Part shown: positions 1-64,000 of the stretch, in pieces
Numbering within the stretch: the stretch's first letter is position 1
Layout of the letters: every line of letters starts with the position of its first letter
Assembly: GCF_028596025.1 (NCBI RefSeq)
Contig: NZ_CP117167.1
Span: 3,596,001-3,660,000, forward strand
Origin: Mucilaginibacter jinjuensis
Lineage (GTDB): Bacteria > Bacteroidota > Bacteroidia > Sphingobacteriales > Sphingobacteriaceae
Direction of reading: 5' to 3'
DNA length: 64,000 bases
Translations under genes and position numbers: made by a program
Notes under the pieces: model-generated
Seen by the model: the letters and a program-made list of their open reading frames with translations, nothing else
Database searches by the model: none
What the model was told of the DNA's origin: nothing

Positions 1-867
1 CCAGAATCGTTCGAGTGATTGATGTGAGGTTTCCTTATTTGAAGTATTGATAGAACGCACCCCCATCAAAATACCTGCCGAGACTACTGCCAATGGTACC
101 GACAAATGCACATAAGTGGCTATTACAGAAATCCCCATTACTAACGCCAGCGATAACAATACAATGGTTTGAAAATCAATAATCGATTTCATTAATCGAT
201 AAACAAAATAGCCGCAAATTAAACCTAATGCAATTCCACCAAACACTTCGCGGCAAAATAATATAATGGTTTGCATAACATCTATTTTGGTAGTATTGGT
301 TTCTATGATTTCCAATATGGTAATAAAAAGCACTAACCCCACCCCATCGTTAAATAACGATTCGCCGGTAATAATGGTTCCGAGATGTGAGGGTAGTTTA
401 GATTTACCAATTATTGCCGATACAGCAACCGGATCTGTGGGCGACACAACCGCGCCAAACAAGAAACAATAAATAAGCGGCACTTTAATGTCAAACACAC
501 GCATGCCATAATAAAACAGGAAGCCGAAAGCCGCGGTAGATAAAATTACGCTGATGGTGCTCAACAGCAATACAGGCCGCATTTCACGTTTCAGCTTATT
601 GGTATCAATATTAAACGAGCCGGCGAAGAGCAAGAAGCCGAGCATAATATTCAATACCGCTTCAGAGAAATCGATATTCTTAGCAAGCGCAGTGAGGTAT
701 TTTTGGAAGGCTGGGTTAAAACGATCAAGAATAATGATCAGGATAGAAACCAGTGTACCGATAGTCATAATGCCTATGGTAACCGGGAGCTTTATAAAGC
801 GGGCATTGATATATGAATAACCCGCACTTACAATTACCAATAAGGCTATAATTACAAATAAATCCAT
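1..867 (-). CDS. Cation:proton antiporter, CPA1 (NhaP) type, 3' part missing
   Basis: This is the first 289 codons of an integral membrane Na+(K+)/H+ exchanger; the gene runs off the left edge of the window. The translation is almost entirely hydrophobic helices. It carries the CPA1 signatures TDPVAV near residue 142 and ESLFNDG near residue 168, where the acidic residues carry the exchanged cation in this family. The ATG at 867 lies 57 bp after the NADH dehydrogenase stop on the same strand, so the two may be co-transcribed. Family members are usually about 400 residues before any C-terminal domain, so roughly a third is missing. The ion specificity cannot be read from the sequence. Confidence 0.85.
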   Translation of the reverse strand, partial: MDLFVIIALLVIVSAGYSYINARFIKLPVTIGIMTIGTLVSILIIILDRFNPAFQKYLTALAKNIDFSEAVLNIMLGFLLFAGSFNIDTNKLKREMRPVLLLSTISVILSTAAFGFLFYYGMRVFDIKVPLIYCFLFGAVVSPTDPVAVSAIIGKSKLPSHLGTIITGESLFNDGVGLVLFITILEIIETNTTKIDVMQTIILFCREVFGGIALGLICGYFVYRLMKSIIDFQTIVLLSLALVMGISVIATYVHLSVPLAVVSAGILMGVRSINTSNKETSHQSLERFW

Positions 868-873
868 CCTTTA

Positions 874-914
874 ATTTTATTGTTACGCAGTATTTTCATG
901 CATAACAATAAAAT
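874..914. other. AT-rich dyad between NADH dehydrogenase and antiporter genes
   Basis: Arms of 12 bp, attttattgtta (874-885) and taacaataaaat (903-914), enclose a 17-nt loop. No U-tract follows on the minus strand, so it is a poor intrinsic terminator. It could be an attenuating or stabilising hairpin within a common transcript. Confidence 0.4.
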
Positions 915-924
915 CAGGATTTAG

Positions 925-2229
925 TTATTTAGAAATTGGATCAACCATCATTGTTTTATTATCAAAGAACCTCACGATTAAACGGTTGTCGCTATTCTTA
1001 GTAAAATAATTGATAGCCCAGCTAAAAAACACGATTAGTTTATTACTGAAACCGGCCAGTGAAATAATGTGCACGATAACCCAAAGCACCCAGGCAAAAA
1101 AGCCCTGAAATTTCAATTTACCTAAATCGGCTACAGCCTGATTACGGCCGACGGTTGCCAGTGTACCTCTATCTTCATATTTAAAGGCTTGTGTAGGTTT
1201 ATTATTAATGAGGTTCATCAAATTTTTAGCCAGCGTTTTACCTTGCTGTATAGCCACCTGTGCTACGCCCGGATGGCCGTTAGGAGTTTCGGCAGTAGTT
1301 ACCAAGGCCACATCGCCTATGGCAAATACATTCTGAAAACCTTTAATGCGGTTTATTTCATCAGTTTGGATACGTTGCCCACGTGCAATAATTTCAGGAG
1401 GAATACCTTCAGGAACTTCACCCTTCACTCCTGCAGCCCAGAACACGTTACGGGTTTTAATTTTTACGCCATTATCAATACTCACGCAATCGCCATCATA
1501 ATGCTGTACGTGTACATTGTTATAAATAATTACACCTTTTTCAGTAAGATACTTTTTGGCTTTGGCTGATGCCTGCGGCGACATAGCACCTAACAATTCG
1601 GGTTTACCTTCCGCCACATAAACACGCATTTTATCAGGTGTTAGCTGCGGATAATCAGCTGTCAGCATGTGTAAGCGCATTTCGGCTAAAGCACCTGCCA
1701 GTTCCACACCTGTTGCCCCACCTCCTACTACCACAAAGGTCAGCAAGGCTTTGGCTTCTTCAGGGTCGCTCGTTACCAATGCTTTCTCAAGATTCTGCAA
1801 TATCAAGCTGCGGATATTCAGCGCCTCCGGAATATTTTTCATCGGCATACTGAAATGCTCCACTTCATTATTACCGAAAAAGTTGGTGTTGGCACCGGTA
1901 GCAATCACTAGGTAATCGTATTTAATATCGCCAATATTGGCTGTAACCGTATTGGTTTCTGCATTAACCTTTTGAACTTCGGCCAAGTGAAAAGTGAAAT
2001 TCTTCTGATTGTGAAACATCCTGCGGATTGGAAAACCAATAGAATCGCCATCTATGGCCCCCATAGCCACCTGGTAAAGTAAAGGCTGGAAGGTGTGGTA
2101 ATTATGCTTATCCAACATGATAACCTCTACAGGTTTACCTTTTAATCTTTTAGCAACCTGGATGCCGCCAAACCCGCCGCCAACAATTACAATTCTCGGT
2201 AGCCCGGGTGTGGTTTCTGATAAATTCAT
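925..2229 (-). CDS. ndh: Type II NADH dehydrogenase (NDH-2), NAD(P)/FAD-dependent
   Basis: A 434-residue flavoprotein that oxidises NADH and reduces quinone without pumping protons, peripheral to the inner membrane. The FAD-binding Rossmann motif GGGFGG is at residues 17-22, and a second dinucleotide motif (VVVGGGATGVELAG) lies near residue 165 for NADH. A conserved IGD motif (FAIGDVAL) contacts FAD. The C-terminus from about residue 378 is rich in aromatic and aliphatic residues (FFAWVLWVIV) that would anchor it in the membrane. Length is normal for the family. It is divergent from the hydrolase at 2362 and followed by the antiporter. A TAnnTTTG element lies about 55 bp upstream. Confidence 0.92.
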   Translation of the reverse strand: MNLSETTPGLPRIVIVGGGFGGIQVAKRLKGKPVEVIMLDKHNYHTFQPLLYQVAMGAIDGDSIGFPIRRMFHNQKNFTFHLAEVQKVNAETNTVTANIGDIKYDYLVIATGANTNFFGNNEVEHFSMPMKNIPEALNIRSLILQNLEKALVTSDPEEAKALLTFVVVGGGATGVELAGALAEMRLHMLTADYPQLTPDKMRVYVAEGKPELLGAMSPQASAKAKKYLTEKGVIIYNNVHVQHYDGDCVSIDNGVKIKTRNVFWAAGVKGEVPEGIPPEIIARGQRIQTDEINRIKGFQNVFAIGDVALVTTAETPNGHPGVAQVAIQQGKTLAKNLMNLINNKPTQAFKYEDRGTLATVGRNQAVADLGKLKFQGFFAWVLWVIVHIISLAGFSNKLIVFFSWAINYFTKNSDNRLIVRFFDNKTMMVDPISK

Positions 2230-2283
2230 ATAGGTAGATACAGCTATTTTAAAATTTGATTGTCACAGTTTTAACCCCTACGG

Positions 2284-2318
2284 CAAACTTATGTTTCATA
2301 AAAACCAATTTTATGAAA
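2284..2318 (-). promoter_or_regulatory. Promoter element and operator-like dyad upstream of ndh
   Basis: On the minus strand 2291-2284 reads TAAGTTTG, matching the Bacteroidota -7 consensus TAnnTTTG. Directly upstream is a perfect dyad TTTCATAAAA-N5-TTTTATGAAA at 2294-2318, where a regulator could block the -33 region. A second palindrome, attatgcataat, lies at 2322-2333, nearer the divergent hydrolase gene. The regulator is unknown. Confidence 0.5.
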
Positions 2319-2361
2319 TTGATTATGCATAATTAGTATTTTAGCCGCGATTTAAATACAA

Positions 2362-3321
2362 ATGAAAAACATTTACTTATTACTGACAGGACTATTACTA
2401 AGCCTGACCACTTTAGCCCAGCAAAAACCTGTTGACAGTTGGACTGATGGCAAGTACATAACCGTAAATGGTGCCAAACTTTGGGTGGTTACCGTTGGCG
2501 AAGGCGACCCTATTATTTTCATTGCCGGCGGCCCGGGCGGTGCGCATGTTGGCTTAAGAAGTTTTGACCCGTTAGCTGATAATCATCACCAGTTAATTTA
2601 CTTCGATGCATTTGGCCGTGGTAAATCTGATACTGCCAAAGTAGTAAGCGAGTACACTTTAGAGCGTGATATTGAAGATATTGAAGGTTTGCGCAAAGCA
2701 TTGCATTTAGACAAGATCACTGTTTTAGGCCATTCTTATGGTGGTGTAGTTGCACAAGGCTATGCCATTAAATATCCAGATCATTTAAGCCACCTGATAT
2801 TGGCCGATACCTTCCATAGTTTTGTAATGTGGCAGGAAAACGACGATAATTCGAACCGCGAGATTAAAACCAACTACCCGGAAGTTTGGAAAGAGCTGAG
2901 TGAACTGCGTGAGCAAGGCGCTATATCAAGCGACGCTAAACACCAGGACGTTTACGGCCAGGTTCCTTACGGATTCCTGTATGCCTACAACCCTTCTAAA
3001 TTTGAAGGCCGGGGCAAAAAGCAATATCCCAACTCAATGAATAGCAAACTTTACTACCAAATGGTGGGTAAAGATGGCGACTTCATTGTAGGCAGCGACA
3101 TCGGCACATTCGACTATCGCAAACAGTTGAAAGATCTGAAAATGCCCGTACTTATCATCGGTGGCCGTTACGATCGTGTGGCTGTGCCCTGGATGATGGT
3201 AAAATATAAAGAATACTGCCCGCAAGCACAGTTTGTAATGTTCGAAAAATCGGGCCATAACCCACAAGTGGAAGAACCTGAAAAGGAATTCCCTATAATT
3301 AATTCATTCTTAGCTAAATAA
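2362..3321 (+). CDS. Secreted alpha/beta hydrolase, proline iminopeptidase-like
   Basis: A 319-residue alpha/beta-hydrolase with a signal peptide (hydrophobic stretch LLLTGLLLSLTTLA, cleavage near LAQQ at residue 20), so it is probably periplasmic. The oxyanion-hole motif FIAGGPGG is near residue 55. The nucleophile elbow GHSYGG places Ser125, the acid is Asp271 (GGRYDR) and the base His299 (SGHNPQ), a complete triad. GGPGG resembles the S33 family of prolyl aminopeptidases, but the substrate cannot be fixed from sequence. Its stop codon overlaps the start of argB by one base (TAATG), suggesting translational coupling, although the functions look unrelated. Confidence 0.85.
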   Translation: MKNIYLLLTGLLLSLTTLAQQKPVDSWTDGKYITVNGAKLWVVTVGEGDPIIFIAGGPGGAHVGLRSFDPLADNHHQLIYFDAFGRGKSDTAKVVSEYTLERDIEDIEGLRKALHLDKITVLGHSYGGVVAQGYAIKYPDHLSHLILADTFHSFVMWQENDDNSNREIKTNYPEVWKELSELREQGAISSDAKHQDVYGQVPYGFLYAYNPSKFEGRGKKQYPNSMNSKLYYQMVGKDGDFIVGSDIGTFDYRKQLKDLKMPVLIIGGRYDRVAVPWMMVKYKEYCPQAQFVMFEKSGHNPQVEEPEKEFPIINSFLAK

Positions 3322-4160
3322 TGAGTACAAATAAAGATATTATCACCTCCCCTTCAGGGGAGGCCGGGAGGGGTCCACTTCATGTCATCAAAATTGGTGG
3401 CAATGTGATAGATAACTCTGAGAATTTATATCATTTTCTGAAAGATTTTACAGCTTTAGAAGGCCATAAGATCTTGGTACATGGTGGTGGTAAGGTAGCT
3501 ACGCAATTGTCTGAGACTTTAGGCATCGAATCGAAACTGGTAGATGGCCGCCGCATTACTGATATTGAAACCCTGCGTGTGGTTACGATGGTTTATGCCG
3601 GGTTAATCAATAAAAATATAGTTGCTCAACTACAACGTTTTGGCACCAATGCCATTGGCTTAACCGGCGCCGATGGTAATTTTATCCGTGCGGTAAAACG
3701 CCCGGTAAAAACAATTGATTATGGTTTTGTAGGAGATATTAAAGATAATTCTGTTGATGCCGATGCCATCGGCCGTTTAATGGAAGCCGGGTTCACACCT
3801 GTATTTTCGGCCTTAACCCACGATGGTGAAGGTCAAATGCTGAATACCAATGCAGATACCATTGCCTCTGCACTTGCAGTTGCGTTGTCTAAACATTACG
3901 AAACTACGCTGATCTATTGCTTCGAGAAAAAAGGTGTGCTGCACGATGTTAATGACGAAGATTCGTTGATCCGCGAGATTGACCCGGTACGATACGAAGA
4001 ATTAAAAGAAAAGCAGATCATCCACAGCGGCATGCTGCCCAAATTGGATAATGCATTTACCGCAATATCATGTGGTGTAAAAGCGGTAATTATTGGCAAG
4101 GCCGATGAATTAAGTACCTTGCAAAAGAATGAGCCATTTGGCACACGTTTAAGCAAATAA
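3321..4160 (+). CDS. argB: Acetylglutamate kinase
   Basis: Phosphorylates N-acetyl-L-glutamate in arginine synthesis (cytoplasm). The amino-acid kinase fold starts at VIKIGGNVID (residues 22-31); the substrate-binding HGGG is near residue 54, and NTNAD near residue 173 belongs to the nucleotide-binding half. Length is 279 residues, about 10-15 longer than usual at the N-terminus. The extra residues 9-19 (TSPSGEAGRGP) are encoded by a palindromic repeat of intergenic type at 3345-3375. No in-frame start exists between that repeat and VIKIGG, so the ATG at 3321 must be used and the repeat is translated. It is followed 2 bp later by proC. Confidence 0.93.
   Translation: MSTNKDIITSPSGEAGRGPLHVIKIGGNVIDNSENLYHFLKDFTALEGHKILVHGGGKVATQLSETLGIESKLVDGRRITDIETLRVVTMVYAGLINKNIVAQLQRFGTNAIGLTGADGNFIRAVKRPVKTIDYGFVGDIKDNSVDADAIGRLMEAGFTPVFSALTHDGEGQMLNTNADTIASALAVALSKHYETTLIYCFEKKGVLHDVNDEDSLIREIDPVRYEELKEKQIIHSGMLPKLDNAFTAISCGVKAVIIGKADELSTLQKNEPFGTRLSK
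3345..3375. repeat. Palindromic intergenic-type repeat inside argB
   Basis: The core is cctcccc-ttca-ggggagg (3346-3363), followed by ccgggaggggtc. From memory this C/G-block palindrome is a common intergenic element in Sphingobacteriaceae genomes, and a related block ccccctaaaggggg lies at 60928-60941. Here it is in frame with argB and adds about 11 residues before the conserved kinase fold. Confidence 0.6.
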
Positions 4161-4162
4161 AC

Positions 4163-4975
4163 ATGGATACAAAACATATAACCGTTTTAGGTAGCGGTAA
4201 CATAGGCCTCTCATTAGCAAAAGGCCTTGTAAAAGCCGAAATATTTAAGCCTGTAGATATTACGCTTACGCGCCGTAACGCGACTGCCCTGCAACCTTAT
4301 GCAGAACTGGGTTACAACACTACTGCAAACAATGCCGAAGCTGTAACTAAGGCCGACATTGTAGTGCTAGCCGTATTACCCCAACAATTGAATAAGGTAT
4401 TAGATGAAATAAAACCATCGCTTAATCCGGAAAAACATTTATTAATATCGATCATCTCAGGCGTTTCTTGCCAGGATGTATGCAACCATTTAGGTTTTGA
4501 TATCGAAGTGGTGCGTGCTATGCCGAATACAGCTATTGCCATCGGCCAGTCTATGACCTGCTTGGCTACCAGCAATGCATCGGCAGAAAACCTGGCGTTG
4601 GTTAAATCAATGTTTGATACTGTGGGTGTAAGCATCCAGATCAATGAAGAATTGATGACTTCGGCCACGGCACTTTGTGCCTGTGGTATAGCCTTTTTCC
4701 TGCGCTCTATCCGTGCAGCATCGCAAGGTGGTACCGAAATTGGCTTCCATGCACATGATGCGCTTAAAATGGCTGCACAGACTGCTAAAGGAGCTGCTGA
4801 TCTGTTATTGCAACTGGCATCACACCCAGAACAGGAAATTGACAAGGTAACTTCGCCTAAAGGCTGTACCATTGCCGGGCTTAACGAGATGGAACATAAT
4901 GGTTTCAGCTCTGCTATGATTAAGGGTATTAAAATGTCGGCAGAAAAGGCCGGGGTATTATATAAGAACGACTAA
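4163..4975 (+). CDS. proC: Pyrroline-5-carboxylate reductase
   Basis: NADPH-dependent last step of proline synthesis, and possibly recycling of P5C from ornithine. The 270-residue protein starts with the Rossmann motif VLGSGNIGLSLAKGL (residues 8-22). The mid-protein AMPNTAIAIGQSMT is the family signature, and the C-terminal half has the helical dimer domain with TSPKGCTIAGLNEME, matching the P5CR signature around SPGGTT. It lies 2 bp after argB, and both draw on the glutamate family, so an arg/pro operon is likely. A repeat region separates it from the aspartate kinase. Confidence 0.93.
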   Translation: MDTKHITVLGSGNIGLSLAKGLVKAEIFKPVDITLTRRNATALQPYAELGYNTTANNAEAVTKADIVVLAVLPQQLNKVLDEIKPSLNPEKHLLISIISGVSCQDVCNHLGFDIEVVRAMPNTAIAIGQSMTCLATSNASAENLALVKSMFDTVGVSIQINEELMTSATALCACGIAFFLRSIRAASQGGTEIGFHAHDALKMAAQTAKGAADLLLQLASHPEQEIDKVTSPKGCTIAGLNEMEHNGFSSAMIKGIKMSAEKAGVLYKND

Positions 4976-4977
4976 TC

Positions 4978-5062
4978 GGTTGTCTGTTGTGAGTTATCTG
5001 TTGTCAGTATCCCTCGCAACAGAGGCAAAAACTCATAACTCAAAATTCACAACTCACAATTA
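4978..5062. repeat. Word-like inverted intergenic repeat between proC and aspartate kinase
   Basis: The left half contains gttgtgagttatctgttgtc and the right half actcataactcaaaattcac followed by aactcac. Read on the other strand the right half gives TTGTGAGTT and GAGTTAT words that also occur in the left half. The region is thus an imperfect inverted repeat built of short permuted words. It has no coding potential. Confidence 0.5.
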
Positions 5063-5066
5063 AATA

Positions 5067-6443
5067 ATGTTAACTGTAGAAAAAATTGGGGGCACCTCGA
5101 TGACTGCCCTTCAAGATGTACTTAACAACATCATCTTATTTAACCGCAAAGACGAGCAGCTTTACAACCGCATCTTTGTAGTATCTGCCTTCTCGGGCGT
5201 AACCAACTTATTGCTCGAAGATAAGAAGACCGGCAAGCCGGGTGTTTACCATAAGCTGGCTAACTTTCAGGATTATCACCAACCGCTTAAAAAACTGATT
5301 ATCCGTTTAAAGGAGATCAATAAAAGTTATGCAAGCATCGGCTTAAATGTTTCTATAGCTGATGAATACATCGAATACCATGTTAAAAAAGCTGCCGGTT
5401 ATTTAGATAATTTATCTAATATCCTGGCTTCAGGCTATGTAAATAAAGAAGGCATTTTATTGGCTGCTCGTGAGATTTTGGCATCTATTGGCGAAAGCCA
5501 CTCTGCCTATGTATTTACTAATATCCTGCAAAGCAGAGGTATTAATGCTACTTTAGTTGATCTGAGCGGGTTCGACGATCATCACTCTTATACCATCGAT
5601 CAGCGGATTAAGAAAACGATGAAAGATATCGATTTCAAGAAAACCATTTGCATTGTAACCGGCTACGCCAAAGGCACAGAGGGTATTATGCGCGAGTTTG
5701 ATCGTGGGTATTCGGAAGTTACCTTCAGCAAAATCGCTGTTGCGGTAAAACCGGAAGAAGCTATCATTCATAAAGAATACCACCTGTGTACAGCAGACCC
5801 GGTTTTGGTTGGTGTAGATAACTGCTCTCCTATTGGCTTCACCAATTACGATGTAGCCGATCAACTGGCTGATATTGGCATGGAAGCTATCCACCCTAAA
5901 GCATCAAAACCTTTAGAGATCCATGGTATCAACCTGCGTATTAAAAATACGTTCGAGCCTGAGCACCCAGGTACATTAATTACACAGGATTTTGTATCTC
6001 CGCATAAACGTGTAGAGGTAATCAGCGGTACCAAAAAAGTAATGATGATTGATGTTTACGACCCATTGATGGTTGGTAACGTAGGGTCGGATTTACAGAT
6101 TATGCAGTTGTTTTACAAACACGGTGTAAGCTATAGCTTTAAGGCAACAAGCGCCAATAGCATCTCTATTGTGATCTGGGAGAAAGATTTCAGCAAAAAA
6201 CTGATCCAGGAACTGGAAGACGAATTTGAGAAAGTTACAGTAGAACACATGGCGATGGTTTGCCTCATCGGTTCTAACATGGATCAGCCGGGCTTATTAG
6301 CCAAATCTGCCCATGCATTTGCCGAGAATGGCATCAACATTAAAAGCTGCGGCTTTGCCCTACGCAAAGTAAACATCCAGTTTTTAGTAGCCCGTGAAGA
6401 TTTTGATAAATCAATTTTAGCGTTAAATAAGGCGATGGCATAA
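5067..6443 (+). CDS. Aspartate kinase, Ask_Ect-like subtype
   Basis: Phosphorylates L-aspartate, the first step towards lysine, threonine, methionine and diaminopimelate. The protein has 458 residues. The N-terminal nucleotide loop is VEKIGGTSM (residues 4-12) rather than the usual KFGGTSV. This variant is known from the ectoine-associated kinase Ask_Ect, although no ectABC genes are near. The catalytic half runs to about residue 300. The C-terminal part has tandem ACT-like regions (from about 325; VCLIGSNMDQPGLLAKSAHAF near 393), the usual site of amino-acid feedback control. It stands alone after a repeat-filled gap behind proC. Kinase assignment is firm, the subtype is inferred. Confidence 0.88.
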   Translation: MLTVEKIGGTSMTALQDVLNNIILFNRKDEQLYNRIFVVSAFSGVTNLLLEDKKTGKPGVYHKLANFQDYHQPLKKLIIRLKEINKSYASIGLNVSIADEYIEYHVKKAAGYLDNLSNILASGYVNKEGILLAAREILASIGESHSAYVFTNILQSRGINATLVDLSGFDDHHSYTIDQRIKKTMKDIDFKKTICIVTGYAKGTEGIMREFDRGYSEVTFSKIAVAVKPEEAIIHKEYHLCTADPVLVGVDNCSPIGFTNYDVADQLADIGMEAIHPKASKPLEIHGINLRIKNTFEPEHPGTLITQDFVSPHKRVEVISGTKKVMMIDVYDPLMVGNVGSDLQIMQLFYKHGVSYSFKATSANSISIVIWEKDFSKKLIQELEDEFEKVTVEHMAMVCLIGSNMDQPGLLAKSAHAFAENGINIKSCGFALRKVNIQFLVAREDFDKSILALNKAMA

Positions 6444-6448
6444 GTATG

Positions 6449-6518
6449 TTGGACGTTATACGTTTGACGTTGTACGTGATCTTCAAAACGTATAACGTCA
6501 AACGTCCCACGTATAACC
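6449..6518. repeat. Inverted repeat of acgttatacg-type words
   Basis: Left: ggacgttatacgtttgacg and gttgtacgt. Right: acgtataacgtcaaacgtcc and cacgtataac. The right half is close to the reverse complement of the left, giving a long imperfect hairpin about 18 bp after the aspartate kinase stop. No run of T follows, so it is not a standard terminator. Confidence 0.55.
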
Positions 6519-6622
6519 TAAATAACTTACAACGTTCCTCAATGTAACTTTTTAATCACTTACCGTTATTGAGTTTCAATTTTTAAGATATTTAGTGTCT
6601 TAATTAAACTTGAACTCGATTT

Positions 6623-9445
6623 ATGCGTAAATTTTTACTGCTTACGCTTGGTATTGCTGCCGCTTATGGTGCAAATGCCCAGCAAGTATCCAAAAAACCT
6701 ATCGATCATTCTGTGTATGATGGCTGGCAAAATGTAGCCAACGAGCGTATCAGCAATGATGGCAAATGGGTTACCTACGTGGTTAAGCCACAACAGGGTG
6801 ATGCCAACCTCGTTATCACCGACGTTAAAAACAAAGCTCCGTTTAAAATTCAACGGGCAGATACCGTTAGGTTTACAGGCGATTCTAAATATGCGGTGTT
6901 TTTGATCCGTCCATTCTATAAAGACATCCGCCAGGCTAAGATCAAGAAGAAAAAACCGGAAGATATGCCTAAAGATACTTTAGGTTATGTGGCTTTAGGT
7001 GCGCAAGCCGTAACTAAAATACCCTCTGTACGCTCATTTAAAATGGCCGAAACTGCCCCGGTTATAGCCTACCTTGCCCCTGCTGATACCGTTAAAAAAC
7101 CAGCGGCTGGTGATACTTCTAAAAAAGCAATAGCAACCACTATTGCCCCGCCTACTAAAGAAGGTGGTAACCTAACCATCTTACAATTACTGAATGGCAA
7201 ACAACGCACGTTTAAATATGTGACCGAATATCAGCTTTCTAAAAATGGAAACCTGCTGGCATTTGCTGTTACCGCACCAAAAAGATCAAAGGACGCAAAA
7301 TCGGCCTTTTACATTTATGATGTGGCGAAGGATGATCTGAAAGACATCAGCAATGGCCGTGGCACTTATAAAAACATAGCTTTTGACGAAACGGCTAAAC
7401 AGGTAGCTTTTACTGCCGAGAAGAATCCGGAAAAAGCGCAGGTAAAGCCATTTAAATTATACTATTATACCATCGGTACAGATAGCGCCAAAGTTGTTGC
7501 CGCTCCGGGTTCTGATGGCATGCCTGCTAAATGGGCTGTTAGCGGCGATGGTCGGGTTTACTTCAGCAAAAGCGGAAGCAAATTATTTTTCGGCACTGCC
7601 CCTATTCCTAAACCTGCTGATACTACCATTGTTGATTTCGAAGTTGCCAAACTCGATATCTGGAATTACAAAGACGATTATCTGCAACCGCAACAATTAA
7701 AAAACTTACAGCGCGAATTGCGTCGTAATTATTTGGCAGTTATCGAACCATCAGAAAGCAATAAATTAATCCAACTGGCCGATTTAGGTGTACAAGATGT
7801 TGCCGTGGCCGCCAATAATGATGCTAGGTATGTATTGGGTACTACCGATACCGGCACCCGCATCCAATCGCAATGGGAAGGCGGAGGCCGAAGCGTTGCC
7901 TGGTTAATTGATACCAAAACTGGTGTGCGTAAGCAGATCAGCGAACGTTCTAAAGGCCGCTACCAGCTTTCTCCGGGTGGCAATTATGTAGTTTGGTTTG
8001 ACCCTAAGGAGCAAAACTGGTTTAGCTACAGCATTGCAACAGGTAAAAAAATCAATTTGACTGCCACCACCGGCACCAAAATGGGCGACGAAGAAAACGA
8101 CGTACCCGATGATCCAAACGCTTATGGCCTTGCAGGCTGGACAACAGGCGATAAAGCTGTGTTGGTGTACGACCGCTACGATATCTGGAGTATCGATCCA
8201 TCTACAGGCGCGGCAATTAATTTCACTAATGGTGTTGGCCGTAAAAACAAACTAATCTTCCGTAATGGTATTTTGATAGAACGTTCGGCAAGTGAAGAAG
8301 ATAAGGCTATCCCGGTTACTAAACCTTACTGGATGCTGGTACAAAATGATGAAACCAAACAATGGGGCTTCTATAAAAAATCATTTGGTACAACAACCGC
8401 TCCGCAGGAAGTAATTATCGCTCCTTTTGCTTACAGCACTTTACAAAAAGCGAAAAACGCGGATATATTTATCTACACTAAACAAAGCTATCTGCAATCG
8501 CCAGACTTGTATGTGTCTGATAATCTGAAGAAAGAAACTCGTTTAAGCGCCATCAACCCGCAGCAAGCACAATATAACTGGGGGACTGCCGAGTTGGTTC
8601 ACTGGACTACGCCTAAAGGCTACCATTCAGACGGTATCTTGTACAAACCAGAAAACTTCGATCCTACTAAGAAGTACCCGATGATCGTTTATTTCTATGA
8701 AAAATTAAGCGATGGTTTATATGGATACATTCCGGCTGCACCAACGCCGTCTCGTTTACCAATTTCTTATTTTGTAAGTAATGGTTATTTAGTGTTTGCA
8801 CCGGATATTAGTTACGAAACCGGTCACCCCGGAGCATCAGCTGTTGAGTTTATTAACTCTGGTGTTGAGGCATTAAAGAAAAATAGCTGGGTTGATGGTG
8901 CACACATCGGTATCCAGGGACAAAGCTGGGGCGGTTATCAGGTAGCATTCCTGATCACCCAAACAGATATGTATGCTGCTGCATGGGCAGGTGCACCTGT
9001 TGCCAACATGACTTCGGCATACGGTGGTATCCGTTGGGAAAGTGGTGTAAGCCGTGAATTCCAGTACGAAAAAACCCAAAGCCGCATAGGTACCGATTTA
9101 TGGAGCAACCCGCAATTATATATCGAGAACTCACCGTTGTTCCAATTACCAAAAGTTCACACGCCTGTGGTAATTATGTCAAACGATGCTGATGGCGCGG
9201 TACCATGGTACCAGGGTATCGAGATGTTTACAGCCCTACGCCGTTTGGGTAAACCGGTTTGGTTATTAGAATACAACAACGAAGCACATAACCTGGTACT
9301 CCGCCAAAACCGTAAAGACATTACCATACGCGAAGGCCAATACTTTGACCATTTTCTGAAAGGCGCACCAATGCCCGAATGGATGAGCAAAGGCGTACCT
9401 GCTGTAGATAAAGGCAAGGATTGGGGATTTACGCTGGACAAATAG
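6623..9445 (+). CDS. S9 family serine peptidase (prolyl oligopeptidase type), secreted
   Basis: A 940-residue exported peptidase (signal peptide MRKFLLLTLGIAAAYGANAQ, cleavage after residue 19 or 20). The first ~640 residues look like a beta-propeller gating domain (WD-like repeats with YVVWFDP, YDRYDIWSID). The C-terminal alpha/beta-hydrolase has the nucleophile motif GQSWGGY with Ser768, acid Asp857 (DGAVPWYQ) and His889 (NEAHNL), so it should be active. It is larger than typical DPP-IV/POP proteins (700-750), mainly through an N-terminal linker rich in Lys, Pro and Thr near 160-180. It is followed by a repeat pair and a terminator. Likely role: cleavage of peptides in the periplasm. Confidence 0.88.
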   Translation: MRKFLLLTLGIAAAYGANAQQVSKKPIDHSVYDGWQNVANERISNDGKWVTYVVKPQQGDANLVITDVKNKAPFKIQRADTVRFTGDSKYAVFLIRPFYKDIRQAKIKKKKPEDMPKDTLGYVALGAQAVTKIPSVRSFKMAETAPVIAYLAPADTVKKPAAGDTSKKAIATTIAPPTKEGGNLTILQLLNGKQRTFKYVTEYQLSKNGNLLAFAVTAPKRSKDAKSAFYIYDVAKDDLKDISNGRGTYKNIAFDETAKQVAFTAEKNPEKAQVKPFKLYYYTIGTDSAKVVAAPGSDGMPAKWAVSGDGRVYFSKSGSKLFFGTAPIPKPADTTIVDFEVAKLDIWNYKDDYLQPQQLKNLQRELRRNYLAVIEPSESNKLIQLADLGVQDVAVAANNDARYVLGTTDTGTRIQSQWEGGGRSVAWLIDTKTGVRKQISERSKGRYQLSPGGNYVVWFDPKEQNWFSYSIATGKKINLTATTGTKMGDEENDVPDDPNAYGLAGWTTGDKAVLVYDRYDIWSIDPSTGAAINFTNGVGRKNKLIFRNGILIERSASEEDKAIPVTKPYWMLVQNDETKQWGFYKKSFGTTTAPQEVIIAPFAYSTLQKAKNADIFIYTKQSYLQSPDLYVSDNLKKETRLSAINPQQAQYNWGTAELVHWTTPKGYHSDGILYKPENFDPTKKYPMIVYFYEKLSDGLYGYIPAAPTPSRLPISYFVSNGYLVFAPDISYETGHPGASAVEFINSGVEALKKNSWVDGAHIGIQGQSWGGYQVAFLITQTDMYAAAWAGAPVANMTSAYGGIRWESGVSREFQYEKTQSRIGTDLWSNPQLYIENSPLFQLPKVHTPVVIMSNDADGAVPWYQGIEMFTALRRLGKPVWLLEYNNEAHNLVLRQNRKDITIREGQYFDHFLKGAPMPEWMSKGVPAVDKGKDWGFTLDK

Positions 9446-9453
9446 GCACTCAA

Positions 9454-9521
9454 CGTAGAGACACAATACTTTGTGTCTCCTTAATAATTTAAACAGAGAC
9501 ACAAAGTATTGTGTCTCTACG
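9454..9521. repeat. Paired GTAGAGACACAA palindromic repeats (REPIN-like), copy pair 1
   Basis: Two copies of a ~26-nt palindromic unit (GTAGAGACACAA then TNNTTTGTGTCTC) lie head to head, plus orientation at 9454-9480 and minus at 9496-9521, separated by 16 nt. Both share the central variant aatactttg and are reverse complements of each other, so the pair can fold into one long hairpin. Confidence 0.8.
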
Positions 9522-9523
9522 GG

Positions 9524-9553
9524 AAAAGGGTTCGATAAAATCGAACCCTTTTT
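9524..9553. terminator. Bidirectional intrinsic terminator
   Basis: Perfect 12-bp stem aaaagggttcga / tcgaaccctttt with loop taaaa, followed by T residues on plus and by T residues on the minus strand. It serves both the S9 peptidase and the convergent lipoprotein gene at 9567. The gggttcga string resembles a tRNA T-arm but no tRNA surrounds it. Confidence 0.85.
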
Positions 9554-9566
9554 TATTGCTAAATAT

Positions 9567-10007
9567 CTAGTTAGCCGTATAGAAAATGGTAGTTTTTGCC
9601 AGTTTATAGGTGTAACTGCTTGAAGTTGTTTTTTTCGTCAGAAAAAGGCTATCCCCCCTAGTGGTATATGTGTATGTGCCGTTCAAAATAATCCCCCAAT
9701 CAAAATTGGCTGTATGTACTGTTGTGTCTGTATAAGCTATTTGATTGTTACTGATACTGAAATGGCCGCCCCCGCCAGCCCCAAAAGTACTTACCGGAGA
9801 CGACGCTGTATATTTATTGGCACGCATATTTATACTAACCTTGCCGTTTATTGGCGTATAAACTGTAGCTCCAATTGCGCTATAAGCAAAATCGCCGTAA
9901 TAAGATCCATCCAGATTAGACGCTACCGTTGGAATAGTTTTCTCTTTCTTGCATCCTGCCGATAATAAGATTGCTACAATTGGAATATATAGCTTGAGTG
10001 CTTTCAT
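9567..10007 (-). CDS. Small lipoprotein, beta-rich, function unknown
   Basis: 146 residues with a type II signal peptide: charged start MKALK, hydrophobic core IVAILL and lipobox LSAGC, giving lipid-modified Cys19. The mature part (DGSYYGDFAYS, GKVSINM, FDWGIILNGTYTY) alternates hydrophobic and polar residues, typical of an all-beta extracytoplasmic domain. I do not recognise a named family. It lies 60 bp from the membrane protein gene upstream on the same strand. Confidence 0.7.
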   Translation of the reverse strand: MKALKLYIPIVAILLSAGCKKEKTIPTVASNLDGSYYGDFAYSAIGATVYTPINGKVSINMRANKYTASSPVSTFGAGGGGHFSISNNQIAYTDTTVHTANFDWGIILNGTYTYTTRGDSLFLTKKTTSSSYTYKLAKTTIFYTAN

Positions 10008-10067
10008 AATGAAGGTTTTATGTCATTACGACAGGCTATAATATATTGCTACAATTAGTATAAAATA

Positions 10068-10574
10068 TTATTTCTCTTTACTAAAAGCAGTGCTCAGCAA
10101 ATCGGCGCTAAGTATTATCAGAATACCAAATAAGAGCTTTATTACTTCAATGGTTATGCCGGGTAATTGATTTGGTGGCATTAAACCGTTACTGCGCAAA
10201 TGAAAATAATTATATATGCCATAACACACATCTGGTAAACTCCAGATAAAGGTTAACCCTCCGATTAAAACCAATGCTATTTCATAAATGGTTTTCTTGC
10301 CGGCAAATAGTTTAACCTCATCTTCCACGTTGTCAGGTTTGGTTATTTTGGCAACAATTATTTTTGTTCTAAATATCAGAAAATAAGATGTCAGCGAAAA
10401 CATCACCAACCCGAAAACAGCACTTAATAAAATAGTGCCGCCAAAGCCCTGCGTAGTGCTGGTTGCGCTGTAAAATAGTATTTCAAGAATGCCTCTTAAT
10501 GAATAAATAATTTGGGTAATCAGGTAAATCCCCATCAGCCTTACAGCTATTTCATAGACATCAGTTTTTTTCAT
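10068..10574 (-). CDS. Integral membrane protein, unknown function
   Basis: 168 residues with about four hydrophobic helices (near 12-33, 44-68, 94-115 and 140-160). Two halves begin similarly, DVYEIAVRLMGIYLI near residue 4 and TIYEIALVLIGGLTFI near residue 95, suggesting an internal duplication of a two-helix unit. No catalytic motif is visible. An imperfect -7-like element (CATATTTG, 10603-10596 minus) lies about 25 bp upstream. It may be transcribed with the lipoprotein gene downstream. Confidence 0.65.
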   Translation of the reverse strand: MKKTDVYEIAVRLMGIYLITQIIYSLRGILEILFYSATSTTQGFGGTILLSAVFGLVMFSLTSYFLIFRTKIIVAKITKPDNVEDEVKLFAGKKTIYEIALVLIGGLTFIWSLPDVCYGIYNYFHLRSNGLMPPNQLPGITIEVIKLLFGILIILSADLLSTAFSKEK

Positions 10575-10624
10575 GCAAAAAAATTTAGGTGCACAAATAT
10601 GACTGAAAATCTTTCAATTCCAAA

Positions 10625-11314
10625 TTACTCCAGGTAATAATGTTTAATCTGGTTCAGCCTGTCATCAAGTTCATAAACCCAGGGCGTTGCAGTCGGGATA
10701 TCCAATTTTGCTACTTCCTCGTCTGACAGGTTATCAATATACTGAACCAGCGCACGCAGACTATTACCGTGTGCGCAGATAATTACTTTTTGGTTTTGGC
10801 GTAATGCCGGTACAATACTTTCGTGCCAGAAAGGTAGTGCCCTGTCCATGGTTTCGCTCAGGTTTTCGGTAAGTGGTAATTCGCGATAGGTTAAATCATT
10901 ATAACGCAGGTAATGGCCGGGGAAACGTTCGTCCTCTTCAGTAATAGCAGGTGGATGTTCAAGTGGATCGCGGCGCCATTTACGCACCTGCTCTTCGCCA
11001 TATTTTTCAATGGTTTCGGCTTTATTCAATCCTTGTAAGGCACCATAAAAACGTTCATTAAGCCGCCATGATTTCTCTACGGGGATCCAAAGCATATCCA
11101 GCTCATCCAGCGCCACATGCATCGTTTTAATGGCACGCTTTAGTACCGATGTAAAACCAATATCGAAAGTATAGCCGTGTTTTTTAAGCAGTTGCCCTGC
11201 CCTTTTGGCCTGGGCGAAACCTTCTTCAGATAGGTCTACATCTGTCCAGCCTGTAAAACGGTTTTCTTTGTTCCATGTACTCTCGCCATGTCGTATCAAT
11301 ACCAGCTTTTGCAT
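10625..11314 (-). CDS. gpmA: 2,3-bisphosphoglycerate-dependent phosphoglycerate mutase
   Basis: Interconverts 3- and 2-phosphoglycerate in glycolysis and gluconeogenesis. From the ATG at 11314 the protein has 229 residues and starts [12 protein letters not shown], so the phospho-accepting His9 sits in the family's RHGES motif. The second active-site histidine is in [12 protein letters not shown], and the dPGM-specific [13 protein letters not shown] and [15 protein letters not shown] are present. A frame-compatible ATG nine codons upstream (11341) adds residues that other members lack, so the inner start is preferred. Confidence 0.93.
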
Positions 11315-11411
11315 ATCCCAAATAACGGAAATTACTACCATCAGTTTTTGCTTATTGTTAATTGTTTACAAATCAGCTACATTGCAGTAACCAATTTATT
11401 AAAAACCTTTT

Positions 11412-12017
11412 ATGAGCTTTATCCCAACTACACCCGTTACGGTGAAAGATAGTAATGGCATTGCCAACCCTGCACCGCTCGGCCTTTGCGCTTTCGGTAT
11501 GACAACCGTATTACTCAACCTGCACAATGCCGGCTTTTTTGAAATGAACTCCATGATATTTGCTATGGGCTTATTTTATGGAGGCCTGGCACAAGTTATA
11601 GCCGGTATTATCGAAGCCAAAAAGAACAATACCTTCGGCCTCACCGCATTTACATCTTATGGTTTCTTCTGGCTCTCGCTGGTAGGTTTATTAGTGATGC
11701 CTAAACTGGGCTGGGTAGCCCCAGCTTCAGAAAGTGCTATGATTGCTTATTTAAGTATCTGGGGACTATTCACGTTTTGCCTATTTTTTGGTACTTTAAG
11801 ATTAAACCGTGCATTACAATTTGTGTTCGCATCGTTAACTGTCCTATTCTTTTTACTGGTAGCGGGCGATGCCACAGGTAACCCTGCCATTAAACATTTA
11901 GCCGGATACGAAGGTATTATTTGCGGCCTGTCTGCCGTTTATACTGGTATAGCCAACGTACTCAATGAGGTTTACGGAAAAACTGTTTTACCTATTGGTC
12001 CAGTTGCTGCAAAATAA
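11412..12017 (+). CDS. Acetate/succinate uptake transporter (GPR1/FUN34/YaaH, SatP family)
   Basis: 201-residue inner-membrane protein with six hydrophobic helices. It carries the family signature [14 protein letters not shown] (residues 18-31), the conserved asparagine/glycine pattern [12 protein letters not shown] (near 55) and a [10 protein letters not shown] motif. Members carry acetate or succinate with protons. There is no acetate-metabolism gene next to it; a SRPBCC protein follows after 23 bp and may share the transcript. Confidence 0.88.
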
Positions 12018-12040
12018 AAAGGTATTAGTAACTTGCAGCC

Positions 12041-12424
12041 GTGAAAGATTTTAAAAAATACTACATCATCCCTGCCGATCCGCAGGACGTTTATAATGCC
12101 ATTACCAACCCGGTTACGATCCAATTATGGACCGGCGATCCGGCTGTTATGTCGACCGTACCGGGATCAGAGTTCTCTTTATGGGAAGATAGCATCATCG
12201 GCAAAAACCTCGAGTTTGAAGAGAATAAGAAAATTGTGCAACAATGGTATTTTGATGGGCAAGATGAGCCATCCATCGTAACCATAAAACTTCATCCGCA
12301 TGATGACGGCACTTCTGTAGAAGTTCGCCACACAAACATCCCCGATGAAGCGTATACTGATATTACCGAAGGGTGGGTAGATGCTTATCTAAGCGGATTA
12401 GATGATTTTTTCGGAAGCATTTAG
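12041..12424 (+). CDS. SRPBCC/AHSA1-like START-fold protein
   Basis: 127-residue cytoplasmic protein starting at GTG (12041); no earlier ATG fits. The order beta-helix-beta with AITNPVTIQLWTGDP, LEFEENKKIVQQWYF and a long C-terminal helix (ITEGWVDAYLSGLDDFF) is that of activator-of-Hsp90/SRPBCC proteins, which bind hydrophobic ligands in a helix-grip pocket. Ligand and role are unknown. A perfect terminator at 12542 ends the unit. Confidence 0.75.
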   Translation: MKDFKKYYIIPADPQDVYNAITNPVTIQLWTGDPAVMSTVPGSEFSLWEDSIIGKNLEFEENKKIVQQWYFDGQDEPSIVTIKLHPHDDGTSVEVRHTNIPDEAYTDITEGWVDAYLSGLDDFFGSI

Positions 12425-12430
12425 GCAATT

Positions 12431-12540
12431 AGCTAATTTTTCGATTCGGCAATTTGACAATGAATTTGTTAATGAGGTAATTTGTTGATTTGTTGATGGC
12501 TTATCCCCAATGAACTATTGAACAAATGAACCAATGAACA
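12431..12540. repeat. Word-like repeat region
   Basis: It contains aatttgttgatttgttgatgg followed by aatgaactattgaac, aaatgaaccaatgaacat. Short near-identical words are repeated with small changes; the second half resembles the element at 57070-57103. No open frame is credible. Confidence 0.45.
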
Positions 12541-12541
12541 T

Positions 12542-12588
12542 AAAACAAGAAAGCCGCTTAGCATTACGCTAAGCGGCTTTCTTGTTTT
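12542..12588. terminator. Strong bidirectional terminator
   Basis: 21-bp perfect stem: arms 12542-12562 and 12568-12588 around loop attac, with the core gccgcttagc. Terminal A and T runs on both sides suit both the SRPBCC gene (plus) and the OmpA gene (minus). Confidence 0.92.
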
Positions 12589-12599
12589 ATAAATGTCGA

Positions 12600-13958
12600 T
12601 TACAACAAGGTAAACTCAACACGACGGTTTTGTTGACGTCCTGCTGCGGTTTTGTTAGTTGCAATTGGCTGGCCTTTACCGTAACCGGTAGCTTCAATTC
12701 TTGAAGCATTGGCACCTTTGCTTACTAAGTATTCTTTAACTGCTTCTGCACGGTCTTTAGACAGTTTTAAGTTAGCAGCATCAGAACCTACGTTATCTGT
12801 GTGGCCAGCTAATTTCAGGCTGAAGTTTTTGTTGATCAGGATCTCAGCAACATGGTCAAGGCTTTCATGTGAATGCTCTTTAATTGTTGCTTTACCGAAA
12901 TCAAACTCAAGGTTTGCAATCGCATTTTTAACAATACGTCTGTCTTCTTCAGTGATAACAATTTTTGCCGGAGGTAATGGGCAACCTGCACCATCAACTT
13001 TTACACCCGCTGGCGTGTTAGGGCATTTATCAAATAAATCGATAACACCATCACCATCTTGGTCTGCAGTAAATTTAGCGTTAAGTGCTGCTAAATTTGC
13101 GTTGGTTGCATCCAAATCTGATCTTAATTTATCATTTTTAGCACGTTCTGCAGCTAATTGAGCGTCTAATTGTGCATCTTTAATTAAGTACTCAGTACGC
13201 ATTGAGTTAACCGGGTTGTGTTGAATTAACTTAGGTTTTGATGATTTACCTAAAGCAAATTCTAAACCAACGTGTGCGTAAGAGAATTTATCGTTAGTGC
13301 TACCGATTTTGTATCCGTCGAAATTATCGCCGTCAACAAAATTAACCTGGTAACCTAAATCTAAACCAACAACACTTGATAGGTTGATTTTGAAACCTAA
13401 ACCTACAGGGATGTAAGCTTGTTTAATGCTACCACCATCTTGTTTGTATGGAGTTTCAACACCGCTTAAAGTTCTAAGGGTTGGTTTAAAACCCATTAAA
13501 CCAAAACCTGCTGAGAAGTAAGGTTGAATAGCATTTTTCTCATTTCTCCAGCTGATGTTAGCCAATGTAAACTGGCCTTGTAAATCAACTGCATAATTAA
13601 TTTGTGTTTTGTAGCTATCGCGGATACCTGCAGTAGCGCTTGGCACAGGGCCTGCACCTTCTACGTTACCACGGAAAAAGTTTAATTGCGCACCGAATGA
13701 GTGAGACAGTTGATCTCTTACGTAAGCGCCATATCCAACATTACTACGTGGGGTTCCGTAATCGTCGTGACCTCTGAAAATAGTATAAGGGGTTAATAAG
13801 CCTCCGTCAACACCAATAGACCAGGTACGGAATTGTTGTCCTTTTGCGAAAGGCTGCACATAATCTGCTTTGCTAAGCGAATCTGTTTGAGCCATTAGTT
13901 TACCACTCACTAGCATTGCTGCCATTAGTAGCATCTTTTTGTTAGAATTGATTTTCAT
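12600..13958 (-). CDS. OmpA-family outer membrane porin with TSP3 linker
   Basis: 452 residues. Signal peptide at 1-23 (cleavage after LMAQ). Residues ~45-235 form a transmembrane beta-barrel of alternating aromatic and glycine strands (RTWSIGVDGGLL, YAHVGLEFALG). A coiled-coil-like stretch (LIKDAQLDAQLAAERAKND) follows, then a calcium-binding thrombospondin type 3 motif DQDGDGVIDLFDKCPNTP near 297. The OmpA peptidoglycan-binding domain from ~345 has LAGHTDNVGSDAANLKLS and GRQQNRRVEF. It tethers the outer membrane to the wall. A long AT-rich gap (13959-14216) separates it from osmC. Confidence 0.92.
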   Translation of the reverse strand: MKINSNKKMLLMAAMLVSGKLMAQTDSLSKADYVQPFAKGQQFRTWSIGVDGGLLTPYTIFRGHDDYGTPRSNVGYGAYVRDQLSHSFGAQLNFFRGNVEGAGPVPSATAGIRDSYKTQINYAVDLQGQFTLANISWRNEKNAIQPYFSAGFGLMGFKPTLRTLSGVETPYKQDGGSIKQAYIPVGLGFKINLSSVVGLDLGYQVNFVDGDNFDGYKIGSTNDKFSYAHVGLEFALGKSSKPKLIQHNPVNSMRTEYLIKDAQLDAQLAAERAKNDKLRSDLDATNANLAALNAKFTADQDGDGVIDLFDKCPNTPAGVKVDGAGCPLPPAKIVITEEDRRIVKNAIANLEFDFGKATIKEHSHESLDHVAEILINKNFSLKLAGHTDNVGSDAANLKLSKDRAEAVKEYLVSKGANASRIEATGYGKGQPIATNKTAAGRQQNRRVEFTLL

Positions 13959-14216
13959 ATTATTTGGTTAAGTATAGAAATAACAGGGATTAACCTGCAT
14001 GTGCCATCAATAGCAACATGCGTGCCATTAACTAACCCTTAAACCAGCTACCGGAGTTATTGTTTGCTCAATTGTAACAAACTTGTTAACATAAGGAATA
14101 GGTAACTAACTTAAAAGTTAGCAGATGTTTGTATAAGTGGAGGAATATGAAATAGTTGGCTAAATATAATTATTTATAGCATACTCTACTAAAGTATGCT
14201 ATAAATAATGCTTTTG

Positions 14217-14642
14217 TTATATATGGTGCACAAAAACTTTAGTCTGTATCTTAGTACCAGAGCCTGTCAATGTAGCAGCAACAGAGCAATATTTTTCAAG
14301 CGATAGGTCAACCGCTCGCTTGGCTTTATCTTCATCAACATTACCATAAATATGGAAATCGATGTTTACAGTTTGCCACAAAGATGGTTCTTTTCCCGGT
14401 TCGCGTTCGCCGCTGATGGTCATTTTGTAGTCTTTTACATCCTGGCGTTGTTTCTTTAAAATGCTGATCACATCAATACCTGCACAACCACCCAAACCCA
14501 TCAGCAACATTTGCATCGGGCGAACACCGTAATCCCAGCCACCACTTTCGGGGCTGCTATCCATCTTAACAATGTGTCCGGCTTCGTCAGTAGCTTCAAA
14601 ACCAAAATCTCCTTTTACTCTTTTTAGTTCTATGGTAGGCAT
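14217..14642 (-). CDS. OsmC family peroxiredoxin-like protein
   Basis: 141 residues. OsmC/Ohr proteins reduce hydroperoxides with two cysteines, both seen here: GLGGCAG near residue 53 and KYCSVAAT near 117. The central motif GVRPMQMLLMGLGGCAGIDVISILKK is the hallmark helix. The spacing fits the YhfA-like subgroup better than Ohr, so the natural substrate is uncertain. A second OsmC is encoded at 25559. Confidence 0.88.
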   Translation of the reverse strand: MPTIELKRVKGDFGFEATDEAGHIVKMDSSPESGGWDYGVRPMQMLLMGLGGCAGIDVISILKKQRQDVKDYKMTISGEREPGKEPSLWQTVNIDFHIYGNVDEDKAKRAVDLSLEKYCSVAATLTGSGTKIQTKVFVHHI

Positions 14643-14745
14643 GATATGATATGTAAAATGTTAGTTGCGAAGTTAAGATTTTGTCGTTCATTTCGATATA
14701 CAAAACAATTAAAGCCTACCTTACACTATCTGAAATGACTATTCT

Positions 14746-15222
14746 ATGAAAAAAACCTGTTTAACCTTATTATTCTCTTTTATTGCATACGTAAGCTTTG
14801 CCCAACAAAGTTTAATCTCTTATGAGGACATTAAGTACTTACTGCATAATAATCTCGGTAAGGCAGATACCTTTTTAGTAGCTAAAGGTTATACACTAAA
14901 GGAGAGCAAACCCAATGCTAAAACTAAAAAATATACATTAAACCAGCCTCAAAACACACAGAATAATATCGAAATGCGCTCTGATGGTAAAAAGATCTTT
15001 ATCTCTTTGCAAACCAATGTGCTTGAGCAGTACAATCTGTTACTCAACTCTATCTCTCAATACAAAACAACAAATTCTAATATAGGCGATGTGCAGGTAT
15101 ATCAGGTGAAAGACCTTGGCACTATCTACATTACTGTAAATGATAGCGCACCATACGATCCGCTGAAAAAAGATTATGATATACAGATTGTACCCGATAA
15201 AAACGTTACGGCCGTTAACTAA
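14746..15222 (+). CDS. Secreted protein of unknown function
   Basis: 158 residues with a signal peptide (TCLTLLFSFIAYVSFAQ, cleavage near residue 20). The mature part is polar and Lys/Asn/Gln rich with repeated short strands (MRSDGKKIFISLQTN, DLGTIYITVND). No motif recognised. Its last 4 bp overlap the last 4 bp of the convergent DUF3052 gene, so no terminator fits between the two. Confidence 0.6.
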   Translation: MKKTCLTLLFSFIAYVSFAQQSLISYEDIKYLLHNNLGKADTFLVAKGYTLKESKPNAKTKKYTLNQPQNTQNNIEMRSDGKKIFISLQTNVLEQYNLLLNSISQYKTTNSNIGDVQVYQVKDLGTIYITVNDSAPYDPLKKDYDIQIVPDKNVTAVN

Positions 15223-15626
15223 ACACGGTCTTTAACGGGTATCACCAATTTTAAACCAGACCATACTTCATCTACAGCACATACTTTAATATCAACCAGT
15301 CCAATTTGTAAGCCGTAATTGTGGATTATATCTTCTGTTATATCTGTTGGTACTTTCGAAGCTTTCTTCGGCCACGAAACCCAGATCATCCCATTTTGCC
15401 TGATAGCTGCCTTTATTAAAGGCAGCTGTTGCTCATATTCATCTCTTTGTTTGGTGAAGAAATGGACAAAATCGAGCTCCCTGTCTCCTATTGTATTGAT
15501 GGATAAATTTGCGGGCAGATCTGTAAACAAGGAGAAATAATAATCAGGCGCATTGATCAGGTTAATTTGAAAACCATCCTTAATGCCTAATTTTTTGGCT
15601 AATGGAGTTGCCGAGTATCCTGCCAT
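15219..15626 (-). CDS. DUF3052 family protein
   Basis: 135 residues beginning MAGYSATPLAKKLGIKDGF, the typical start of DUF3052 proteins. The middle has DFVHFFTKQRDEYEQQLP and a conserved WVSWPKKASKVPTDIT motif, and the end reads VDEVWSGLKLVIP. The family is common in Bacteroidota and Actinobacteria, with no established biochemical role. It overlaps its convergent neighbour by 4 bp. Confidence 0.8.
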   Translation of the reverse strand: MAGYSATPLAKKLGIKDGFQINLINAPDYYFSLFTDLPANLSINTIGDRELDFVHFFTKQRDEYEQQLPLIKAAIRQNGMIWVSWPKKASKVPTDITEDIIHNYGLQIGLVDIKVCAVDEVWSGLKLVIPVKDRV

Positions 15627-15694
15627 TGTTTGTGTTTTAAATACGGTTTATAAAATCAAACAAAAAAACTAACTTCAAACCCTTAATCAATCGC

Positions 15695-16930
15695 ATGGCA
15701 TTAAATTATATCTGGATAGCTTTTTTTGTGGTTGCCTTTACTGTAGGGCTCGTAAAGTTAGTTTTTTTAGGTGATACCGAGATCTTCAAGCTCATGGTAG
15801 AAGGCTTGTTTGATACCACCAAAGCCTCGGTTATGGATTTTGCCCTACCACTTGCGGGCACCATGGCTTTTTGGTTAGGCATCATGAATATCGGCGAAAA
15901 AGCTGGAGCTATTAATTTATTATCACGCATTGTTGGCCCTTTCTTTCACCGTCTTTTCCCTGAAGTTCCGAAAGATCACCCTGCTAACGGTGCCATGTTG
16001 ATGAATTATTCGGCCAACTTACTTGGTTTGGATAGTGCGGCTACCCCACTTGGTATCAAGGCAATGGCAAGTTTACAGGAGCTCAATCCGGATAAAGAAA
16101 GAGCATCTAACGCACAGGTTATGTTTATGGTACTGCATGCATCGGGGCTTACTTTATTGCCTGTAGGTGTAATTACCCAGCGGTTTATCCTACATTCAAA
16201 AGATCCGAGCGATATTTTCATTCCTATTATCATAGTCACTTATGTATCTACCCTTACCGGCTTAATCATAGTTGCCCTTAAGCAGCGTATCAATCTGTTC
16301 GACCGGGTGATACTGGCGTGGTTAGGCGGGCTTTCCCTTTTTATAGGTGGCGTGGTATATTATTTTGCAGAATATCTATCAAAACAACAAATCGGCGAAG
16401 TTTCTAAAGTATTTAGTAATGTAATGCTCCTGGCCATACCAACCATATTTGTGGTTGGTGGCTTGTATAAAAAGATCAATGTTTTCGAAAGCTTTATAGA
16501 AGGTGCAAAAGGTGGTTTCGAAACCGCCGTACGTATTATCCCATACCTTGTGGGTTTATTAGCTGCTATTAGCCTGGTACGTACATGCGGTGTACTGGAT
16601 TGGATTACTGATGGCTTCCGTTACCTCTTCGGATTAATGGCCATTGACACTAAGTTTGTTGATACCATACCTATTATTTTAATACGGCCAATGAGCGGGC
16701 AGGCAGCACGCGCAATGATGATCGTATTAATGAAACCTAACCCCGATAACTTTATCGGTCATTTAGCGGGTGTTTTGTATGGTTCTTCTGATACCATATT
16801 CTATATCGTTGCCTTGTATTTTGGTTCGGTAGGTATTAAAAAAACCAGGTATGTGGTACCAGTGAGCCTGTTTGGCGATTTGGTTGGTGTTATTGTAGGC
16901 ATATTTATATGCTATTTATTTTTCGGTTAA
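15695..16930 (+). CDS. Nucleoside recognition (Gate) domain protein, SpmA/SpmB fusion-like
   Basis: 411-residue multi-pass membrane protein with two Gate domains in tandem. The first (residues ~40-190) has PLAGTMAFWLGIMNIGEKAG and the motif NYSANLLGLDSAATPLGIKAM; the second (~265-405) has IPYLVGLLAAISLVRTCGVLD and RPMSGQAARAMM. In Firmicutes SpmA and SpmB are separate; here both are in one chain, as is usual in Bacteroidota. Probably a transporter-like channel, substrate unknown. The S9 peptidase starts 20 bp after its stop. Confidence 0.85.
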   Translation: MALNYIWIAFFVVAFTVGLVKLVFLGDTEIFKLMVEGLFDTTKASVMDFALPLAGTMAFWLGIMNIGEKAGAINLLSRIVGPFFHRLFPEVPKDHPANGAMLMNYSANLLGLDSAATPLGIKAMASLQELNPDKERASNAQVMFMVLHASGLTLLPVGVITQRFILHSKDPSDIFIPIIIVTYVSTLTGLIIVALKQRINLFDRVILAWLGGLSLFIGGVVYYFAEYLSKQQIGEVSKVFSNVMLLAIPTIFVVGGLYKKINVFESFIEGAKGGFETAVRIIPYLVGLLAAISLVRTCGVLDWITDGFRYLFGLMAIDTKFVDTIPIILIRPMSGQAARAMMIVLMKPNPDNFIGHLAGVLYGSSDTIFYIVALYFGSVGIKKTRYVVPVSLFGDLVGVIVGIFICYLFFG

Positions 16931-16950
16931 TATTCTCTTTTCTAAAAATC

Positions 16951-19002
16951 ATGAAACGATTTCTTTATACTTTATTATTAGGTATGGCAATTAATAATGC
17001 TTCGGCCCAAACCCAGTTAAAAATGACTCCGGAACTGCTCTGGAAATTAGGCCGCCTGGGTAGCGAGAACCTGACCCCGGATGGCAAACATTTGATATAT
17101 AGTGTTACACGTTATAATATGACAGAGGCTAAGTCGGAAGCCAAACTGTACAGCATCCCTGTCACTGGTGGCGAAGTAACAACTTTGACAAATGAGCCCG
17201 GAAGCAAACAGGTAATTAAAGTTGAAGCCGATGGACGCATTATTTACTTTGCTGATGATAACATCTGGCAAATGGATGCTGCAGGTAAGCAGATAATCAA
17301 ATTAACCGCCGAACCATTAAAAGATGCTGATAACATACAGATATCACCCGATGGCAAAAAGATCATCTATACTATTGATGTGCCTGTTGTTAAAATATTA
17401 GGTAAGGACCGCTATGAAGATTTGCCGAAATCAAATGCTTATGTATTTACAGACCTTAACTATCGCCACTGGGATACCTGGGAAGACGGTAAATTTTCGC
17501 ATGTATTTGTGGCCGATTACGCCAATGGCAAAGTAAGTAACGCGAAAGATATAATGGCCAATGAGCCTTACGATACCCCTCAGAAACCATCAGGCGGTGC
17601 CGAAGACCTGATCTTTAGCACGGATAGTAAAAGTGTTATTTACGTTTGCAAAAAGAAGTTTGGTAAGGAATATGCGCAAAGCACCAATACCGACCTTTAC
17701 CAATATGATATTGCAGCAGGCACAACCAAAAACCTAACTGAAGGCATGATGGGTTACGATACCAATCCAGCCTTCACCAAAACCGGTGATAAACTGGCCT
17801 GGTTAAGCATGAAAGAAGATGGTTATGAGTCGGACAAAAACGACATTGTAATTAAAGACTTTAAAACCGGTAACAAAGTAAACTTGACCGAACAATGGGA
17901 CGAAACCGTATCCTCGTTCAGGTTTAGTGATGATGGCAGCCGGATCTTTTTCATCGCCCCTAAAAATGGCACAGAGCAATTATTCCAGATCGATTTGCGC
18001 TTACGCTTAGCACCGGGTTCGCCGCAGGCTATTAAGCAACTAACCAAAGGCCAGTTTGATATAAATGGCATTGTAGCCCAAAGCGGCAATACGCTATTTG
18101 TACAACGCGCTGATCTTAACCATGCCACCGAACTTTACTCGTTAAACCTGAACGATGGCGGCATGAAGCAGATAAGCACGATCAATAAGGAGATTTACGA
18201 TCACCTGCCGATGAGCCGGGTTGAAGAGCGCCACATTAAAACCACTGATAACAAAGATATGCTGGCCTGGGTAATTTATCCGCCAGATTTTGATCCGGCT
18301 AAGAAATATCCTACCCTGTTGTTTTGCCAGGGCGGTCCGCAGTCTCCATTAACACAGGCTTATTCGTTCCGTTGGAATTTTCAGCTCATGGCTGCTCAGG
18401 GATACATTATAATAGCGCCTAACCGCCGTGGTATGCCTGGCCACGGTGTAGAGTGGAACCGTGAAATTAGCGGTGATTGGGGCGGCCAACCGATACAGGA
18501 CTACCTATCAGCAATTGATGATATCGCTAAAGAACCTTATGTTGACAAAAACAGGTTAGGTTGTATTGGTGCCAGTTATGGCGGTTACTCTGTTTATATG
18601 CTGGCAGGTGTACATAACAATCGTTTCAAAACCTTTATTGCACACGACGGTCTTTTCGACCTGAAAAGCTGGTATGGCACCACCGAAGAATTGTGGTTTG
18701 CCAACAAAGATATGGGCGGAAACTATTGGGATAAGGATAATAAGGTAGCTCAAAACTCATACGCTAAATTCAACCCAAGCAATCTGGTTGATAAATGGAA
18801 CACCCCTATTATGGTAATACAAGGCGGCAAAGATTACCGCGTGCCAATTGAACAAGGGTTAGGTGCATTTCAGGCTGCACAGTTAAAAGGTATAAAATCT
18901 AAGTTATTATACCTGCCCGATGAAAACCACTGGGTATTAAAGCCACAAAACGCATTGGTTTGGCAACGAGAGTTTTTTAATTGGCTAAAAGAGACACTTT
19001 AA
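16951..19002 (+). CDS. S9 family dipeptidyl/acylaminoacyl-peptidase, secreted
   Basis: 683 residues from ATG 16951, chosen because it begins a good signal peptide (MKRFLYTLLLGMAINNASAQ); an upstream in-frame start lies inside the preceding gene and would spoil it. Residues ~25-430 form a seven-bladed-like propeller of WD/PD40 units (LIYSVTRYN, ISPDGKKIIY). The hydrolase domain has GASYGGYS with Ser542, Asp628 (GGKDYRVP) and His660 (PDENHWV), a complete triad. It probably removes dipeptides or N-acyl residues from peptides in the periplasm. Distinct from the larger S9 protein at 6623. Confidence 0.9.
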   Translation: MKRFLYTLLLGMAINNASAQTQLKMTPELLWKLGRLGSENLTPDGKHLIYSVTRYNMTEAKSEAKLYSIPVTGGEVTTLTNEPGSKQVIKVEADGRIIYFADDNIWQMDAAGKQIIKLTAEPLKDADNIQISPDGKKIIYTIDVPVVKILGKDRYEDLPKSNAYVFTDLNYRHWDTWEDGKFSHVFVADYANGKVSNAKDIMANEPYDTPQKPSGGAEDLIFSTDSKSVIYVCKKKFGKEYAQSTNTDLYQYDIAAGTTKNLTEGMMGYDTNPAFTKTGDKLAWLSMKEDGYESDKNDIVIKDFKTGNKVNLTEQWDETVSSFRFSDDGSRIFFIAPKNGTEQLFQIDLRLRLAPGSPQAIKQLTKGQFDINGIVAQSGNTLFVQRADLNHATELYSLNLNDGGMKQISTINKEIYDHLPMSRVEERHIKTTDNKDMLAWVIYPPDFDPAKKYPTLLFCQGGPQSPLTQAYSFRWNFQLMAAQGYIIIAPNRRGMPGHGVEWNREISGDWGGQPIQDYLSAIDDIAKEPYVDKNRLGCIGASYGGYSVYMLAGVHNNRFKTFIAHDGLFDLKSWYGTTEELWFANKDMGGNYWDKDNKVAQNSYAKFNPSNLVDKWNTPIMVIQGGKDYRVPIEQGLGAFQAAQLKGIKSKLLYLPDENHWVLKPQNALVWQREFFNWLKETL

Positions 19003-19295
19003 TCACAATGAAATTTAATTAATTAAATTATATTTTATTTCATATTTAATTAATAAAAATCGATTTTATCATTATAAAATGCCTACAAGTTAGGCATTTT
19101 TACTTTAATGACATTTTTTAAACAAACCTTACATAAACCACCTCCGTATACATATTCAAACCAGTTTATAAGCCACACGGTAACAATTATTTAACTTGAA
19201 ATAAAAACACATTTTCTATTAAGAAGTGTTGAGTGAATAATTAGCCTGTCACAATTTTTTTAGAAGATACTTATTGCTACTAAAAAAATTATTAC
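19003..19295. other. AT-rich intergenic region with terminator, before the T9SS gene
   Basis: Begins with ttaattaattaaatta-type sequence, then the terminator at 19076-19102, then about 190 bp of leader/promoter DNA for the large surface protein. No clear TAnnTTTG element; the nearest are degenerate. No open frame of note. Confidence 0.5.
19076..19102 (+). terminator. Intrinsic terminator of S9 peptidase
   Basis: 10-bp stem aaaatgccta / taggcatttt with loop caagt, followed by T residues on the plus strand, 74 bp after the stop. Confidence 0.8.
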
Positions 19296-22200
19296 ATGAA
19301 GAGGAGCCTTACGAGGTTATTTAATTTTTTTGCTTATACTGTTTTATTATTCTTAGCCACAAACGCTGTCGCACAAACAGTAAGCATAACCGGCATTGAC
19401 TCCGGCCCTTATGGTCCGGGTTCATCAATTGCCGTAAAAATAGCATTGAATAACAGTGCTGCCTGTTTACAAAAAACCAATAAATTTAATTTATACCTTT
19501 CTGATGCCAATGGCAATTTTGCCAATCAAACTCTGATAGGTACTTACGATGGTTTTGGCACCAATGGCACTTACGCAACTTTCGTTAACGGTATAATCCC
19601 AACCAATATTACTCCCGGTACAGGATACCAGGTAAGGGTTCAAACCACATTACCGGCTTCAGCAAGTGCCCCTTCAACAGCGTTCCAAATAGTTGCAGGT
19701 GCGGGTTTGCAACCATCGGTTTCATCCTCTGCAATAAACCCATCTTATCCGCAGGTTTTTGGCCAGTGTAGCGCCTCTGATAATTTTCCTTATTCTTTTA
19801 AAAATACGACTGCAACAAATGGAACAGTTTCGGCTACATTTCATAACGATATGGACAATACCGATGTGCAAAGCTCTGCATTCACAGGTATTAACACTTT
19901 TGTAAGCTTCAATGCCCATTTTGCTAATTACACAGTGTTTGTAAGGGCAACCAATGATGACGGCAGCGTAGTTAGCACAAAAGCTTACTTGCTGATCAAT
20001 AATAAAAACAATACTACGTTTGGTTTTTCTGGTTCCGGGCCGGCATGTTTAAGCGGTACAGGCGCTGCCGTTACATACAACCTGGATTATCAATCGCCCG
20101 ATGGTTTACAATTTAACTATCCGGGTACCATCTATAATATTAACTGGGGCGATGGCTCAAACAGCGATATTACCATTTGTGATATTATGGCAGCAGGCGG
20201 CCACCTTACTCATAATTACCTGCAGTCATCCTGCGGGCAAAAGGATGGCAATGTTATAACTAACAAATATAAAGTAACACTTACTGTCCAAAACACCTTT
20301 TGCTCAAGCAATAGCTCCATATTTGGTCAGCAACCTATTTTAACCCCCCCTACCAATAGTTTCAACCTACCTGCTGCGGCATGTACCAATACAGTTGTAA
20401 CGGTTGGAAATACTTCTTATCCGGGGCAGTCTATCAGTACAACAACATCAACCTGTACAGATAATGCAGCTACTTACAGCTGGTTTGTTGATGGTGTACA
20501 GCAAGCATCTGGCTTAAAATCAACCACTCCATTTAAATATACTTTTACCACGCATGGTAAGCATACAGTCACCATCCATCTGGAAAATAGCGCCAGTGGA
20601 TGTATACCGATGGATATAACGAAAGAGATTTGTATCCAGGATCCGCCTCAGCCCAAATTTACATTAAGCACCAACACTGTTTGTACACCAGGTACAGTTT
20701 CTGTAACAGATAATTCCATAATTGATAATCTATGTAATCCGGGTTATACCTACTTGTGGACGGTAACCCCATCAACAGGCGTTAGTTATGTAGGCACCAA
20801 TAAAAATAGCACACAACCTGTATTTAATTTTACCACCAAAGGAAAATATACCGTTCAACTGCAAATAACATCGCCTGGCGGGGGATGTATGGCAACAGCT
20901 GTGGATACGGTTTATGCCAATACTTTACCACAAATTGCCCTTTCGCCTAATTTTGCAATATGCGGTAATAACCAAACCTTACGTTTTGGCCCCGAGGCCG
21001 GTAACACACACGTAACCTATTCAGGCACTTATCAATTACAGCCTGATACTTACACATGGACTGTTACGCCGCCTCCGGGAGGCGCCCCTGCCACATTTAC
21101 GGCTGGAACAACGGCCAACAGCCAATCGCCAACTATTAACTTCCCTGATTTTGGTACTTATACAGTATCTGTAACCCAGAAAAACGGTTGCGGTACCTCG
21201 GCCCCGGCCACGCAGAATATTACTTTCCAGAACGCCCCAACTATAGATGCAGGTCCCGACCAAACCATTTGCGCTAATCAATCAGCCTCTTTAGTGGCAC
21301 AAATAACTAACGGAGCCAGTGTAAACGGCCCGCCAACCTGGAGCGGTGGCACAGCTTCGGGGTTTAGCGATCCGCATAACCTTTCTACAACATATACGCC
21401 AACCGCAGCTGAGGTAAATGCCGGATCTGTAACACTAACCGTCACTGTGCCTACTAATTTGCAGGGCTCATGCAGTACCGTATCAGACCAGGTTATTATT
21501 AATTTCCACCCTTTTAATACCATTACCAGCGCACCTGCCATAGGTACCTGTTCCGGCAATTCATTAATTTACCATATTACATCAACCGTTGCTGGCAGCA
21601 CCTTTACCTGGACGGCCTCTGGCTCGGCTAATGCAAGTGGCTATACAACCTCTGGTACCGGCGATATTAACGAACAAGCCTTATACAATAGTGATGCTGT
21701 AAACAATGCAACAGTTACCTATATCATTACTCCGCACAGCGATAATTGCGATGGCACACCGTTTACCCTTAACGTAAGTATTGTTCCTAAACCTATTATT
21801 TCGGCAAGCGGGCCAGGCACTATCTGTAGCGGGCAACCTGCAAATATCAACCTATCATCTAACGTTAGCAATACCACTTATACCTGGACGGCTACCGCTT
21901 CAGATCCTGCCAATGTAACCGGTTATACCAGCGTGGCTACCCCATCTAACGTTACGCAGATACAGGATATTTTAGGCAACACGGGCACATCTGTAGCTTC
22001 AGTAACCTATATTATTAATTCGGCAAATGGAGGCAGTAACGATAACTGCCCAGGTAACAGCCAAACAGTAACCGTATACATACAACCTGCGCCACCAACA
22101 GCCAGTGCCGGCGATGATAAAAGCTTATGTAATGTTACTTCTTATCAGCTCCAGGGAAACAACCTTGGCCCTAACGGAAATGGCTTATGGACAGTGCAAT

Positions 22201-24008
22201 CCGGGCAGACTGATGTTACTTTCGATGATCCGACCGTGTATAATACTACGGTCAGAAATTTAAAGCCCGATCAAGATTATGTTTTCAGATGGACATCAAA
22301 GGGAACCGCTCCATGTAATGATAGTTATGACGAAGTAACCATAAGAGTTGTACAAAGCGCCTTAACAGCAAATTTTACTGCTGATAAAACTACTGCTTGC
22401 GGTACAACTACTATTAATTTCACAAATACGTCAACCCCACCATCGGGATTAAACTATGCCTGGGATTTTGGTAACGGCGTAACATCAAACCTAATGAACC
22501 CACAAGCTGTAACCTTTGTACCACAAACCAATGGTAAAGATTCGGTGTATACGGTTAAACTTACCATATCAAACAGTTGCAGTATCGATACCAAATCGAT
22601 GAACATTACCATTAAGCCGCAAACACCAATAGCGCAAATATCTCCCGACCGTACTTTGGGCTGCATACCCTTTATTGTTAATGTAGAAAACATATCACCA
22701 GGCACAAATGATACTTATACTTATACCTTAGTTGATGCAGCCGGTAACACCGTTTCGCAACAGATGCGCACAGATAAAAACCCGCAACAGTTTACTATCA
22801 ATACGATTGGTACTTATAAGGTGTACATGGTTGCCACCAGCCAGTGCGGTACTGCCCAAAGTACATCTTACACATTGGTAGTTACACCCGCAACTATTAC
22901 TCCCCGTTTAATTATTAATGGAACCGATGGCACCGGTTGCGGCCCGTTAACTGTAACCTTCCACAATAATACCACCGGGGCATCTGCCTATAGTTATGAT
23001 TTTGGCGATGGCACTGCGCCATTAACCACAACCAGTACCGGCGATGTAAACCATACTTTTACTAAAGGCGGCGATTACACTGTTGTACTGCATTCATCTA
23101 ACAGTTGTACGCCAGATGCTGCATCGGCCCCTATTACTATACATGTACTGGCAGCGCCAACGTTGATTTTTAGCGCCAACAATACTACCGGCTGTAAGAA
23201 GCTGGACGTGCAGTTTACCAATACCAGCACAGACCCAAGTACCAGCCAAACAGCCGATCTTACCTATGACTGGGATTTTGGCGATGGTTCGCCACACTCA
23301 AGCGCAGTAAACCCTGCACACCATTATGGGTTTGTGGGTTCGCCTTTCACAGTTACACTAACGGCCACTAATGGTACTGGCTGTACCAGTACTACGGTGA
23401 TAAAAAATATGATTACGGTTAATTCTTCATCATTAACTGATTTTGTGGTGAAGCCCGATTCGGTGGTTAATATCCCGGTTTATACTTTCTCATTTTTGGA
23501 TCAAAGCACAGGCGGCCCCATTAGCTGGCATTGGGATTTTGGCGACGGAACAACTTCAACCCAAAAAAATCCGGAACATACTTACGCAGATACAGGCCGT
23601 TATAAGGTAACCCTAACCACAGCCAATGCCTATTGCGACAGTACTAAATCACATTATGTACGCATTACCGGTATCCCGGGACAGGTTTACATGCCCAATG
23701 CGATTATGCCCAACAGTGTGACGCCTTCCCTACGGAAGTTTTATGCACAGGGATCAGGGTTAAAAACATGGCACTTACAAATATTTAACAACTATGGCCA
23801 ATTGATTTATGATACAACAGATTTGAATGAACGAGGTGAACCGACAGGGGCTTGGGATGGCACATTTAAAGGGCAACCTGTGCCGCAGGGCGTATACGTT
23901 TGGCAGGCCTCGGGCACATTTATAAATGGGAATGAATGGAAAGGGATGTCGTATAATGGTGATGGTTCTGCCCCCAAGCGCACAGGTGTAATACACGTAT
24001 TAAGATAA
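19296..24008 (+). CDS. T9SS type-B cargo: giant PKD-repeat surface protein with gliding-motility C-terminal domain
   Basis: 1570 residues. Signal peptide at 1-27 (FAYTVLLFLATNAVA, then QTVS). The body is Ig-like and PKD repeats, with PKD signatures WDFGNG near 1054, YDFGDG near 1234, WDFGDG near 1326 and 1413. Low-Lys, Thr/Asn/Ser-rich composition and scattered cysteines are typical of exported adhesins. The last ~108 residues (YMPNAIMPNS, LQIFNNYGQLIYDT, GAWDGTFKGQPVPQGVYVWQ, ending VIHVLR) are the type-B T9SS sorting domain. Type-B cargo is usually exported with the PorP/SprF protein encoded next door, 6 bp downstream. Ligand unknown; adhesion or gliding is inferred. Confidence 0.9.
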   Translation: MKRSLTRLFNFFAYTVLLFLATNAVAQTVSITGIDSGPYGPGSSIAVKIALNNSAACLQKTNKFNLYLSDANGNFANQTLIGTYDGFGTNGTYATFVNGIIPTNITPGTGYQVRVQTTLPASASAPSTAFQIVAGAGLQPSVSSSAINPSYPQVFGQCSASDNFPYSFKNTTATNGTVSATFHNDMDNTDVQSSAFTGINTFVSFNAHFANYTVFVRATNDDGSVVSTKAYLLINNKNNTTFGFSGSGPACLSGTGAAVTYNLDYQSPDGLQFNYPGTIYNINWGDGSNSDITICDIMAAGGHLTHNYLQSSCGQKDGNVITNKYKVTLTVQNTFCSSNSSIFGQQPILTPPTNSFNLPAAACTNTVVTVGNTSYPGQSISTTTSTCTDNAATYSWFVDGVQQASGLKSTTPFKYTFTTHGKHTVTIHLENSASGCIPMDITKEICIQDPPQPKFTLSTNTVCTPGTVSVTDNSIIDNLCNPGYTYLWTVTPSTGVSYVGTNKNSTQPVFNFTTKGKYTVQLQITSPGGGCMATAVDTVYANTLPQIALSPNFAICGNNQTLRFGPEAGNTHVTYSGTYQLQPDTYTWTVTPPPGGAPATFTAGTTANSQSPTINFPDFGTYTVSVTQKNGCGTSAPATQNITFQNAPTIDAGPDQTICANQSASLVAQITNGASVNGPPTWSGGTASGFSDPHNLSTTYTPTAAEVNAGSVTLTVTVPTNLQGSCSTVSDQVIINFHPFNTITSAPAIGTCSGNSLIYHITSTVAGSTFTWTASGSANASGYTTSGTGDINEQALYNSDAVNNATVTYIITPHSDNCDGTPFTLNVSIVPKPIISASGPGTICSGQPANINLSSNVSNTTYTWTATASDPANVTGYTSVATPSNVTQIQDILGNTGTSVASVTYIINSANGGSNDNCPGNSQTVTVYIQPAPPTASAGDDKSLCNVTSYQLQGNNLGPNGNGLWTVQSGQTDVTFDDPTVYNTTVRNLKPDQDYVFRWTSKGTAPCNDSYDEVTIRVVQSALTANFTADKTTACGTTTINFTNTSTPPSGLNYAWDFGNGVTSNLMNPQAVTFVPQTNGKDSVYTVKLTISNSCSIDTKSMNITIKPQTPIAQISPDRTLGCIPFIVNVENISPGTNDTYTYTLVDAAGNTVSQQMRTDKNPQQFTINTIGTYKVYMVATSQCGTAQSTSYTLVVTPATITPRLIINGTDGTGCGPLTVTFHNNTTGASAYSYDFGDGTAPLTTTSTGDVNHTFTKGGDYTVVLHSSNSCTPDAASAPITIHVLAAPTLIFSANNTTGCKKLDVQFTNTSTDPSTSQTADLTYDWDFGDGSPHSSAVNPAHHYGFVGSPFTVTLTATNGTGCTSTTVIKNMITVNSSSLTDFVVKPDSVVNIPVYTFSFLDQSTGGPISWHWDFGDGTTSTQKNPEHTYADTGRYKVTLTTANAYCDSTKSHYVRITGIPGQVYMPNAIMPNSVTPSLRKFYAQGSGLKTWHLQIFNNYGQLIYDTTDLNERGEPTGAWDGTFKGQPVPQGVYVWQASGTFINGNEWKGMSYNGDGSAPKRTGVIHVLR

Positions 24009-24014
24009 TTATTT

Positions 24015-25046
24015 ATGAAGAAGAGTTTAATATTAGCCGTTTTCCTATTAACAAGCCTGTTTGCTTCAGCGCAGGATCACATGTATTCGCAGTTCTTTAA
24101 CTCTCCTATTTACCTTAACCCTGCATTAACCGGGCAGTTTCAAGGAGATTTACGCATGAACATGATTTACCGTAATCAATGGTCGACATTGGGAAGTGGT
24201 AACGGTTTCCAATACCTTACCGCATCTATCGATTATAACGTACCCCAGTTTGGTGGCGGCTTTGGTTTAATGTTTACCCGCAGCAGCGAGGGTACAGCCT
24301 ATCTTAACACCAACAACATTGCAGGGACGTACTCTTACAGTGTTGGTTCTGAAGACTATGTACTTTCATTTGGTTTACAGGCAGGTATCACTAACCGTAC
24401 CATCGATTTCAGTAAACTTATTTTCAGTGACCAGATAGACCCTAGGCTGGGTTATTTGCCGGGCTCTGCAACTGCTGCCGAACAGCCTGCTTACGATAAT
24501 CGCTTTTATTTTGATGCAGGTGCAGGTATTAACCTGGTTGCAGGTAAGTTTATGATAGGCACAGCTATGCAACACTTAAACCAGCCCGATGAATCTTTCA
24601 GCGGTGTTAAAGTTAAGCTACCTGTCCGCACCACCGCCCATGCAAGTTACATGCTTGATCTCTCAGGAGAGGATAATATTGACGATGAAGACAAACCTTA
24701 TCTTATTCCATCAGTTGTGTTTTACAAACAGGTAACCTCATCCAGCCTAAATGTGGGTATGCAATTTAAAAGGCGCGGTATAAATGCAGGTTTATGGTAC
24801 CGTAACGGCGGCGTAGACGGGCCAAGCGCAATAGTTGTGTCCCTGATATTCGATATTTTTGTGAATAAGGATGGCGGCGAAAAGTTCCGTTTCGGTATTA
24901 GTCACGATGCACAAACTTCAAAGTTAAATTATACTAATACCAGCGGTACAACAGAGGGTAGTCTGGATTATGAAACCACGCTCCCATCACGTTCAGACCC
25001 ATATCGTAAATTCCAGGATGCCAGGCGTTGTTATGATTTTTACTAG
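24015..25046 (+). CDS. PorP/SprF family type IX secretion membrane protein
   Basis: 343 residues. Signal peptide (LILAVFLLTSLFASAQ, residues 4-19) then the family opening DHMYSQFFNSPIYLNPALTG, followed by beta-barrel strands (RMNMIYRNQWSTLG, FGGGFGLMFTRSSEG, FRFGISHDAQTSKLNY). These outer-membrane proteins work with type-B C-terminal domains, so its partner is almost certainly the PKD protein just upstream; the 6-bp spacing suggests one transcript. The last codons (ARRCYDFY) are part of a 40-bp sequence duplicated directly after the stop. Confidence 0.92.
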   Translation: MKKSLILAVFLLTSLFASAQDHMYSQFFNSPIYLNPALTGQFQGDLRMNMIYRNQWSTLGSGNGFQYLTASIDYNVPQFGGGFGLMFTRSSEGTAYLNTNNIAGTYSYSVGSEDYVLSFGLQAGITNRTIDFSKLIFSDQIDPRLGYLPGSATAAEQPAYDNRFYFDAGAGINLVAGKFMIGTAMQHLNQPDESFSGVKVKLPVRTTAHASYMLDLSGEDNIDDEDKPYLIPSVVFYKQVTSSSLNVGMQFKRRGINAGLWYRNGGVDGPSAIVVSLIFDIFVNKDGGEKFRFGISHDAQTSKLNYTNTSGTTEGSLDYETTLPSRSDPYRKFQDARRCYDFY

Positions 25047-25100
25047 TCTGTTTTTAAGAGCCATACGTTGTTACGATTTTTTATTAATCTGTTTTGAGAG
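25021..25100 (+). repeat. Imperfect 40-bp tandem duplication at the porP/sprF 3' end
   Basis: Units 25021-25060 and 25061-25100 match at about four positions in five, e.g. cgttgttatgattttt versus cgttgttacgattttt and ctgtttttaagag versus ctgttttgagag. The first unit holds the last seven codons and stop; the second is a non-coding copy in another frame. Confidence 0.7.
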
Positions 25101-25128
25101 TTGAAACCTTTGTCAGATATTTATACCT

Positions 25129-25542
25129 ATGGAGAAAAATATTTACCTGGGTTCGAAGTCTGAGAAGAAAAAGAAAGCGCTTAAAGGTGTATGGTTTATA
25201 TTGGCAGCCGCAGCAGTATTTGTATTTGTAATACTAAGATATGTGCAGGGCAGTTCAATGAAAATAGGCAGCCGTGGCTTACCTGATAAAGAAGAAGCTT
25301 ATCAAATGGCCAAGCAATTTCTAAAAGCTGATTCCCCGGGTTCTGAACAGATTGATTTCTCTGACGACGGCTTCTCCATTGGTAAAAAAACAGATTCGAT
25401 CTATGTAATTAAGTCAACCTTTGAAAAACACCTGGATGGCGGTGATCTTAAAAAAGGGGATTTTTCGGTAACCATGCGCTATAAGGGCGGTACGGTTGAT
25501 GAACAGGACAGTTGGGAATTGATGAACATCAATAAAGATTGA
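25129..25542 (+). CDS. Single-pass membrane protein, unknown function
   Basis: 137 residues: a very basic cytoplasmic tail (KSEKKKKALKG), one transmembrane helix at about 22-42 (VWFILAAAAVFVFVILRYV), and a mixed alpha/beta outer domain (DKEEAYQMAKQFLKADSP, SIYVIKSTFE, FSVTMRYKGG, WELMNINKD). The layout resembles small Coa1-like or DUF-type anchored domains but I cannot assign a family. It is 82 bp after PorP/SprF and 16 bp before OsmC. Confidence 0.6.
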   Translation: MEKNIYLGSKSEKKKKALKGVWFILAAAAVFVFVILRYVQGSSMKIGSRGLPDKEEAYQMAKQFLKADSPGSEQIDFSDDGFSIGKKTDSIYVIKSTFEKHLDGGDLKKGDFSVTMRYKGGTVDEQDSWELMNINKD

Positions 25543-25558
25543 TCTTGTATATTTGCTG

Positions 25559-25972
25559 ATGGCATTAAATTTAATTCGCGAATCTGTAGGCAGTGCCCAG
25601 GCAAAAACCGGTTTAACCCAATACCAAACTATTGTTACCAGGAACAAGCATGCGCTTGTGATTGATGAGCCTGAATCATCGAAAGGTACAGATACAGGCA
25701 TTGACCCGGTTGGTTTATTAATGAGTAGCCTGGCCAGTTGTACCTCTATTACCTTGCGCATGTATATCGACCGTAAGATGTGGATAGTGGACGAGATTAC
25801 CGTGAATGTAGAAATGTTTAAGATAAACGGTGGGACTGTATTTGAACGAACCCTGCATTTTAAAGGCGAACTAAACGACGACCAAAAGAAACGCCTTGAA
25901 CAAATTGCTGATGCCTGCCCTATCCATAAAATATTAGTGGGCGATATTATGGTTAAAACCCAGATTGTATAA
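25559..25972 (+). CDS. OsmC family protein (second copy)
   Basis: 137 residues from ATG 25559; a TTG two codons earlier is less likely. The OsmC cysteines are present: SSLASCTSITLRMYID (first Cys near residue 62) and ADACPIHKI (second near 122), so peroxidase chemistry is possible. It differs from the 14217 copy in the motif DPVGLLMSSLASCTS, closer to the classical OsmC/YhfA bacterial group. It ends just before the terminator of the minus-strand candidate sRNA, leaving no terminator of its own on the plus strand. Confidence 0.85.
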   Translation: MALNLIRESVGSAQAKTGLTQYQTIVTRNKHALVIDEPESSKGTDTGIDPVGLLMSSLASCTSITLRMYIDRKMWIVDEITVNVEMFKINGGTVFERTLHFKGELNDDQKKRLEQIADACPIHKILVGDIMVKTQIV

Positions 25973-25975
25973 ATG

Positions 25976-26012
25976 AAAAAAAGCAGACCAGAAATAAATC
26001 CGGCCTGCTTCA
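25976..26012 (-). terminator. Strand-specific terminator for the candidate sRNA
   Basis: 9-bp stem with one G-U pair on the minus strand, long loop, then UUUUUUU (complement of the A-run 25976-25982). On plus there is no T-run after the stem. Confidence 0.7.
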
Positions 26013-26099
26013 ATCACTCTAAAACAATCACCTCTAACTATAGAAGTCTCTTTATATATACAATACTTATGTATTGACCTATTTGCTTATTTAATATAC
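25976..26099 (-). ncRNA. Candidate small RNA, about 120 nt
   Basis: No coding frame is visible. On the minus strand a TATCTTTG promoter element (26109-26102) is followed by ~120 nt and ends in a hairpin with seven U. Predicted hairpins in order: CAATAC-ATAA-GTATTG (26076-26061), CTTCTA-TAGT-TTAGAGG (about 26046-26030, with one G-U), and the terminator AAGCAGGCC...GGTCTGCTT (26010-25981). The terminator pairs better on the minus strand: the one non-Watson-Crick position is G-U there but A-C on the plus strand, and only the minus strand has the T-tract. No minus-strand gene starts upstream, so the terminator needs its own transcript. Confidence 0.55.
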
Positions 26100-26101
26100 T
26101 A

Positions 26102-26131
26102 CAAAGATACGGACTATTAACGTGTAACACG
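26102..26131 (-). promoter_or_regulatory. Candidate sRNA promoter with overlapping palindrome
   Basis: TATCTTTG (26109-26102, minus) is a full match to the -7 consensus. The palindrome cgtgtaacacg (26121-26131) falls between the -7 and the expected -33 region, where a regulator could act. The -33 match itself is weak. Confidence 0.5.
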
Positions 26132-26308
26132 GACACTTATTTTGGTTTTGACCTCTGTATGACAGTGATTTAAGTCATACTTACACTATCTTAGCCTATT
26201 AAAACGTAGAATTATTGCATTCATTGTGTCTGTACGACAATTGATTGCATTTTAAAACTTTTTTCCGCTTTTCGACTTTCATTAGTATCACATGCTTTCT
26301 GATACTTA
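26132..26308. other. mscS leader region with dyads
   Basis: Contains GTATGAC-N10-GTCATAC (26157-26180) and a hairpin agtatca-N9-tgatact (26284-26306) ending 2 bp before the mscS ATG. No open frame or clear promoter was found. Confidence 0.45.
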
Positions 26309-27451
26309 ATGAGTTTACCGAACAAATTACCTCCTGAACTGCTCGAAATTTCTGAAAGAATGCCATCCATTGTTTGGAATGCATTGGTGGCCGGCATAGC
26401 TATATTTATAGGTTTAATAGCCAAGGCTATCATTACACGTATATTAAAATATTATGAGAAGAAAGCCGATTATAAGATTTATTCCTTCTTCCGCTCCTTC
26501 ATCATACACTTGGGTGTACCCTTCACTTATTTTATCCCACTTTTTTTATTAAATATATCATTGCCGCTGATGCGGATGGATAAGTTGTATTATGACCCGC
26601 TCGACAGGCTGATTGATATTCTTCTCACGCTCGCTTTTGCCAACATATTAATAAGCTGTATACGTGTAGGTGAAGATTATATTTATCACCTGTATGACCT
26701 TAACAAAGCCGATAATTTAAAAGAACGGAAAATACGCACACAATTATCCTTTATCCGGAAGCTTGTTGTGGCTATTATCATCTTTGTAACCATCGCCATT
26801 ATTTTACTCAGCTTTGAGAGTATGCGTAAAATTGGCACAGGCTTACTTACCGGTGTTGGTGTTGGCGGTATTATAGTAGGTTTTGCTGCACAAACCTCGT
26901 TAGGGAACTTGTTAGCAGGTTTTCAGATTGCTTTTACCCAGCCTATCCGTATTGATGATGTACTGGTTGTAGAAGGCGAATGGGGGCGTGTGGAGGATAT
27001 TACACTTACCTACGTGGTGTTAAGAATTTGGGATCAGCGCAGGCTGATTTTACCGATCAATTATTTTATAACGAAGCCATTTCAAAACTGGACGCGGATT
27101 TCTGCAGATATTTTGGGTACGGTGTTCATCTACATGGATTATTCAATTCCAATTGAACCCTTGCGTAAAGAGTTTGATGATTTGCTTACTAAAACCAAAT
27201 TGTGGGACGGTAAAGTAAAAGTGTTACAGATTACGGATGCCAAGGAGAAAACCATTGAAATCCGTTTGTTGATGAGCTCAGGTAATTCATCAGACGCGTT
27301 TGACCTGCGTTGTTTTATCCGTGAAAATATGATCACGTACATACAAAAGAATTACCCGGAAAGCCTTCCAAAATTGCGTGCCGAATTTATTGGTACTCCG
27401 TTCCAAACACCACCCTCAGCAGAGCTGGGTAACGCAGTTAAGCAGCCGTAA
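26309..27451 (+). CDS. Small-conductance mechanosensitive channel, MscS family
   Basis: 380-residue inner-membrane channel that releases solutes on osmotic downshift. Four to five hydrophobic helices: ~25-45, 70-90, 105-125, 148-170, and the pore helix with GIGVGGIIVGFAAQTSLGNLLAGFQI-like small-residue packing near 180-215. The downstream IDDVLVVEGEWGRVEDITLTYVVLRIWDQRRLILPINYF is the MscS beta domain, followed by the vestibule alpha/beta domain. Longer at the N-terminus than E. coli MscS (286 residues), like the plant/Bacteroidota forms. Its 3' end overlaps the convergent DUF4126 gene by 14 bp. Confidence 0.92.
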   Translation: MSLPNKLPPELLEISERMPSIVWNALVAGIAIFIGLIAKAIITRILKYYEKKADYKIYSFFRSFIIHLGVPFTYFIPLFLLNISLPLMRMDKLYYDPLDRLIDILLTLAFANILISCIRVGEDYIYHLYDLNKADNLKERKIRTQLSFIRKLVVAIIIFVTIAIILLSFESMRKIGTGLLTGVGVGGIIVGFAAQTSLGNLLAGFQIAFTQPIRIDDVLVVEGEWGRVEDITLTYVVLRIWDQRRLILPINYFITKPFQNWTRISADILGTVFIYMDYSIPIEPLRKEFDDLLTKTKLWDGKVKVLQITDAKEKTIEIRLLMSSGNSSDAFDLRCFIRENMITYIQKNYPESLPKLRAEFIGTPFQTPPSAELGNAVKQP

Positions 27452-27923
27452 CTAAAGTTGCCCCGCTGGCTGCTACCAAAGCGTCTTCTATCATGCCGAT
27501 AACCGGATCTAAGATAGTGGTACGCTTCACTGTATTTTTACGGATAAAGAAGCTTACAAAAGTTGATGCAGCCGCAGTTGTACCGCCTATTAAAGCGCCG
27601 GTCATTGCATTATTTCCCGATGCCTTGTAGATACTTGCCCCGGCCAATGCACCCGATAAGAATCGCCCGGTTAGGCCTATTGGATTAATTCTGTTTGGGG
27701 CTGATGGTAATTTATCACCTAAAAATTCGCCCACTGCTAATACTTTTAAAACCATGGCCACTTTCTCTGATTGCATGAGGTTAAGAGGCCCTCCTTCTAA
27801 CTTATTAGAATGGTGATGACTTAGTATATGACTGGTTATTGCCGGTGCTGACATGGCACGCATGCCTGCCAATGTACCTAAACCTATAGTTTGCCAAAAT
27901 GGGTCTGTTAGTTTTAATGCCAT
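27438..27923 (-). CDS. DUF4126 family membrane protein
   Basis: 161 residues with four or so short hydrophobic segments rich in Gly/Ala (LGTLAGMRAMSAPAI, SGALAGASIYKASG, ALIGGTTAAASTF, DALVAASGATLV). The N-terminal IGLGTLAGMRAMSAPA is characteristic of DUF4126, a family of unknown role. Convergent overlap with mscS of 14 bp, and divergent from the membrane protein at 28086. Confidence 0.8.
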   Translation of the reverse strand: MALKLTDPFWQTIGLGTLAGMRAMSAPAITSHILSHHHSNKLEGGPLNLMQSEKVAMVLKVLAVGEFLGDKLPSAPNRINPIGLTGRFLSGALAGASIYKASGNNAMTGALIGGTTAAASTFVSFFIRKNTVKRTTILDPVIGMIEDALVAASGATLVTAA

Positions 27924-28085
27924 GATTTTCTTTATTACCTGTTTTGTTAATAACCAGCAGCACCTCCGCTTGTTTCTGCAAAAGCATTCTAATTTTACTA
28001 TTAACCTAAATAATTCTACTTTATGACAGAAAATTAAATCAATAATTAATTACCGGTGTTGATTTACAAAATAAACATCGATACC

Positions 28086-28631
28086 ATGAGACTAAAACAA
28101 GATAATGCTGCAGGCGAATTTGGCAGCGCAATAGGTAAAGGCCTGCTGGCCGGTTTGGCCGGCACGGCAGCCATGACGCTTTCGCAAATGATTGAAATGA
28201 AGATCACAAAACGCGAGCCCAGCGATGCGCCAATTAAAGTGGTTTCACAGGTTGCAGATATTAAGCCAACCAGCGAGGCCGAGAAAACAAAAGTAAACAA
28301 TGAAATTCACTGGGGCTATGGTACAGCATTAGGTGTATCACGGGGAATTATATCCCTAACGGGTTTAAAAGGCGTACCCGCTACCCTACTGCATTTTGGC
28401 CTGGTGTGGACTGCTGCTATGGTGATGTTACCTAAATTTCATGCAGCGCCTCCTGTAACCGAAGAAAGCCCTAAAGCCATTGCTATTGATGCCCTGCACC
28501 ATGCGGTATATGCTGTGGCAGCAGGCTTGGCTTTCGAAGCCTTAAACGCAGGTGCCAAACAAGAACGTAAATTTGATAAACTGGTTAGGCAGTTGAAATT
28601 GAAAGGTTTAATTAGTAAGTTGAAATATTAA
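28086..28631 (+). CDS. Membrane protein, YagU/DUF1440-like
   Basis: 181 residues from ATG 28086; an earlier in-frame start at 28056 adds a poorly conserved stretch. Hydrophobic segments: GLLAGLAGTAAMTLSQM (near 20-36), the GYGTALGVSRGII segment (~73-90), LLHFGLVWTAAMVMLP (~102-117) and AVYAVAAGLAFEAL (~140-155). The GTAAMTLSQ beginning and HWGYG motif resemble YagU/DUF1440 proteins; identity is tentative. Lys-rich C-terminal tail. Confidence 0.6.
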   Translation: MRLKQDNAAGEFGSAIGKGLLAGLAGTAAMTLSQMIEMKITKREPSDAPIKVVSQVADIKPTSEAEKTKVNNEIHWGYGTALGVSRGIISLTGLKGVPATLLHFGLVWTAAMVMLPKFHAAPPVTEESPKAIAIDALHHAVYAVAAGLAFEALNAGAKQERKFDKLVRQLKLKGLISKLKY

Positions 28632-28878
28632 TCTGCGATATTGTAAAGAGACATCACGGAGTAAGAAAGACAAAAAATATTGTACCTCTACGGAACATCC
28701 ATTAATTGTAGAGACACAATATTTTGTGTCTCCCGTCATACAGAGCCGACCTGTAAAGAGACACAAAGTATTGTGCCTCTACGGAGATGTATTAAACAGA
28801 AAGGGCGATATGAAAAATCATATCGCCCTTTCTCTATTTACGTAGAGGCACAATACTTTGTGTCTCCGTTATGTAGGG
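28632..28878. repeat. Repeat cluster: two REPIN-like pairs around a terminator
   Basis: Units: a degraded copy at 28666-28691 (minus), a full one at 28708-28733 (plus), a copy at 28758-28783 (minus) and one at 28841-28867 (plus). The last two both carry the variant gaggcac/gtgcctc and are exact reverse complements. They enclose the terminator at 28798-28833. Confidence 0.8.
28798..28833. terminator. Bidirectional terminator of membrane protein and RND operon
   Basis: 16-bp perfect stem (arms 28798-28813 and 28818-28833, core gggcgatatga) with loop aaaa. It suits the convergent 28086 gene and the efflux operon. Confidence 0.85.
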
Positions 28879-31800
28879 TTAAACCGCCGGAGTCAGCTCC
28901 TTCTCCTCAACAACCGTTTTCTTTTTAAAGAAACGATCTTTAAGACGGATTCGGATGATGTACATACACGGCACCAGTATCAGGGTAATAATAGTTGCAA
29001 AACCCAAACCGAAGATCATAGTCCACGATAATGGCCCCCAGAAGGCAACGTTATCACCACCGAAATAGATATGCGGTTTAAAGTCGGTAAACAAACCAAC
29101 GAAATCGATATTGAAACCAACGGCCAATGGTATTAAGCCCATAATGGCAGCGCTGGCTGTTAACAATACCGGCGTCATACGGGTACGTGCAGCTTCAACC
29201 ACGGCATCGTGCACGTTGTGGGTTTCTTCCATCAGCATATCGGTAAACTCAACCAGTAAGATACCGTTACGTACTACCACACCCGCAAGGGCAATGATAC
29301 CTACACCGGTCATTACGATAGAGAACGTCATGTGGAAGGTACTTAAGCCAAGTAACACACCAATAATACTGAAGAAGATCTCACTGAGGATGATAAACGT
29401 TTTACCAACCGAGTTAAACTGCGCCATCAGAATGATGAGGATCAATCCGAATGAGATCATTAACGCTGTACCCAGGAAGGTTGCCGTTTCTATCTGGTCT
29501 TCCTGCGCACCACCCATTTTATAAGTTACCCCATCGGGGAACCTGAAGGTACGCAGTGCGCTTGTTATAGCTGCGTTAACTTCTGTAGGATTATAAGGCT
29601 TGATAACGCTCGATCCCAGAGTTAAAACACGTCTCGATTGCTTGTGCTTGATATTAGCATACGTATTGGTATAACGAATATCTGTAAAAGCCGAGATAGG
29701 TACCTGGCGGATTGCACCACCACTGGCTAAATCGCGATAGGTCATTTTCATATTACGCAACAGATCGATATTATAACGCTGATCTTCCTGTGCGCGCACG
29801 TTTATTTCATAGTTATCTTCTTTAGTATTTCTAAAATCAGAAGCCTTCCAGCCATATACAGAAGTAAGCAAAGATTGAGTTATCTGGGCCGTTGTAATAC
29901 CCTCGCGGTTAGCACGTTCACGGTTAATATCAAACACAATCTCGGGTTTAACATTCTCTACATCGGGTACTAAACCTTCAATACCTGCAATTTTTTGCTG
30001 ATCGATGTACTTTTTCATACGTTCGGCAGTTTTAACCAATGTATCAAGGTTATCGCCGGTTATTTCAAGGCTGATATCCTTTTGTACCGGTGGGCCAGAG
30101 TTTTCCTGCGCTACTGAAATTTTAGCACCGGGAACACCTTGAACTGTCTGGCGAATCCTGTTCAATATTGCTTTAGTATCTTTTCCATTCCGCTTCGCAA
30201 ATTCAACGAAGGCAACTGTGATTTTTCCTTTGTTATAGTAAGTGCCCTGATCTTCATCTGTTGGGTCTGTTACCCCTACCGAAACGTTAGAGATGATAGA
30301 TGATACCACGTCTTTATCCGGCTCAACAACCTGTGCAACACGTTTCTCCAATTTAGCTACCACATCGTTGGTATAATTCTGATCGGTACCAATTGGCATC
30401 GTCACATATACATAAGCAAAGTTAGGGTCGCCCGATGGGAACTGCTCTACCTTAAGGTTACTTACAACTGTAAAGGCAATACTTACGAAGAACAGCACAA
30501 TAACGCCTCCCAATATCCACCATGGGCTTTGAACTGCTTTTTCCAATATGCGGGCATACCAGTTTTGGAAACGCGGCCAGAGATTTTTTTGGAATTTATC
30601 GATCACCCGTAACAGCACAAAGTGATTTAACAAGTATAATAGAATGGCAAATACAACGAAGTTACCTACCCCTCTGTTCATCAGATAGCCTAAAACAGCA
30701 GCACCACCCATAAACATCAATACACGTAATACCTTCTTATCGAATTTTGGATTATCATGCTCGCCTTCATGGTGAGGTTTCATAAAATCAACCGCGAAAA
30801 CCGGGTTCATAATATAGGCTACCAATAACGACGCTAATAAGGTAATGATCAGCGTAATTGGCAGGAAGAACATGAAGTGACCGATTAAGCTGTTCCAGAA
30901 TGCCAAAGGCACAAACGGTGCGAGCGTAGTCATGGTACCAGAGAATACGGGTAAGAATACTTCACCTGCAGCCATTTTAGCGGCTTGTTTAATTGGTACA
31001 GCTCCATTATTAAATATCCGATGCGTGTTTTCAATTACCACAATGGCATCATCCACCACAATACCCAGCGCCAGCAGGAAGGAGAACAACACAATCATAT
31101 TGAGAGTAAACCCAATTGCCGGCATTACAAGGAAAGCGATAAAGCATGATAGCGGTACCGACAAGGCCACGAAAATAGCATTGGTGCTACCCATAAAAAA
31201 CATCAGGATAACGGTAACCAATATAAAACCAATGATGATCGTATTGATCAAATCGTTCAGGGTAGAACGTGTTTTGTCAGACTGGTCGCCGGTAATGGTA
31301 ATATCTAATCCTTTAGGGAAAACTGTTTTTTGTTTTACTTTAATCAGGTCATAGATCTTATCTGAAGCCTCGATCAGGTTTTCACCCGATCTTTTACTAA
31401 CGTTAAGTGTAATTACATTTTTAAAATTAGGGTTGTTAGGCGTTTTTAAACGTGCAAAACTCTCCTGATCCTGAAACCCATCTACAACCTGGGCAATATC
31501 GCGCAGATATACTGCCTTGCCTTGCGGGTTACGGATAATTAAGGCGTTAACCTCGTCTGCACTTTTAAAGTCCTGTTTAATATCTATAGCTCGCTGTACA
31601 CCATCATTTACGAGTGCACCCGCCGATGAAATCACGTTTTCATTACCCACAGCCTGGATGATATCATTATAACTGATTTGAGCAGCCGTCATCTTATTCA
31701 AATCTACGTTGATCTGGATGTTAGGCTTTAAGGCACCAACTTCCTCAACTTTAGATATTTCTTTCATGCCCTCAATATCATCCTTGATATTATCTGCATA

Positions 31801-32292
31801 TTCCTTCAATTTTTTCAGGTCGTAGTTACCAGAAATATTGATGTATAGAATAGGCAAATCGGCTACGTTGATGTCGGAGATAACAGATTCTTTCAGATTG
31901 TTATCATTCTGTGGTAAATCCTGTTTGGCTTTATCAACCGCATCTTTCACATCCTGTTTAGCATCCTTGATTTTAATATCAGCGTTAAATTCAGCCGTTA
32001 TTATTGATACGTTTTGCTGGGTATTTGAAGTAACCTTTTTTAAGCCCTTTAACGACTTTAGTTGCTTCTCCAATTGTTTGGTTACCAGTGTCTCAATATT
32101 TTGAGGAGACTGGCCCGCATACGCAGTAGTGATATACACTTTCGACTGAGCAATATCCGGGAAGTTCTCTTTTGGTAACCTGTTATAACTCAACAGCCCG
32201 AGTAACGTAATGAGGAATATCATTACATAAACTGCTGTTTTGTTATCTATGGCCCAACTCGAGGGGCCAAATTCTTTGTCTAAATCTTTCAT
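28879..32292 (-). CDS. RND efflux transporter permease (AcrB/HAE1-like)
   Basis: 1137-residue inner-membrane pump using the proton gradient. After a cytoplasmic start, TM1 is VYVMIFLITLLGLLSY; FPDIAQSKVYITTAYAGQSPQNIE is the conserved start of the first periplasmic domain. The TM4 proton-relay motif GIVVDDAIVVIEN (two Asp) is near 405-420. The second half repeats the pattern with a periplasmic domain from ~625 and TM helices to the end (GFATIITLILVPCMYII). Extra hydrophobic stretch near 535-570 compared with AcrB. It follows its adaptor by 19 bp. The substrate may be drugs, solvents or metabolites; not deducible. Confidence 0.93.
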   Translation of the reverse strand: MKDLDKEFGPSSWAIDNKTAVYVMIFLITLLGLLSYNRLPKENFPDIAQSKVYITTAYAGQSPQNIETLVTKQLEKQLKSLKGLKKVTSNTQQNVSIITAEFNADIKIKDAKQDVKDAVDKAKQDLPQNDNNLKESVISDINVADLPILYINISGNYDLKKLKEYADNIKDDIEGMKEISKVEEVGALKPNIQINVDLNKMTAAQISYNDIIQAVGNENVISSAGALVNDGVQRAIDIKQDFKSADEVNALIIRNPQGKAVYLRDIAQVVDGFQDQESFARLKTPNNPNFKNVITLNVSKRSGENLIEASDKIYDLIKVKQKTVFPKGLDITITGDQSDKTRSTLNDLINTIIIGFILVTVILMFFMGSTNAIFVALSVPLSCFIAFLVMPAIGFTLNMIVLFSFLLALGIVVDDAIVVIENTHRIFNNGAVPIKQAAKMAAGEVFLPVFSGTMTTLAPFVPLAFWNSLIGHFMFFLPITLIITLLASLLVAYIMNPVFAVDFMKPHHEGEHDNPKFDKKVLRVLMFMGGAAVLGYLMNRGVGNFVVFAILLYLLNHFVLLRVIDKFQKNLWPRFQNWYARILEKAVQSPWWILGGVIVLFFVSIAFTVVSNLKVEQFPSGDPNFAYVYVTMPIGTDQNYTNDVVAKLEKRVAQVVEPDKDVVSSIISNVSVGVTDPTDEDQGTYYNKGKITVAFVEFAKRNGKDTKAILNRIRQTVQGVPGAKISVAQENSGPPVQKDISLEITGDNLDTLVKTAERMKKYIDQQKIAGIEGLVPDVENVKPEIVFDINRERANREGITTAQITQSLLTSVYGWKASDFRNTKEDNYEINVRAQEDQRYNIDLLRNMKMTYRDLASGGAIRQVPISAFTDIRYTNTYANIKHKQSRRVLTLGSSVIKPYNPTEVNAAITSALRTFRFPDGVTYKMGGAQEDQIETATFLGTALMISFGLILIILMAQFNSVGKTFIILSEIFFSIIGVLLGLSTFHMTFSIVMTGVGIIALAGVVVRNGILLVEFTDMLMEETHNVHDAVVEAARTRMTPVLLTASAAIMGLIPLAVGFNIDFVGLFTDFKPHIYFGGDNVAFWGPLSWTMIFGLGFATIITLILVPCMYIIRIRLKDRFFKKKTVVEEKELTPAV

Positions 32293-32311
32293 TTCAAATT
32301 AGTTTAAAAGA

Positions 32312-33418
32312 TTAATTAGCTGATGAAGCTTTAACTTTATCACCATCTTCAATATCATTTGCACCATCAGTTACCAGTTTATCACCTGCTGAGATGCCTG
32401 ATAATATTTCGGCACTGCCACCGTAAACTCTGCCTACCTTAACCGTTTTTTGTTTAGCGATACCATTGTCATCAACAAAAACATAATCGCCCTGCTCCGA
32501 TTTTTGAATTGCTTTAAAAGGAACAACTAATGCAGTTTTGCTATTATAATCGGCAATTTTTAAGGTAGCTGTCATGTTAGGGCGCAATGTTTTGCGGCTT
32601 GGTAATTTTACCTCCACAGCAAAACTGCGCGATCCCGGATCAATTACTTTAGCAGCAAATGTTACCACAGCATCCAGTGAATCGGCAGCATCAGGAACCA
32701 ATATTTTAACATGGTCGCCCTGGTTTACGCGGCCAGAATAAGACTCTGGTACATCGGCCTTAACCTTTAATACATCGGCATTTACAATACGGATGCCATT
32801 TTGGCCCGGCTGAGCAACCTGACCCAATTTCAAATCCATTTGGTCAACAGTACCATTAATTGGCGATTTGATGCTATACATTACAGCCTGTTGCTGTAAC
32901 GAAGCCAGTTGTTTTTGGCTGCCTTCTAAAGCAGTTTTTGCTTGCAGGAATTGTACCTCTGTACCAATTTTTTGATCCCAAAGGTTCTTTTGGCGCTGGT
33001 ATAAAGTTTTGTTTAAATCAACCTGGGTTGCAACCTGGGCAATGTTTTGTTTCAACACGTTATCATCCAATTGAACCAGTGTCTGGCCTTTGCTTACGTG
33101 GTCGCCCACCTTTACATAAATAGATGTAATTGTACCCGGCGATTGCGGATAAGCAGTTACGTTATCCTGCGCATCAATACGGCCCTGTATTTGTATGTAG
33201 TTAGTAAAATTGCCTTGCTTTACTTCAACCACGTTAACATCAGTAACTTTTGCCGAATCCTGTGCTCCGCCTTTAGTTTCAAGCGCTGCAATTTTTCCTG
33301 CAATTTCAGATTGTTGTTTTTTCAGGTCTGCCAGTTCGGCTTTAGGGTCTTTTGGCTTGTTGTTGCAGGCCGCCAAAGCCATTAAAGCAACTGTACTGGT
33401 GTATAATATTTTTTTCAT
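32312..33418 (-). CDS. RND periplasmic adaptor (membrane fusion lipoprotein)
   Basis: 368 residues. Signal peptide with lipobox LAAC gives lipidated Cys18. An N-terminal coiled-coil segment (AELADLKKQQSEIAGKIAALETKGG) is followed by the lipoyl half-motif GTITSIYVKVGDHVSKGQTLVQLD, an alpha-hairpin (residues ~110-165), the second lipoyl half (YSIKSPINGTVDQMDLKLGQVAQPG), then beta-barrel and membrane-proximal domains. It links the permease to the TolC-type channel. Thirty-one bp after tolC, 19 bp before the permease. Confidence 0.92.
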   Translation of the reverse strand: MKKILYTSTVALMALAACNNKPKDPKAELADLKKQQSEIAGKIAALETKGGAQDSAKVTDVNVVEVKQGNFTNYIQIQGRIDAQDNVTAYPQSPGTITSIYVKVGDHVSKGQTLVQLDDNVLKQNIAQVATQVDLNKTLYQRQKNLWDQKIGTEVQFLQAKTALEGSQKQLASLQQQAVMYSIKSPINGTVDQMDLKLGQVAQPGQNGIRIVNADVLKVKADVPESYSGRVNQGDHVKILVPDAADSLDAVVTFAAKVIDPGSRSFAVEVKLPSRKTLRPNMTATLKIADYNSKTALVVPFKAIQKSEQGDYVFVDDNGIAKQKTVKVGRVYGGSAEILSGISAGDKLVTDGANDIEDGDKVKASSAN

Positions 33419-33449
33419 GTATGTTTTGTCTATGATTGATTAGCTGTGA

Positions 33450-34802
33450 TTATTGAATGCGTCCGTATGCTCTGTCAAGATCTACTTTGCTGATTAAGGC
33501 ATTGTATAAACCTTGTATATAACTGTTATCTGCCGTTACTAATGATGTTTCGGCCTGGGTTACCTCAATGCTTGAGCCCACTCCCTGCTGGTATTTAATC
33601 CTTGAAACCCTTAATACCTCTTCTGCAACCTCACGGTTATGCTTTTGGTTGTTTAAAGTTTGCAAGCCGTTGATGTAGCCAATACGAGCAGCACTGGTTT
33701 GCAGGTTTAAAGCATTCTTCAGGTTGTCCATATCGTTCTGTGTTTTTTGAACAGAAATTTTGGCCTGCTTAACCTGGTTAGTACGTTGGAAACCATTGAA
33801 AATTGGAACTTTCAGATTAATGCCAATATAGCTCGACGGAAACTGTGAGTTATATAAAGTATTAAAGCTGTTATTCTGATAAGACGAAGTATAGTTTGCA
33901 ACAGCAGACAGCGTTGGCAGGAACTGTGATTTCTGTCTTTGAAGATCGAGTTTGTTTAATTTCAATTGTGTTTCATATAAACTATACTCTACCCGTTTAT
34001 GGTAAGCTGCTGTATCTGTAGCGGCAAGTATAGTTTCAGTTTCTTCAAGCTTAACATCCTCTAACTTATCTTTAAGCGTTAACTGGGTTTCAATAGGCAT
34101 ACCCATTTGAAACTTAAGCATCTGGATATTAAGTACCAATAACCTAAGCGTGTTGGCGCGTGTAGTAACCAAATCATTTAGTTGTACGCTTACACGGTCA
34201 ACATCAATCTTTTCAACAAAGCCTTGTTTATTCTGGGCAGCAGTTTGGTCGTACTGCTCTTTAATCTGTTTAATATTGGCATCAAGTAACTTAATGCTTT
34301 CGCCGCTAACTAATACCTGGTAGTAAGCTTTAGTAACCTGCACATTGGCTTCTATTAAACTACGTGTAACATTACGCTGCGAAAGCTCTTTGTAGGTTTT
34401 TGAAGCCTTTAAGCCAACGAGGTAACTGCCATCGAACAAGATCTGGCTTGCATCCAAACCTAAATTAGACTGGTATTTTACACCAAATTTAAGGGGGATA
34501 TAAGTACCCGGCTGCCCTATAAACTCACCCGGTATTAAGGTGGTTGGTATTTTTACATAATCTAAAAATGAGGCCGAACCATTAATTTGAGGCAAACCGA
34601 TGCCTGTTGTTTCTTTTACTTTGTATTCGGCGCTCTTAACATCCAGGCGTGCATTTACTATGGTATCCTGGTGTAAGTATGCATATTGAATACAATCCGC
34701 CAGTGTAAAATCATAGGACGGACTAACCGCAGGCGTTTGCTGTGCATAACTGTTTAAGGTAGCCATGCATAACACCAATCCCGCTTTAATTACATTCTTC
34801 AT
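33450..34802 (-). CDS. TolC-family outer membrane efflux protein
   Basis: 450 residues with a signal peptide (GLVLCMATLNSYAQ). Two outer-membrane efflux protein repeats (roughly 30-230 and 260-445) with long amphipathic helices (SGESIKLLDANIKQIKEQYDQTA, QVKQAKISVQKTQNDMDNLK) and a C-terminal YQQGVGSSIEVTQAETSLVTADNSYIQG, a common TolC motif. It forms the trimeric outer-membrane tunnel of the adjacent pump. Confidence 0.92.
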   Translation of the reverse strand: MKNVIKAGLVLCMATLNSYAQQTPAVSPSYDFTLADCIQYAYLHQDTIVNARLDVKSAEYKVKETTGIGLPQINGSASFLDYVKIPTTLIPGEFIGQPGTYIPLKFGVKYQSNLGLDASQILFDGSYLVGLKASKTYKELSQRNVTRSLIEANVQVTKAYYQVLVSGESIKLLDANIKQIKEQYDQTAAQNKQGFVEKIDVDRVSVQLNDLVTTRANTLRLLVLNIQMLKFQMGMPIETQLTLKDKLEDVKLEETETILAATDTAAYHKRVEYSLYETQLKLNKLDLQRQKSQFLPTLSAVANYTSSYQNNSFNTLYNSQFPSSYIGINLKVPIFNGFQRTNQVKQAKISVQKTQNDMDNLKNALNLQTSAARIGYINGLQTLNNQKHNREVAEEVLRVSRIKYQQGVGSSIEVTQAETSLVTADNSYIQGLYNALISKVDLDRAYGRIQ

Positions 34803-34830
34803 TTGTTGCGTTTATATATTGAGTGGTTGA

Positions 34831-35442
34831 TTATTCCTGATTTATATTTTGGTATTCGTTAAGCAATTTGTAGCCTTTTAGTGTACAGATGCCGTAGTTA
34901 AAATGCTCAAAAAACTGTTGCTGTACCGTCCACACATTAAATTCATTAAAAGGGAAAATGGCATTATTAAAGCCTGTTTCTATTTGTGCAACCCGCATCA
35001 ATGCCATTATTTTGGCATCAATTTCGGGGCGGATGTAACCTTGCTCCTTGCCCTTATTTAACAGATCAACAAGCGTATCTACCATGATCTCTGCCTTAAA
35101 AGCCTGAAACTCTTTCCACGCATCCGAATGATATTTCTGCATATCGTGCATTACAATCGGGTTCATGCGGGCAATCAGATCTTCCGAACACTTCATCATG
35201 TTCAGCATCTTTTCAATCACATTGCCAGACTGCGCCATAATATCATTTATATCTTTCTTATCGTGTTCCAGTCGCTCTTTAACCAATTCTACCACCAGTT
35301 CATTTTTGTCAGAGAAATGCTGATAGATGGTTTTTTTCGACATCCCTAAGTGCTTCGCAATATCATCCATGGTCACGCTCTTTATGCCGGCCTGCATAAA
35401 AAGCTCAAACGCTCCTTCTAATATCCTCTGTGTCTGACTCAT
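34831..35442 (-). CDS. TetR/AcrR family repressor of the efflux operon
   Basis: 203 residues. The N-terminal helix-turn-helix (ILEGAFELFMQAGIKSVTMDDIAKHLGMSKKTIYQHFSDKNELV) is the TetR signature; the C-terminal helical part would bind the inducer. It is the first gene of tetR-tolC-adaptor-permease, 28 bp before tolC. Its own promoter carries palindromes expected for the repressor, so it probably controls itself and the pump. No end-product can be guessed. Confidence 0.92.
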   Translation of the reverse strand: MSQTQRILEGAFELFMQAGIKSVTMDDIAKHLGMSKKTIYQHFSDKNELVVELVKERLEHDKKDINDIMAQSGNVIEKMLNMMKCSEDLIARMNPIVMHDMQKYHSDAWKEFQAFKAEIMVDTLVDLLNKGKEQGYIRPEIDAKIMALMRVAQIETGFNNAIFPFNEFNVWTVQQQFFEHFNYGICTLKGYKLLNEYQNINQE

Positions 35443-35450
35443 ATCGCGAG

Positions 35451-35496
35451 CAAAACTATGGAAACATTTTTTGATTTCAAAGTTTCCATTTGAAAT
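35451..35496 (-). promoter_or_regulatory. TetR operator and promoter of the efflux operon
   Basis: On the minus strand TTTG and TAGTTTTG are separated by 19 nt, a good match to the Bacteroidota -33/-7 promoter. Two nested dyads overlap it: ATGGAAAC-N16-GTTTCCAT (35458-35489) and ATTTCAAA-N7-TTTGAAAT (35474-35496). Both arms sit on or beside the promoter elements, fitting repression by the downstream TetR protein. Confidence 0.65.
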
Positions 35497-35523
35497 TACT
35501 TTCCCTCACCATTGCTTAATTAT

Positions 35524-35531
35524 TACCTTTG
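35524..35531 (+). promoter_or_regulatory. Promoter -7 element of purB
   Basis: TACCTTTG, 20 bp before the ATG; -33 match poor. Confidence 0.45.
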
Positions 35532-35551
35532 CATAAACTATATATTAATTG

Positions 35552-36895
35552 ATGGACCTTACTGCCCTTTCTGCTATATCGCCTGTTGATGGTCGCTACC
35601 GCAACGTAACCAAAGACCTTGCTGCTTATTTCTCAGAGTACGCCCTGATTAAGTACAGGGTGTTTGTAGAAATTGAGTATTACATAACGCTTACGCAATT
35701 TAAGCTTCCACAACTCAGTACTTTAGATGCTACTGTTACACAGAAGTTACAAAGCATTTATAAAAACTTCAGCGAAGCAGATGCACAGTCTATCAAAGAC
35801 ATCGAGAAAACCACCAACCACGATGTTAAGGCAGTTGAGTACTTCATCAAGCAAAAATTTGATGAGATTGGTTTATCCGAATACAAGGAATTTATCCACT
35901 TCGGCTTAACCTCTCAGGATATTAATAACACCGCTATCCCCTACACTTTTAAATTAGCTTTAGACGAGGCTTACTACCCGGCCATTACCGAGTTAGTTAA
36001 CCTGCTGAAACAATATGCAGCCGACTGGAAAAATGTATCGATGCTGGCACACACTCACGGCCAACCTGCATCACCAACCCGTTTAGGTAAAGAGATAGAG
36101 GTATTTGTTGAGCGCTTGGAAAGTCAATTAACTTTATTAAAACAAGTACCATTCTCGGCTAAGTTTGGCGGCGCTACAGGCAATTTTAACGCACACCATA
36201 TTGCTTACCCAACTCATGATTGGAAAGGCTTTGGCAATCATTTTGTGAATGATGTTTTAGGTTTACACCGTTCGCAATTTACTACGCAGATTGAGCATTA
36301 TGATAATTTTGCGGCACAATGTGATGCACTGAAACGCATCAACAATATCATTCTTGACCTTGACCGTGATATGTGGACTTACATATCGATGAACTACTTC
36401 AAACAAAAGATTAAAGCAGGCGAAATTGGTTCATCGGCCATGCCGCATAAGGTTAACCCGATTGATTTTGAAAACTCGGAAGGTAACGTGGGTATTGCCA
36501 ATGCTTTATTTGAGCACTTAGCGGCTAAATTGCCGGTGTCTCGTTTACAGCGCGATTTAACAGATTCTACTGTACTGCGTAACATCGGCGTGCCGGTTGC
36601 GCATACTTTGATCGCCATTAAATCGACAATGAAAGGCTTAAACAAGTTATTGCTAAATGAAGCTGCTTTAAATGCCGATCTGGAAGCTAACTGGGCCGTG
36701 GTTGCAGAGGCTATACAAACCATTCTCCGTCGCGATGGCTATCCAAACCCTTATGAGGCTTTAAAAGAGCTTACACGCGTTAATACAGGCATTAATGCTG
36801 AAACGATAGCAGGTTTTGTGGACGGACTTGATGTGAATGAAAGCACCAAACAGGAACTGAAGAATATAACGCCAGGAAACTATACGGGCATATAG
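35552..36895 (+). CDS. purB: Adenylosuccinate lyase
   Basis: 447 residues from ATG 35552. Cleaves SAICAR and adenylosuccinate in purine synthesis. The family sequence GSSAMPHKVNPIDFENSEGN (fumarase-superfamily signature) holds the mobile catalytic serine. HTHGQPASPTRLGKE carries the general-acid histidine region and HFGLTSQDINNT is the substrate loop. Start chosen as the ATG immediately after a TTG. Long E. coli-like subtype. Confidence 0.95.
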   Translation: MDLTALSAISPVDGRYRNVTKDLAAYFSEYALIKYRVFVEIEYYITLTQFKLPQLSTLDATVTQKLQSIYKNFSEADAQSIKDIEKTTNHDVKAVEYFIKQKFDEIGLSEYKEFIHFGLTSQDINNTAIPYTFKLALDEAYYPAITELVNLLKQYAADWKNVSMLAHTHGQPASPTRLGKEIEVFVERLESQLTLLKQVPFSAKFGGATGNFNAHHIAYPTHDWKGFGNHFVNDVLGLHRSQFTTQIEHYDNFAAQCDALKRINNIILDLDRDMWTYISMNYFKQKIKAGEIGSSAMPHKVNPIDFENSEGNVGIANALFEHLAAKLPVSRLQRDLTDSTVLRNIGVPVAHTLIAIKSTMKGLNKLLLNEAALNADLEANWAVVAEAIQTILRRDGYPNPYEALKELTRVNTGINAETIAGFVDGLDVNESTKQELKNITPGNYTGI

Positions 36896-36947
36896 TCATG
36901 TATAGGTCAAAACAACATAGCATAACACTTTAAATGATTTTACTGTA

Positions 36948-36955
36948 TAACTTTG
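36948..36955 (+). promoter_or_regulatory. Promoter -7 element of the NifU-family gene
   Basis: TAACTTTG, 32 bp before the ATG. Confidence 0.45.
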
Positions 36956-36987
36956 CTAATATAGATTAAGACTAAAAAGAAATTCTC

Positions 36988-37536
36988 ATGAATATCAACG
37001 TATATACCGAAAGCACACCTAACCCGGCAACAATGAAGTTCATTGTTAACAAGTTGCTGATCAATGGCAGTGTGGATTATCCTACCAAAGAAAGCGCAGA
37101 AAAATCAACTTTTGCAAAAGAGCTTTTTAAATTCTCATTTGTAAATGGTGTATTCTTCGCCAGTAACTTTGTTACGGTAACCAAAACCGAAGGCAGCGAG
37201 TGGGATGATATTGAACCGATTATCAAGGAGTTTGTAAAAGGTGCTGTTGAGTCTGAATTAAAGGTTCAGGAAGAAGAGCAAGCTGATGTAAACTTTGAAG
37301 GTACAGATGCAGAGGTTAAAATCCAGCAAATCCTGCACGATTACGTTCGCCCGGCTGTTGAACAGGATGGTGGCGCTATCGCTTATAAATCATTTACTGA
37401 AGGTGTTGTAACTGTTGAATTGCGTGGTTCATGCAGTGGTTGCCCATCATCAACCATTACCCTTAAAGCCGGTATCGAAAACCTGCTTAAACGTATGGTA
37501 CCAGAAGTACAGGAAGTTGTTTCTGAAGCTATGTAA
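36988..37536 (+). CDS. NifU/Nfu-type iron-sulfur carrier
   Basis: 182 residues. The N-terminal ~85 residues are the Nfu_N domain (TESTPNPATMKFIVNK). The C-terminal NifU domain (from ~107) carries Cys149 and Cys152 in GSCSGCPSSTITLKAG, which bind a [4Fe-4S] cluster for transfer to target proteins. The usual two-domain form in Bacteroidota. Closed by a G-U-containing terminator on the plus strand. Confidence 0.92.
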   Translation: MNINVYTESTPNPATMKFIVNKLLINGSVDYPTKESAEKSTFAKELFKFSFVNGVFFASNFVTVTKTEGSEWDDIEPIIKEFVKGAVESELKVQEEEQADVNFEGTDAEVKIQQILHDYVRPAVEQDGGAIAYKSFTEGVVTVELRGSCSGCPSSTITLKAGIENLLKRMVPEVQEVVSEAM

Positions 37537-37580
37537 TTGAATTTGATTTCACCGATTGCATGGTGATTTCAGTGATATAT

Positions 37581-37613
37581 AAAAAGGCGGTCTAAATTGG
37601 ATCGCCTTTTTTG
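37581..37613 (+). terminator. Terminator of the Nfu gene
   Basis: Stem aaaaaggcggtc / gatcgccttttt with one G-U, better paired on plus, then T-run. Confidence 0.85.
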
Positions 37614-37627
37614 TTACCTAAGCACAC

Positions 37628-37709
37628 CGTCATTGCGAGGAACGAAGCAATCGCAAATTATACAGAGTGGCTCTGCAGGTCGGGGATTGCTTCGTTCCTC
37701 GCAATGACG
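37628..37709. repeat. CGTCATTGCGAGGAACGAAGCAATC inverted pair (split here: 25-bp arms)
   Basis: Perfect 25-bp arms (37628-37652 and 37685-37709; core cattgcgagg / cctcgcaatg) face each other around a 32-bp spacer containing acagagtggctctgcaggtc. A well-known type of dispersed repeat in Bacteroidota and other phyla. Confidence 0.8.
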
Positions 37710-37759
37710 ATAATAGCGTAAAATAAATTTCCTAACTTCACATACCAATTTACCTTCTT

Positions 37760-38152
37760 ATGGAAATCATATCAACAATCCTTCTCCCTACTTTATCCGT
37801 GCGGAATGGCAATGCTGCAATAGAGTTCTATAAAAATGCTTTCGGCGCAACAGAAGTATTTGTTGTACGAGACCCAGATGGTGCAGTTGTAGCGCAACTT
37901 GCTATTGATGCCGTCAATTTTCTGGTAGCAGACGAGAGCCCCGAACATGGCAATTTTAGTCCGGAGACATTGGGTGGCACAACCATTCGCATGGGTTTAC
38001 AGGTAATGGATCCGGACGTAGCAGCAGCTCGTGCTATTGCTGCTGGTGCCAAAGAAATTTATCCGGTAGCAAATCAGGATTATGGGTACAGACTGGGCAG
38101 AATCGCTGATCGTTTTGGGCATCATTGGGAGATATTCAGGCTGTTGAAGTAA
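37760..38152 (+). CDS. VOC superfamily protein (glyoxalase-like, YnfM/PhnB type)
   Basis: 130 residues. PhnB-like start (LLPTLSVRNGNAAIEFYKNAFGATE), with paired beta-alpha-beta-beta-beta modules and the end DRFGHHWEIFRL, the common metal-binding Glu at WEIF. VOC proteins include glyoxalases, dioxygenases and drug-binding proteins; sequence alone does not decide. No close gene partner. Confidence 0.8.
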   Translation: MEIISTILLPTLSVRNGNAAIEFYKNAFGATEVFVVRDPDGAVVAQLAIDAVNFLVADESPEHGNFSPETLGGTTIRMGLQVMDPDVAAARAIAAGAKEIYPVANQDYGYRLGRIADRFGHHWEIFRLLK

Positions 38153-38162
38153 GGGTATAAAA

Positions 38163-38224
38163 CAATCGCGAACGGTACAGAGCGGCTCTGTAGGTCGGGG
38201 ATTGCTTCGTACCTCGCAATGACG
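38163..38224. repeat. Truncated copy of the CATTGCGAGG repeat
   Basis: Matches the right half of the 37628 element: acagagcggctctgtaggtc, then gattgcttcgtacctcgcaatgac. The left arm is decayed to a short acaatcgc. Confidence 0.7.
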
Positions 38225-38268
38225 CAATGGAATGCATCGGTGAAATCACCGTCTAAAATCAGTGAAAT

Positions 38269-39060
38269 CTAAGAAACGAAATACTCCCCTATCTTTTCTA
38301 CCAATTCATCACCAATTAAAGCATTGGTAGCAACGATATCACATTTCTCCAACACATCATTACCACCTATAAAGGTTGTAACCGTACCACCAGCCTGGCG
38401 AACGATGATGATACCTGCTGCAATATCCCATGGCTTTAAGTTATATTCATAGTAACCATCAAAGCGACCACAAGCAGTATAAGCCAGATCTGTTGCGGCA
38501 GAACCCAGACGGCGTAAGCCGTGACAGTGCTGCATCAGATCGGTAAACAGGGCAATGTATTGGGGTTGTTTAGTAAAATCGTAATAAGGGAAACCGGTAG
38601 CCAGTAAGCTATCAGCAATTTTAGGTGCTTTACTTACATGGATCTCCTTGCCGTTCAGATAAGCCGGTGCACCCTTCCAGGCATAGAAACATTCATCGAG
38701 ATTTACTTCATACACTACTCCGGCAACCAGTTCATCGTATTCTTTGAGGGCGATACTTACTGAGAAAACAGTTAGACCGTGAATAAAGTTAGTGGTACCA
38801 TCCAACGGGTCGATGATCCAGTTGTAACGTTCGCCGGTACGCTTGATGGTTTTTTCTTCGGTAAGGAAACCAGCTTCGGGTAATATCTTTTCGAGGGCTT
38901 CAACAATTATACCTTCGGCTGTTTTATCAACGTACGATACGAGGTCGTTAAGGCCTTTATACTCTATTTTGTCTGAATTGAATTTGGTGCGTTCCTCACG
39001 GATAAAAGCGCCTGCCTGTTTGGCTACTTCAATTACCTGCAGGGTTATGGTTTCCAGCAT
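38269..39060 (-). CDS. Inositol monophosphatase family (SuhB-like) phosphatase
   Basis: 263 residues. IMPase motifs: EEKTIKRTGERYNWIIDPLDGTTNFIHG (metal ligands E, D, D of WIIDPLDGTTNF) near 66-95, and LKPWDIAAGIIIVRQAGG near 210. Mg2+-dependent hydrolysis of inositol phosphate or related sugar phosphates. Its 5' end overlaps the gtrA gene by 32 bp. Confidence 0.92.
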   Translation of the reverse strand: MLETITLQVIEVAKQAGAFIREERTKFNSDKIEYKGLNDLVSYVDKTAEGIIVEALEKILPEAGFLTEEKTIKRTGERYNWIIDPLDGTTNFIHGLTVFSVSIALKEYDELVAGVVYEVNLDECFYAWKGAPAYLNGKEIHVSKAPKIADSLLATGFPYYDFTKQPQYIALFTDLMQHCHGLRRLGSAATDLAYTACGRFDGYYEYNLKPWDIAAGIIIVRQAGGTVTTFIGGNDVLEKCDIVATNALIGDELVEKIGEYFVS

Positions 39061-39511
39061 GATCTCGTAGTTTTAAGTTAAATGAAAACAGTTTATGGAT
39101 AAAAAAGCTTGCGAAAAATAAACTTAAAGCAGCAGCCGGGCGTGCAACCGGTGGATACATGTGCAGGTAAACAACCATTACTTTTAAGATGGCCAGGTTG
39201 GCAAAGAAGCCAATAAATGCGACAGAAGAAAATCTTAGAAACTGCTGTGCCGGTTGCAATTTAGATTCCGAAAACACCATATACCGGGTAATCAGGAAAT
39301 TGACAATCACGCCCAGAAAAAACGAAATGCTTAACGACAGGATATAATTACTGACGTGATAATTGATGATCTCGTAACTATCCCGTTTAAACAGGTTATG
39401 ATAGAATATGTAATAAGAACCAATATCGACCAGGAAACCAGCCCCTGCCGATACAATGAACCGTAAAAACTGGTTACCCAGTATCTTTTGGCCTAAAGTT
39501 TTATCCGGCAT
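39029..39511 (-). CDS. GtrA family membrane protein
   Basis: 160 residues with four predicted helices ([59 protein letters not shown]; the last near 120-145) and the conserved end [12 protein letters not shown]. GtrA proteins flip or move isoprenoid-linked sugars in glycan synthesis. It overlaps lgt by 11 bp and IMPase by 32 bp, a compact unit. Confidence 0.88.
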
Positions 39512-40673
39512 GCGTTAAGGTTTGTTTTTTACGGAAAGCATTAACACAAAGTGCAATCCCTCCTATTACTAAACAAAGTGAAATCAGTTCGGCTTGAGTG
39601 AATGATAGGCTGCCGATATGGTAGCGTGTATTTACACGGATCAGCTCGATAAAGAAACGTTCGATGCCGTTTAAGATCAAATAAATACCGAACATTAATC
39701 CCGGCAATGGTTTAAGCTTATTGCGCAGGCTCCAAAGCACCAAAAACAGCAGGATACAGATTACGGATTCGTAGAACGAAGTTGGATAAACCGGCAAACG
39801 TAACTCGTTGCAATACTTACCTATACAATCTGGTATATGATTATTAAAATCGACACCGTTAACATTATGAGGAAACTTGAACGACCACATCCAGTCCGGT
39901 GCCCAGCTTAACCAATGTGGTTTGGGGTCAAGGTTGGGGATCCCCCAGTCGCCATCGCCGCTCATCTGGCAGCCAATACGGCCAACACCGTAAGCCAGCA
40001 TCATACCCGGACCGCCCACATCCAGCATATCCAATGGCTTAATACCATTTTTATTGGCAATATATAATACAGCAGCACCGCCGCAAATTAAACCACCGTA
40101 AAAAGTTAATCCGCTAAAGCCGATCAACATGCCTACCGGGTCTTTCATAAAATCGTCCCAGTTCTCTAAAGCATTAAACAGCTTCGCTCCGGCAAAGCCA
40201 AATACAGCCGCCCAAACTAAAATGCTGCCCAATAAATCGTAAGAATGTACAATTACACGTTTGGTAATTGGTTCGGCCAGTTCCTGTTTTTTACCATCGG
40301 CATAAGCCCAGTAAACAAAACCTACGCCCATTAAAATACCACCAATCCAGTTTCCGCGAAGCGACAAAATAAAATCCTGCGGATCATTTACCAGGTCGTG
40401 ATAGTTCAGTACAGCATCAAGCAATTTATAACCGGCAATAAAACCGAAAAAGCCATTGCCTATCAGGTCAGTCCATTGAACGGGTTTGCCAATGGTTACC
40501 GTTTTCTCAACAGGCTTAATGTAGCCCAGTTTCTCTTTACGTTTAAACTCTTCGCCAAAAGCCCCGTAACCAGCCATAAAAGCAAGGGCTACAAAGAAGC
40601 CAAAAGTTTGAAAAGGCAACGGTATGTTAGCACCGGTAAAATATCTGATTAGGTCAGAAAGGGTTGGAAACAT
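39501..40673 (-). CDS. lgt: Prolipoprotein diacylglyceryl transferase family protein
   Basis: 390 residues, longer than the E. coli enzyme (291), mainly by insertion of ~100 residues between the first helices. Signature [19 protein letters not shown] near 226 corresponds to the Lgt GRIGCFLNGDDYG motif. Seven or more membrane helices follow the known topology. It attaches diacylglycerol to lipobox cysteines, which the lipoproteins encoded here need. Closely related Bacteroidota proteins are this long. Other Lgt-like functions are not excluded. Confidence 0.82.
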
Positions 40674-40703
40674 TCAGGTAGTATTTTGGAGCGAATATAA
40701 AAC

Positions 40704-42023
40704 TTAATGAACTAATATCTCTTCGCTTTCTGTAATTTCAACATCACCATCTGGCGCTATGGCGGTTAAAGTAACCGTACGTAGCTCATTCACCAGTATG
40801 GGGTCGTATTTCGTCTTTACCTTCACGTAGTTGCGGGTAAAGCCATGCATATAACCCTCTTTAATATCTCCCTCAAACAAAACCTGGCCGGTTGATCCCA
40901 GTTGCGATTCGTAAAAAGAACGGCGTTTTTTATCAGAAAGTATATGCAGCATTTTGCTTCTTTCGGCACGGGTTGATCCCGGCACTTCGCCACCCATTTC
41001 GGCGGCCAAAGTATTTTCACGTTCCGAGTAAGTAAATACGTGCAGGTATGAAATATCCAGTTCGTTCAGGAAATTATAGGTATCGATAAAGTCTTCACGG
41101 GTTTCACCTGGAAAACCAACAATTACGTCTACACCAATACAACAGTCTGGCATTAATGCCTTGATCCTGGCTACACGGTCGGAATATAAAGCACGTTTGT
41201 AACGGCGGCGCATTAGGCCTAATATTTTATCAGAACCAGATTGCAGCGGGATATGGAAATGCGGAACAAATCTTTTCGAAGTGGCTACAAATTCAATGAT
41301 CTCGTCAGTCAATAAATTAGGTTCGATAGACGAGATCCTGATCCGGTCTATCCCTTCTACCTCATCCAACGCCTTTACCAGGTCGATGAATTTATTTACA
41401 CGCTCGCCATTCTGCAAACCGAAATCGCCGAGGTTAACACCGGTCAATACAATTTCGCGTACACCAGATGCAGCAATATCAGCAGCTTGCTTTAATACGT
41501 TTTCGATATTATCGCTTCGGCTGTTACCGCGAGCCAGCGGAATGGTGCAGAAAGTACATGAGTAATCGCAGCCATCCTGCACTTTCAGGAAAGTACGGGT
41601 ACGGTCGCCAAATGAATAAGAGGTAACAAATTCCTTAGCCTCAGACACCGGCTGATTATAGATCAGCGTTTTAGGCTGCTTGGTTAGATCCGTAATATGA
41701 TCTATGATCTGGAATTTCTCGGCAGCGCCAAGCACCATGTCAACACCCGGTATTTCGGAAATCTCAACAGGCTTTAATTGTGCATAGCAACCCACCACAA
41801 CGATGTATGCTTCGGGCGAAATTTTAAGTGCTTCCTTTACTATCTTTTTACACTTTTTATCAGCGTTTTCAGTTACCGAACAGGTGTTAATTACAAAGAT
41901 ATCGGGCTCATCTGTAAACGTAACCGACTGATAACCTGCCTGTGTAAACTGGCGGCCAATAGCAGACGACTCCGAATAATTCAGCTTACAACCCAGCGTA
42001 TAAAAAGCGACTTTCTTATTCAT
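40704..42023 (-). CDS. mtaB: tRNA t6A37 methylthiotransferase
   Basis: 439 residues, radical SAM enzyme converting t6A37 to ms2t6A37 in tRNA. Domains: UPF0004 N-terminal (VAFYTLGCKLNYSES; three cysteines for an auxiliary [4Fe-4S]), radical SAM with DGCDYSCTFCTIPLARGNSRS (CxxxCxxC) near 150, and C-terminal TRAM (~370-439). KLNYSES is MtaB-like rather than MiaB. Stands alone on minus. Confidence 0.92.
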   Translation of the reverse strand: MNKKVAFYTLGCKLNYSESSAIGRQFTQAGYQSVTFTDEPDIFVINTCSVTENADKKCKKIVKEALKISPEAYIVVVGCYAQLKPVEISEIPGVDMVLGAAEKFQIIDHITDLTKQPKTLIYNQPVSEAKEFVTSYSFGDRTRTFLKVQDGCDYSCTFCTIPLARGNSRSDNIENVLKQAADIAASGVREIVLTGVNLGDFGLQNGERVNKFIDLVKALDEVEGIDRIRISSIEPNLLTDEIIEFVATSKRFVPHFHIPLQSGSDKILGLMRRRYKRALYSDRVARIKALMPDCCIGVDVIVGFPGETREDFIDTYNFLNELDISYLHVFTYSERENTLAAEMGGEVPGSTRAERSKMLHILSDKKRRSFYESQLGSTGQVLFEGDIKEGYMHGFTRNYVKVKTKYDPILVNELRTVTLTAIAPDGDVEITESEEILVH

Positions 42024-42135
42024 TTTGAAGCCGCAAATATAAGAATTTTAAGATTAACCGTTTTAGGGCTATTTGTCGCGAAAATGTTATAATATACTTT
42101 ACGCAACAATTTTTAATTGAGCATGTTAATGTATT

Positions 42136-42501
42136 ATGTTGAAACACCTTATAATGGGCATGCTGGTGATAGGCAATTACACACAACATACCGCTAAACG
42201 TACCGTATTATTGTTTGCAGACAAATCATCACAAAGTGCGTTGAAGCAGCAGGAGCAACTTTTGATGGCCGATAAAGCAGGTTTACAACAACGCGATGTT
42301 GAAGTAATGATCTATGATTCAAAGTCGGCTGCAGCCAAAACAAACCACATCCGTTCGGGCTTTACAGTATTGCTGATTGGTAAAGACAATGGTGAAAAAC
42401 TACGCAGCCACCAGCCTGTAACCACAAAAAAACTATTTGGCCTTATTGATGCCATGCCAATGCGCAAGGAAGAAATGATGCATGCTGATCAGGAAGAGTA
42501 G
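42136..42501 (+). CDS. DUF4174 domain protein
   Basis: 121 residues: hydrophobic start (HLIMGMLVIGNY, perhaps a weak signal) then RTVLLFADKSSQSALKQQEQLLM and TVLLIGKDNGEKLRS, the DUF4174 pattern with a thioredoxin-like alternation. Ends in LFGLIDAMPMRKEEM. Function unknown. Confidence 0.8.
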   Translation: MLKHLIMGMLVIGNYTQHTAKRTVLLFADKSSQSALKQQEQLLMADKAGLQQRDVEVMIYDSKSAAAKTNHIRSGFTVLLIGKDNGEKLRSHQPVTTKKLFGLIDAMPMRKEEMMHADQEE

Positions 42502-42957
42502 CTTCGAAGAGAATCAAGAATCGAGAGCCAAGAATCAAGACAGGAAACCAATTGGACAACTGCTCAGACGAACCTTTAATAACCTAACAATGTGGCCTCT
42601 TGATTTTCGGGCAGCACAACATTAGCCACAGCAGAAACATTCATAGAAAATAAAGCAGCCACGATCTTTCTTTTGGTGACTTTTCTTTGGCGGTCAAAGA
42701 AAAGTTACATCCACTGATGATGATAAAGCACTCTACCATTCCTAATAAAAAACGGGTTATGCCTTATGTAAGGATAGTGATAATAGGTCTGAGATTATCA
42801 ATAAATGTGTTTTGTTTTTTCATTTGTATTGATGAGCTCCCTATGGTCGGTTGTCTTCGTACCTCGCAATGACGCGCTTTTTGGAAATCCGAAATTGAAC
42901 ATTCGAAATTCGAAATTTAAAAATCTTATCTTTGCCTCCCAATAACATAATTTCCAC
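42502..42957. other. Intergenic region with three unrelated repeats
   Basis: It holds a word repeat gagaatcaagaatcgagagc (from 42518), a dyad acttttctttg-gcggt-caaagaaaagt (42679-42705), a half copy of the CATTGCGAGG repeat (42843-42873) and a word repeat gaaattcgaaattt (about 42890-42920), before a TATCTTTG element (42927-42934) of the GT2 gene. A small open frame at 42687-42872 lies within repeats and is not called a gene. Confidence 0.5.
42927..42934 (+). promoter_or_regulatory. Promoter -7 element of GT2 gene
   Basis: TATCTTTG, 23 bp before ATG 42958. Confidence 0.45.
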
Positions 42958-43923
42958 ATGCCCGAACTTTCAGTAGTCATTACAGTACTCAACGAGAAAG
43001 AAAACATTAGTCCGCTTATTGCCGAAATCAATTCAGCATTGTCTGGTATTGATTATGAGGTAGTTTTTGTTGACGATGGATCTGAAGATGGTACACAACA
43101 GGAGATTATTAAAAACGATAACAGCCGCGTTAAACTGGTTGAGCTGCGCAAAAATTACGGACAAAGTACTGCCATGACCGCTGGTATTGACCATGCCGAA
43201 GGCGAATATATTGCCCTATTGGATGGTGATTTACAAAACGACCCTAAAGACATCCCCTCTATGCTGCAAAAGCTGAAGGATGAAGATTGGGACGTAGTAG
43301 CAGGTAACCGCAAAAATCGCCAGGACGGTATGTTTCTGCGCAAAATACCAAGCAAAATTGCTAACGCCATGATCCGTAAGATGACTGGTGTTTACATTAA
43401 AGATTACGGTTGTACCTTAAAGATCTTTCGTACTGAAATTGCGCAGAACTTAGGATTATACGGCGAGCTTCACCGCTTTATCCCGGTACTGGCTAAACAA
43501 CAGGGTGCCCGTATTACCCAGGTGGATGTTGCCCACCATGCCCGCATCCACGGTAAATCTAAATACGGTATTAACCGCACATTTAAGGTAATCAGCGATT
43601 TAATCCTGATGGTATTCTTCCGCAAGTATATCCAAAAACCTATGCACCTTTTCGGTAGCATTGGTTTTACGTTATTCTTCTTTGGTGTGCTGATTAATTT
43701 ATATCTACTGGTACTTAAAATAATGGGCCACGACATTTGGGGCAAACCAATGTTGATTCTGGGATTGATCCTTTTACTAGGCGGCGTGCAACTAATCACA
43801 CTGGGTATCCTGGCTGAAATTAACGTGCGTACCTACTTCGAATCGCAAAACAAAAAAACCTACCAGGTTCGTAAAATATATTCTGCGGGTAAAATTATTA
43901 AGCCGGCTATTGTCAGCGCTTAA
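42958..43923 (+). CDS. Family 2 glycosyltransferase, DPM1/ArnC-like
   Basis: 321 residues. Nucleotide-sugar binding region SVVITVLNEKENISPLI, then VDDGSEDGT, and LDGDLQNDPKDIPSM (DxD-like GDLQ). ELRKNYGQSTAMTAGIDHA is typical of prenyl-phosphate glycosyltransferases. Two C-terminal TM helices (LFGSIGFTLFFFGVLINLYLLV; LILGLILLLGGVQLITLGILAEI). Transfers a sugar to undecaprenyl phosphate for envelope glycan use; substrate unknown. Confidence 0.9.
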   Translation: MPELSVVITVLNEKENISPLIAEINSALSGIDYEVVFVDDGSEDGTQQEIIKNDNSRVKLVELRKNYGQSTAMTAGIDHAEGEYIALLDGDLQNDPKDIPSMLQKLKDEDWDVVAGNRKNRQDGMFLRKIPSKIANAMIRKMTGVYIKDYGCTLKIFRTEIAQNLGLYGELHRFIPVLAKQQGARITQVDVAHHARIHGKSKYGINRTFKVISDLILMVFFRKYIQKPMHLFGSIGFTLFFFGVLINLYLLVLKIMGHDIWGKPMLILGLILLLGGVQLITLGILAEINVRTYFESQNKKTYQVRKIYSAGKIIKPAIVSA

Positions 43924-43940
43924 AGAGTTTTCTCTCTCTT

Positions 43941-43976
43941 AAAAAAGGTCCGGCACAAATGTGCCGGACCTTTTTT
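43941..43976 (+). terminator. Perfect terminator after GT2
   Basis: 16-bp stem aaaaaaggtccggcac / gtgccggacctttttt, loop aaat. Confidence 0.93.
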
Positions 43977-44003
43977 GTTTGTAAACTTTCTTATTCCGCA
44001 TCT

Positions 44004-44130
44004 TGTCATTCAGAGCGCCAGCGAAGAATCTTCTTCAATAAATAGTCTTGAACCAGAATTTACTGAATTAAGGAATTAACAGAATAAATTCAGGGCGCCG
44101 GAGATTCTCCATTACTTTCAGAATGACAAA
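44004..44130. repeat. GTCATTCAGAGCG-type dispersed repeat pair
   Basis: Left arm tgtcattcagagcgccagcg and gaagaatctt (44004-44030), right arm gattctcc and ttcagaatgaca (to 44130). A related but different copy is at 44663-44760. The pair faces inwards. Confidence 0.6.
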
Positions 44131-44330
44131 ATCGGTTCGATAGATACGTTGCTGAAGTACTCGAAACGTGTACACAAAGACTGCTGCAATATTTTAGCAA
44201 GTGCCTATTTAACCTCTCACTTAATCTAAATAAATACATTAATTGAAATACACAAGTAATTGATAAACAATTATAATTAACTATAGATTAACAATAATTT
44301 TCATTTAAAAATTCGCCATAAAACACAAAA

Positions 44331-44353
44331 AGGCCCGACTAATAGACGGGCCT
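44331..44353 (-). terminator. Terminator of the small lipoprotein gene
   Basis: 7-bp GC-rich stem aggcccg / cgggcct with minus-strand U-tract from the upstream A-run (44326-44330). Confidence 0.75.
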
Positions 44354-44374
44354 CTCCTTTTAATAAAAGAAATA

Positions 44375-44572
44375 TTATTTAGCAGGAGTCTTTGTTGTAT
44401 CCCTCTTCACTGTATCGGTCTTAACAGAATCAGTAGCCGGAGCGCTCATTTTAGTGGAGTCCATTTTGGTACTGTCTGAACTGCTGCTTGCCGATTTTTC
44501 GGAACTACAACCTACCGCCATAGTACCTGCAAATATTGTCGCTAAAGCGAATTTTAAAATGTTCTTTTTCAT
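44375..44572 (-). CDS. Tiny low-complexity lipoprotein
   Basis: 65 residues. Lipobox AVGC (Cys22) after a short signal; the mature 43 residues are almost only Ser, Thr, Asp, Lys, Ala, with doubled words SSSSD and DSTKMDSTKM, then TDSVKTDTVKRDTTK. Disordered tail or spacer with no enzymatic motif. Terminator and signal sequence support expression. Confidence 0.65.
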   Translation of the reverse strand: MKKNILKFALATIFAGTMAVGCSSEKSASSSSDSTKMDSTKMSAPATDSVKTDTVKRDTTKTPAK

Positions 44573-44611
44573 AGTTATTGAATTAAACTGTTAATCAATC
44601 AGATGCATACT

Positions 44612-44629
44612 ATTAACGCCGGCATTAAT
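44612..44629. promoter_or_regulatory. 18-bp near-palindrome upstream of the tiny lipoprotein
   Basis: attaacgcc-ggcattaat with one mismatch pair, 40 bp upstream of the start at 44572. Candidate operator. Confidence 0.35.
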
Positions 44630-44662
44630 CAAATGTTTGGATTTATTAATTGGTGATTAATC

Positions 44663-44760
44663 TTTTGTCATCCAGAGCGATAGCGATGGATCTTCTACGC
44701 TCTGTATTACCGTCGTGTATTACCGCAGAAGATTCTTCACTGCGTTCTGAATGACAAAAG
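44663..44760. repeat. GTCATCCAGAGCG-type repeat copy
   Basis: Arms ttttgtcatccagagcgata and cgttctgaatgacaaaa; similar to 44004-44130. Confidence 0.6.
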
Positions 44761-44839
44761 CAAAATGGACATCTCTAATGTGCATAAATAATTACCCTTC
44801 CCTATTTCAACAATAAGTCATTATACTGATATTCGGCTT

Positions 44840-45316
44840 ATGGCTATCACGGCTTCTTTACTTAAATGGGGACTGCGGTTTTATCCCCCGCTTTTGTTTC
44901 AGCGTATCTGGGTGGTTAATATCTCTAAAGATTTTAAAAGCACTACGGTAAAGGTTAACAAGAGTCTGTTTAACATCAATTATAATCAGGCCATCTTTGG
45001 CGGAACATTGTTTTGCGCTGCCGACCCCTTCCATCCCATCATGATGCACCAGGTATTGATTAACAAGGGATATAAGGTTATTGTATGGAGTAAGTCGGCC
45101 CAAATCAATTTTTTAAAACCGGGTAGCACCGACCTGCGTTTTACAGCTACACTTACGGATGACGACATTGCCGAAGCCGAAAATATTATTAACACCGAGG
45201 GAAAATACACGCGTATTTTCAACATAGAATTTTACAATAAAGTGGGCGAAGTTTGCGTAACAGTAAACAACGAAGTTTACATTCGTAATCTAAACTTTAC
45301 CGAAAAACCTGCATAA
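44840..45316 (+). CDS. DUF4442 hotdog-fold protein
   Basis: 158 residues. The pattern YPPLLFQRIWVVNISKDFKSTTVKVNKSLFNINYNQAIFGGTLFCAADPFHPIMMHQVL resembles DUF4442, a PaaI-like thioesterase-fold family; the conserved Asn-x-Asn and FGG-AADP positions are where the CoA/acyl-binding loop lies. No thioesterase acid is clear, so activity is uncertain. Followed 13 bp later by a GNAT gene. Confidence 0.75.
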   Translation: MAITASLLKWGLRFYPPLLFQRIWVVNISKDFKSTTVKVNKSLFNINYNQAIFGGTLFCAADPFHPIMMHQVLINKGYKVIVWSKSAQINFLKPGSTDLRFTATLTDDDIAEAENIINTEGKYTRIFNIEFYNKVGEVCVTVNNEVYIRNLNFTEKPA

Positions 45317-45329
45317 AATCTACAAAGTA

Positions 45330-45785
45330 ATGGTGACTGACGAACTAATAAACAACTGCATACAAAATGGATACAGTATTTCAACAGACAAACAATTACT
45401 TGATGTAGATTCCGTATATTACCTGTTAGTCAATGAATCATACTGGGCAAAAGGCATGCCCGAAGATGTTTTCAAACGCGCAGTAGATAATTCAATATGC
45501 TTCGGCATTTATAAAGATAATGTTACAGTAGGTTTTGCGCGGGTAATTAGCGACAAGGCTACATTTGCTTATATCTGCGATGTATTTATCAGTGAAGAAC
45601 ACCGTGGGCATGGCTTGGGTAAATGGCTGATACATACCATCAAAAGCTATCCCGAATTGCAGGGGTTGCGCAGATGGTCGTTAGCTACCAAAGACGCACA
45701 TAGCCTGTACGAACAGTTTGGTTTTGTGCCATTGGCCGATCCAAATACTTGGATGGAGATTAAAACACCTTACATTACACCATAA
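45330..45785 (+). CDS. GNAT family N-acetyltransferase
   Basis: 151 residues. Acetyl-CoA loop RGHGLGKWLIHTI near residue 90 (Q/RxxGxG/A) after FAYICDVFISEEH; end DAHSLYEQFGFVPLADPNTWMEI typical of GNATs. Substrate unknown. 13 bp after DUF4442 and 13 bp before the AlbA_2 gene, so one transcript is likely. Confidence 0.88.
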   Translation: MVTDELINNCIQNGYSISTDKQLLDVDSVYYLLVNESYWAKGMPEDVFKRAVDNSICFGIYKDNVTVGFARVISDKATFAYICDVFISEEHRGHGLGKWLIHTIKSYPELQGLRRWSLATKDAHSLYEQFGFVPLADPNTWMEIKTPYITP

Positions 45786-45798
45786 CACAACGAGGGGC

Positions 45799-46422
45799 AT
45801 GAACATTAAGAGACTGATACTGGAAGGTGAAACCGTAACACAAGATTTTAAGAAAACCATAACCAGCTGCGAAAAGATAGCTAAAACTATGGTGTCTTTC
45901 GCCAACAACAAGGGCGGACGTTTGCTTATTGGTGTTGCTGATGACGGTACCATTAAGGGTGTAAAAGACGAAGAAGAAGAACGCTACATGATTACTAAAG
46001 CGGCTCACTTTTTTGCCAAACCAGCACTGGAACCCAATTTCGAAGAGGTTTATGTTGACGATAAGTTAGTTCTGATTGTAGAAATACCCGAAAGCGACCT
46101 TAAACCCCACTATGCCCTGGGCGATGATGGCAAATGGTGGGTATACGTACGCGTGAAAGACAAAAGCGTATTGGCCAGCAAAATTGTAGTTGATGTGCTG
46201 AAGCGCTCCAATGATGATAAAGGCGTATTGATCGAATATTCTACCAAAGAAAAAGCCTTGCTCGAATACCTGGAAACGCACGACCGTATTACTGTAAAGG
46301 AATACTGTACATTATTAAACCTGAGCCGCCGCCGTGCCCAGCGCATCATGGTTGATCTCGTATTATCCGGTGTTATACGTGTGCATACTACCGAGAAAGA
46401 AGAGTTTTACACAGCGGCATAA
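45799..46422 (+). CDS. AlbA_2 (Schlafen-like) ATP-binding putative transcription factor
   Basis: 207 residues from ATG 45799, which follows a GAGGGG Shine-Dalgarno-like run; a longer frame starting at 45718 overlaps the previous gene. Residues ~10-130 are an AlbA_2 divergent ATPase domain (MVSFANNKGGRLLIGVADDGTIKGV). The C-terminal ~70 residues contain a winged helix (DRITVKEYCTLLNLSRRRAQRIMVDLVLSGVIRVHTTE). Targets unknown. Confidence 0.82.
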   Translation: MNIKRLILEGETVTQDFKKTITSCEKIAKTMVSFANNKGGRLLIGVADDGTIKGVKDEEEERYMITKAAHFFAKPALEPNFEEVYVDDKLVLIVEIPESDLKPHYALGDDGKWWVYVRVKDKSVLASKIVVDVLKRSNDDKGVLIEYSTKEKALLEYLETHDRITVKEYCTLLNLSRRRAQRIMVDLVLSGVIRVHTTEKEEFYTAA

Positions 46423-46440
46423 GATCAAACTCAAAAACCC

Positions 46441-46448
46441 TATTTTTG
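46441..46448 (+). promoter_or_regulatory. Promoter -7 element of MATE gene
   Basis: TATTTTTG, 22 bp before the ATG. Confidence 0.4.
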
Positions 46449-46470
46449 ACGGCCAATACTAACCGCCGTT

Positions 46471-47835
46471 ATGCAACAATTTTTAGCCAAATACAAACCC
46501 CATTACCGGGACAACCTTAAACTGGCTATTCCGGTGGTAATCTCGCAATTGGGGCATATTCTCGTACAAACTTCCGATAGCATTATTGTGGGCCACTTTG
46601 CAGGTACAGTGGCTTTGGCGGCAGTATCACTGGTTAATGCCATGTTTATGATTGTTATGGTAATTGGCCTGGGTATGTCTTATGCCTTAACACCACTCAT
46701 CGCACAGCAAAACGGCAAACAGGATTTTCACGAATGCGGTAAACTACTGGCCAATAGTTTACTGGTAAACATCATCAGTAGTGTGATACTATTTCTGTTG
46801 ATCTACTTCGGTGCGGTATTAATGTTAAACCACTTGGATCAATCTGCCGATGTAATTGCACAGGCGAAACCGTTCCTGCTTTTATTAGGCATCTCCGTAA
46901 TCCCTATGATGTTGTTTACAACCTTTAAGCAATTTGCAGAAGGGCTTGGCTTCACCAAGCAGGCCATGAAGATTTCGATATGGGGTAATGTGTTGAATAT
47001 CATTCTGGGCATCACATTTGTAAAAGGCCTGTTCGGCATTCATCCTATGGGGATCCGCGGTGTGGGCTACAGTACCTTGATCGACCGTACCATGATGGCC
47101 ATTATCATGTCGTTTTACGTATTGCGCTCTGCACGTTTTAAAGCCTATTTAAAAGGTTTTATTTTAGAGAGCATCAGCAAATCGCGCATTAAACAATTAA
47201 TTAAAATTGGTGCACCTGTGGCTATGCAATACACCTTTGAGGTTAGCGCATTTGGCGGCGCTGCTATTATTATTGGTACTATGGGTGCTGTACCGCAGGC
47301 CGCGCACCAGATAGCACTTAATATGGCCTCTATTACTTACATGATGGCAAGTGGTGTATCAGCAGCGGCAGCCATTAAGTCGGGCAATTTTTTTGGAGGT
47401 AAACGCTTTGACGATCTCCGGCATTCGGCCATTGCGAGTTACCATGTGGTATTGGTTTTCATGTCGATAACTGCATTGATTTTCACCATATTTCACAACT
47501 GGTTACCGTGGATATATACTTCAGATGAAAATGTAATAGCTATTGCAGCACAACTACTTATCTTGGCAGCAATATTCCAATTATTTGATGGCGCACAAGT
47601 AATTGGCTTGGGTGTATTACGTGGTATGGGCGATGTAAACGTCCCTACCCTAATTACCTTTTTGGCCTACTGGGTTTTAGGCATCCCGGTTGGGTATGTA
47701 CTTGGCGTACATTTTCATTTAGGGGTTATGGGTGTTTGGTATGGGTTGGTGCTGGGGTTGTTGACTGCTTCCGTTTTACTTTATTTGAGGTTTAGTAATA
47801 TTAGTAAGAAGCACGCTTATACCCATACCGCATAA
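46471..47835 (+). CDS. MATE family multidrug efflux transporter
   Basis: 454 residues with twelve helices in two similar halves; PVVISQLGHILVQTSDSIIVGHFAGTVALAAVSLVNA (NorM start) and the second-half counterpart PVAMQYTFEVSAFGGAAIIIGTMG. Na+ or H+ antiport of cationic drugs and flavins is the family role. Ends in HTHTA after a poorly conserved tail. Confidence 0.92.
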   Translation: MQQFLAKYKPHYRDNLKLAIPVVISQLGHILVQTSDSIIVGHFAGTVALAAVSLVNAMFMIVMVIGLGMSYALTPLIAQQNGKQDFHECGKLLANSLLVNIISSVILFLLIYFGAVLMLNHLDQSADVIAQAKPFLLLLGISVIPMMLFTTFKQFAEGLGFTKQAMKISIWGNVLNIILGITFVKGLFGIHPMGIRGVGYSTLIDRTMMAIIMSFYVLRSARFKAYLKGFILESISKSRIKQLIKIGAPVAMQYTFEVSAFGGAAIIIGTMGAVPQAAHQIALNMASITYMMASGVSAAAAIKSGNFFGGKRFDDLRHSAIASYHVVLVFMSITALIFTIFHNWLPWIYTSDENVIAIAAQLLILAAIFQLFDGAQVIGLGVLRGMGDVNVPTLITFLAYWVLGIPVGYVLGVHFHLGVMGVWYGLVLGLLTASVLLYLRFSNISKKHAYTHTA

Positions 47836-47842
47836 CCCGCTG

Positions 47843-47940
47843 CCGTCATGCTGAACTTGTTTCAGCACCCCACTTGCTAAGCGGATATGCAAAGTTTGCT
47901 ACCTGTCCTGTGGGATGCCGAAACAAGTTCGGCATGACGG
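47843..47940. repeat. GTCATGCTGAACTTGTTTCAGCA / GGCATGACGG repeat pair (words separated)
   Basis: Arms ccgtcatgctgaacttgttt and aacaagttcggcatgacgg (ends 47940) with intermediate acctgtcctgtgggatgccg. A right half copy occurs at 53641-53682. Confidence 0.7.
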
Positions 47941-47955
47941 ATTAATTTATTTCTC

Positions 47956-48858
47956 TCAGAAATACAGATCAATCGCTACTCTGTAAGTATTACAGTGTGC
48001 CTCCACAATATCCTTAATATCCGTAGAGTAACCACCTCCCATACTTACCTGTACCGGGATATTATTTAGCTTACATTGTTCCAGCACAAACTGATCACGG
48101 GCTTTGCAGGCTTCTTTGGATACTTTGAGTTTGCCCAGTTTATCGGTAGCGAGGATGTCTACCCCTGCCAGATAAAATATAAAATCGGGCTTTTGCTGCG
48201 CGATGAGTTTAGGCAGGGTTTTGGTGAGGATCTCGAGAAATTCTTCATCGCCGGTATCATCCGGCAATGGTATATCCAGATCTGATCTTTCTTTCCTGAA
48301 TGGGAAATTCTTATCACCATGCATCGAGAAAGTAAACACCGCTGGGTTATGCTCGAAGATTTGCGTCGTACCATTACCTTGGTGCACATCTAAATCAACA
48401 ATCAATATAGATTGCGCTAAACCTTTCTTTAGCAAATAATTAGCGGCTATCGCCTGATCATTTAACAAACAAAACCCTTCGCCCCAGTTACTGCCGGCAT
48501 GATGGGTGCCACCAGCTATATTAAAAGCGATGCCGTATTCAAAAGCATAATGGCAACCATCTATAGTTCCCTGCGCAATTCTTAACTCACGCTCTACTAA
48601 ACGGGCTGAGAGCGGGAAACCGGTGCGGCGCTGATCTTTGGGTGATAAAGTTAAATCGCGTAGCTGCTCCCAATAAGTTTGTTCGTGCGTCCAGAGCACA
48701 ATTTCTTCGGATACCGGATCGGGGGAAAACAAGTTCTCCTGACTGATAATACCTTCATGCAGCAATTGCCCCGGTATCAGCTCATACTTCAGCATCGGGA
48801 AGCGGTGGGCTTCCGGTAATGGGTGAGCGTATATCGGGTCGAAGGCTATCTTCAGCAT
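47956..48858 (-). CDS. Histone deacetylase family (class II-like) deacetylase
   Basis: 300 residues. All key zinc/active residues visible: GGTHHAGS (tandem His), DLDVHQGNGT (Asp, His ligands), AGVDILATDKLGKL (Asp ligand), and GGGYS. Bacterial members act on acetylpolyamines or other small acyl amides, not histones. The start overlaps kynureninase's stop by one base (TAATG-like). Family length normal; single domain. Confidence 0.92.
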   Translation of the reverse strand: MLKIAFDPIYAHPLPEAHRFPMLKYELIPGQLLHEGIISQENLFSPDPVSEEIVLWTHEQTYWEQLRDLTLSPKDQRRTGFPLSARLVERELRIAQGTIDGCHYAFEYGIAFNIAGGTHHAGSNWGEGFCLLNDQAIAANYLLKKGLAQSILIVDLDVHQGNGTTQIFEHNPAVFTFSMHGDKNFPFRKERSDLDIPLPDDTGDEEFLEILTKTLPKLIAQQKPDFIFYLAGVDILATDKLGKLKVSKEACKARDQFVLEQCKLNNIPVQVSMGGGYSTDIKDIVEAHCNTYRVAIDLYF

Positions 48859-50150
48859 TATTGCTTTACTACCTGTTTAACAGCTTCTAACAGGTATTTA
48901 GCAGCCTGGTAAACATCCTCGAAACTGTTATACAACGGCACCGGGCTAATACGGATCACATCCGGTTCGCGCCAGTCGCCAATTACACCATTGCTTACCA
49001 GGTAATCGAAAATAGCCTTGCCATCACTTTTGCAGATGATAGAAAGCTGACTGCCCCGCTCCTGTTGATTAGCCGGTGTGATGATCTTAAAATGCTCGTA
49101 GCCAATTTCCTTATTTACTTCATTAATCAGATACTCGAGATATGCGGTCAATTGAATGCTCTTTTTATTCAAAGCTTCTATGCTGCCTGCTTTTTCAAAC
49201 AACTGTAACGACGCGTTCAACGAAGCCATCAATAAAATTGGGCTTGTACTCACCTGCCATCCTTCGGCACCAATTTCTGGTTGAAAGCCTTGCGTCATTT
49301 TAAAGCGGGTATCTAATCTGTAGCCCCACCAACCGGCAAAACGATCGAGCGTATCATCGTTATGATGTTTCTCGTGCACAAAAATGCCACTAATGCCACC
49401 CGGGCCAGAGTTCATGTATTTATACGAACACCAACAGGCAAAATCGGCGCCCCATTCATGTAATTTCAATGGCACATTGCCTGCAGCATGTGCCAGATCA
49501 AACCCCACATAAGCGCCTGCCTTGTGCCCGGCTTCTGCAATGGCCTTCAAGTCAAACAGTTGGCCTGTATAGTAATTTATACCTGCAAAAAGCACTAAAG
49601 CTATTTCATCGGCATTAGCTTCGATCTGGGCTAATATATCGTCGGTACGTAATATGTATTCACCTTCGCGTGGAAACAGTTCTATAACGGCATCTGATGG
49701 GTCGAAACCATGGAACTTAACCTGGCTCTCTACCGCATATTGATCGGACGGAAAAGCACCTGCCTCCATTAATATTTTATATCGTTTACCTGCTGGTTTA
49801 TAGAAACTCACCATCAGCAAATGCAGATTCACGGTTAATGAGTTCATAACAGCAATCTCATTCTCTTGCGCACCTACAATCTTAGCCAGCGGGCTAATCA
49901 GCTGCTTATGATATTGCAGCCAGGGTTCATTGCCTTCAAACCAACCCTCTACCCCTAAATTCCTCCAGGCGGCCAATTGGTTGGCTATGACACTTTCGGT
50001 ACTTTTAGGCTGGAGCCCGAGTGAGTTGCCACAAAGGTATATGGCATTATTACCCTCATGCTGTGGGATATGAAACTCATCGCGGAAACTATGGAATTGA
50101 TCGTTCGCATCCAGTGATTGTGCAAACGCCTGGCTATTTTCAAAATTCAT
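48858..50150 (-). CDS. kynU: Kynureninase
   Basis: 430 residues from ATG 50150. PLP enzyme cleaving kynurenine or 3-hydroxykynurenine to (3-hydroxy)anthranilate and alanine, for NAD synthesis. Motifs: NSLGLQPKS, NSLTVNLHLLMVSFYKP, FDLAHAAGNVPLKLHEWGADFACWCSYKYMNSGPGG with the PLP lysine in SYKYMNSG. A longer start at 50183 lies in the upstream gene's terminator hairpin, so 50150 is preferred. No other pathway gene is next to it. Confidence 0.92.
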   Translation of the reverse strand: MNFENSQAFAQSLDANDQFHSFRDEFHIPQHEGNNAIYLCGNSLGLQPKSTESVIANQLAAWRNLGVEGWFEGNEPWLQYHKQLISPLAKIVGAQENEIAVMNSLTVNLHLLMVSFYKPAGKRYKILMEAGAFPSDQYAVESQVKFHGFDPSDAVIELFPREGEYILRTDDILAQIEANADEIALVLFAGINYYTGQLFDLKAIAEAGHKAGAYVGFDLAHAAGNVPLKLHEWGADFACWCSYKYMNSGPGGISGIFVHEKHHNDDTLDRFAGWWGYRLDTRFKMTQGFQPEIGAEGWQVSTSPILLMASLNASLQLFEKAGSIEALNKKSIQLTAYLEYLINEVNKEIGYEHFKIITPANQQERGSQLSIICKSDGKAIFDYLVSNGVIGDWREPDVIRISPVPLYNSFEDVYQAAKYLLEAVKQVVKQ

Positions 50151-50164
50151 TGGGTCAATATTAC

Positions 50165-50189
50165 AAAAAAGGCAGATGTTCATCCGCCT
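50165..50189 (-). terminator. Terminator of the pyridoxamine oxidase-like gene
   Basis: Stem aggcggatg-aa-catctgcct on minus with one G-U, followed by UUUUUU; 6 bp after that gene's stop (50195). Confidence 0.8.
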
Positions 50190-50194
50190 GTATT

Positions 50195-50701
50195 TTATAA
50201 ATCCACCTCGTTATGCTCATCGCGTTCAAATTTTTTGCCTTTTATTGCCGCTTCAATCCGTTTAAATAAGATCACAATCTCACTCCTGCTGGTATCCCAG
50301 TATTCGGCATGCTCAGTATCAATCCTTATCAGAGCAAGCTTGGGATCATCAAGACCCAATGGAAAAAAGAAATTTAACACAGGCGACCAAAGTTCCTGGA
50401 TCTTAGCCCGGTCATCAGACACATACACGTGCCCGGTTATAGTTATATAGCTGTTACGTTCTGTATCTGCATAAGTAACCAATACTTTGTTCTCTATTGA
50501 TATTTCGGCCATCTTGGTCGAAAACTGATTGGTGAAGAACCACAGGTTACCTTCAACATCCAGTTGAGCGGTACCCATCGGGCGGCTATGGAAACCTTCT
50601 GTGGCGCTGTAGGTAGTAAACATGGCAGTCTTAATCTTATCGATCATGCCGCGCAAACGTTCAATACCTTCAAGTCGTTTTAGTTCGTATTCGTATTCCA
50701 T
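50195..50701 (-). CDS. Pyridoxamine 5'-phosphate oxidase-like FMN protein (general stress protein 26 type)
   Basis: 168 residues. Split-barrel flavin fold: MFTTYSATEGFHSRPMGTAQLD, LWFFTNQFSTKMAEI, NSYITITGHVYVSDDRAKIQELWSPVLNFFFP. These GSP26 proteins bind FMN or F420-like cofactors; no pyridoxamine oxidase signature PRLPGE is seen, so catalysis of B6 is unlikely. Role in stress is only inferred. Confidence 0.82.
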   Translation of the reverse strand: MEYEYELKRLEGIERLRGMIDKIKTAMFTTYSATEGFHSRPMGTAQLDVEGNLWFFTNQFSTKMAEISIENKVLVTYADTERNSYITITGHVYVSDDRAKIQELWSPVLNFFFPLGLDDPKLALIRIDTEHAEYWDTSRSEIVILFKRIEAAIKGKKFERDEHNEVDL

Positions 50702-50757
50702 ATTGTGATTGTATTTATTAATTATACAACCATAATATTTACTTTTAGTTTAAAATA

Positions 50758-51360
50758 TTATCTATTTGGTTTACTTACGTAGTTATTTCCTTTAACGTAA
50801 AAACGATAAGGTAGTAAAGCATCGTCGCCCGCATAATCAACCCCAACACGGGGCATAGCAGCCACCTCGTCATCAGTAAATGTTAAACCCTGGTCTTCGA
50901 GCCATAAAGTATCGCTTTGCAAACTGATTCCATTAATCTTTCTCGATACGCCCAATGCTTTAGCCACAGATCCTGGCCCCATCGTGATGTTGGGTTTTAT
51001 AACAGCCATATTGCGGCGGTACTGCATAATATCTAACCCAATTGTGGGGTTAATAGCGCGGATTAATATGGCATGCGGTTGGCCTTCTACAGAGGTAACA
51101 ATATTCAGCATTTCGTGAATACCATAGCAGAGATATACATAAGCCACGCCACCCTGCATAAACATGGTTTGCGTACGTGGCGTTAAGCGGTTACCATAAG
51201 CATGCGATGCCTTATCAATAACGCCATTGTAGGCTTCGGTCTCCACAATATATCCGCCCGTAACCACTCCATCCAGTCGGCTGAATAGATATTTGCCGAT
51301 CAAATCGCGGCTTAGTTTAACTACGTCGGTATCGAGGTAATAAGATTCTGGGAGTTTCAT
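50758..51360 (-). CDS. DNA-3-methyladenine glycosylase (AAG/MPG)
   Basis: 200 residues. YIVETEAYNGVIDKASHAYGNRLTPRTQTMFMQGGVAYVYLCYGIHEMLNIVT carries the catalytic Glu and the intercalating Tyr region of AAG. GPGSVAKALGVSRKING is conserved. Flips out and excises alkylated purines. Its start overlaps the hydrolase stop by 4 bp. Confidence 0.92.
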   Translation of the reverse strand: MKLPESYYLDTDVVKLSRDLIGKYLFSRLDGVVTGGYIVETEAYNGVIDKASHAYGNRLTPRTQTMFMQGGVAYVYLCYGIHEMLNIVTSVEGQPHAILIRAINPTIGLDIMQYRRNMAVIKPNITMGPGSVAKALGVSRKINGISLQSDTLWLEDQGLTFTDDEVAAMPRVGVDYAGDDALLPYRFYVKGNNYVSKPNR

Positions 51361-52004
51361 TTCTGCAGAATCTCCTTCAATAGCTGGTTAATTTGCTGCG
51401 CTTTATCAAAAACCATAATGTGTGTACCGCCATCGATAATGGTAGCGTCTTTAATTTTTTTATAGTTGAATACCATATCCTTATTGCCTGTAATATTGTA
51501 AACGTTTGGTACAAGGGTTTTGCTTTCCCAATTTAAAACAGCATGCATCGCCCAGCTAATAAACGTGGGCGATGAATTTTCGAGCATTGACCCAAACATG
51601 GCTCCATCCTCTTTACTCATTGTTCCAAAAACAGGTTTTATAAGCACACCAAGCGAAGTAAAAAACTTACCGGGAATGAGTTTATAAACAGGAAAATTGC
51701 GAAAGAAACTAAAATACCAGGGCGCTTCATCACTGGTTTTGATGCTTGAGATCAGGATAGCTTTACGCAACTTTACCTGTTTAGCTATTTCAATAGTAAG
51801 CATCCCACCCAAAGAGTCGCCCATTACAATGGCGTTTGGCTGCACACCATATTCAGCTACTAACTTACCGGCATACGTGGTTAAAGTATCACTGCTTTCC
51901 GGTTCTATCCAATGTATATGAACCACCTCGTAACCCGGCAATTCGATATGCTTGAATAAGCGATAGTCGGCACCGAGGCCAGAGATCAGGTAGATCTTAT
52001 CCAT
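51357..52004 (-). CDS. Alpha/beta hydrolase, short
   Basis: 215 residues. Oxyanion region YLISGLGADYRLF; nucleophile GDSLGG near residue 63 (MGDSLGGMLTIEIA); acid region NITGNKDMVFNY; His of GGTHIMVFD. Small, no lid domain. Substrate unknown. Flanked with 4- and 8-bp overlaps by AAG and fRMsr, so a single transcript is likely. Confidence 0.82.
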   Translation of the reverse strand: MDKIYLISGLGADYRLFKHIELPGYEVVHIHWIEPESSDTLTTYAGKLVAEYGVQPNAIVMGDSLGGMLTIEIAKQVKLRKAILISSIKTSDEAPWYFSFFRNFPVYKLIPGKFFTSLGVLIKPVFGTMSKEDGAMFGSMLENSSPTFISWAMHAVLNWESKTLVPNVYNITGNKDMVFNYKKIKDATIIDGGTHIMVFDKAQQINQLLKEILQK

Positions 52005-52479
52005 TAAAAGCTACCAGCTTTACAATCTGCTCCAGGTATTTGGCATCAGTTTCGTCAAACTGGTCAAGCTCTTCGCTATCCACATCTAATACAGCCCAAA
52101 CTTCACCATTATTAAATAATGGTAAAACAATCTCTGACCGTGACAACGAACTGCAGGCAATATGACCGGGGAAAGCATCAACATCGGGCACAACCAAAGT
52201 TTTAGCCTGCTCCCATGCTGCACCACAAACGCCTTTACCTTTGGCTATCCGTGTACAGGCAACCGGGCCCTGAAACGGGCCTAAAACCAGTTCGCCATTC
52301 TTCACCAGGTAAAAGCCTACCCAAAACCATTTAAACTGCTCTTTTAACGCAGCAGCCACGTTTGCCAGGTTTGCAACCAGGTCTGTTTCGCCATATAAAA
52401 GGCCTTCTATTTGTGGGATGAGCGATTGATATTGCTCAGCTTTATCAGTAGTATCGATAATTTTTAAATCCTCTGCCAT
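51997..52479 (-). CDS. Free methionine-(R)-sulfoxide reductase (GAF)
   Basis: 160 residues from ATG 52479; an earlier ATG gives six extra residues. fRMsr motifs: three cysteines in VACTRIAKGKGVCGAAW and GHIACSSLSRSEIV, then WAVLDVDSEELDQFDETD. Reduces the R-form of free methionine sulfoxide; catalytic and resolving cysteines all present. A TACTTTTG promoter element lies only 5 bp before the ATG. Confidence 0.9.
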   Translation of the reverse strand: MAEDLKIIDTTDKAEQYQSLIPQIEGLLYGETDLVANLANVAAALKEQFKWFWVGFYLVKNGELVLGPFQGPVACTRIAKGKGVCGAAWEQAKTLVVPDVDAFPGHIACSSLSRSEIVLPLFNNGEVWAVLDVDSEELDQFDETDAKYLEQIVKLVAFNG

Positions 52480-52483
52480 TTGA

Positions 52484-52491
52484 CAAAAGTA
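52484..52491 (-). promoter_or_regulatory. -7 element of the fRMsr gene, near-leaderless
   Basis: Minus-strand TACTTTTG with its last base 4 bp before ATG 52479. Confidence 0.45.
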
Positions 52492-52554
52492 TAACACAAT
52501 TGCCTTAGTTTAATAAGCGAAATATCATATTTATTGGCTTACTTCGCCCTACCC

Positions 52555-53265
52555 ATGTTAACCAGTATTACCATAATCCGTTACCGTAAGCCACTAATTC
52601 CTATAGCCCTGTTAGCTATGGCCATACACCGTTTACCTTTAAGTTTACGCAAGGGATGCACCTTTTGGAAACTGCTAGGCAGTGGCCGTAACGGCACCTT
52701 TGACCTTAAACCCGATTGGCAGCAATGGGGACTTTTAGCCGTTTGGAAAAGCCGTGAAGATTTCGATCAGTTTCAGAAAAAATCGTTTATAACAGGCTGG
52801 TGGAAGCTTTTTGCACAGGAAGGCTGGACTATACTTTTAGACCCCATTCAAAGCCACGGCAAATGGGATGGCAAACAGCCTTTTGGCAATGGTAATAATG
52901 CCGACTATAACGGCCCGGTTGCTGTATTAACCCGTGCCACCATTCGCACTCGTAGGTTAAAAAACTTTTGGTCGAACGTGGATGAAGTTGCTAATATTAT
53001 GGCAACTGCCAAAGGCTACGTAACTTCGATAGGTATTGGCGAAGCACCTATTTACCGCCAGGCTACATTTTCGATCTGGGAAAGTGTGGATGATGTAAAA
53101 GCATTCGCCTACCGATCTCGCGAGCATGCCGAGGTGATTAAGAAAACCCGCAGCGAAGATTGGTACAGTGAAGAACTTTTCGCCCGTTTCAGGCCCATCG
53201 AATCATTTGGCACTTTGCATGATGCCGATCCTTTAAAAGGATTACTTAATTTTGTTGAACAATGA
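52555..53265 (+). CDS. Spheroidene monooxygenase-like (CrtA/DUF3291) protein
   Basis: 236 residues from the first ATG. CrtA-like regions: GCTFWKLLGSGRNGTFDLKPDWQQWGLLAVWKSREDFDQF and a WWKLFAQEGWTILLDPIQSHGKWDGKQPF stretch. CrtA proteins oxygenate carotenoids, but no carotenoid gene is near and non-phototrophs often have relatives, so the role is open. Short overlap (4 bp) with the next gene. Confidence 0.75.
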   Translation: MLTSITIIRYRKPLIPIALLAMAIHRLPLSLRKGCTFWKLLGSGRNGTFDLKPDWQQWGLLAVWKSREDFDQFQKKSFITGWWKLFAQEGWTILLDPIQSHGKWDGKQPFGNGNNADYNGPVAVLTRATIRTRRLKNFWSNVDEVANIMATAKGYVTSIGIGEAPIYRQATFSIWESVDDVKAFAYRSREHAEVIKKTRSEDWYSEELFARFRPIESFGTLHDADPLKGLLNFVEQ

Positions 53266-53510
53266 GAATTATTGCCGAACTACCGCACCCCGATTTTAAG
53301 ATCTCGATTTTGAGCATGAACCAGAAATTCATTATCAAGATTGAGCGCGGAACTTTTGAACAGATTTACAAAGTGCCCGAAATTGACTTAACTGATGGCG
53401 TAAACAGTGTATTTGAAATACTGGACGAGGCGTTTTTGAAGACCGTAGGTGAGCGTTTCCAGGCCATGCATAAGGATTTTAAGGATACTTATTTTAGGTA
53501 TAATTATTAG
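53262..53510 (+). CDS. Small conserved-looking hypothetical protein
   Basis: 82 residues, charged and mixed alpha/beta (ADLPHPDFKISILSMNQKF-like start, IIKIERGTFEQIYKVPEIDLTDGVNSVFEILDEAF). ATGA overlap with the CrtA-like gene indicates translational coupling. No family recognised. Confidence 0.6.
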   Translation: MRIIAELPHPDFKISILSMNQKFIIKIERGTFEQIYKVPEIDLTDGVNSVFEILDEAFLKTVGERFQAMHKDFKDTYFRYNY

Positions 53511-53865
53511 ACAAATCATCCCTTTTTTGTCATTGCGAGGAGGAACGACGTGGCAATCGTTGCTACACCGATCGAATAAACATTGGCGACGAGATTGCCA
53601 CGCTATCGCTCGCAATGACAAATGCGTAGAGTAAAATCTGCGACCTGTCCTGTAGGGTGCCGAAACAAGTTCGGCATGACGGGTGTAGAGCATTTTCGGC
53701 CAAAATTTTGTCACTAAGAAGGACTTTCAGGTCATTTTTAGTGGAACAGGGCACGAATCAAAAAGCATATCTTTTAATGATATAATAAATTGAATATCAA
53801 ATAAATATAAATATAATTATACCACTTGGTACAATACCGACTTTTAAGTTTGTAATATGGAACAT

Positions 53866-53879
53866 GTGGAACGTTCCAC
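53866..53879. promoter_or_regulatory. 14-bp perfect palindrome gtggaacgttccac
   Basis: Preceded by ggaacat with the same ggaac half, giving a triplet of half-sites. Possibly an operator; no promoter element nearby. Confidence 0.3.
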
Positions 53880-53887
53880 CCTTATAA

Positions 53888-53930
53888 ATAACAAGAAAGG
53901 CTGCTCAAATTGAGCAGCCTTTCTTGTTAT
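53888..53930. terminator. Bidirectional terminator before serA
   Basis: Stem of about 19 bp, core aaggctgctca / tgagcagcctt, loop AAATT, with T-runs on both strands. Confidence 0.88.
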
Positions 53931-53979
53931 TTGTAAGATCAGGTCTTGTTTCCTGTCTCTTGCTTATTGTCTCTAATAA

Positions 53980-54930
53980 CTAAGCTTTAAAGTGATTAAT
54001 GATCAACGTAGCTAACTCAACACCAATACGCTCCTGAGCTTCGTTGGTAGAAGCACCGATGTGAGGGGTTAAAGAGATTTTAGGATGAGCTAAGATCTCT
54101 GCTCTTGGTGTAGGTTCATTATCAAATACATCAAGACCGGCAAATGAGATCTGACCGCTGTTTAAGGCATCAACCAAAGCCAGCTCGTCAATTAATCCGC
54201 CACGTGAACAGTTGATTACACCTGCGCCTTTTTTCATTTTAGCGAAGGTTTCGGCATCAAGGATTGGTTTTTCGATAAACGGAGTGTGCAGGGTTACGAA
54301 ATCACTTTGTGCAATGATCTCTTCCTGGGTTGCTTTTTTAACAGAAGCTTTAACAACGTTACCACCGCCTAATTCTAATTCCAGCTCAGTATCAAAGTCG
54401 TAAACATCAAACGCCAATACATCCATACCAACACCTAAAGCAATTTTAGCTACCGCTTTTCCGATACGGCCAAAACCAAGGATACCCAAAGTTTTGCCAC
54501 GTAACTCAGCACCTTTAGCATAAGACTTTTTCAGGTCGTTAAATTTGGTACCGCCTTCAACCGGCATTTTACGGTTGCTGTCTTGCAGAAAACGTGCACC
54601 TGTAAACAGGTGGCCGAATACCAATTCAGCAACAGAGTTTGAAGAAGAAGCCGGAGTATTATAAGTTGGGATACCTTTTTCTTTAGCGTACTCAACGTCA
54701 ATATTATCAACGCCAACGCCGCCACGGCCAATCATTTTTAAATTAGGGCAGGCATCAATTAATGCTTTACGCACTTTAGTTGCACTGCGAACTGTAATAC
54801 CATCATAAGCCTGTAGTTTAACAGGTAACTCATCCTGTGGGATAGTATTTGTGTCAACCTCGAAGCCTGCTTCTTCAAGCATTTTTTTGCCTATCGGGTC
54901 TATGCCATCATTGGCTAATATTTTGATCAT
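53980..54930 (-). CDS. serA: D-3-phosphoglycerate dehydrogenase, short form
   Basis: 316 residues: catalytic and NAD-binding domains only, no ACT regulatory domain. NAD loop [15 protein letters not shown] near 150; catalytic Arg in NCSRGGLID; His in [16 protein letters not shown]. Oxidises 3-phosphoglycerate in serine synthesis. Downstream of serC. Lack of ACT suggests no serine feedback by the usual route. Confidence 0.92.
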
Positions 54931-54953
54931 TTCGTTATCTTTGAATGGGTTTC

Positions 54954-55022
54954 TAAAGTTGATTAGGTTGATTGAGCTGGATTAGGTTGATTAAAACCTA
55001 TCAACTACTCACACAATCAACC
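54954..55022. repeat. Word-like inverted repeat between serC and serA
   Basis: Left ttgattaggttgattgagct and ggattaggttgatt; right cctatcaactactcacac and aatcaaccac. Words GGTTGATT/AATCAACC repeat in inverted order. Confidence 0.5.
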
Positions 55023-55032
55023 ACGCAACTAA

Positions 55033-56100
55033 TTACTTATTTTTCTCAGCAAACTCCTGCATGGCATCAATCAGCACGTGTACGCTGGTAATTGGCAATG
55101 CGTTATAAATTGATGCACGGAAACCGCCCACGCTACGGTGGCCTTTAATACCTACGATACCTTTTTCATCGCAGAATTTAAGGAATGGTTTTTCGTGCTC
55201 CGGGTTTTCTACCACAAAACAAACGTTCATTTTAGAACGGTCTTCCGGTACGCAAACACCTTTAAATAATGGGTTACGGTCAATCTCAGCATATAATGCA
55301 GCAGCTTTGGCATCGTTCTCTTTTTCGATAGCTTCTACACCACCTTTAGCTTTTAACCAGCGCAGGGTAAGCATAGATACCAGGATAGCAAATACAGGAG
55401 GCGTATTGTACATTGAGCCACCTTCAATCTGCGTCTGATAGTTAAACATAGCCGGGATCTTGCGATCTGCTTTGCCTAAAATCTCATCCTTAACAATTAC
55501 TAAAGTAACACCTGCAGGGCCCATGTTTTTCTGAGCACCGGCATAGATGATACCGAAATCGGCCACATTAACTTTACGGCTGAAGATATCTGAAGACATA
55601 TCACAAACAACCGGAACAGATGATGCCGGGAACTCGTGCAATTGCGTACCGTAAATAGTATTATTTGAAGTTAAATGCAAATAAGCAGCATCAGATGGTA
55701 CGGTAAAATCTTTAGGGATATAAGTAAAGTTGCTTTCTTTAGAAGTAGCAATAACCTCTACACCACCAAAGTATTTGGCTTCTTTCAACGCCTTGTTTGC
55801 CCACACGCCCGACTCTACATAAGCAGCTTTACCAGTTTCTGGTAGCAGGTTATAAGGCACCAAAGCAAACTGTGTGCTTGCACCGCCTTGTAAAAATAAA
55901 ACCGAGTAACCGTCCGGAACGCTGAAAAGCTCTTTTACAAGCTTAACGGCTTCATCAAGCACTGCCTCAAACTCGGACGAACGATGCGAAATCTCAAGTA
56001 CTGAAAGACCAATACCATTAAAATTCACAACAGCTTCCGCAGCTTGTTTTAATACCTCGTGAGGCAGGATGCCTGGACCGGCTCCAAAATTGTGTTTCAT
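55033..56100 (-). CDS. serC: Phosphoserine aminotransferase
   Basis: 355 residues. Motifs: [17 protein letters not shown] start, [24 protein letters not shown] with the PLP lysine in AQKN, and the C-terminal [17 protein letters not shown]. Converts 3-phosphohydroxypyruvate and Glu to phosphoserine. Followed by serA. Confidence 0.94.
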
Positions 56101-56273
56101 ATCAGTTATTTTTATATTGGGCTAAGGGTTAAAAGGATTGATTAGCCGCCCCGAAATTAAAGAATTGGAATATTATTTTGGCAAAAAAATCAATGATTTA
56201 TTAACAGTGCGCTATTATTATACTGATCTGTTTAATAAGTTTACGGGCACACAAGTATCAAACTATATAAAAT

Positions 56274-56933
56274 CTATGATTTTAGTGGGTTTTTGAGCTG
56301 TTTAATAGCATTTTGTTGATCGGCGGCCGAGAATACAGAGTTACCTGCAACCAGTGCAGTCGCCCCGGCTTCGAGCAGGTTATTAACATTTGTTTGGTCT
56401 ACTCCCCCATCAATTTCAATAATCAGGTCCGGATTTTCTGCGGAAGCCAACGCTTTCAGCTCTTTTATTTTCTTGTAAGTATTGGGTATAAACTTTTGAC
56501 CACCGAAGCCCGGGTTAACAGACATGATAAGCACCATATCCAGATCGCCAATAATATCAACCAGCGAGGCCACCGGTGTATGAGGGTTTAATGCAACCGA
56601 AGCTTTACAACCCAGCTCTTTAATGGCTTGTACTGTGCGGTGCAGGTGTGTACAGGCTTCCATGTGTACAGTAATGCTATAAGCACCGGCTTCTTTAAAT
56701 TGCTGCAGGTAACGATCAGGGTCAACAATCATTAAATGCACATCAAGTGGCTTTTTAGCGTATTTGGCAACAGCCTTCATTACCGGGAAACCAAAGGAGA
56801 TGTTAGGCACAAAAAGGCCGTCCATTATATCGATGTGAAACCAGTCGGCCTCACTGTTATTAACCATTTCGGTATCACGTTGTAAGTTGGCAAAATCAGC
56901 TGCCAGGATAGACGGTGCAATGATGTGGTTCAT
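56274..56933 (-). CDS. rpe: Ribulose-phosphate 3-epimerase
   Basis: 219 residues, TIM barrel. IAPSILAADFANLQRDTEMV, HIDIMDGLFVPNISFGFPV (metal ligands), HLMIVDPDRYL, MSVNPGFGGQKFIP and IEIDGGVDQTNV are the family's five motifs. Interconverts Ru5P and Xu5P. A TATCTTTG element is 5 bp before the ATG. Confidence 0.95.
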   Translation of the reverse strand: MNHIIAPSILAADFANLQRDTEMVNNSEADWFHIDIMDGLFVPNISFGFPVMKAVAKYAKKPLDVHLMIVDPDRYLQQFKEAGAYSITVHMEACTHLHRTVQAIKELGCKASVALNPHTPVASLVDIIGDLDMVLIMSVNPGFGGQKFIPNTYKKIKELKALASAENPDLIIEIDGGVDQTNVNNLLEAGATALVAGNSVFSAADQQNAIKQLKNPLKS

Positions 56934-56938
56934 GCGGC

Positions 56939-56946
56939 CAAAGATA
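56939..56946 (-). promoter_or_regulatory. -7 element of rpe, near-leaderless
   Basis: Minus-strand TATCTTTG ends 5 bp before ATG 56933. Confidence 0.45.
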
Positions 56947-56949
56947 TGT

Positions 56950-57112
56950 TATTGGTTTATTAGTTCATTGGTTCAGTTGTTCATTGGTGTCAATTTTAGA
57001 TAGAAAAGACAAATGGATAACCATATCTATAGCCAAAATATCGAAAGGTATTATCTAAATAGAAAAGACAATGAACTAATGAGCCATTGAACCAATGAAC
57101 AACAATCAATCA
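56950..57112. repeat. Word-like inverted repeat before rpe
   Basis: ttagttcattggttcagttg (56961-56980) faces ccattgaaccaatgaac (57084-57100); inside, two direct copies of tagaaaagacaa (57000-57011 and 57059-57070). The ends meet the 57106 gene. Confidence 0.5.
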
Positions 57113-57375
57113 CAATGCAACAACAGGTCGTAGTATTTATTCATGAGTTCGGTATCATAATTTACCAAAGAGTTATAGGCTTCGGATACCAGTTCAGTGA
57201 GTATGGATGCGCCAAGCTGACCTGCGCCGTTGGGAATCTCTTCGTAATACTTAATCAGCTCTTTTACCCGCACAATTTCGTACAGCAACGACTGCACAAT
57301 GTCGGTTTGTGTAGTTTGACTAATTACCGGCTTGTCATTCAAAAAATCTAATGGATCTTGTCCGGTAGCTATCAT
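57106..57375 (-). CDS. Small conserved-type hypothetical protein
   Basis: 89 residues, acidic alpha-helical (TDIVQSLLYEIVRVKELIKYYEEIP, LTELVSEAYNSLVNYDTELMNKYYDLLLHC). No motif or signal. Ends in the repeat region. Not recognised. Confidence 0.55.
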   Translation of the reverse strand: MIATGQDPLDFLNDKPVISQTTQTDIVQSLLYEIVRVKELIKYYEEIPNGAGQLGASILTELVSEAYNSLVNYDTELMNKYYDLLLHCD

Positions 57376-57480
57376 AGTTTAAAACAAACGGGGTATTTCA
57401 CAGGATTACGCAACATTATTATTCTCTAAAATACACAATCGCGTAAATTGTTTTAAAATGTTGAAAAAAAATTAAAACAA

Positions 57481-57508
57481 AAAAGGCCTTCAAAACTGAA
57501 GGCCTTTT
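57481..57508 (-). terminator. Terminator of pnp
   Basis: 12-bp stem aaaaggccttca / tgaaggcctttt, loop AAAC, U-tract on minus. Confidence 0.9.
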
Positions 57509-57529
57509 AATTTATTGATTTACAATAAA

Positions 57530-59668
57530 TTAAGCTTTGGGCTCGGTATTACGTTCTGGCTTTGGCAATAAAACTTTGCGCGATAACTTAAGTTTACCTT
57601 GTTTATCGATGTCGATCAGTTTTACTTTAACCATCTCGCCTACTTCAAATACGCCATCCATAGTTTCGATACGTTTGTGATCGATTTCTGAAATGTGTAA
57701 TAAACCATCTTTACCTGGCATAATCTCAACAAATGCACCGAAAGGCATAATTGATCTTACTTTGCCTTCGTAAACTTCACCAACTTCTGGTTTAGAAGCG
57801 ATAGCGCGGATACGTGAAACGGCTGCATCGATAGATGCTTTGTCGTCTGCAAATATTTGTACGATACCCTGGTTATCTTTCTCTTCGATAGATATAGTAG
57901 CACCGGTTTCGCGTTGCATTTCCTGGATAATTTTACCACCGGGACCGATAACTGCACCAATAAATTCTTTATCGATTTTAATGGTAACGATACGCGGAGC
58001 AAACGGTTTGTAATCTTCACGAGGTGCGCTTAAAGTCTTAGCCATTTCGCCTAAGATATGTAAACGGCCTTCTTTAGCCTGATCTAAAGCGTTGGTTAAT
58101 ACTTCATAAGATAAGCCATTGATTTTTAAGTCCATCTGGCAAGCAACGATACCGTTTTTAGTACCCGTTACTTTAAAGTCCATATCACCTAAGTGATCTT
58201 CATCACCTAAGATATCAGAAAGGATAGCATATTTAGTACCCATTTCGTTAGTGATCAATCCCATTGCAATACCAGATACCGGGTTAGTAATTTTAACACC
58301 AGCATCCATCAAAGCCAAGGTACCTGCACAAACTGTTGCCATTGACGACGAACCGTTTGACTCCAGTATATCAGAAACTACGCGGATAGTATATGGATTC
58401 TCATCAGCATCAGGCAATACGCGTTTTAATGAACGCATAGCCAGGTTACCGTGACCAATTTCGCGACGGCCAGCACCACGGTTAGGGCGAACCTCACCAG
58501 TTGAGAAGCCTGGGAAGTTATAGTGTAAAATGAATTTCTGGTAGCCGTTAATAAACGCACCATCAATCATTTGCTCATCATCCTTAGCACCTAAAGTAAC
58601 AGTGGTTAATGATTGAGTTTCGCCACGGGTAAATACGGCAGAACCGTGAGCAGCAGGCAAGTAACTTACTTCGCTCCAGATTGGGCGGATCTCGGTAGTT
58701 TTACGGCCATCTAAACGTTTACCTTCGTCTAATACCAGATTACGGATAGCATCGTACTCAACATCGTGGTAATATTTTTTAGCTAAGAATTTGGTAACAT
58801 CATCAATCTCGCCTAAAGTAGCGATATAAGTATCACGTACTTCTTTAAATTTAGCACCACGCTCGTCTTTGCCGGAAGCAGAAGAAGCGATAGCATAAAC
58901 CTGATCGTAAGTTGCAGCGTAGATTGCTTTTTTCAAATCCTCGTTGCTGTGTTCGTGGCTGTAAACGCGTTTTTCGGTTTTACCAACTTCAATGGTTAAT
59001 TCTTTTTGAGCTAAACACTGTAATTTAATAGCAGTGTGTGCAAATTTGATAGCCTCAACTAATTCAGCTTCCTGAATTTCTTTCGATTCGCCCTCAACCA
59101 TGTTAATGTCATGCTCAGAACCAGCTACGATAAACTCTAAAGTAGCATGCTCCAGTTGGCTTAGGGTTGGGTTGATAACCAGCTGGCCATCAATTTTAGC
59201 AACACGAACCTCAGAAATTGGTCCGTTGAAAGGGATATCAGAAACAGATAAAGCTGCAGATGCTGCCAAACCGGCTAGTGCATCAGGCATAATATCTTTA
59301 TCAGCAGAGATCAGAGAGATCATCACTTGGGTATCAGCGTGATAATCTTCAGGGAACATTGGGCGTAATGCACGGTCAACCAAACGAGAGATTAAAACCT
59401 CATAGTCTGATAAACGCGCCTCACGGCGTAAAAAACCACCAGGGATACGTCCCGTAGCAGCATATTTTTCTTGGTAGTCAACAGAAAGTGGCAAAAAGTC
59501 TACACCCTCTTTCGCTTCTTTTGATGAAACTACAGTAGCCAATAACATGGTATCACCCATTTTAACCACTACAGAGCCATCTGCTTGTTTGGCCAGTTTA
59601 CCGGTTTCGATCTCAATGGTGCGGCCGTCACCTAAATCGATGGTTTTTCTAATTACGTTGTAACTCAT
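57530..59668 (-). CDS. pnp: Polyribonucleotide nucleotidyltransferase (PNPase)
   Basis: 712 residues. Two RNase PH-like cores (to ~540), the KH domain with [17 protein letters not shown] (GxxG) near 560, and the S1 domain ([35 protein letters not shown]) to the end. Degrades RNA 3'-5' with phosphate. Follows rpsO with an intervening hairpin, the classical order. Confidence 0.96.
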
Positions 59669-59744
59669 TTTTGTTGTGTTGTGATACGCTTTTCATCTTG
59701 CAGAGCGTATCGTTTTCTATGTTTAAAAATCGTTGTTTTTAATG

Positions 59745-59780
59745 AAAAAAAGCCATCCGATAAATCGAACGGCTTTTTGT
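59745..59780 (-). terminator. rpsO-pnp intercistronic hairpin
   Basis: Stem with two G-U pairs on the minus strand (they would be A-C mismatches on plus) followed by U's; partial terminator or processing site for the rpsO-pnp transcript. Confidence 0.75.
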
Positions 59781-59796
59781 TAAAATTTCTCAAGAG

Positions 59797-60075
59797 TTAC
59801 TTGATGATATCACGCAGCTCAAGAGCTTTAATGATAGCACGGTATCTTCCAATATCTTTTTTATACAAGTAAGCTAACAGCGCGCGGCGTTTACCTACTA
59901 ATTTTTGCAATGATAATTGAGTAGAAAAATCTTTTTTGTTTTTTTTCAGGTGACCGGTTAAGTGTGCGATACGGGTTGTAAACAATGCAACCTGGCCTTC
60001 TGCCGAACCTGTGTTGGTAGCTTCGCCACCGTGTTTTGCGAAAATCTCTGCTTTCGCTTCTTTACTTAGATACAT
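59797..60075 (-). CDS. rpsO: 30S ribosomal protein S15
   Basis: 92 residues with the S15 helices: IFAKHGGEATNTGSAEGQVALFTTRIAHLTGHLKKNKKDFSTQLSLQKLVGKRRALLAYLYKK. Binds 16S rRNA central domain. TACCTTTG promoter element 45 bp upstream. Confidence 0.96.
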   Translation of the reverse strand: MYLSKEAKAEIFAKHGGEATNTGSAEGQVALFTTRIAHLTGHLKKNKKDFSTQLSLQKLVGKRRALLAYLYKKDIGRYRAIIKALELRDIIK

Positions 60076-60494
60076 TACTTGAATGATATTAAAGCGTAAT
60101 TACTTTTGTTAATTGTGGCACAAAGGTAGTTTTTTAAGTTGAAATTAAAAAGGGGCATTGGAAAGTTTCTGAAGAGGGATAAAAGATTAAGGACGAAAGG
60201 AAGGAACAAAGATAAAAGACAAAGGATAAAGGCTTTAAGTTAAATTCACCTAAACTTACAATATTAAATATAAGGGCATTCCCTTCCCCTACTTAGCCCA
60301 CAGCACGGTCGCGCTTTCCGCTTATACTGCACGGGCATTAACCACTGGGCCGGTGTCCGCTGCAATCGCTAATGCGGGCTACTGTATAATAGCTTAAAAT
60401 TCGTGGCAAATACAGATACCATCGAAACTTCTACTGCGTTAATTGCTTTTAATTATACTTTTGGCGCCGAAACGAAACTTTACAAATAACACGA
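60076..60494. other. Intergenic region with structured GC-rich element
   Basis: AT-rich except for a GC-rich segment 60322-60389 that can fold: ttatac/gtataa ends, gcatta/taatgc inner arms and a cac-N7-gtg tip. Also contains the thioesterase promoter TACTTTTG (60456-60463). No gene seen. Confidence 0.5.
60121..60128 (-). promoter_or_regulatory. Promoter -7 element of rpsO
   Basis: Minus-strand TACCTTTG, preceded by a T-rich -33 region; leaves a ~40-nt leader. Confidence 0.55.
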
Positions 60495-60917
60495 ATGACA
60501 GAAAAAAAGAAATACGCCCATTTTGAAACCGAGCACCGGGTACGGCCCGATGATATCGATATGTTTCAGCATGTGCACAACAGCAAATACTTTGATTATG
60601 TAATGGCTGCCCGTTACGAGCAAATGGATGTTTGCTACGGCATGTCTATGGAGAAATTCATGGAGCGCGGTTATGGCTGGGTGGTACGCACCGCATTTAT
60701 TGAATACAAACGTGCCCTAATGCTGGGCGACCGCTTCCTGGTAAAAACAGGCATCGAGACCATTGATGAGCGAGGCTGTCGCGTACACTTTGTAATCAGC
60801 AATAAAGAAACTAAAAAAATCTGCAGTGATGGCTGGATTGATTTTAGCCTGATTGATATTAAAACCAATAAAGCGGCTAAATTACCGCAGGATATTATTG
60901 ATCATTATCAGCATTAA
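60495..60917 (+). CDS. Acyl-CoA thioesterase, hotdog fold (4HBT/YbgC type)
   Basis: 140 residues. HRVRPDDIDMFQHVHNSKYFDYVMAARYEQMD is the YbgC/4HBT active-site helix, with the Asp of DxDxxxHVNN-like pattern. Hydrolyses short- or medium-chain acyl-CoA. Promoter element 32 bp upstream. Confidence 0.88.
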   Translation: MTEKKKYAHFETEHRVRPDDIDMFQHVHNSKYFDYVMAARYEQMDVCYGMSMEKFMERGYGWVVRTAFIEYKRALMLGDRFLVKTGIETIDERGCRVHFVISNKETKKICSDGWIDFSLIDIKTNKAAKLPQDIIDHYQH

Positions 60918-60919
60918 GC

Positions 60920-60985
60920 CCCCCAACCCCCTAAAGGGGGATTAAGAACTGCATTTTACGTAGAGACACAACATTTTGTGTCTCT
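60920..60985. repeat. Two short repeat copies after the thioesterase
   Basis: ccccctaaaggggg block palindrome (60928-60941), then a single REPIN-like unit (60959-60985, plus orientation) ending in a T-run, which may also terminate the thioesterase transcript. Confidence 0.6.
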
Positions 60986-60995
60986 TTTTTTGCCA

Positions 60996-62108
60996 TTATT
61001 TTTCGCTCTCAGGTAATACTGCGAAAGATTTATAATAGTTAAAATAGAACAAAACGAATGCGGCAGCAATACAAAGTAATGTGGCTAAGAGCATCGCTTT
61101 AAACATCACGATCCAAAATATTAGCATAAATAACCCCAGTACCCATTGCATATAAATATCCATCGTCAAACCAATTCGATACAACAAACTATGGAAGAGC
61201 ATAATAGCACTCAAAGCAAACAGAGTAAGTTCGACAGCAAACATGGGATCGAAACGGGTAAACAGCCAGATAATCTCGGGCAAAAGCATGGCAAAATAAA
61301 CCAACACAAAGCCTCCAAATAAACTGCTCCGGCCATAAGGAAGGTTTCTGCCAAAACGCAGAAAGGTTTCTTCGAATACGCGCTCTTCAAACACAATAGC
61401 AACATGTGCTACTATTATAGCTAATACGGCGATACCGGCTACACGTGTATCGTGCTTCACATCATCGAACAGGGCAAATACAGCCGTTATTACAATCCAC
61501 GATATTACTTTAATGATGGTATAAGCAACCTTTTTCTGATTAAAGATATGCCAGATAAACAAACTGAAATATGGTTTAGGCATAGATTTGCCAAAGCGCA
61601 GAAATAAGGACAATTGCTTACCCTCTGGCAATACCTGTGTGAGCCTGATGCAGAAGAAAGCGCTTGCTACACTCAATAGTAATAAATAGACAACTATACC
61701 TAATGAGGCAAGATAACTTTGATGCGTTAGTCCTACTCCTATTGTTATACCGCCATAAACAATTATGGGCAATAGGATATTAAACTGGATAACCAGCCAG
61801 CTTATAAACTGGTCTCTTTTACTATAAGCCGAAATACTATAAAATAAAAACTGATGATGCGGTGCGGCCAGCTGTCCGGCCACGTAATGCCAGGCTTTAA
61901 CCATGTACAATAACCAAACCCCAAATACCACCGCCAATAATAACGGACTGGTTAAAAAAGCCAGCATCAAAGATTTATGGTAGCTTATCAGCATATCGCC
62001 AGGCACCGCACCAAACAACACCAGGAATATAAATATAAACATACCTGCATGGGCCCGATAAAAGCCGTGTGCAAAAACCTTATTAAGTACATTGGTTAAT
62101 GCACTCAT
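60996..62108 (-). CDS. ABC exporter membrane subunit, Bacteroidota type
   Basis: 370 residues, about nine hydrophobic helices (e.g. AGMFIFIFLVLFGAVPGDML, PLLLAVVFGVWLLYMV, TLLCIAAAFVLFYFNYY). No substrate-binding motif. The 1-bp overlap with the ATPase gene supports one transporter. Likely exports an unknown compound. Confidence 0.75.
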   Translation of the reverse strand: MSALTNVLNKVFAHGFYRAHAGMFIFIFLVLFGAVPGDMLISYHKSLMLAFLTSPLLLAVVFGVWLLYMVKAWHYVAGQLAAPHHQFLFYSISAYSKRDQFISWLVIQFNILLPIIVYGGITIGVGLTHQSYLASLGIVVYLLLLSVASAFFCIRLTQVLPEGKQLSLFLRFGKSMPKPYFSLFIWHIFNQKKVAYTIIKVISWIVITAVFALFDDVKHDTRVAGIAVLAIIVAHVAIVFEERVFEETFLRFGRNLPYGRSSLFGGFVLVYFAMLLPEIIWLFTRFDPMFAVELTLFALSAIMLFHSLLYRIGLTMDIYMQWVLGLFMLIFWIVMFKAMLLATLLCIAAAFVLFYFNYYKSFAVLPESEK

Positions 62109-62743
62109 CAGGCAATATGTGTTAAGGTTTGATTGTCGATCAACAATTCACCGGCACTTGGTAATATATCACGATCAAGCGCCTGGTGCGATGACAGGAT
62201 AAAACCGGTGCCATCTTGCTCCTGTCGCTCGTTGATCCATTTGTATAGTATAAGCAGAGATGCTGTATCTATGGTAATTAAAGGCTCATCCAACAATATC
62301 AGTTTAGGCCTGCCTAAAAATGCCAGTAATAAGGATAGCTTTTTGTTCATCCCGCTGGAGTATGAGCCAATTGGCCTATCAACATAGCTTTGCATTTGCA
62401 TGCTTTCTATGTATTGTTCCTCCTGTCCTGTTGCTGCGCCGCGTGCTTTGGCAAACAGGTTGATCATCTCCCGTCCCGTTAAAAATTCGGGAAACAAGGG
62501 TTCAGCTTCCGCAAAGCTCACCAGACGGCGATAGTTGATTGCATCCTTTTTTACGCTGATATTTCCATCCAGTAATACATCACCATCAAATGAGAGCATC
62601 CCCGCTACAGATTTCAACAGCGTGCTCTTGCCTGATCCGTTAACTCCTTTTAACCAGTATAGGCCTTGCCCAATCTGCAGATCATCTACCTTTAAAGCAG
62701 CAAAATTGCCGTAATTCTTTTGAAAGTTTACAAATTGGAGCAT
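62108..62743 (-). CDS. ABC transporter ATP-binding protein
   Basis: 211 residues from ATG 62743; an earlier GTG (62770) lies inside a repeat copy and adds poor residues. Walker A GVNGSGKST near 40, signature YSSGMNKKLSLLLAF, Walker B LILLDEPL. Partner of the membrane protein just downstream. Short. Confidence 0.88.
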   Translation of the reverse strand: MLQFVNFQKNYGNFAALKVDDLQIGQGLYWLKGVNGSGKSTLLKSVAGMLSFDGDVLLDGNISVKKDAINYRRLVSFAEAEPLFPEFLTGREMINLFAKARGAATGQEEQYIESMQMQSYVDRPIGSYSSGMNKKLSLLLAFLGRPKLILLDEPLITIDTASLLILYKWINERQEQDGTGFILSSHQALDRDILPSAGELLIDNQTLTHIA

Positions 62744-62763
62744 GAGACGGTGCCTTATTAAAA

Positions 62764-62842
62764 GAGACACAAAATATTGTGTCTCTACATTGGATAATTT
62801 TATTTCTTTTTAAAACGTAGAGACACAATATTTTGTGTCTCC
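62764..62842. repeat. REPIN-like pair 4
   Basis: Units at 62764-62789 (minus) and 62816-62842 (plus), both with the variant aatattttg, diverging tail to tail with 26 nt between. Confidence 0.8.
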
Positions 62843-62852
62843 TCTAAGATGT

Positions 62853-63845
62853 TTATGCGCTCGTTGCAGCGCCATTAATAATATCGCTATAAAACTGTTT
62901 AATATCCATACCTGCAGCTTTAACCTGTTGTGGTATCAAACTACTGGCAGACTGACCCGGTGTGGTATTAACCTCAATAAAATAAAAATCATTGGTTTGC
63001 TCCTGCAAAATAAAGTCTACACGCACCATACCTTTACAGTTAAAACGCAGGTAAACCTCGGTTACAATTTCGGCGATCATTTCGTTCTGTTCCGGCGTTA
63101 AATCGGCAGGTGTAATTTCTTCAGATACTCCGGGCGTATATTTAGCCTCGTAATCAAAAAACTCTTTCGAGCTAATGATCTCCGTAGCGGGTAACACCTT
63201 TAAATGATGGTTTAAACGTACAATGCCGATGCTAAACTCACGGCCTTTGATAAACTCTTCAACCAAAACCTGGCTGTCTTCTTTAAATGCTTTCTCTAAA
63301 GCATGCGGCAACTCGGCTGCTTTATTTACCTTACTCATGCCCACACTACTACCGCCATTGTTCGGCTTAATAAACAGCGGGAATTTCAGGGACGCGCTTA
63401 TAGTACCTATATCATGCAGATCCGATTTAAACAAACGCATAGATTTTGCAGCGTTTAAATTTTTAATGCCATGCACAATGGTTTTAGTATAAGCCTTATT
63501 CATGGTAATGGCCGATGTTGCAGCATCACAAGTATTATAAGGGAGGCCCAGCATATCAAAGTAGCCTTGCAGCTTACCATCTTCGCCCGGTGTGCCGTGT
63601 ATAGTTATAAATGCAGCATCAAACGTGATCTTCTCGCCATCAACCGTAATGCTGAAATCGTTTTTATCAACATTAACCTTACCGCTTACTGCTTCATGAA
63701 ACCAGCTATCGCGGTTAAGCAAAATGGTGTAAACGTTAAACTGATCGGCAGGTAAATTAGCTGCTATATTTTTGGCGCTATTGATAGATACCTCATATTC
63801 ACCGGTATATCCACCGGCTACCAGGGCGATGTTTTTCTTCGACAT
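62853..63845 (-). CDS. ddl: D-alanine--D-alanine ligase
   Basis: 330 residues from ATG 63845; an earlier frame start adds nine residues that precede the conserved MSKKNIALVAGGYTGEYEVS. ATP-grasp domain: HGTPGEDGKLQGYFDMLGLPYNTCD, KPNNGGSSVGMSKV, MVRVDFILQ and EVNTTPGQSASSLIP. Makes D-Ala-D-Ala for peptidoglycan. Near-leaderless promoter. Confidence 0.94.
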   Translation of the reverse strand: MSKKNIALVAGGYTGEYEVSINSAKNIAANLPADQFNVYTILLNRDSWFHEAVSGKVNVDKNDFSITVDGEKITFDAAFITIHGTPGEDGKLQGYFDMLGLPYNTCDAATSAITMNKAYTKTIVHGIKNLNAAKSMRLFKSDLHDIGTISASLKFPLFIKPNNGGSSVGMSKVNKAAELPHALEKAFKEDSQVLVEEFIKGREFSIGIVRLNHHLKVLPATEIISSKEFFDYEAKYTPGVSEEITPADLTPEQNEMIAEIVTEVYLRFNCKGMVRVDFILQEQTNDFYFIEVNTTPGQSASSLIPQQVKAAGMDIKQFYSDIINGAATSA

Positions 63846-63851
63846 AATGGT

Positions 63852-63886
63852 CAAATATAATATATCCAACAATAACCTGTTATTGT
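63852..63886 (-). promoter_or_regulatory. ddl promoter element with overlapping dyad
   Basis: Minus-strand TATATTTG (63859-63852) is 6 bp before the ATG. Upstream, acaataac-ct-gttattgt (63869-63886) is an 8-bp dyad over the -33 position. Candidate operator. The remaining 63887-64000 shows nothing else. Confidence 0.45.
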
Positions 63887-64000
63887 AATTATCGTATAAT
63901 CAGCGCAACATGGTTGTGCTGTAAATTTGAGATTCTGAATTAGAAAATTATGGTTATGTTTGATTGCTTAATTCAGGACGTAAATTCTGACTAATATTAC

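Follow-up and report, generated by a model that had tools for sequence, protein, structure and literature searches.

A predicted small RNA gene between osmC and mscS

The element studied here lies on the minus strand of the window (the whole stretch of 64,000 nucleotides of Mucilaginibacter jinjuensis DNA that was analysed) between osmC (PF02566) and mscS (PF00924), both of which are encoded on the plus strand. On one side the terminator of the element abuts the osmC stop codon (25970–25972), and on the other side, upstream of the element, lies mscS (26309–27451). There is no minus-strand gene between mscS and the element. The nearest upstream gene of that strand, which encodes a DUF4126 protein (27438–27923), lies past mscS, in agreement with the initial annotation of this locus, according to which no minus-strand gene upstream could use the terminator. 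The other components of that annotation, namely a minus-strand promoter box, an element of about 120 nt with three hairpins, and a terminator with a U7 tract, are likewise all present in the sequence (Table 1).

Table 1. Parts of the predicted sRNA gene, with positions in the window
Feature	Position	Strand	Basis or remark
Upstream extension TAGT (genus consensus TWAT; 3/4 letters in the window)	26113–26116	−	7 to 4 bases before the −7 box
−7 box TATCTTTG (Bacteroidetes consensus TAnnTTTG)	26102–26109	−	Sequence
Predicted transcript, about 122 nt	25976–26097	−	5′ end estimated about 5 nt past the −7 box
Hairpin 1, CAATAC/GTATTG, sequence-variable 5′ hairpin	26061–26076	−	Folding of the 5′ region
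Hairpin 2, ACUUCU/AGAGGU	26030–26047	−	Paired in 96% of cells, 61 sequences
Near-invariant core AGAGGTGATTGTTTTAGAGTGATT, 24 nt, two AGAG(G)TGATT copies	26012–26035	−	Exact in nearly all carriers
Intrinsic terminator, hairpin 3 and U7	25976–26010	−	Covariation, folding

The 125 nt of the minus strand fold with an energy of −34 kcal/mol, as compared with −21.1 ± 3.0 kcal/mol for dinucleotide shuffles (z = −4.28), and none of the 200 shuffles folded equally well. The order of the parts (promoter, hairpin 1, hairpin 2, core, terminator) is invariant among homologous loci, and the predicted length of the RNA has a median of 118 nt and ranges from 99 to 131 nt (78 loci). With its own promoter, its own terminator and no conserved open reading frame, the element has, as judged by sequence, the features of the sRNA class. 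We are highly confident that the minus strand at 25976–26109 is a genuine sRNA gene with the predicted transcript given in Table 1.

The terminator stem (AAGCAGGCCGG/CTGGTCTGCTT) pairs positions 26010–26000 with 25991–25981, the U7 tract occupies 25982–25976, and a U run follows the hairpin on the minus strand only. Thus, the strand specificity that had been ascribed to the terminator stands, but not the accompanying statement that it contains only one G–U pair, as the 11-bp stem has two (A–C on the plus strand). The compensatory changes which it had been proposed to look for in the hairpin at 25981–26010 were found: double changes occur at 8 of 10 pairs of the terminator. For the whole structure the covariation score was 0.336 versus 0.147 in shuffles, and double-changed cells numbered 75 versus 15.8 (0/500 shuffles reached 75). 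Sliding the partner column abolished this signal. In 81 loci the mean z of the terminator region was about −4.8.

Two alternatives to a dedicated non-coding RNA bear on these data. The element could be a DNA signal or a terminator of read-through transcription from upstream genes, and in species in which a TetR gene precedes it the TetR transcript could indeed run through it. However, the element is unchanged in the window, where it has mscS of the opposite strand upstream; moreover, a promoter box is conserved ahead of the core and the covariation of the terminator is of the RNA type, which makes this explanation highly improbable. Even less credible is a short mRNA that encodes a tiny protein. 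The core has one open frame, but indels on either side of it shift the frame, and even the best frame has an in-frame start in just 22 of 88 loci; nor does the core have wobble-position changes. No conserved open reading frame was found among the homologues, and the longest closed one has a median of 13 codons.

The window gave no matches to Rfam 15 at family gathering thresholds, and with respect to that release the earlier remark that the RNA matches no named one stands. Only weak, terminator-driven matches appeared at permissive thresholds, the best of them being L20_leader (23.6 of 58.7 bits), aligned mainly on the terminator.

Distribution and conservation of the predicted sRNA

The sRNA is present in at least 108 of 149 Mucilaginibacter genomes, i.e. 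in nearly three quarters of those sampled: 107 were identified by blastn with the 171-nt interval (E ≤ 1.5e-4), and one (G137) was added by a covariance model. About 40 genomes of the genus are without a detectable copy, some of them incomplete, which indicates that the sRNA is dispensable in the genus. A search of 399 genomes of the family for the core with up to three mismatches identified 74 carriers, all of them Mucilaginibacter, with 0 of 294 genomes outside the genus; the reversed-pattern control gave none among the matches listed. When one genome per species (84,980 species) was scanned for the exact pattern ACTTC-N(4-12)-AGRGGTGATTGTTTTAGARTGATT, 71 stretches were obtained, which were labelled as Mucilaginibacter, as one Sphingobacteriaceae MAG, or as unnamed Bacteroidetes MAGs, and as nothing else. 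The gene is single-copy: the window genome has one full copy, and each carrier genome has one copy with the exact core. Further model matches were rejected. The second one in the same genome (3997408, 40 bits) lacks the core, as does a weak match within the genus (L182); of the weak matches from the class and from genera other than this one (E 1e-5 to 1e-2), the one from outside the genus that was read (L187) is also without it.

Conservation of the hairpins and the promoter in relatives had been named beforehand as what a dedicated RNA should display, and it was observed: more than 100 species retain the promoter, the hairpins, the core and the terminator together, and the compensatory changes in the terminator likewise speak for a dedicated minus-strand small-RNA gene. 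The parts differ in how they are conserved, with a near-invariant core, a covarying terminator and a drifting 5′ region. The latter nevertheless tends to fold (mean z −1.83, SE 0.17; z < −1 in 64% of 81 loci), with certain loci lacking the hairpin. Hairpin 2 is nearly invariant, so covariation says little about it. Three quarters of the 24 nt of the core are predicted to be unpaired, including its 3′ part.

Variant cores, such as AGAGGTGGTTG-TTTAGAGTGATTG, were found in genomes G063, G075, G098 and G074. By inspection, the variants L181, L183 and L184 combine a change of ACTTC to ACTAC with a change of GAT to GGT in the core, and these changes re-form hairpin 2 as a longer stem in another register. 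Together with L186, these three re-registered variants possibly represent a sub-family with other targets.

The neighbourhood of the gene is broadly kept, with an RND pump, DUF4126 and similar genes on one side and OsmC-like, 136-aa and PorP/SprF proteins on the other. A co-oriented gene directly 3′ of the terminator, a feature of leaders and attenuators, is absent in the window and in most loci, where the gene past the terminator is convergent, indicating that the sRNA is not a leader. The convergent arrangement, and the contact of the terminator with the osmC stop codon, would suit an action in cis, in which the sRNA is antisense to the osmC 3′ UTR and affects the end of that mRNA. We consider this very unlikely, since the downstream gene varies from species to species (OsmC-like, the 136-aa protein, a 412-aa membrane protein and others) and the core is invariant, and since the core does not overlap any coding sequence.

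Promoter, TetR gene and dyad

The TAnnTTTG box precedes the core in 81 of 88 distinct homologous loci, as compared with about 4% expected from shuffling, and is located 95 to 55 nt ahead of it, mostly 60–85 nt. The strict TWAT extension accompanies 63% of the sRNA promoters, as against 5.7% of the remaining intergenic TAnnTTTG sites of a relative's genome (G006). A clear −33 TTG was not found in the homologous sRNA promoters. As a feature that is rare elsewhere, the TWAT extension might be the sign of an activator or of a special sigma factor.

The initial annotation had pointed to a palindrome in the promoter as a sign of regulation. The plus-strand palindrome CGTGTAACACG, which has an imperfect centre, does exist in the window (26121–26131), but the closest relative (L009) has only a broken version of it and L010 and L011 have none, and we rejected it as an operator.

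A co-oriented TetR-family gene (PF00440) is present upstream in 46 of 71 named loci, with its stop codon usually 60–90 nt ahead of the −7 box. In 25 of these 71 loci, a dyad, TTGACY-N13-RGTCA, extends over the −7 box and the start site at a fixed offset, beginning five bases into the box (about 55–80 nt before the core); it is 24 bp long in 24 cases and 23 bp long in one. The chance expectation is 0.0003 per locus, and 549 kb examined contained two other matches. The dyad occurs in 22 of the 46 TetR-linked loci versus none of the 18 with a visible upstream region and no TetR gene, whereas the three further carriers are on contigs too short to show the upstream gene. This association is significant (Fisher p = 1e-4), although the test ignores shared ancestry, which inflates the statistic, and 24 TetR-linked loci are without the dyad. 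As its outer arms are partly untranscribed and its middle is often asymmetrical, the dyad resembles a protein-binding site on DNA more than a hairpin in RNA. The dyad is thus a probable operator for the TetR protein, and in part of the genus the sRNA is probably controlled by this regulator.

An orthologue of this TetR gene was not found in the window genome, where the best match has 28% identity and mscS occupies its place. The sRNA is intact there all the same, which argues for an independent gene. The window also contains an apparently complete efflux operon on the minus strand (28879–35442), with genes for a TetR-like regulator, a TolC-like outer-membrane protein, a membrane fusion protein and an RND pump, as named from reading the translations.

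Proposed mode of action and comparison with known sRNAs

As a whole, the data make it reasonably probable that the element encodes a trans-acting, base-pairing sRNA, although its transcription, trans action and base-pairing are inferred, as are the binding of TetR and the signal. A housekeeping-type promoter (TAnnTTTG with the upstream TWAT) would start an RNA of about 120 nt, which would end at the Rho-independent terminator. Most probably, its single-stranded core GAUUGUUUUAGAGUGAUU would act in trans by base-pairing around the translation start of at least one mRNA, thereby altering the translation or stability of its targets, as has been reported of GibS, FopS and Rfp18 in other Bacteroidetes. 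In part of the genus, the upstream-encoded TetR regulator would repress the sRNA by binding the 24-bp dyad, which would tie it to the signal sensed by the regulator beside the RND efflux locus. For the Bacteroidetes of soil and plants, few sRNAs have been described, and to our knowledge the phylum is without an obvious Hfq or ProQ; its RNA chaperones and the rules that its sRNAs follow are for the most part still to be worked out. The linkage to TetR and the dyad on the sRNA's own promoter make up a directly testable regulatory circuit.

Complementarity to the core at 2,244 gene starts of G006 (2.64 Mb) was not in significant excess over that of permuted cores (ratio 1.18 versus 0.97 ± 0.13 at −14 kcal/mol), so that base-pairing is without positive support of its own. 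Two leads in this genome were rejected. A mild enrichment of CAATCAC-type 7-mers at gene starts overlapped dispersed AATCTCTAATCACC-type repeats, and no significant excess was left once the repeats were removed, while the 599-aa gene that has a double-site match upstream is without an orthologue in the window genome and patchy in the genus. The dispersed AATCTCTAATCACC or AATCAC-type repeats themselves (e.g. 205480–205539, 783958–784043 and 1373011–1373091 of G006:C1) often form facing pairs, are sometimes located directly before start codons, and resemble a small mobile element or a REP-like one. A role of the core as a Shine–Dalgarno mimic was also discarded: it does not match the 16S rRNA 3′ end over a longer stretch, as only GAGGT, inside hairpin 2, is shared. 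The 16S-like 3′ end of the window genome reads CTGGAATACCTCCTTT at three places, and the canonical form is absent.

A core that barely changes in more than 100 species, with its surroundings drifting, must have a firm partner. Against base-pairing, the invariance of all 24 nt, paired part included, exceeds what a simple seed needs. Instead of an mRNA, that partner could be an RNA-binding protein (e.g. an RbpB-type RRM-1 protein) bound by the two AGAG(G)UGAUU repeats, so that the RNA would be a decoy or scaffold which titrates or loads the protein rather than pairing with mRNAs. Against this, known decoy RNAs (CsrB, for instance) have many sites, whereas this RNA has only two motifs, and hairpin 2 half buries one of the repeats. 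Such a function would nevertheless fit the presence of two similar motifs in a core that is conserved almost perfectly and the lack of significant target enrichment, and also the finding that an RRM-1 protein in Bacteroides binds sRNAs with a preference for single-stranded regions (PMC11697453). We regard a protein decoy or scaffold as the main rival, though an unlikely one, and find its more specific form more doubtful still, namely a genus-specific CsrB-like decoy acting through the tandem AGAG(G)UGAUU, with a promoter switched by the adjacent TetR sensor of the efflux locus.

Base-pairing in trans is the reading that we prefer, and in the literature searched we found no paper on an sRNA of Mucilaginibacter. 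The predicted sRNA appears to be previously undescribed, and is best filed as a new family of intergenic trans-acting base-pairing sRNAs. It resembles GibS of Bacteroides thetaiotaomicron (about 145 nt; PMC7366714), which is likewise an intergenic sRNA of the Bacteroidetes: each has a promoter of its own and an intrinsic terminator, and each combines a conserved, seed-like stretch with two small hairpins. In contrast to GibS, whose conserved stretch is the single-stranded 5′ end, the Mucilaginibacter RNA has its invariant part in the 3′ half, before the terminator; it is also restricted to Mucilaginibacter, the sequences having been compared through the Rfam search only. The conserved single-stranded 5′ seed that is common to GibS and FopS is thus absent, the 5′ portion being the variable part here. 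FopS, a paralogous sRNA cluster with RbpB in Bacteroides, for which base-pairing near start codons was shown (PMC11697453), likewise has a conserved core followed by a terminator and a promoter of the sigma-ABfr type. However, FopS sRNAs are multicopy (14 in B. thetaiotaomicron) and 65–70 nt long, with a 5′ seed (PMC11697453), whereas the Mucilaginibacter sRNA is single-copy and about 120 nt long and carries the core in the 3′ half of the molecule. Rfp18 of Flavobacterium psychrophilum differs in having predicted and partly tested targets, which are metalloproteases (PMC9723704), but is similar, as likened by description, in being a genus-conserved, structured and independent Bacteroidetes sRNA with promoters of the TAnnTTTG type.
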